21,171 nucleotides of DNA from positions 1 through 21,171 of IMG/VR virus record IMGVR_UViG_3300036770_005957; one strand, written 5' to 3'. The notes below the pieces were generated by a model. The model saw only the letters and a program-made list of their open reading frames with translations. It made no database searches and was not told the DNA's origin. Of this stretch, positions 1-21,171 are shown piece by piece (position 1 is the first letter of the stretch; each line of letters opens with the position of its first letter). Both the position numbers and the translations under genes were made by a program. Source of the stretch: a virus.

Positions 1-254
1 TGACTGCTGATACTCAGTGGAAGCTCTTCACCACCACTAACCTTGGTGGGGTTGCTGCCTCTGGTCTGGCTCAAGGTTCGGGTATCTATGATCCCCGTGC
101 TGGCGCTGGCAAACTGTCCGGCAAAAACAAAGCACTCGCTATTTGCGAAGTTTGCTGGATTGTTCCTGATGCTCCCCCGGAGCGTGCAGACCTTGCTCTG
201 CAGCCCGCCGGCATCGTGGAATCCACCGCCTATACTTCGACAAGTCCTCAGTGA
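1..254 (+). CDS. C-terminal end of a probable virion structural protein (partial)
   Basis: The open frame enters at the window edge (first full codon at base 3) and stops with TGA at 252-254, giving about 83 residues. The composition is rich in Ala, Gly, Thr and Ser, with an ASGLAQGSGIYDPRAGAG stretch and a C-terminal tail ending TSTSPQ. It contains two Cys near ICEVCW. I do not recognise the family. Its place directly before a strong terminator, and the virion-type genes further on, suggest the last gene of a structural transcription unit, but this is inference. The different-frame reading starting at base 43 is a shadow of this gene. Confidence 0.7.
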   Translation, partial: TADTQWKLFTTTNLGGVAASGLAQGSGIYDPRAGAGKLSGKNKALAICEVCWIVPDAPPERADLALQPAGIVESTAYTSTSPQ

Positions 255-273
255 CTTAGTGTTGCGTAGCCGA

Positions 274-300
274 CCCCTCCTTTTGGAGGGGTTTTTTATT
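274..300 (+). terminator. Rho-independent terminator
   Basis: A perfect 7-bp GC-rich stem, CCCCTCC (274-280) with GGAGGGG (285-291), is closed by a TTTT loop and followed by TTTTTT and ATT. It sits 20 bases after the stop codon of the preceding gene and should end its transcription. It is the clearest intrinsic terminator in the window. Confidence 0.92.
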
Positions 301-386
301 GGTTTCCTGTTCTTAAGTAATTTTTTACAGTATTTAGTGTTTTCCGCTGTCAGAGTTAATAGTGCGTACCGTATTTATCCAGTTTT

Positions 387-650
387 ATGGACAATCGGGA
401 GCTTTCGGACCTTAAATTAGAGCGTAAAGAGTGCCCTAGATGCGGTGCTACTTGGCTCAACGGTATCCATCACTGGCGAACAGGGTATAAAGGTAATGAG
501 TTAGACCTTGCAGGACTTGTTTGTAACCGAGTTAACGACTCAAGTTGTATAAACCCTAAAAAAGGGTGTACCGGAGGGGACACTTGGGAGAAGCGAGCCG
601 AATTTTTGGGTAATTTTGAGCGAGAGCTGAAGCGTATGAGGGAAGATTGA
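387..650 (+). CDS. Small Cys-rich putative zinc-ribbon protein, cyanophage-type
   Basis: This 87-residue protein starts MDNRELSDLKLERKECPRCG. Cys16-x2-Cys19 near the N-terminus and Cys46 and Cys54 further on could form a zinc ribbon; a fifth Cys is at 61. The segments CPRCGATWLNG and LAGLVCN resemble, from memory, a small conserved protein of cyanomyoviruses with no known function. The C-terminal third is charged (KRAEFLGNFERELKRMRED) and probably helical. No clear Shine-Dalgarno sequence precedes the ATG, which is common in this window. It follows the terminator at 274-300 and so must have its own promoter or rely on read-through. A nucleic-acid or protein-binding role is a guess. Confidence 0.8.
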   Translation: MDNRELSDLKLERKECPRCGATWLNGIHHWRTGYKGNELDLAGLVCNRVNDSSCINPKKGCTGGDTWEKRAEFLGNFERELKRMRED

Positions 651-693
651 GGTATTTTGGTCTAAACTACTGCTCACATACTGACTTTTTCAG

Positions 694-1149
694 ATGTCTG
701 CCAAAGTCTATAAGCCCAGTGGCGTCAAAATCGACGTAATTTCTACTCACGACGATGGTGAGTACTTTATGGTTCGGTCTAGCACCACGGGGCGCGTGTT
801 CTTCGCCCATAAAGACCAGGTTGACGACCACACAGAAGATACAAGCCCCACACCGGGCACAAATTCGTTGCAAACTCGCCGTGGTCGGCGACCTTTGAAG
901 AAGGAAGAGGGCGAAGTGGCTGTTGTGAAGCCGTTGCCCCCGACCGACAACCGCATTAACTTAAATAATTTGACTCCTGAGGGTCTGACCCAGTGCCTGC
1001 CCGGTGTTGGCCTTAAGACTGCTAAGGAGATCGTTGAGCTTCGTCAGTCTCTTCCCGGTGAGCGCTTTACGAAGCTCGAGCAGCTTGAATCGATTAAGCG
1101 TGTTGAGTGGAAAGAAGTTTTTGCAACTGGTGTAATTTACGTCGAGTGA
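694..1149 (+). CDS. Helix-hairpin-helix (ComEA-type) protein
   Basis: This 151-residue protein has a small beta-rich N-terminal part (residues 1-45, with DGEYFMVRSSTTGRVFFAHK), a charged linker (46-85, RRGRRPLKKEEGE) and a C-terminal helix-hairpin-helix domain at about 88-145. The hairpin LPGVGLKTAKEI (102-113) is preceded by INLNNLTPEGL, the usual ComEA/HhH arrangement. HhH domains bind DNA non-specifically through the backbone, so a DNA-binding role is likely. Its target is unknown. The 3' end overlaps the convergent HNH-AP2 gene by 13 bases. The ATG at 694 is chosen because it is the first in-frame start and gives a sensible N-terminus; there is no good ribosome binding site. Confidence 0.82.
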   Translation: MSAKVYKPSGVKIDVISTHDDGEYFMVRSSTTGRVFFAHKDQVDDHTEDTSPTPGTNSLQTRRGRRPLKKEEGEVAVVKPLPPTDNRINLNNLTPEGLTQCLPGVGLKTAKEIVELRQSLPGERFTKLEQLESIKRVEWKEVFATGVIYVE

Positions 1150-1706
1150 TCTTCTGGGAAGTTTAACCAAGCAAACTCACCGAAGTATTCGATAGCCGCT
1201 TTGTCATAAGCACGGGCGGCTTCTTCTTCTGTTCTAAAGTTGCCTAAACTTATGTATTTATAGTTAACCCTAATTCTTGAATAATACCTGTTATCTCTTT
1301 TGTCTTTGTAGTACCCTTTATACGTTTTACGGTTTCTTGGAGGTGAGTTAGCCATATTTTGACTTCGTGTAGCTTTTCTTACTTTGCAGTTATTAGCTGA
1401 AGATCTATCCGCGTGGTCGATTTCAGTGTTCCCTGGATCGATTCCATTTTTTAAAGCGTAATAAATTCTGTGATTTAGGTAAGCTGTATTTTTAAGAGAA
1501 AACTCATAGTAAACAGTATTTTTTCTCCAACACTTGTTACCTACTGGATCCCCAACTTTTACTCGGTTGCTGGGTCTCTTTATCCATCTAAGAGTTTCGG
1601 GGATCGATTCGTCTATCTCTATATATTCCGAAATTAGCTCAATATCTATCGGTTTGCAGTTCACGTAGAATGAGCGTATGTAGGCGAACTTTAGCAGATG
1701 GCTCAA
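1137..1706 (-). CDS. HNH-AP2 putative homing endonuclease
   Basis: This 189-residue protein has an HNH_3-type nuclease part at about residues 40-122 and an AP2 DNA-binding domain at about 129-183. Candidate nuclease residues are His79 (YLNHR), the EIDH motif with Asp97-His98, and the Asn residues around 105-106 and 117-120. The AP2 part shows YKGYY, then SLGNF and EEAARAYDKAAIEYFG, all typical. Proteins of this architecture are usually free-standing mobile endonucleases that recognise a long DNA site. The gene runs against its neighbours and overlaps the plus-strand gene ends by 13 bases on one side and 9 on the other. Bases 1261-1320 have 18 of 60 G/C, against 33 of 60 for 1021-1080 in the neighbour, which suggests transfer. 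Confidence 0.9.
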   Translation of the reverse strand: MSHLLKFAYIRSFYVNCKPIDIELISEYIEIDESIPETLRWIKRPSNRVKVGDPVGNKCWRKNTVYYEFSLKNTAYLNHRIYYALKNGIDPGNTEIDHADRSSANNCKVRKATRSQNMANSPPRNRKTYKGYYKDKRDNRYYSRIRVNYKYISLGNFRTEEEAARAYDKAAIEYFGEFAWLNFPEDHST

Positions 1707-2318
1707 CTTTCACAGAATGAGTTAGAGCAAATCCAAAGTTATCTAGCGCAGCAAGGCGTAACATTTAATGCTACGAGCACAGACGCCACTAAGCGCGAGA
1801 TCGTATACGCGGCGGTCAATCAGCTTACACGTCAACCTAGTCAAGTCTTTGGTTACGCTCTTGACGATTTCAACTTCAGTCGTGTTGCGTATCACTTAGG
1901 TTACAATATCGCCACTGTACCTGCTGGTGATTATGCAAGGTTGCTGGAAGCATGTAACAGCATACCTAGCGAGTTTTACTATGACAAGATTATTCAGCAA
2001 GTAGAGCGATGCGAAGAAGCTGAGCGTTTAACTGAGCTGGCTACTGGTCGAGCCACCAGTCGTCAAGAGACAATTCTTGGTGACGTGTCTCGCTCTATTT
2101 CGATTCAGGACAAACGCGAAACTGCTCGTATTTGGAGAGAAAATTATCTCTTTGAATGCGATCGTTTAGCGGGGATGCTTTATGTACCCAACTACAAGGA
2201 CCCCGTGGCATCCCGCTATCGGTTTGAACGCAGCGGCGGAGAGTTCATACAAGCCATACCTGGACCTCCGGATGTTTCCAGGGCAGATCGACTCTATTTT
2301 TATGCGAATTGGAGATAG
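1698..2318 (+). CDS. Unknown protein, probable virion component
   Basis: This 206-residue protein is not recognised. It is mostly helical in appearance, with a Gln/Glu-rich start (LSQNELEQIQSYLAQQG) and a middle section LLEACNSIPSEFYYDKIIQQVERCEEAERLTELATG. The C-terminal third is more mixed, with aromatic and Pro-rich stretches ending in YFYANWR. No signal peptide or membrane segment is seen. It opens a close-spaced plus-strand run (next gene 31 bases downstream) that continues into clear structural-type proteins, so a head-tail connector or similar minor virion role is possible but unproven. Its first 9 bases overlap the start of the oppositely oriented endonuclease gene. Confidence 0.75.
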   Translation: MAQLSQNELEQIQSYLAQQGVTFNATSTDATKREIVYAAVNQLTRQPSQVFGYALDDFNFSRVAYHLGYNIATVPAGDYARLLEACNSIPSEFYYDKIIQQVERCEEAERLTELATGRATSRQETILGDVSRSISIQDKRETARIWRENYLFECDRLAGMLYVPNYKDPVASRYRFERSGGEFIQAIPGPPDVSRADRLYFYANWR

Positions 2319-2349
2319 ACTGTCTCTATTGATCTCGCGTTAGTTACAG

Positions 2350-4164
2350 ATGCAATCGGGCATTCGCGGAGGAGTCGGTTTCCTTAGGAATTTAATCCAG
2401 CGTGCTGGCGGAGCTAAGCAAGCTCGTCAGTTAATGGAAGCCGTTCGGCAGACGCTTCCTGCAGCGGAGATGAGCGGTGTTCGTGGAATCAGTGAACCTG
2501 TACGGCGAGCAGCTGTACAAGCGGGTTTAGTAGACGAACTTACTGCGTTTCCTTCTGCTGTTTCTCGTCAAGGTGGGAACCTCGGTGTGCTCGGCACTCG
2601 TAATGTGCCTACTGCACGTCAGTTAGGTCAAGCCCCGGTACCTCAGTTTGGTCCTGGCTCTCGTACTCCTGTCGCACCTGCAGGTTCTCGTCCCGTAAAT
2701 CAACTCCTGCCACAGCCTTATCAAGGGCCACGCCCTCGTGGCGGAGACATTGTACCTACTTCTTCTCCCGCGACAGCACCTGCTGCTACTCGCACTCAGT
2801 TTACTGAGGATTTAATTAGCACTCCTGTTACGCAGGGGCCGTCTCGTGCTCCCGTGCAAGGTCCGTCCATGACGGGTACTCCTGTACAAGGTCAGCTGGA
2901 TCTTCGTTTCGGTCCCGGAGCTCGTTCGTCTGCTGAGTTCACGACCAGTAAAGGTGCAGTACGTCCTGTTGGCACCAACATCGCAGGACAGCCTTTCCGT
3001 GGCGGCCCTGTCGCTACTGAGCGCAATCTCGAAACATTTGCAATTAATAGAGCCGCTTCTGAACCTCTGGAAGCTGCTGCACAGCGTGTACCCCAGGGGC
3101 AAGGGTCTTTCTTTATTGAAAACACTCCTGATATCTGGACCGACGCTTTCCGTATGCGTCCGGAGTTAGTTCGTCAGCTCCCTGCTGAAGTACAGCGTCG
3201 CATCGGCACTACGATGATGCGTGAAGCGGCTGATCTCGGTCCGGTCGCACCTCGCCCGGCTTTTGGACCTAACGCTGGGCCTGCTCCTGCCGACTCCATT
3301 GTTACACGCGCCTTTTCTGGGGGTGCTGCTGGAGGCAATGAACTGGTTGATCTTGGAGCTCTAAGCGCTCTGATGAACAACCCTGCCATCCGTACCGCTT
3401 TAGGTCTAGGTGGCTTAGGTGCGATTGCTACCGGCGCGGCTTTCATGGGCGGCGACCGTGATCGCACGGGCGAGACGACTGCTGGATCACCTCCGATGAC
3501 CCCCGAGCAGCCTCTATTTCTTGAGTCAGACGGGAGTGTTTTAGGGACAGCGCCCGGAACGAATCTCGGTCTCAATCCTCCCGCGCCTGGCAATATTGAC
3601 CCTTCCGCCCCTGCTCCGCAAATTACGAGCGGAGGTTTGGAGCGTGAAAGTGCTATTCGAGAAGCACTAGCTCAAACTGCTCCGGGAGCAGCCGCTGTTA
3701 TGCGTGCCGTCGAGCCCATGAGCCCTGAGAAATACCGCAGCATCGAGGAGTATGCAGCAGCTCGTCAAGCTTATGCCCAAGCTAAGCCACAAGTACAAGC
3801 TTTGATGCGGTACATGGAGACTCAGAGCCCCACTGCCGGCGGCGGCTTAGCCATGTGGGCCAGTAAGTATCCTGGTCTTGCTTCGAGTTACCAAGCACAG
3901 CAACAGCAACTTAAAAACCCTGCCGCTAATCAACAAAGCTCCGAGACAATCACAACTACGACTGTGACTGCTCCCATCGGATCCGAAGTTTCTGCAGCCG
4001 CTGTGGGTAACGCAGAAGCTTTGTCAAATGCTGCTATAGCCCCTAGCGCAGGTGCATTTGATATGGCTGATGTAACTCGCCCCCAGATTCAACCAAATCT
4101 GCAACGGGTACAAGAGTTTATTCAGCGTCAGGCTCCTCGCTCGGCTATGTATGCCGGTTATTGA
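2350..4164 (+). CDS. Large Pro/Ala/Gly/Gln-rich protein with one hydrophobic segment
   Basis: This 604-residue protein has a helical basic N-terminus (GFLRNLIQRAGGAKQARQLM) and then a long low-complexity stretch rich in Pro, Gly, Ala, Gln and Arg up to about residue 330. A hydrophobic Gly/Ala segment follows at about 343-369 (RTALGLGGLGAIATGAAFMGG), long enough to cross a membrane or to be a membrane-active helix. After a second Pro-rich stretch there is a helical part at about 430-500 (EYAAARQAYAQAKPQVQALM) and a Gln/Thr-rich tail. I do not recognise the family. Composition and context suit a minor virion or ejected internal protein. Minus-strand and alternate-frame readings inside it are shadows. 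Confidence 0.82.
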   Translation: MQSGIRGGVGFLRNLIQRAGGAKQARQLMEAVRQTLPAAEMSGVRGISEPVRRAAVQAGLVDELTAFPSAVSRQGGNLGVLGTRNVPTARQLGQAPVPQFGPGSRTPVAPAGSRPVNQLLPQPYQGPRPRGGDIVPTSSPATAPAATRTQFTEDLISTPVTQGPSRAPVQGPSMTGTPVQGQLDLRFGPGARSSAEFTTSKGAVRPVGTNIAGQPFRGGPVATERNLETFAINRAASEPLEAAAQRVPQGQGSFFIENTPDIWTDAFRMRPELVRQLPAEVQRRIGTTMMREAADLGPVAPRPAFGPNAGPAPADSIVTRAFSGGAAGGNELVDLGALSALMNNPAIRTALGLGGLGAIATGAAFMGGDRDRTGETTAGSPPMTPEQPLFLESDGSVLGTAPGTNLGLNPPAPGNIDPSAPAPQITSGGLERESAIREALAQTAPGAAAVMRAVEPMSPEKYRSIEEYAAARQAYAQAKPQVQALMRYMETQSPTAGGGLAMWASKYPGLASSYQAQQQQLKNPAANQQSSETITTTTVTAPIGSEVSAAAVGNAEALSNAAIAPSAGAFDMADVTRPQIQPNLQRVQEFIQRQAPRSAMYAGY

Positions 4165-4204
4165 TATAAAATAACTAGAGGATTCACGGCGTAACGAGTA
4201 GCGT

Positions 4205-4738
4205 ATGGCTGAGCTTTTTATGTCACCGCGCAGCTCTGTCTACTCGGGCGGCGATCTAGTCCCTTACCGGGAGCGACCTGATATCGGTGCCGCTCCTGGT
4301 ATTGCTATGGGCACTGAACCTCAAGTATCTGCCGCCCCTCAAGGCGGCGGTGGGTTTTTAGCTGGCTTAGAGCGATTTGCTGGAGCAATAAATCCTATTG
4401 TCGAAGCGGCTGTTGCATTCAAGCGCGGTTACGACACAGGGTTACCTCTTCCAGGTCGATTCGGTGGTAATCGAATGGCCGGACAGGAATTTATCTTCCA
4501 AGCTTTGGAGGATATGCGAGCTCGTAATGAACTTGCATCAGAAGAAGCCCGTCGTGAACGAGAAACTGCTCGTCAACAAGATTTAAAGACACAAGTTTTG
4601 CTTAAGGCTTATGAGAATAAAGAAATCAGCCTTCAAGACTTAATGAAAGGCATAGAGTCCGGAGATCTTTCTGGCCTTGATTCTGCAGGAAAACTTCCAA
4701 GCCAAGGAGAGCCTGCAGCACCTAAGGCAAAACCATAA
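4205..4738 (+). CDS. Unknown protein with central coiled coil
   Basis: This 177-residue protein begins with a disordered-looking Pro/Gly segment (about 1-50), followed by a short Gly/Ala-rich amphipathic helix (GGGGFLAGLERFAGAINPIVEAAVAFKRGYDTG is its region, residues 47-79). A charged coiled-coil-like segment follows at about 92-140 (EDMRARNELASEEARRERET), and the tail is Pro/Ala/Lys-rich. It resembles the preceding gene product in composition: disordered N-terminus, Gly/Ala helix, helical C-terminus. A virion or scaffold-like role is inferred from this and from position. In the 40-base gap before it, TATAAAAT (4165-4172) is a weak variant of the T4 late box. Confidence 0.75.
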   Translation: MAELFMSPRSSVYSGGDLVPYRERPDIGAAPGIAMGTEPQVSAAPQGGGGFLAGLERFAGAINPIVEAAVAFKRGYDTGLPLPGRFGGNRMAGQEFIFQALEDMRARNELASEEARRERETARQQDLKTQVLLKAYENKEISLQDLMKGIESGDLSGLDSAGKLPSQGEPAAPKAKP

Positions 4739-4795
4739 GTGCGGCTATAGTTAAACAGAGATTCTTTAGTTTACTAATCTCACGGAGTACATCTA

Positions 4796-5353
4796 GTGGC
4801 CTCTACTAGCACGAACAAGCAGCCCCTCATGGTTGATCGCCCCTTTTTTCGGGGTGCAAAAATCAACAGCGGAACCACCGTCGTTGCGGATGCAAGCAAC
4901 CCAGATTTCGGCGATCTGATTCAGCTTGTCCGTGTGGGCGATATCCCCTCTGAAGATGGGGCTTTGGTTGAAGATATCTTTGTTGTTTCAGCCGAAGGCT
5001 ATCCAAACAACGGGGGAGTCCGATCTGCTGCTTTTGGGGTGTACGTTTATGCGCCAAACCAGGCAGCACCGTCAACCTCTACGTCGCTGCTCGTAGGCAA
5101 GTTTGAAGTCGGCCTCTCTGGTGACACTGAAGGTGTTATCCAGCGCGTTGAACTCCCAGCAACTGTGGCGCCCACACCTCAAACAGGTGATACGTCTCTT
5201 GTGTATCCTATTGAGCGAGGCAAATCCGAAGCTATGTACCTTGAGAAGGGTTACATTCTCTGTATCGGATATCTTGGTAACGGACCCGCTGCTGTCTCAG
5301 GTGGACTTAGCGTATCCGGTGTTTCGATCATGGCTCAAGGCGGATTTTATTGA
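4796..5353 (+). CDS. Beta-rich probable virion protein, GTG start
   Basis: This 185-residue protein starts at GTG, with CGGAG at 4783-4787 at good spacing, which decides the start. The predicted sequence opens MASTSTNKQPLMVDRPFFRG and continues with alternating hydrophobic and polar residues, many Val/Gly/Thr, and no long helix, as in compact beta-sandwich virion proteins. Examples are LIQLVRVGDIP, DIFVVSAEGY and GKFEVGLSGD. The C-terminus GLSVSGVSIMAQGGFY is also strand-like. It stops three bases before the next gene, so the two are probably translated together. I do not recognise the family; a decoration, collar or tail role would fit. Confidence 0.82.
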   Translation: MASTSTNKQPLMVDRPFFRGAKINSGTTVVADASNPDFGDLIQLVRVGDIPSEDGALVEDIFVVSAEGYPNNGGVRSAAFGVYVYAPNQAAPSTSTSLLVGKFEVGLSGDTEGVIQRVELPATVAPTPQTGDTSLVYPIERGKSEAMYLEKGYILCIGYLGNGPAAVSGGLSVSGVSIMAQGGFY

Positions 5354-5356
5354 TTC

Positions 5357-6901
5357 ATGGCACGAAGAAAAGGCTCCGACGACTTTGGTTGGCAAGGGCA
5401 TCAACCAAAGAAATCGAAGTTCAAATTTTCTTCGTTTGAGGGAGCCAGCTCTGCGCATCAGCTCGGCTCCCCGATGCCGTTTAAGCGAAAGTTTAGACCA
5501 GATTTTAATTTAAAAGATTTCAGTATTCTCTTTGACTACAACTATGCGTCTATGTGGACGCGTTGGCGGAGAGGGTATGAGCTTTATATGTACGCCAATC
5601 AGGCATACGTAGGTCTTAACTACTCTTTTCGATATTGGACAACAGGCACCGTGGGAATCGGGGCAGCACTCCCTGGTGTCTGCTACATGTACCCTTCCAT
5701 GAGCCAGGATATGGCCATGAGAATGGTTGCTATTAGACCTAGAGATTCGTTTAATTTCTTAGATTTTGGTTATGCGATTAAATCAGTCACCAAGACAAGT
5801 GACACTATTTACGCTGTAGAACTTACAAGTAATTTTGGACCTCCAATTTCATTTTTTCAAGGTGAAGTTCTTTCAGATCGGTTCGATGCTACCGGCACAG
5901 AGAAGACTACATATAACAACTACACAGTAGTCGGAGTCGGCAATGGGACAACTCCCTTAACACCAGGCTTTGCTCCTATCTTTAACAGTATTTTTATCTC
6001 ACTAGATACAAATAACAGCTGGTCCGTTATTGATAACGAGACGCTTCAGGCTCCTGCATCGCCGCCTACTCCGGGTGAGTATTTCACCACGGAGATGAGA
6101 TTTGGTTGTAATTGTCCAGACTACCTAGCTCGTGAAGATTTTAATCTTTATGAGTACAGCTTAAAGAGAAGATACCCTTATACACCTCCTCAGGATTTAA
6201 AACCAGGCCAGTATGACGCCGGCAACGACTATCAAGCCGGTAGGACATCACCGTCACGAGACTATCCAGGGTTTAGTCGTGACTTCGGTTTTTTATATGT
6301 AAAGAAAATACTGGATCTACCTGCATATTCTGATGGATCTAAAGTTTACTCAGATCCTAATCTTCTTTATTTTGCGCCTAGGTGGTGTAAACATATTTAT
6401 GCGTCCTTTTGGGATATGCAAAACCGCTTCGGGACTGATGTTTTTTCCCAAGCGTGGTTAGCTCAACCAAGTGATGAGCCTATGGATGATCGATATCGCG
6501 ATGAATTTGAGATGAATCTTGCTAAGCAAACGACGTTTGAGAAGCGTCAGCAGAGGCTTCGTTGGTGGGAAAAGTATTCTCCTTCTCAGAATACAGTACC
6601 AAATCACATGATGTACCCAGATATGCACCCAACTATGATCAAGACGCTTAACTTTGACACATTAGCGTCAGGTACATCGACTGCAATGACGCCTAGTGGC
6701 TTTGAGATGTTCAAGATAAATCAGTACAACCCTTTTGCTCCCCCAGATCCAGCAATCACACCCCGGCTAGACGGAGGTACCTACAGTAACGGGGTTTTAG
6801 TTAGCGGCGCTACTTTGATTTATGATGGCGGTCAGTACTCAAACGGTGTACTGATACCTTATCCCTCTTATCCATCGCTTATAAACGGAGGCACTTACTG
6901 A
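5357..6901 (+). CDS. Aromatic-rich probable virion protein with split SWIM-like Cys/His signature
   Basis: This 514-residue protein has a basic N-terminus (MARRKGSDDF...KKSKFKF), then a Tyr/Trp-rich part (about 55-95, YASMWTRWRRGYELYMYANQ) and a mixed beta region to about 240. CNCPDY lies at 251-256 (Cys251, Cys253) and WCKHIYA at 343-349 (Cys344, His346). These two pieces match the two halves of a SWIM zinc-binding motif (CxC...CxH) but are about 90 residues apart, much more than usual. Residues 375-405 are charged and helical. The C-terminus carries repeats GGTYSNGVLV, GGQYSNGVLI and NGGTY. It sits between virion-type genes, with 3 bases before it and 1 base after. The family is unknown to me. 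Confidence 0.85.
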   Translation: MARRKGSDDFGWQGHQPKKSKFKFSSFEGASSAHQLGSPMPFKRKFRPDFNLKDFSILFDYNYASMWTRWRRGYELYMYANQAYVGLNYSFRYWTTGTVGIGAALPGVCYMYPSMSQDMAMRMVAIRPRDSFNFLDFGYAIKSVTKTSDTIYAVELTSNFGPPISFFQGEVLSDRFDATGTEKTTYNNYTVVGVGNGTTPLTPGFAPIFNSIFISLDTNNSWSVIDNETLQAPASPPTPGEYFTTEMRFGCNCPDYLAREDFNLYEYSLKRRYPYTPPQDLKPGQYDAGNDYQAGRTSPSRDYPGFSRDFGFLYVKKILDLPAYSDGSKVYSDPNLLYFAPRWCKHIYASFWDMQNRFGTDVFSQAWLAQPSDEPMDDRYRDEFEMNLAKQTTFEKRQQRLRWWEKYSPSQNTVPNHMMYPDMHPTMIKTLNFDTLASGTSTAMTPSGFEMFKINQYNPFAPPDPAITPRLDGGTYSNGVLVSGATLIYDGGQYSNGVLIPYPSYPSLINGGTY

Positions 6902-6902
6902 T

Positions 6903-7469
6903 ATGGCATCTACTCCAGTTATACTACTTTCTAAGCGATCTGGTAATTCTTCTGATCGCCCAAATACATCTACGGTTCAAGCTGGCGAAGCCGCCATGAG
7001 CTTCGGTGCCGCTGACCCTGGTCTGTACTTTAAGGATTCTGCTGGAAGCATTCGGAAGTTTGGATCAAATCACTACGGGACTACAGCTCCTAATTCTGCT
7101 CCTGTTGGTTCAACGGGGAATTCTGTAGGAGAAACCTGGGTCGATTCATCAAGCAGCAGTTACTACCTTCGCGTCTGGACTGGAGCCTCGTGGCAGAAAG
7201 TTGGAGCCGGCTTTGCAGATACAACCAACACAGCCAACAGCGCTACAACCGCTGGAAGTGCTGCAACTGCAACCGTAGCTAACTCTGCTGTCGTAGCCAG
7301 CGGCGCCCTTTCGTCAGTTGTAGCCAGCGGCGCCCTTTCGTCAGTTGTAGCCAGCGGAATACAAGTAGTTACTACTTTACCCGCTGCCTCAACCGGGTAC
7401 CTTGTATATCTAAATGCAGGAGCTAGCGGTCTTTATGTGTCGGCCAACGGAGGTTGGATCCTCACATAG
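6903..7469 (+). CDS. Tail-fibre-like protein
   Basis: This 188-residue protein has an N-terminus of the kind found on many phage fibres: VILLSKRSGNSSDRP, then VQAGEAAMSFGAADPGLYFKD, a short beta module reading out a label-like LYFKD. A second module with GETWVDSSSSSYYLRVWTGASWQKV (about 78-103) is the common WVD...LRVW..ASW type. From about 108 it is an Ala/Ser/Thr/Val-rich shaft with tandem VVASGALSS units, and it ends with a short Gly-rich tip (TGYLVYLNAGASGLYVSANGGW). Such proteins trimerise as tail or short fibres. Its stop overlaps the end of the convergent Dps-like gene by 8 bases. Confidence 0.85.
   Translation: MASTPVILLSKRSGNSSDRPNTSTVQAGEAAMSFGAADPGLYFKDSAGSIRKFGSNHYGTTAPNSAPVGSTGNSVGETWVDSSSSSYYLRVWTGASWQKVGAGFADTTNTANSATTAGSAATATVANSAVVASGALSSVVASGALSSVVASGIQVVTTLPAASTGYLVYLNAGASGLYVSANGGWILT
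7293..7357 (+). repeat. Exact 27-nt tandem repeat, 2.4 copies, in fibre shaft
   Basis: The units 7293-7319 and 7320-7346 are identical over all 27 bases, and 7347-7357 repeats the first 11. Each unit begins GTAGCCAGCGGCGCC and encodes VASGALSSV in frame. Perfect identity, including third codon positions, points to a recent duplication or slippage event in the fibre shaft. Confidence 0.95.
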
Positions 7470-8004
7470 AACCTCTAAGTGTAGCCTTTAGCATCCACGC
7501 TCCTTTAAACAGATTGCCGCAGATCTCAGCTGAAAAGTTTTCAACGTCCGGAGCGCCAGTCTCACGAGCTACTTCTGTCAGATTTTTGGCCAACATAGCG
7601 CCTGCTTCAAGGTTTTTAGTGTAGAGAATCAAACCTTCGCGGGCGTCATAGGTTTTTACGGAGGGGAATTTTTTGTAAGCGTCAAAAAGGCCGCATTGGC
7701 AGGCTGGCATCAGATAGTCCATGCTTCGGACTAACTCAGCGATGGTGTCAAAATCGGTTACATGTTGAGCATATTGCTCACCTAAGAAGTCGTGAACAGC
7801 TAAAAAGTTAGAGCACTCAACATTCAGATGCAGAAGATGAGCTTGGATATTTAGCTGGTATAAATATGAGGCAAAGGAGACCATCTGATAAGCAAGGTTA
7901 TCAGGCGTGGCCTCCTTTGTGATAATCACCTCCTCTTTAACGACTTCTTGTGTCGGCGCTTCAGTCGCGCTTTGGAAGATATCGGCCAAAGAGGAGGTGT
8001 TCAT
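7462..8004 (-). CDS. Dps/ferritin-like protein
   Basis: This 180-residue protein has a roughly 38-residue acidic tail and then a four-helix-type domain. Residues 59-90 follow the Dps pattern closely: HLNV (59-62), NFLAVHDF (66-73), then FDTIAE (85-90). Aligned by spacing to E. coli Dps (His51, His63, Asp67, Asp78, Glu82), His59, His71, Asp86 and Glu90 are kept, while the Asp67 position is Gly75 with Glu76 next to it. The C-terminal helix GNLFKGAWMLKATL also fits. Dps proteins store iron, detoxify peroxide and often bind DNA; whether this one oxidises iron is open. It is encoded 9 bases after the HTH gene on the same strand, against the virion genes. I made the family call by motif alone. Confidence 0.8.
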   Translation of the reverse strand: MNTSSLADIFQSATEAPTQEVVKEEVIITKEATPDNLAYQMVSFASYLYQLNIQAHLLHLNVECSNFLAVHDFLGEQYAQHVTDFDTIAELVRSMDYLMPACQCGLFDAYKKFPSVKTYDAREGLILYTKNLEAGAMLAKNLTEVARETGAPDVENFSAEICGNLFKGAWMLKATLRGSM

Positions 8005-8013
8005 TGTTAAGGG

Positions 8014-8265
8014 TCAGACAGCGCAAGCAGCGCTTTCTTCTACTTTAACCTCTTCCGAGCCAGAACTAAGGTAAGCCTCAAGAGCGTCCTTATTGATGCG
8101 GTAGAGAGACTTCACACCGTTGGGCTGCAGATTGACGAAGATGCCCTTCGGCCAGCCACCGGGCTGGTTGGACTCGGTCAGCATGATGCGCTTGCGTACA
8201 AAGCCTGCGGAGCAGTTCAGAAGCTCAGCGGTCTGAGCGATGGTCAGGAGCCGTGCGGAATCCAT
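8014..8265 (-). CDS. Excisionase/MerR-like helix-turn-helix protein
   Basis: This 83-residue protein opens LLTIAQTAELLNCSAGFVRKRI (residues 6-27), a typical helix-turn-helix of the excisionase or MerR-like winged type. After it come GGWPKGIFVNLQPNGVKSLYRI (36-57), which would be the wing, and KDALEAYL, the usual closing helix seen in such proteins. The acidic tail ends AACAV. It is probably a small DNA-binding regulator and is the first gene of a two-gene minus-strand unit with the Dps-like protein. No integrase is present here, so an excision role is not supported. Confidence 0.85.
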   Translation of the reverse strand: MDSARLLTIAQTAELLNCSAGFVRKRIMLTESNQPGGWPKGIFVNLQPNGVKSLYRINKDALEAYLSSGSEEVKVEESAACAV

Positions 8266-8317
8266 TTAATTTGACGTTGTTGATGACGACAACGAAAGGA
8301 GGTTAGCAGGAATCTTC

Positions 8318-8389
8318 ATGAAGAAAGTCTGTGATCTCGGGTTTTATATTGATTTAACTTTTGACACGGTAGACTGTAGAGACGCGTGA
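8318..8389 (+). CDS. Possible 23-residue ORF in a divergent intergenic region
   Basis: ATG at 8318 opens a 23-codon frame (MKKVCDLGFYIDLTFDTVDC...) that ends with TGA at 8387-8389, ten bases before the next gene. AAAGGAGGT at 8295-8303 and AGGA at 8308-8311 precede it, the strongest Shine-Dalgarno-like sequence nearby. The peptide has two Cys and matches nothing I know. It could equally be a leader peptide or chance, so confidence is low. The surrounding 8266-8399 region must also hold promoters for both directions. Confidence 0.25.
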   Translation: MKKVCDLGFYIDLTFDTVDCRDA

Positions 8390-8399
8390 GACGCAAGCC

Positions 8400-8648
8400 G
8401 TGGCCATCCGAATCGCAGGCGAAAAATTTTCTGGGTACAACCAGCCTCGACGTGATTCAGATGGCGGCAAGAAGTTCGTTGTCGCCGCGAAGGAAGGTGA
8501 TCAGGTGCGCTTGGTACGTTTCGGCGATCCTAATATGACTATCAAGAAGCATATTCCAGAGCGGAGAGAAAACTTCAGAGCACGTCATAACTGCGATAAC
8601 CCAGGAAGTAAACTCAAGGCACGTTACTGGGCTTGCAAAAGCTGGTAG
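8400..8648 (+). CDS. Small conserved phage protein with RFGDPNM...RARHNCDNPG motif, GTG start
   Basis: This 82-residue basic protein starts at GTG and reads MAIRIAGEKFSGYNQPRR. Its core is KKFVVAAKEGDQVRLVRFGDPNM, followed by ERRENFRARHNCDNPG and KLKARYWACKSW. The pattern of a beta core plus a FGDPNM and RARHNC segment ending in CKSW or CKNW is one I have seen in phage and large DNA virus proteins of unknown function (a DUF5754-like resemblance, from memory). Two Cys and one His could bind metal. It opens the plus-strand run 8400-11155. No good ribosome binding site precedes the GTG, but the N-terminal sequence makes this start convincing. Confidence 0.78.
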   Translation: MAIRIAGEKFSGYNQPRRDSDGGKKFVVAAKEGDQVRLVRFGDPNMTIKKHIPERRENFRARHNCDNPGSKLKARYWACKSW

Positions 8649-8680
8649 GTTCTATGGAATTAGTGAGTTGACTTAGACTT

Positions 8681-8932
8681 TTGTCAGACGCACAAGGAGC
8701 AGTGAAAGACGAGCACGGACACATCCGAGTGGGTCTAACACTTGAAGACGATTTCACGCTACAGCGCCTTAAGAACGCCGCCCATGCTCTGAAAGGGGAG
8801 GCTCATGATCAGTATTTGTGGAAAACAATCTTTCGTTTTGTGTGTCGAGAACGTGCTTATAAGTCGGTTATGGAGGAGATCGGCGTGGCTATTGACACTA
8901 ATATAGATATATTCGAAGACTCTGAAGACTAA
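8681..8932 (+). CDS. Small unknown acidic protein, uncertain start
   Basis: This frame encodes up to 83 residues from a TTG start at 8681. A GTG at 8702 in the same frame would give 76 residues and follows AAGGAG only two bases away, which is too close for a normal ribosome site, so the start is unresolved. The sequence has two likely helices (FTLQRLKNAAHALKGEAHDQ and LWKTIFRFVCRERAYKSVMEEIG) and an acidic end DIFEDSED. No known motif is seen. It lies between the conserved small protein and the transglycosylase in the same orientation, with 32 and 36 bases of spacing. Confidence 0.6.
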   Translation: MSDAQGAVKDEHGHIRVGLTLEDDFTLQRLKNAAHALKGEAHDQYLWKTIFRFVCRERAYKSVMEEIGVAIDTNIDIFEDSED

Positions 8933-8968
8933 TACCTTTCAGGGTCGCTAACTTTCAAAGTTTGGGCG

Positions 8969-9727
8969 ATGAGTTACACGACAGAGCAACTAAAAGAGAT
9001 CGCTCGTCAAAAAGCTAGGGACTTCGGTGTCAACGAAGATATATTTTTACGTCTTATCCAGAAGGAATCGACCTGGAACCCACAGGCTACAAGTAAGGCA
9101 GGGGCGCAGGGTCTTGGGCAGTTGATGCCTGGTACTGCTAGAGAGGTCGGTGTTTCCAATCCGTATGATCCAGTTCAAAGCTTAACGGGTAGTGCTCGTT
9201 ACCTTGCCAACCAGTTAAAACGGTTTGGTAGTTACGATAAAGCACTTGCAGCGTACAACGCTGGACCTGGTAACGTTGAGCGGTACGGAGGCATTCCACC
9301 GTTCTCTGAGACGCAAAACTACGTTAAGACCATCCTGGGTTCCCAGAAATCACGTCAGGTTACAACGAAGCCGCCACAAGCAGTAGAAACGCGAGAAGCC
9401 GCTACCAGCGATAAGGGGAGTAAGTTACTAAATACTTTTATTGATCTATTGTCTGTAACTGGTGGCCGATTTTTAGGGCCGCAGTCTTCTGTGCCTCAGG
9501 TGGATATTCCCAGCTATGAGAACGACACGTACACGCCTCAAGATCAAGAGTTAGATATTGTCCTGAATGCTGTTTCAGATCAAAAGAAACAGGAAGCTTA
9601 TGAAGATCTTCTTAGGCAAGAGAGTCTTCGAGAATTGGAAACCAACGCTGCAGCTGCGGAACGAGCTCGGTCGCAGTTGTTAGCGCAAGCTCTCAGCTCG
9701 TTCTCTACACCTTCAGCAACTATTTAG
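8969..9727 (+). CDS. Lytic transglycosylase (SLT/goose-type fold)
   Basis: This 252-residue protein has an SLT domain in its first half. [20 protein letters not shown] holds the catalytic Glu33 in the ES motif, [10 protein letters not shown] is at 48-57, [17 protein letters not shown] at 92-108, and ETQNYV at 114-119, all in family order and spacing. Such enzymes cleave the MurNAc-GlcNAc bond of peptidoglycan and form an anhydro end. There is no signal peptide, so the enzyme is probably part of the virion and acts on the wall during genome entry, or reaches the wall through a holin. Residues 130-252 are polar and helical with a Glu/Gln-rich coiled region and no recognised domain. Confidence 0.92.
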
Positions 9728-9760
9728 ACGTATAATCATCTAGGAGCTTTACTTAAGTCG

Positions 9761-10036
9761 ATGAGTTTCGCCGTAGGAGTAGACGTACCCGTCAGTCAAA
9801 TGCCTGCAGGTATGGCCTTTGACGGAGCAAGCGGCGGAGGCATCGGCCAAAGCATCCTAGGTGGTATCGGCAAGGGTATCCTGAGTGGCTTGGATTCTGC
9901 CGTGGGCGGCGGATCTCAGGGGTCTGAGGGTTACGGTAGTCGTACTCCTTACACAGACCGCACACGCGACATGCTTAGCTACCTTATAAAGGAGGCTATT
10001 GCTTCGTTTGAACCCGCAAAAGCAACTATTTCCTGA
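9761..10036 (+). CDS. Small Gly-rich probable virion protein
   Basis: This 91-residue protein is Gly/Ser-rich with a Gly/Ile/Leu stretch (GGGIGQSILGGIGKGILSGLDSAVGGG, about residues 25-51) that could form a membrane-active or assembly helix. It ends with a charged helix (RTRDMLSYLIKEAIASFEPAK). AGGAG at 9742-9746 precedes the ATG, but 14 bases away. The Gly/Ala-helix design recalls the 2350-4164 and 4205-4738 products. No family is recognised; its place after the transglycosylase suggests an internal or tail-associated role. TATAAT at 9731-9736 in the gap has no matching -35 element. Confidence 0.65.
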   Translation: MSFAVGVDVPVSQMPAGMAFDGASGGGIGQSILGGIGKGILSGLDSAVGGGSQGSEGYGSRTPYTDRTRDMLSYLIKEAIASFEPAKATIS

Positions 10037-10058
10037 GTTTCGTTAGAGGTTTTTTACA

Positions 10059-10787
10059 ATGCCTGCCACCGCTGCTGACTTTCCCAATACGAGCTATGAA
10101 AACGTTTCTGAGCCTATCTCCTCTGCAGCCGGCCCAGGAAAAATTGGATTTGCGGGAACTCCTATTGAATCTTTAAATATTGGCAACCTAGAAAACCTGA
10201 ATCGATTAGCAGGTAATCTTGGTGTGCTTTTCGGTCAAGGCAGCTCGGCTTTTGATATTGAAGATTCGATAAAAGATTTAAAAAATATGTACAAACAAAC
10301 TAGAAAGGCGATAAATAATCGGATGGCGCGGATATACCCTGAATTGACTGGAATGACGGGAGAAGAGGCGCTTAACAAGTACTACGACGCATTTGCTAAT
10401 ACTATCTCTGATGTATCTGCTAGGGGCCGTGCTGATCTGGGTGTTTCCCCAGATATTTCATCTGAATACAATCGTTTAAATACGCGTGTACAAGATATTC
10501 AAAATCAGTATTCGCTATCTGGACGTTTAGGAGGTTATGAAAACCTCGCGTTAAACCCACCCGTGGTAGCTATGGATGTCGCGTCCATACGTAATACGGC
10601 AGATTGGGTTGACCCAACGACTAATCAAATAAAAGGTAAATATAAGGCCATGTATGACTACCGAGATCCTCAAACTCAACAGTTTATTTATGGTTCTCGT
10701 AACACTGCAGATGCCATTGGTAAGTACTATAACACAAGTGGTGATGTAGCTGGCCTTATGAGTTACAGCAACGTTGGTTTGTCCTGA
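10059..10787 (+). CDS. Unknown helical protein, probable virion component
   Basis: This 242-residue protein has AGAGG at 10045-10049 ahead of its ATG, a good ribosome site. The N-terminal 60 residues are Gly/Ser/Pro-rich. Residues 65-150 look like a helical bundle (DLKNMYKQTRKAINNRMARI, EALNKYYDAFANTISDVSARG, EYNRLNTRVQDIQNQYSLSG). The rest is Tyr/Asn/Thr-rich and more extended. No membrane segment or known motif is seen. Its stop TGA and the next start ATG share an A (TGATG at 10785-10789), so translation is probably coupled. A virion role is inferred from the neighbours only. Confidence 0.75.
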   Translation: MPATAADFPNTSYENVSEPISSAAGPGKIGFAGTPIESLNIGNLENLNRLAGNLGVLFGQGSSAFDIEDSIKDLKNMYKQTRKAINNRMARIYPELTGMTGEEALNKYYDAFANTISDVSARGRADLGVSPDISSEYNRLNTRVQDIQNQYSLSGRLGGYENLALNPPVVAMDVASIRNTADWVDPTTNQIKGKYKAMYDYRDPQTQQFIYGSRNTADAIGKYYNTSGDVAGLMSYSNVGLS

Positions 10788-11155
10788 TGTCTCAGCTTCC
10801 ACGCTCGCCTTTAGAGCGGCGAGCTGAATCGTTTATTAATCGAAGAGGTAATCGACCGGGACGGGAACCGCATTCGTTTCGTTTAGCCGGTGATATTTTT
10901 AATACTGGCGCTCGTGACAAAGTACGGAGCGTAGAACGTGAGTCTCGCCAACGCTTACAAGCCGAGCGTGTAGTCGGCGTGGGCTTTGGCGAGAAAGACA
11001 ACTACGGTCCAGATAACAGTTGGGACACGCAAGACGCACTCAAGTATACACCCGACCCAGCGTACTATAAAGGTCACAAAAGTTATGCACCGCTTGCAGG
11101 TACTCCTCGCGAGGTGGCAGATAGTAAACGAAACCAAACACCTTCGTATCAATAG
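10787..11155 (+). CDS. Small basic unknown protein with a long convergent overlap
   Basis: This 122-residue Arg-rich protein starts inside the stop codon of the gene before it (TGATG). It is polar and probably partly disordered: RSPLERRAESFINRRGNRPG near the start, and YTPDPAYYKGHKSYAPLAG near the end. The last 116 bases (11040-11155) overlap the 3' end of the convergent Dam-like gene. The tight coupling upstream supports it as real. The overlap means one of the two C-termini may differ from what is written. Function unknown. Confidence 0.65.
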   Translation: MSQLPRSPLERRAESFINRRGNRPGREPHSFRLAGDIFNTGARDKVRSVERESRQRLQAERVVGVGFGEKDNYGPDNSWDTQDALKYTPDPAYYKGHKSYAPLAGTPREVADSKRNQTPSYQ

Positions 11156-11630
11156 GCTTTAAATCTTTCTCACGAAGTAAGTGAGGCTTTTCACTCAGGA
11201 CGCAGAGGGGAAAATCAAAACCTATCTTTTGTGTAACTAGCAGAGCAACTTCAGTCGAAGTTAAAAATATTACGGCTTGCTCGAACTCATTTCTAAGCCA
11301 TTTGTTGTAAGCAAGTTCAAGCCACACGCGCTGTGCAGACTTTTTAAACCTTAGATTCTTTCGAAACAGCCTCGTATCTTTAGGCTGTTCGTCGCCGTTC
11401 AAGATACTTCTTGGAGGAAATAAATAAACATTTTTTGACCTCCATTCTTGATTCAGTCCGTTATTGTGCCAGGAAATATACTTTTGTGCCTGAACAACTA
11501 AGTTTGCCTGTTCGCTGGAAGCTGGATCTAGTTCGATCTCACCTCCAAAGAGAGACGCCGTGGTAGCTATTAACTCTGGAGGCGATACGAAGTCTTCGTC
11601 AGAGAATGAGACTGTTTGATAATTCATCAA
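11040..11630 (-). CDS. Dam-like DNA N6-adenine methyltransferase family protein with degenerate catalytic motif
   Basis: This 196-residue protein shows the pattern of phage Dam-family proteins: FVSPPELI at 14-21, EIELDPASSEQAN at 31-43, HNNGLNQEW at 55-63, then VYLFPPRS at 68-75. In active members the last piece is usually (N/D)PP(Y/F), which contacts the target adenine; here it is FPPRS. The position 35-38 DPAS, expected in this family, is kept. The later part (FEQAVIFLTSTEVALL, and FGFVYYLPPR near the end) fits the same fold. It may be an inactive or altered enzyme, perhaps DNA-binding only. It starts 32 bases inside the upstream gene and ends 116 bases inside the convergent virion gene. 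Confidence 0.75.
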   Translation of the reverse strand: MMNYQTVSFSDEDFVSPPELIATTASLFGGEIELDPASSEQANLVVQAQKYISWHNNGLNQEWRSKNVYLFPPRSILNGDEQPKDTRLFRKNLRFKKSAQRVWLELAYNKWLRNEFEQAVIFLTSTEVALLVTQKIGFDFPLCVLSEKPHLLREKDLKPIDTKVFGFVYYLPPREEYLQAVHNFCDLYSTLGRVYT

Positions 11631-12018
11631 TTTTTTTGTTGGCTTCCACAGGATCTACAAGATGTACACAGATCTCGTTCAACTGAACCATCGCAATAAG
11701 CGCAAGATCTGAATCGGATTCTTTCTCAACGACTCGAATGATTTTGCTGAACAGAGCTTCAGCTTTTTCATCCATGCCTTCTTGAGCTACGGCTAAATCG
11801 TTTTCAAGATCGGTTTTTGTTAAGTACTTTGAAGTCTCAGGATTTTCCGGATTGAATACCAGAATCCCTTCGCCGAGAGCCGCTCGGTTCTCAAAGTAGA
11901 GTCGAGTCATATCCGACAAAATAGTTCGGACTACACCAGCGCTGATCATGCGCTCGGTTTCATTGCCACCAAAGAGGTTTTTAACGAGTGCAGCAGCGCC
12001 GCGAGAAAGGTCAGACAT
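11599..12018 (-). CDS. Unknown 139-residue protein, cyanophage-type
   Basis: The frame extends further upstream, but I choose the ATG at 12018 because it overlaps the stop of the preceding gene in an 8-base ATGTCTGA arrangement, and because the upstream extension is only an out-of-frame copy of that gene. The protein starts MSDLSRGAAALVKNLFGGNE and continues VVRTILSDMTRLYFENRAAL, an alpha/beta pattern, then a helical acidic part with EALFSKIIRVVEKESDSDLALIAMVQLNEI and HLVDPVEANKKIDEL. I recall similar proteins in cyanophages without a known function. It sits between an HTH protein and the Dam-like protein in one minus-strand unit. Confidence 0.75.
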   Translation of the reverse strand: MSDLSRGAAALVKNLFGGNETERMISAGVVRTILSDMTRLYFENRAALGEGILVFNPENPETSKYLTKTDLENDLAVAQEGMDEKAEALFSKIIRVVEKESDSDLALIAMVQLNEICVHLVDPVEANKKIDELSNSLIL

Positions 12019-12331
12019 AAGTGAAATTGCTCCAGGCGGCTTGCATGATCGCGTGGAGATCATACAAAAACTTAGATGAGTTTCGTTCAGTTGGATCAAC
12101 TTTGCAATAGTGTTTACCCTCCACTAACCCAGATTCACCACCTGATGCAATTCCTTGGTGAATCAGTTTGTCAACTGTTACTGCAGGTACGTTTAGCCTT
12201 TGGCTGATTACCTTTTTAGAAACAAAGGCACTTGTTATCTTGCCTTCCTTTTGAGCAACTAGAAGTTGAAGTGAGGTTTCGATGCTGTTGAGAGCGTCTC
12301 GAATTTCTTTGATTTCGCGTGTGATTTCCAT
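12011..12331 (-). CDS. Small helix-turn-helix protein with N-terminal coiled coil
   Basis: This 106-residue protein has an amphipathic N-terminal helix (ITREIKEIRDALNSIETSLQLL, its heptads suggesting dimer formation). A helix-turn-helix follows at about 38-58 (SKKVISQRLNVPAVTVDKLI) and a short C-terminal part with HYCKVDP and FLYDLHAIMQAAW. It is probably a DNA-binding regulator. The 130 bases directly upstream hold perfect palindromes (12341-12354, 12360-12371) that could be its operator. It is followed by an overlapping gene (8 bases). The ATG at 12331 has no clear free ribosome site because GGGGAG lies inside the hairpin. Confidence 0.75.
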   Translation of the reverse strand: MEITREIKEIRDALNSIETSLQLLVAQKEGKITSAFVSKKVISQRLNVPAVTVDKLIHQGIASGGESGLVEGKHYCKVDPTERNSSKFLYDLHAIMQAAWSNFTYV

Positions 12332-12461
12332 GGATTAAGGGAGGGGCTCCCCTCGACCACCTGGCGCCAGGCAGTCAGGGCGATTTGCAGCTGGTCCGAA
12401 AAGGCTAAAAGGATTACAGCACCCCTCACGCCAACACGGCCTTTGTTACGTGTCGACTTGT
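12332..12461 (-). promoter_or_regulatory. GC-rich structured leader or operator region
   Basis: This gap between two minus-strand genes contains a perfect hairpin, GAGGG/CCCTC with loop GCTC (12341-12354), and a perfect 12-base palindrome CCTGGCGCCAGG (12360-12371). GACCA (12355-12359) and TGGTC (12392-12396) can enclose the palindrome in a longer stem, and GCC-AACAC-GGC lies further upstream. Bases 12341-12400 have 41 G/C of 60. On the minus strand the first hairpin covers the only purine-rich sequence before the start of the HTH gene, so it could control translation. No T-run follows, so it is not a usual terminator. Confidence 0.5.
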
Positions 12462-12914
12462 TTAGTTTAGGAGTGCTTTTGCTTTTGTCTCGAAGTCGGA
12501 AGGATCCTCAATCAGAAGCTCGATCAGCTTATCAAGTTTTCCAGGGCTGTCAAGCGCACTGCGTTCGTTTTTAATTAACCAGTATGTGTAGGCATTTAAA
12601 AGGTAGTAGTGCGTCTGCTTTGCCTTTAAAGCGCCGACTTTCCACTTCTCGTAGTCAAACGCGCTGCTGTGGCGCGAGCTACCAGTTTTTAACTCCAACT
12701 CACGGATTTCAATTTGAAGTTCGATATCTCGAATGGTGTATTCGAGCGAACTGATCTTGGCCTCGCAGTCGCGAATGTCTTTAGGCGGCTGATTATCGGT
12801 GTATATCCAGGTAGGTAAGTTGTCGATCTTAAATTCTTCATCCCATAGGCTGGGGCGACGAAGCTCATTCGTAGAGCTCCCCGAGTATGCGGTCGATGTG
12901 TACGTTGTAATCAC
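12462..12914 (-). CDS. Unknown coiled-coil protein, GTG start
   Basis: This 150-residue protein starts at GTG (12914) and overlaps the 3' end of the winged-helix gene by 50 bases. The N-terminus is Ser/Thr-rich, followed by PTWIYTDNQPPKD. A long coiled-coil-like helix follows at about 50-80 (AKISSLEYTIRDIELQIEIRELELK), then a second helical part (WKVGALKAKQTHYYLLNAYTYWLI) and an acidic end. No known motif is present. The gap of 130 bases after it holds the structured leader. It may be an accessory or early protein of the minus-strand unit. Start choice is uncertain because of the overlap. Confidence 0.65.
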   Translation of the reverse strand: MITTYTSTAYSGSSTNELRRPSLWDEEFKIDNLPTWIYTDNQPPKDIRDCEAKISSLEYTIRDIELQIEIRELELKTGSSRHSSAFDYEKWKVGALKAKQTHYYLLNAYTYWLIKNERSALDSPGKLDKLIELLIEDPSDFETKAKALLN

Positions 12915-13266
12915 CGTTTAAACAGTAGAGAGTGTGGTGTTCAAATGCGATCCTGACGACAAGATCGAGTTGAGTGAGCCGTTTTAAATGATTTCTAACC
13001 GAGCTCGTTGATTGGCCGACTTCTTCGGCAATCTCGGAAAGACTAGCAGGTTGGATAGCCTTTAAGTCAAGGATTAAACCACTGTGGCGAGTAATCGCTT
13101 GGATCCGGCCCTGATGCCTTGGATTGTAGAAAGAGATAACTTGATTTCGAATTTCTGGAGAATAACTCGCTGGGTAATCTTGGCAGAGATTCCAAGCTCT
13201 TGCAGGTGAAGGATCGTTCGCTCGATCTGAGGGGAAGCCTTCTGGTTGGGTGTCGACGTGATACAC
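12865..13266 (-). CDS. Winged-helix (ArsR/MarR-like) DNA-binding protein, start uncertain
   Basis: The last 80 residues of this 133-residue frame form a clear winged helix: SLSEIAEEVGQSTSSVRNHLKRL (76-98) is the helix-turn-helix, and DLVVRIAFEHHTLYCLNGDY (101-120) the wing. Before residue 55 the sequence is Pro/Arg-rich and looks like a shadow of the overlapping HNH gene, whose stop is at 13074. Apart from the ATG at 13266 I find no ATG, GTG or TTG in frame that would leave the domain whole. Either the gene truly starts there with a 193-base overlap, or it uses an unusual start or a frameshift from the upstream gene. Confidence 0.6.
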   Translation of the reverse strand: MYHVDTQPEGFPSDRANDPSPARAWNLCQDYPASYSPEIRNQVISFYNPRHQGRIQAITRHSGLILDLKAIQPASLSEIAEEVGQSTSSVRNHLKRLTQLDLVVRIAFEHHTLYCLNGDYNVHIDRILGELYE

Positions 13267-13763
13267 AGATGGTATGGATTGATACAGAATGGATTAGAGC
13301 ACCTGGAGCGCACAAAGTCACTTGATCTTAGTTTTGTCTTAAAGAATGCTTCGTAGACGAACCGCCGGGTGCGGGTCGACTGCCCATCATCCTCGCTGTA
13401 GGTGAAGCCCCGATCCTCGGGGTACTCCAGGTGAGCGTCGGGATCGATCAGCGGACGGTTGCGTTCCAGCCATGCGTGAAATCGTGCGGCACGACTAGAG
13501 CAAGCGGCCAGCTCGCCGCGACAGACCTCGCAGGCTTGCACCAGGTCGTGAGGCAGTCGGACGCGTTTGCGGAACTCGGCAGGTACTAATAGTGGCTCAG
13601 ACCGCCCGCAGAGGCAGCGCCATACGGATAAGTCCTGGTGATGCTCGATCTGCCAATGACCTCGGTGCTTCACTATCTCAGGAGCCCCCGTGGGGATCGT
13701 GGAAAGGGAGTCGTCGAGATCGAGAAGGCCGAGTAAGGCTACTGCTCTTAGGTTCAAGCCCAT
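13074..13763 (-). CDS. HNH/His-Me-finger type putative endonuclease with C-terminal HTH
   Basis: This 229-residue protein carries a Cys-rich pair CLCG (50-53) and CEVC (78-81), able to bind zinc. Near residue 150 it has CSNPFCINPYHL (155-166), the zinc-binding loop of His-Me-finger homing endonucleases; the His usually found just before the first Cys is Arg here. A C-terminal helix-turn-helix lies at about 187-218 (ELGISAKITQRVILQKFEIK, then LSTIQGI). It is probably a mobile nuclease or derived regulator. Bases 13381-13440 have 38 G/C of 60, well above most genes here, which suggests recent acquisition. It is the first gene of the minus-strand unit. Confidence 0.72.
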   Translation of the reverse strand: MGLNLRAVALLGLLDLDDSLSTIPTGAPEIVKHRGHWQIEHHQDLSVWRCLCGRSEPLLVPAEFRKRVRLPHDLVQACEVCRGELAACSSRAARFHAWLERNRPLIDPDAHLEYPEDRGFTYSEDDGQSTRTRRFVYEAFFKTKLRSSDFVRSRCSNPFCINPYHLCITSTPNQKASPQIERTILHLQELGISAKITQRVILQKFEIKLSLSTIQGIRAGSKRLLATVV

Positions 13764-14193
13764 GACAAGTGTCGCAGGTTAGGCGCAGCATAACACCGCA
13801 GGCGCATCAAAGCACATTAAAAGAGTAGGGAGCTCACCAGTGACACAGAGCGCACACAAGGAAAGTGGTTAGAGATTCCCTTTATTTTCTTTCTTTCTCT
13901 GATAGCTGAGTCTCCAACAAGACTAGGTTGAGACAAGAGCTTTTATCTTTTTAGAGACATTTCCTTAATGGTTGCTTAGTAGTTTTCTAAGACTCTAACT
14001 TAATACGTTTATCTAGATTCGACTCTAGTAATTTATCTTTTATTAGCTGTGCACAGATTGGTTGTAAGCAGGTAGTTTTACAAAAAGTTTTTGGGCGAGA
14101 TTTTTTTGATGAGGGTTTTAAGGCATACGGCCAGCCCGTGGTTTACATAACTTCCTACAAGCGTATAGACTTTGTGAAACTTAGAGGTGTACT
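13764..14193. other. Divergent intergenic region, AT-rich, no gene seen
   Basis: This 430-base gap separates the minus-strand unit (start 13763) from the plus-strand fibre module (start 14194) and should hold promoters for both. I see a pyrimidine-rich tract around 13878-13900 and a stem with one bulge, GTCTCCAAC (13910-13918) with GTTGAGAC (13927-13934). There is also a 5-bp stem-loop CTTAG...CTAAG around 13975-13991, and T- and A-runs at 14040-14110. A promoter candidate at 14142-14169 is listed separately. No ORF longer than about 20 codons with a good start is convincing. A replication or packaging site cannot be excluded but nothing shows it. Confidence 0.6.
14142..14169 (+). promoter_or_regulatory. 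Sigma70-like promoter candidate
   Basis: TTTACA (14142-14147) and TATAGA (14164-14169) are 16 bases apart, so transcription would begin near 14176, about 18 bases before the GTG of the next gene. The -35 has 5 of 6 and the -10 has 4 of 6 consensus bases. A host-type promoter here would feed the plus-strand unit. Confidence 0.4.
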
Positions 14194-14361
14194 GTGACTA
14201 AAACTACAGTCCGGCCTGTAGAAGAGCTTACTTGGGAAGCCTTGCGCAAGAAAGCTACAGTGCTCGGGATACCTGCTTGGCGCTTAGCTGAAAGCTTTGC
14301 TACTCATGAGCGAAATGGTGAGCTTGTTTTCCGAGTATCTACGGATGATCTAAAGACGTAG
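14194..14361 (+). CDS. Small 55-residue unknown protein
   Basis: GTG at 14194 opens a 55-residue frame ending with TAG at 14359-14361. AGAGG at 14183-14187 lies six bases upstream, a good ribosome site. The sequence TKTTVRPVEELTWEALRKKA is followed by VLGIPAWRLAESFATHERNG and ELVFRVSTDDLKT. The middle looks like a helix-turn-helix-sized pair of helices with a short strand end. No family is recognised. It is the first gene after the divergent region and lies 53 bases before the fibre gene. Confidence 0.7.
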   Translation: MTKTTVRPVEELTWEALRKKATVLGIPAWRLAESFATHERNGELVFRVSTDDLKT

Positions 14362-14414
14362 AATTTAGACTCCCTCGGTTAAACTGGAGAATACGGGAGG
14401 GACTACGTTTGTAA

Positions 14415-15308
14415 ATGACTGAGATCAACGTACCCGCCTGTCCCACTCACGGCGCACGGCCTCGGGCACTTCATAGCGAGTCGTTCCAGGGCATCGTCGA
14501 AGTCATTGAAGAACTTATCGGAACGGTTAGCGGCGTGGGCACCACCAGTTACTCTCGTTGTCCTTACGGGTACCCTTGGAATTTTGAAGGGGTTGTTCGC
14601 GCTCTTGAGGATTTAAATACCAGTATTAGTGGTATCTCCGGAGGCGGAGGAGGTAGTGCTAGTGGTATCGTTGCTGGTTCTGGAATTTATATAACTCAAA
14701 GCGGATCATTTGAAGTTATTAACGCAACAATTACGTCCGCCTCTGGATTAACTATTTCGGCTGGCTCAGGTATTTACCTTTCTGATGCCGGGACCAAGAT
14801 TAATCTCGATGCGCTCGGCACCGGCAGCGTCACTGTTCTGTACAGCGGAACTACAGCCATCATTAGCGGTACGGACACGCAAGGCGGCGGAGGAGGCGGC
14901 GGTTCTGCAGTTGTTATCTCCGGTGAACCAGGAACCGGATACAGCGCAGGAAGTCTTTGGTTCGATACCAATGAAGGACGGCTGTTTGTTTACGCGTCAG
15001 GAAACGGCGTCTCTGACCCCGCGTGGTATCAGACGAATGCTGAAGCGATCGCTTCTAAAGGCGAGGCACCTCCTTCTGGCACTGGTCTCAATGCTCCGCC
15101 CCGTGACGGCTCGATCTGGTTCAACAGCCTCATGGGCTCGCTGTTCGTCTATGACGCCGTGACGAGTGGTTGGTACGAAACCGGGCCTTCTAGAAGTTTT
15201 GCTTATGGGCCTGCTGCTCCGCCACCTAGCGCACAGGGTGCTGGCTGGTATGACAGCGCTAATAGTCATCTCCGAGTGTGGGATGGCAGCAACTGGATTC
15301 AGGTTTAA
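14415..15308 (+). CDS. Tail-fibre-like protein with three repeated beta modules
   Basis: This 297-residue protein has a short N-terminal domain (residues 1-75) with EVIEELIGTVSGVGTTSYSRCPYGYPWN and a Gly-rich linker. A Gly/Ser/Ile/Val-rich shaft follows (about 80-155, GSGIYITQSG and SAGSGIYLSDAG). The C-terminal half has three copies of a short module: GSLWFDTNEGRLFVYASGNG (175-194), GSIWFNSLMGSLFVYDAVTSGWYE (231-254 region), and AGWYDSANSHLRVWDGSNWIQV at the end. The module with WF/WY and LFVYD or LRVWD is common in phage fibres. Host-surface binding is likely. GGGAGG at 14395-14400 precedes the ATG by 14 bases. Confidence 0.85.
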   Translation: MTEINVPACPTHGARPRALHSESFQGIVEVIEELIGTVSGVGTTSYSRCPYGYPWNFEGVVRALEDLNTSISGISGGGGGSASGIVAGSGIYITQSGSFEVINATITSASGLTISAGSGIYLSDAGTKINLDALGTGSVTVLYSGTTAIISGTDTQGGGGGGGSAVVISGEPGTGYSAGSLWFDTNEGRLFVYASGNGVSDPAWYQTNAEAIASKGEAPPSGTGLNAPPRDGSIWFNSLMGSLFVYDAVTSGWYETGPSRSFAYGPAAPPPSAQGAGWYDSANSHLRVWDGSNWIQV

Positions 15309-15333
15309 GCTCTAGCGGTTACTGCTTAGGCAC

Positions 15334-15459
15334 ATGGCCAAGCCCAAGAACACTCAACAGATCGAACGGAAGCCGAAGACCACTTCAATCGGGCACAGCG
15401 TTTTGTCGCGCCCCCGCCGACGCGGTAAAAAACGTTATCGCGGTCAAGGTAAGGGTTAA
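15334..15459 (+). CDS. Small very basic protein (41 residues), cyanophage-type
   Basis: ATG at 15334 to TAA at 15457-15459 gives 41 residues with 16 Lys or Arg, beginning MAKPKNTQQIERKPKTTS and ending RRRGKKRYRGQGKG. From memory, short basic proteins ending in RYRGQGK or a close variant are common in cyanophages and have no known role; DNA or RNA binding is likely from the charge. It lies 25 bases after the fibre gene and just before a T4-type late promoter box. The alternate-frame reading at 15278-15466 is a shadow. Confidence 0.75.
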   Translation: MAKPKNTQQIERKPKTTSIGHSVLSRPRRRGKKRYRGQGKG

Positions 15460-15461
15460 AC

Positions 15462-15469
15462 TATAAATA
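15462..15469 (+). promoter_or_regulatory. T4-type late promoter box TATAAATA
   Basis: A perfect TATAAATA octamer, the T4 late promoter consensus, lies between two genes and 15 bases before the start of the 15484 gene. By T4 spacing transcription would start near 15475, leaving a very short leader of about 9 bases. Location in a short gap, and in a late fibre module, supports function. Confidence 0.6.
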
Positions 15470-15483
15470 AATAGTGGGCTGCA

Positions 15484-15963
15484 ATGGCGATCGCAAGTTT
15501 TAGAGCTGGTGAGACCATTGCAGCCGGTGATGCGGTGTATGTTGGCTCAAACGGGCTGATCTACAAAGCCAGTGCCTTAAACACGACGCAAGCCAGCGTG
15601 GGTGGCATCGCTATTGATGGTGGTTCTGCAGGTGACTTGATCCGGGTCAACGCTGACGCGATTTACAGCGGTCTTAGTGGTTTAACCACTAATGAATACC
15701 AATATCTTTCTATTACTACCTCCGGTGCTCTTGTTGACTATGCAGGTTGGTCTGCAGAGTTAGCCACTGTTACTGCTGATGGTTATCTGACTAACGTCGG
15801 TCGCGCCACCAGTCCCAGCACGCTTGCTGTTGAGATCCAACCACCAGTTTTGGTTGTTAACCCGACTTCAGTGCTGTTACTCGAATCCAGTACTGGCTTA
15901 ACGATTGATGCTATCCTGTTAGAGGATGGATCAACGATTGATCTAGAAACCGCTTCCGTGTAA
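15484..15963 (+). CDS. Beta-rich virion protein, VEIQPP family, copy 1
   Basis: This 159-residue protein starts MAIASFRAGETIAAGDAVYV and continues GLIYKASA, then VGGIAIDGGSAGDLIRVN and YQYLSITTSGALVDYAG. After a section ending VGRATSPSTLAVEIQPPV there is a short hydrophobic tail (LLLESSTGLTIDAILLEDGSTIDLE). The strand-rich pattern with AGDAVYV and VGIA-type turns resembles a virion protein often found beside fibre genes in cyanophages. It shares the F.AG...G..VYV start and the L.VEIQPP end with the 19732-20235 protein, so the two are paralogs. It follows the late promoter box at 15462. Confidence 0.82.
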   Translation: MAIASFRAGETIAAGDAVYVGSNGLIYKASALNTTQASVGGIAIDGGSAGDLIRVNADAIYSGLSGLTTNEYQYLSITTSGALVDYAGWSAELATVTADGYLTNVGRATSPSTLAVEIQPPVLVVNPTSVLLLESSTGLTIDAILLEDGSTIDLETASV

Positions 15964-15968
15964 TCGCG

Positions 15969-16610
15969 ATGGCAAGTCAGAAGATCTCACAACTGACAGC
16001 GATTACAACAGTCGCTAGTGGTGACTATTTTCCTATTGTACGCGCCTCAGGCACTACGAACCAACGTGTTGAAGTTGGTGTACTGGATGCTCGCTATACT
16101 TTGGCCGCAAGCGGCGTAGCCGCGCAGAGTACAGCGAATACAGCGCTTGCTTCGGGTAACGCTGCTTTAGTTTCTTCCAGTACTGCTTTATCTCCTGGTA
16201 ACTCTGCTTTAGTTTCTTCCAGTACTGCTTTAGCTTCCGGCAACGCAGCTCTTTCTGCTGTCGGTTCTAGATACGCTATTTCCGGCGGTCTAATTGACGG
16301 CCAGATGCGGAATGTTATTACCGCACTTGGTTTAAACGGCAGTGGCATTCCCTGCGCGTCAGGTAATTACTTTACAGCGATTATTAGCGGTAACTCCTCC
16401 GTGTATTTCACTGGGGTTCCCTCCGCTGCTTACAGCCTTACTTACGAAGTGCGTCATGATACTGGCACTATAACTTGGCCTGGCGCGGTCACATGGCCTA
16501 ACGCGACTGCTCCTACTTTATCGACGGGTAAGACACATTTATTTATGTTCGTCACGGATGACAGCGGTACATCTTGGCGAGCATCTTCTTTAATTAACTA
16601 CACTACTTAA
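15969..16610 (+). CDS. Tail-fibre protein with 14-residue shaft repeats
   Basis: This 213-residue protein begins with KISQLTAITTVASGDYFPIVRASG, a typical fibre N-terminal motif, then VEVGVLDARYTLAASG. Residues 59-100 are three 14-residue units (ALASGNAALVSSST, ALSPGNSALVSSST, ALASGNAALSAVGS). The C-terminal domain (about 105-213) is beta-rich and ends in a compact tip with YEVRHDTGTITWPGAVTWPN and KTHLFMFVTDDSGTSWRAS, the usual tail-fibre tip. It is a likely trimeric adhesin. It starts 5 bases after the VEIQPP gene, and the pair recurs at 19732-21171. Confidence 0.85.
   Translation: MASQKISQLTAITTVASGDYFPIVRASGTTNQRVEVGVLDARYTLAASGVAAQSTANTALASGNAALVSSSTALSPGNSALVSSSTALASGNAALSAVGSRYAISGGLIDGQMRNVITALGLNGSGIPCASGNYFTAIISGNSSVYFTGVPSAAYSLTYEVRHDTGTITWPGAVTWPNATAPTLSTGKTHLFMFVTDDSGTSWRASSLINYTT
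16143..16268 (+). repeat. 42-nt (14-residue) shaft repeats in the fibre gene
   Basis: Three in-frame units (16143-16184, 16185-16226, 16227-16268) encode ALASGNAALVSSST-like segments. A 29-base stretch in units one and two (16162-16190 and 16204-16232) is identical at the DNA level. The period matches that of the repeats at 20501-20623. Confidence 0.9.
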
Positions 16611-16615
16611 TATAA

Positions 16616-18526
16616 ATGGATCCCACTACTTTAAGGAACATGATGGGCTCTGCGGGTGCAGCTAGCCCAGCTTACATCGAAGATGTCTTCAGCACCTGGC
16701 TTTATACCGGCAACAGCAGCACGCAGACAATCACGAATGGGATTGATTTGAGTGGTAAAGGGGGACTGGTTTGGTGCAAAGCAAGATCGGCGGCATATAG
16801 GCACGAATTAGTTGATACAGCGAGAGGAGGAGGCAATAAGCTTGAGAGTCAAAGTACAGCCGCCCAGGCAACAGGCGGCAGCGACATTACAGGCTTTACT
16901 TCATCTGGTTTTACACTTGGAAATGTTTCCGGAGAAGTTAATTTTAGTGGGGCTACGAATGCCTCCTGGACCTTCCGCAAGGCGGCGAAGTTCTTTGATG
17001 TGGTGACTTATACGGGGAATGGCACTGATCAGCGTGCAATCAGCCACAACCTTGGCAGCACACCTGGCTTCTTTATCGTCAAACGTACCGATAGCACTGG
17101 CAACTGGAACTGCTATCACCGCTCCCGTGGCAAGGACAAATCACTACGTCTGAACCTAACTGATGCAGAAGTAGCCAATACCGATCCAACCTGGAATGGG
17201 ATGTGGGGCGGCGAGCCTACTTCTACAACATTCACAGTCAATAACAGCACTAACTCGTGCAACACGAACGGCGCCACGTACGTCGCCTACTTATTCGCGC
17301 ACGACGCTGGCGGGTTTGGCGATAGCGGCAATGACAGTGTGGTGAAGTGTGGGAGCTTTACGACGGATGGGAGTGGCAACGCCACGGTAAATCTTGGGTG
17401 GGAGCCGCAATGGTTGTTGGTTAAGCAAAGTGCTGCAGCAAGTGATTGGCTTTTAATTGATGTCATGCGCGGCGCTTCTCAAACTGGTGTATATCCTTTA
17501 AGTGCCAATTCTGCTGCTGCAGAAAACCCATCAACAGGCGGCCCGTATTGGGTGCCGACCTCAACCGGATTTAGCACTACTTCTTATTGGGCAAGTGCGA
17601 CTGCAATCTACATCGCCATCCGCCGTGGGCCGATGAAGACGCCCACCGATGCCACGAAGGTGTTTAGCGCCGTGTTAACCACATCGCAACCGATGAGCAT
17701 TGGTTTCCCGACAGACTTACATATTGATTGCCAACCAGGAGTAGATAGCTCTAAATACTGGGTTCCTAGATTAACTAACGGCTACATGAGTTCCACTTCT
17801 ACGGGCTCTGAAAGCGCTGGAGCTACATACTTTAAGTTTGACCTGCAGAATAGTTTTAGCACAGGTAGTTTTTGGGGTAGTGCTCAAACTATTAATTGGC
17901 AGTTCCGCCGCGCCCCCGGCTACTTCGACGTGGTGGCTTATACGGGCACAGGCGTAGCGCGCACTGTAAGCCACAATCTTGGCGTGGCGCCGGAGTTGAT
18001 GATTGTTAAATCTAGAAGCAATGCCTCTTCTTGGATTGTCTATAGTGCGACCCTGGGCAATAATAATTGGCTGGCTTTAAATAGTGTTGACGCGCAACTC
18101 GGCGCAACTGCAATGTGGAATACAACAACTCCGACAGCAAGTGTATTTAGTACGGGAGGAGCGGTTGCAACAAACCTTTCTGGTTACACCTACATCGCCT
18201 ACCTCTTTGCCACCTGCCCCGGCGTGAGCAAAGTCGGCAACTACACCGGCACTGGCACCACCAAACAAATTGACTGCGGCTTCACGGCCGGCGCACGGTT
18301 TGTGTTAATTAAGCGCACTGATTCTACAGGTGATTGGTACGTTTGGGATAGCGCCAGAGGTATTGTTGCTGGTAACGATCCCTACCTACTTTTAAATAGC
18401 ACCGCAGCTGAAGTCACCAGCACTGATTACGTAGATACGTACAGCGCTGGTTTTGAAATTAGCTCAACAGCTCCCGCCGCAATTAACGCTAACGGCGGTT
18501 CTTATATTTATCTTTCAGTGGCGTAG
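16616..18526 (+). CDS. Large multi-module tail-fibre/adhesin protein
   Basis: This 636-residue protein is built from about five or six related beta modules. The clearest are residues 127-230 (FDVVTYTGNGTDQRAISHNL, then FFIVKRTDSTGNW and YVAYLFAHD) and 437-533 (FDVVAYTGTGVARTVSHNLG, MIVKSRSNASSW, YIAYLF). Less regular copies lie at 22-125, 240-340 and 538-636. Similar repeated modules are known in phage and bacterial fibre proteins, and DUF7483-type is my best guess. It probably binds the host surface. It starts 6 bases after the previous fibre gene and ends two bases before the HNH-type gene. Confidence 0.85.
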   Translation: MDPTTLRNMMGSAGAASPAYIEDVFSTWLYTGNSSTQTITNGIDLSGKGGLVWCKARSAAYRHELVDTARGGGNKLESQSTAAQATGGSDITGFTSSGFTLGNVSGEVNFSGATNASWTFRKAAKFFDVVTYTGNGTDQRAISHNLGSTPGFFIVKRTDSTGNWNCYHRSRGKDKSLRLNLTDAEVANTDPTWNGMWGGEPTSTTFTVNNSTNSCNTNGATYVAYLFAHDAGGFGDSGNDSVVKCGSFTTDGSGNATVNLGWEPQWLLVKQSAAASDWLLIDVMRGASQTGVYPLSANSAAAENPSTGGPYWVPTSTGFSTTSYWASATAIYIAIRRGPMKTPTDATKVFSAVLTTSQPMSIGFPTDLHIDCQPGVDSSKYWVPRLTNGYMSSTSTGSESAGATYFKFDLQNSFSTGSFWGSAQTINWQFRRAPGYFDVVAYTGTGVARTVSHNLGVAPELMIVKSRSNASSWIVYSATLGNNNWLALNSVDAQLGATAMWNTTTPTASVFSTGGAVATNLSGYTYIAYLFATCPGVSKVGNYTGTGTTKQIDCGFTAGARFVLIKRTDSTGDWYVWDSARGIVAGNDPYLLLNSTAAEVTSTDYVDTYSAGFEISSTAPAAINANGGSYIYLSVA

Positions 18527-18528
18527 AC

Positions 18529-19080
18529 ATGGCAACCAAAGACCCCTTCCGCAAGGCATACACACAACAAAAGAGCAACGTGCGACAGCGTGGACTTGAA
18601 ATGCGATTGACTTTTGAGGAGTGGAAGCAGATCTGGCTTGATTCTGGATACTGGGAAGAGCGAGGTCGCGGCTCTTGCAAATACTGCATGATGCGTAGAG
18701 GTGATCAAGGTCATTACGAAATCGGCAATGTTTTTATTGGAACTAATGCCCAGAATGTAAGCGATGGCAATTTGGGCAAGCCTGACACTGAAGAGACCAA
18801 ACGCAAAAAGTCCGAAGCGCTTAGTGGCCAGCCAAAGCTATGGGCTCGTGGCAACGGCAACCCGAGGCACCGCCCAGAAGTTAAAAAGAAAATCTCTGCT
18901 GCTATTGGCGGCGGAAAGCACTACAGCGCACGAAAAGTTGTTACCCCGTTTGGAGAATTTGATTCGGGCGCGACAGCAGCAGAAGTGTTAGGTATCCCTA
19001 GGCCCACAGTTTACTGGCGATGTAGTCGTTCTTGGAAAGGTTGGACCTATGCTGAACCTGAGGATCTTGCTGTAGCATAG
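18529..19080 (+). CDS. HNH/NUMOD-type putative homing endonuclease
   Basis: This 183-residue basic protein starts two bases after the fibre gene. CKYC (50-53) followed by MRRGDQGHYEIGNVFIGTN and AQN resembles a zinc-linked HNH-like nuclease core found in phage mobile genes. Residues 83-128 hold two NUMOD3-like helices (KRKKSEALSG and KKKISAAIGG). The C-terminus FGEFDSGATAAEVLGIPRPT and WKGWTYAEPE is a NUMOD1-like DNA-binding part. It is probably a mobile nuclease inserted between a fibre gene and its chaperone. Alternate-frame readings inside are shadows. Confidence 0.8.
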   Translation: MATKDPFRKAYTQQKSNVRQRGLEMRLTFEEWKQIWLDSGYWEERGRGSCKYCMMRRGDQGHYEIGNVFIGTNAQNVSDGNLGKPDTEETKRKKSEALSGQPKLWARGNGNPRHRPEVKKKISAAIGGGKHYSARKVVTPFGEFDSGATAAEVLGIPRPTVYWRCSRSWKGWTYAEPEDLAVA

Positions 19081-19084
19081 ACTT

Positions 19085-19594
19085 ATGGAACTACGTATTC
19101 GCGCTACGGGTGAAGTCGTATCGGAACAGCAGTTCCGTAGCTTGTACCCGCATACTTCATTCCCCGAGGTTTTAACACCGGGCATCCTAGATGGGTTTGG
19201 TGTTGATCCCGTCTTTGAAGGCCCGCAAGTTACCACAATCCCGCCGTATCAGTACAGCCAGCGCGACGGCGTGGTTGAAATCGACGGTAAGTGGTACACC
19301 CATTACATCGCTGGTCCTGTGTTCAAGGACTACGTAGACGATCAAGGTGTTACACACACCGCCGCTGAACAGTACGAAGCTTACTGCTTCGACAAAGATG
19401 CACAGCAAGCTGACGTTGTTCGAGCTGATCGCAACCGCCGTCTTGCTGAGTGCGATTGGACTCAGTTAGCCGATAGCCCGCTGGATCCCGATGGTAAAGG
19501 CGCATGGGCGCTGTATCGCGAAACCCTGCGTATGGTGCCTCAGCAACCTGGATTCCCTTGGGAGATTCAGTGGCCACCAGTTCCCGGAAGCTGA
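19085..19594 (+). CDS. Tail-fibre assembly chaperone-like protein
   Basis: This 169-residue protein has an N-terminal region (ELRIRATGEVVSEQQFRSLY, FPEVLTP and DGFGVDPVFE) of the type seen in small phage tail proteins. Its C-terminus is the phage tail-assembly chaperone pattern: RNRRLAECDWTQLADSPLD (117-134), WALYRETLRMVPQQPGFPWE (141-160) and QWPPVPGS at the end. Such proteins (Phage_tail_APC type) help fold or trimerise fibres. It follows the fibre genes, which fits. Its stop overlaps the start of the small membrane peptide (TGATG at 19592-19596). Confidence 0.85.
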   Translation: MELRIRATGEVVSEQQFRSLYPHTSFPEVLTPGILDGFGVDPVFEGPQVTTIPPYQYSQRDGVVEIDGKWYTHYIAGPVFKDYVDDQGVTHTAAEQYEAYCFDKDAQQADVVRADRNRRLAECDWTQLADSPLDPDGKGAWALYRETLRMVPQQPGFPWEIQWPPVPGS

Positions 19595-19683
19595 TGTTGA
19601 CGGTTTTAGGGATCGGGTCGCTGGGATTCTTATTGCTGATGGGCTATAGCTTCATGGCGATTAACCCCCGTGAAGACGACTGA
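19594..19683 (+). CDS. 29-residue single-membrane-span peptide
   Basis: ATG at 19594 shares its A with the preceding stop (TGATG), and the frame ends with TGA at 19681-19683. The peptide is almost wholly a hydrophobic segment (LTVLGIGSLGFLLLMGYSFM) with a charged end NPREDD, so it should sit once in the membrane with an acidic C-terminus. Coupled translation and the clean hydrophobic profile support it as real. A holin-, spanin- or membrane-regulator-like role is possible but not shown. Confidence 0.6.
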   Translation: MLTVLGIGSLGFLLLMGYSFMAINPREDD

Positions 19684-19731
19684 GTTCAGGACCTCAGTTA
19701 TAATTTAAATACTGAAGTCCGTGCTCTCCGA

Positions 19732-20235
19732 ATGACTGAAAGAGCCATATTTAATAGGAAGTACACTTCATTTACCCCGGCGGGTACTCAGGTTTGGCTT
19801 ACGAATGGGGCCGGTGTAACGACTAGCGCGGCATCGACTCAGGATTTTACGGCTGGCGCCAACCTGATTCAGGGCCAGGTCGTGTATGTTAGCGGTACAT
19901 ATGTACTTCCAGCATCCGCTGCTAGCGGCGTGTCGCCTGATCAATATCAAGCCATCGGTATCACCGCCGCCGCTGCTTCGGCTTCGAGCACCGTGGCTGT
20001 GAATTTGGATGATATCGCTGTTGTTAGTGACGCCAATATCACCGCCGATTCGGTCCTGGTTCCGGGTGCCTTCTACTATTTATCTCAGTACGACGGTCAG
20101 TTGACGCGCTACAGCACTGCATCTGGCACCGTTACCGCCGCTAGCGGTTACGCAGCACTTGTCAATCTCGGTTTAGCGCTCAGCACTACTGAGTTGCACG
20201 TTGAGATCCAGCCCCCCGTGGACCTCTTTAGCTAG
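19732..20235 (+). CDS. Beta-rich virion protein, VEIQPP family, copy 2
   Basis: This 167-residue protein is a paralog of the 15484-15963 product. Shared landmarks are the opening FTAGANLIQGQVVYVSG, a middle stretch VPGAFYYLSQYDGQLTRY, and the end NLGLALSTTELHVEIQPPV. It lacks the acidic tail of copy 1 and has an extra N-terminal 35 residues (TERAIFNRKYTSFTPAGTQV). It stops 25 bases before the next fibre gene, giving the same gene order as copy 1 and its fibre. Confidence 0.8.
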   Translation: MTERAIFNRKYTSFTPAGTQVWLTNGAGVTTSAASTQDFTAGANLIQGQVVYVSGTYVLPASAASGVSPDQYQAIGITAAAASASSTVAVNLDDIAVVSDANITADSVLVPGAFYYLSQYDGQLTRYSTASGTVTAASGYAALVNLGLALSTTELHVEIQPPVDLFS

Positions 20236-20260
20236 GTCTCGTATTTATTGAGGTTTTGCC

Positions 20261-21171
20261 ATGGTTACCCGTCGCCCTCTTGTCGTTCAAGATGGTTATG
20301 TCGCTGAGCTTCCTGTTGGCGATACGGTAACTGCTGGCACTTCGACGACTGAAGTTGTTGCTGGTAGTGGTTTAGTCGGTGGCGGCTCGGTTTCCAACAG
20401 CCCCCGTCTCGATTTGGCCTTGGCGCCGAACCCGAGTGGTGTTATTTACGTTGGTGATGCGCTGGGTCTCGACGGTGCTGCTCAGATTTCTGCTGATATT
20501 GCTTTAGCCAGTGGCTCTGCTGCTGCAGTTCTTGCTGATTCGGCGCTGGCTAGCGGAAATGCGTCCTTGGCGACGGCTAATGCTGCACTTGCGTCAGGTA
20601 ATGCTGCACTGGCTTTAGTTCCGACTCTTGGCGGCGGTGGCGGCGGCACGGTTGCTCGGTTCACAGCTGCGAGTGCTGTTGCGTCTGGGTATGTGGTTGG
20701 TGTTGACGATGCTGGGAAAGTACAGAGTGTTAGGGCGGCAGTTACGGATAACAGTAATCCGATGAGTTTTCCTAGTGCTGCAGTTGTTTTTGAGTCTGCC
20801 GGTGTTAACCCAACTTCTATAACTTACGACTCTACTAACGATCGAGTTGTCATTGCCTATCGAGATGTTGGCAACTCTTTTTCCGGTACCGCTGTTGTTG
20901 GAAGCGTTTCCGGTACATCTATTTCCTTCGGTACTCCCATCGTTTTTCGTTCATCTAACTCCCCTTACATTTCTACTGTTTACGACTCTACTAATAACCG
21001 AGTCGTTATTGCTTACCAAGGCAACTCCAGTTACGGCACCGCGATCGTTGGTACCGTCTCCGGTACATCCATCTCTTTCGGCACCGCTGTCGTTTTCGAA
21101 TCTGCTTCCTCTTCTTGGATCTCTACCACCTACGACTCCACTAACAACCGAGTTGTTATCGCTTATCGAGA
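20261..21171 (+). CDS. Tail-fibre protein with shaft and 50-residue repeats (3' end beyond window)
   Basis: The frame starts at ATG 20261 and is open at the window edge, so at least 303 residues are present. The N-terminus MVTRRPLVVQDGYVAELPVG leads to a Gly-rich shaft (VVAGSGLVGGGSVSNSPRLD). Three 14-residue units ALASGSAAAVLADS, ALASGNASLATANA and ALASGNAALALVP follow. After a Gly run (GGGGGG at about 127-132) there are repeats with YDSTNNRVVIAYR, GTAVVG and SGTSISFG, about 50 residues each, as in beta-propeller-like or fibre adhesins. It is the likely receptor-binding protein of the second cassette. Confidence 0.85.
   Translation, partial: MVTRRPLVVQDGYVAELPVGDTVTAGTSTTEVVAGSGLVGGGSVSNSPRLDLALAPNPSGVIYVGDALGLDGAAQISADIALASGSAAAVLADSALASGNASLATANAALASGNAALALVPTLGGGGGGTVARFTAASAVASGYVVGVDDAGKVQSVRAAVTDNSNPMSFPSAAVVFESAGVNPTSITYDSTNDRVVIAYRDVGNSFSGTAVVGSVSGTSISFGTPIVFRSSNSPYISTVYDSTNNRVVIAYQGNSSYGTAIVGTVSGTSISFGTAVVFESASSSWISTTYDSTNNRVVIAYR
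20501..20623 (+). repeat. 42-nt (14-residue) shaft repeats in second fibre gene
   Basis: Units at 20501-20542, 20543-20584 and 20585-20623 encode ALASG-N/S-A... segments with the same 14-residue period as the repeats at 16143-16268. The DNA has diverged between the units and from the other gene, so the protein pattern is under selection. Confidence 0.85.
20765..21171 (+). repeat. About 150-nt repeats encoding 50-residue beta modules (open at edge)
   Basis: Units begin at 20765 (159 bases), 20924 (150 bases) and 21074 (98 bases present). Each encodes S-F-x-(T/S)-x-x-V-F-(E/R)-S, then YDSTN-(N/D)-RVVIAY and GTA-(V/I)-VG-(S/T)-VSGTSI. Units two and three share many bases and continue beyond the window. 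Confidence 0.9.

Follow-up and report, generated by a model that had tools for sequence, protein, structure and literature searches.

In canonical Dps proteins, the Asp or Glu carboxylate at position 67 coordinates the site-B metal via water; in the His-type Dps of cyanobacteria, this position holds a non-coordinating Asn and Asp78 is replaced by His, with iron still bound at the centre (PMC6675082). Dps genes are also already known from phages: they have been described in phages of L. plantarum (PMC6669764), occur in Streptomyces and Campylobacter phages, and are represented in the GenBank annotation of S-EIV1, which has been placed among the freshwater cyanophages (PMC9382816) and whose group made up ~3% of the cyanophage content in one ocean survey (PMC5332604). 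A literature search for Dps in cyanophages returned nothing specific, and no functional test of a phage-borne Dps was found in the literature examined.

The locus described here lies in a window, i.e., the whole stretch of DNA analysed, that spans the full 21,171 bases of a virus record and carries a mini-ferritin ORF on its minus strand. The ORF and its surroundings are summarized in Table 1.

Table 1. Position, strand and supporting matches of the mini-ferritin gene and the features around it
Feature	Coordinates	Strand	Remarks
Dps-type mini-ferritin gene	7462..8004	minus	180-aa ORF; Pfam, PHROG, PDB and AlphaFold/Foldseek in agreement
N-terminal extension, ~residues 1-33	7905..8004	minus	acidic; low model confidence; short helix 6-14; without basic DNA-binding tail
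HTH_17 / excisionase-like gene, 83 aa	8014..8265	minus	PF12728, 26.3 bits vs cutoff 27; phrog_2907
Divergent intergenic region, HTH-dps unit vs rightward genes	8266..8399	.	presumed promoter region
Tail-type protein gene	6903..7469	plus	phrog_356 minor tail protein, E 2e-16
NblA-like ORF, 83 aa	8681..8932	plus	PF04485, 20.0 bits vs cutoff 25; ~0.7 kb from dps

Judged by its profile matches and its predicted fold, the ORF encodes a Dps-type mini-ferritin, as an earlier note made from the letters alone had proposed. The product exceeds the Pfam cutoff of 24.5 bits for PF00210 (Ferritin) with a score of 28.7 and matches phrog_3636 at E 2e-19 in the PHROG search and, among PDB sequences, the Campylobacter Dps 3kwo at E 5e-7 as a single sequence and at E 1e-11 with the family profile. 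The AlphaFold model, which is that of a monomer (mean pLDDT 81), places helices at residues 34-61, 67-94, 121-149 and 152-179 and a short BC helix at 96-103, giving a Dps-like four-helix bundle with no fifth C-terminal helix. Comparison with the PDB using Foldseek returned Dps-type mini-ferritins for nearly all of the top folds (TM ~0.65-0.84), and the best matches among the phage structures of BFVD are likewise annotated Dps. The earlier note had named two outcomes that would speak against its reading, a profile search without a ferritin or Dps hit and a fold other than a four-helix bundle; the profile search finds ferritin/Dps, and AlphaFold predicts the bundle. Its suggestion of DUF5856-type proteins was not borne out, PF00210 being the sole Pfam match at E ≤ 1. 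An origin from a cyanobacterial host DpsA is unsupported by the profile scores, the family profile being no closer to cyanobacterial Dps (2vxx, E 3e-4; 5hjf, E 9e-4) than to others such as 3kwo, and among genome contigs the search for a cellular relative yielded just one match, 35 residues long, to a Halobacteriovorax MAG, which a whole-genome search did not confirm. Between close relatives of the window protein, dN/dS is ~0.02-0.09, which speaks for strong purifying selection; the values are approximate, several pairs being close to saturation at synonymous sites. Three uncultured Caudovirales proteins named prohead protease in BFVD (A0A6J7WPK9, A0A6J7XDU5 and A0A6J7WIS1) also match the Dps fold, hinting by these structural matches at Dps-head-protein fusions in other phages.

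To describe the metal site, the protein was aligned with an E. coli Dps sequence that was checked at the ligand positions H51, H63, D67, D78 and E82. His59, His71, Asp86 and Glu90 of the window protein are spaced, free of gaps, exactly like H51, H63, D78 and E82; Gly75 occupies the Asp67 position and Leu60 the Trp52 position, W170 lies in the last helix, and H56, H81, R93, C102 and K140 are conserved in the family. The earlier note had placed His59, His71, Gly75, Glu76, Asp86, Glu90 and Trp170 correctly. It had also described a single altered ferroxidase ligand, of which the Gly at the Asp67 position stands, but the alteration is not specific to this copy: it is family-wide, and Trp52 is gone as well. 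Among 110 unique homologues, 101 keep the equivalents of H59, H71, D86 and E90, and in these 101 position 75 is Lys (87), Gly (8), Gln (2), Arg (2) or Asn (2) and never Asp or Glu, so that the Gly of the window protein is a minority state and Lys the usual one. Position 86 is Asp in all 101, and the Trp found directly after the first His ligand of E. coli Dps (W52) is replaced across the family by Leu, rarely by Phe or Ile. Glu76 was considered as a substitute ligand and rejected, position 76 being variable (K31, E21, D3, G2, A2, T1; n=60). With its site-A residues canonical and its site-B carboxylate gone, the phage family falls into neither described class of centre, and the lysine at site B may weaken or replace the site-B metal. 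On the same sequence grounds, the missing Asp/Glu67 of site B, here Gly75, the protein is classed as Dps-type, its centre being non-canonical, rather than as a canonical Dps.

The remaining nine homologues are unique full-length proteins that jointly carry H56N, H59S, H71S, D86N and W170G and keep E90; no intermediate with partial ligand loss occurs among the 110. In a tree of the homologues built with the ligand columns masked, they group as a single clade (support 1.0) that branches from within the ligand-bearing proteins (support 0.71-0.93). Their ORFs are complete at 177 aa, with unchanged gene order and a single copy in the records searched, and dN/dS within the clade is 0.03-0.08. Their match to Pfam Ferritin is weak and under its cutoff; for one of them, similarity to 3kwo is still seen (E 2e-4). 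The first set of 60 proteins had been recruited partly by the motif HL[LI]HLN[VLI]E, which covers H56 and H59, so that the 60/60 ligand invariance seen there is partly an artefact; recruitment by the neighbouring HTH gene is unbiased and exposed the ligand-less clade. Ten residues are invariant among the ligand-bearing members but not in the family as a whole (H56, H59, F67, H71, F73, Q77, D86, N156, K167 and W170) and look like one functional module. Fifteen others are invariant in 110/110 (Q54, N61, E63, Y78, F85, E90, R93, D96, P100, C102, Y128, N131, K140, D153 and F166) and may mark the fold together with a metal-independent role. The all-or-none ligand pattern, 101 versus 9, is as predicted for a working metal centre, and since partial loss is not seen in the 101/110 ligand-bearing homologues, metal binding is probably selected in those members. 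Retention of the ligand-less clade means, in turn, that iron chemistry at the site cannot be the sole selected function across the family, for which reason a second, metal-independent role is proposed.

The HTH gene lies directly upstream of dps on the same strand, separated by a 9-bp gap, and the two form a probable two-gene unit that is inverted within the tail module. The tail-type gene converges on dps, the two genes sharing 8 bp at the 3' end of dps. Matches to consensus promoters near dps were no commoner than chance, and none in the divergent intergenic region was convincing. Order and strands of five genes, in window orientation tail (+), dps (-), HTH (-), small ORF (+) and NblA-like ORF (+), are the same in 70/70 complete loci. 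When an unrelated, conserved window gene (1698-2318) was used as bait, dps occupied the same slot in 31 of the 32 loci that extend 6.5 kb or more downstream. Recruitment through the adjacent HTH gene found it in that slot in 70 of 71 loci. The exception, an 82-kb record (loci L151/L233), lacks dps cleanly, holds no copy elsewhere and keeps the HTH gene (L151 15840-16119). By these locus counts, dps is a near-core gene in the S-EIV1-related cyanophage lineage. Elsewhere in the window, the minus-strand ORF at 1137-1706 encodes an AP2-domain protein (PF00847, 30.1 bits against a cutoff of 33.3), sits between two conserved genes and is found in the loci of only five relatives; its product is a probable homing endonuclease. 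Another homing endonuclease is likely encoded on the plus strand at 18529-19080, where a NUMOD3-motif protein lies between tail-fibre-type genes.

The relationship to S-EIV1 is seen in the collinearity of window genes with its structural region (62.9-76.9 kb). An 85-kb relative (G004) shares with it a terminase at 53% identity, a phrog_20475 structural protein with a weak portal match at 47% and the major head protein at 69%. The only close annotated phage homologue of the mini-ferritin that was found is the S-EIV1 copy, named 'DNA-binding ferritin-like protein' (AHV82153.1; KJ410740 18619-19173), which is 49% identical over 138 residues and matches PF00210 at 39.6 bits. Like the window protein, it has the equivalents of H59, H71, D86 and E90, Gly at the D67 position, Leu at the W52 position and the equivalents of H81 and C102; unlike it, it is longer and has a different N-terminus. 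The location also differs, the window gene lying inside the structural module and the S-EIV1 gene ~45-50 kb away from it, next to an ORF annotated as sulfate adenylyltransferase. For this ORF (17153-18619; L025 14423-15889), Pfam gave no hit at E ≤ 0.01, and its annotation looks doubtful. The S-EIV1 record also seems to be without an annotated major head protein. At 60859-62010 (L027 15859-17010) it has a forward ORF of 383 aa whose product is 69% identical to the head protein of a relative; in its place the record lists an antisense ORF and a 3' fragment.

NblA is an adaptor for phycobilisome degradation, and an NblA-like gene is present ~0.7 kb from dps in 70/70 complete loci. The window ORF resembles NblA and is called NblA-like only, given its PF04485 score under the cutoff. 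PF04485 matches 7 of 32 relatives at E ≤ 0.01, and the family profile has NblA 1ojh as its sole PDB match (E 0.078). The predicted structure of the ORF is of low confidence, and Foldseek gave no informative match for it. Across related genomes, the PF04485 cutoff is exceeded in 5 of 12; in G004 it is passed (25.4 bits) by another small ORF that is remote from dps. No psbA was found in the 11 genomes searched, and the single hli match, a weak and stop-interrupted one in S-EIV1, is doubtful. The NblA-like genes and the S-EIV1 relationship argue for phycobilisome-bearing cyanobacteria as hosts, and through the same genes and the S-EIV1 collinearity the photosynthetic host suggested in the earlier note gains indirect support.

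On balance, we lean towards a mini-ferritin with an altered, mainly site-A metal centre that would protect infected cyanobacteria from iron and peroxide and would have a metal-independent role in all members. By analogy with the Dps family, the subunits would assemble into a hollow 12-mer, and Fe(II) would be bound and oxidised, by peroxide or oxygen, at an inter-subunit centre, mainly at a site A formed by His59 of one subunit and Asp86 and Glu90 of its neighbour, with site B presumably weakened. Free iron and peroxide would be lowered during the breakdown of the photosynthetic apparatus by the phage. A metal-independent cage role, exerted through residues kept in all homologues (e.g., Y78, E90, R93, D96, P100, C102, Y128, N131, K140 and D153), would account for the maintenance of ligand-less versions. 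Two counterpoints apply: the site-B lysine could abolish ferroxidase activity even with the other ligands present, and the ligand-less subclade shows that iron chemistry is not always needed.

More tentatively, the proteins may be a moonlighting family in which a metal-independent infection role is selected in every member and the ferroxidase centre is a separable module, re-engineered in most of them and removed in one clade, a pseudo-ferritin. Replacement of the site-B carboxylate by Lys or Gly would then have been accompanied by co-evolution of H56, F67, N156, K167 and W170, and removal in the clade apparently took place as a unit.

It is rather unlikely that the protein is primarily a structural or host-interaction cage, either a virion component or a scaffold for a phage or host protein, with metal binding secondary and the ligand-less clade as its pure form. 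The purifying selection, fixed slot and single copy of that clade would fit such a cage, as would the 15 invariant residues, most of which are not ferroxidase ligands, the position of dps within the tail module and the Dps-like folds of the BFVD proteins named prohead protease; against it stand the retention of the ligands in most homologues with zero partial losses, and the orientation of dps, which runs counter to the tail genes and makes simple late co-expression less likely. That the protein binds and condenses the DNA of phage or host and so protects it is improbable: the names given to phrog_3636 ('DNA binding protein') and to the S-EIV1 product point that way, but they come from homology and not from assays, and the window protein has a pI of 4.75 and lacks the lysine-rich tail of E. 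coli Dps. Its N-terminal 40 residues carry a net charge of -5, which is also the family median, so that DNA binding through this acidic N-terminus is unlikely. That the gene is a decaying, functionless remnant of host origin, with the Gly substitution as a first step of degeneration, is disfavoured and very improbable, since the missing canonical ligand and the one genome cleanly without the gene are outweighed by the low dN/dS of both close relatives and the ligand-less clade, retention in 70/71 loci and full-length ORFs throughout.

Features that appear to be new within the literature and records searched are the replacement of the site-B carboxylate throughout the family, a clade under purifying selection that has lost its ligands in an all-or-none manner, and the fixed neighbourhood with an NblA-like gene. 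Altered-site, ligand-less and gene-absent variants occur naturally in one genomic slot, making phage use of a mini-ferritin directly testable by comparison. That dps is consistently accompanied by an NblA-like gene suggests a part in handling photosynthetic iron and oxidative stress during infection.

Compared with known systems, the window family shares with canonical Dps (E. coli Dps; Campylobacter 3kwo; P. aeruginosa PA0962, 8ff9) the four-helix bundle, the BC helix, H51/H63/D78/E82 and the C-terminal Trp, but differs in the absence of Asp/Glu67 and Trp52, in its extra invariant residues and in its acidic N-terminal extension. The Dps of Streptomyces, Lactobacillus, Cronobacter and Campylobacter phages likewise share H51/H63/D78/E82 with it; in contrast, they keep Asp67 and Trp52 in 7 of 8 cases, the Campylobacter phage CP220 having Gln and Tyr, and none of them groups with the window family. 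The cyanobacterial His-type Dps (NpDps4, TeDpsA; PMC6675082) resembles the phage family in having no carboxylate ligand at position 67, whereas it has His at position 78, where the phage family keeps Asp. A family-wide Lys or Gly at site B would constitute a third type of ferroxidase centre beside the canonical and His types.
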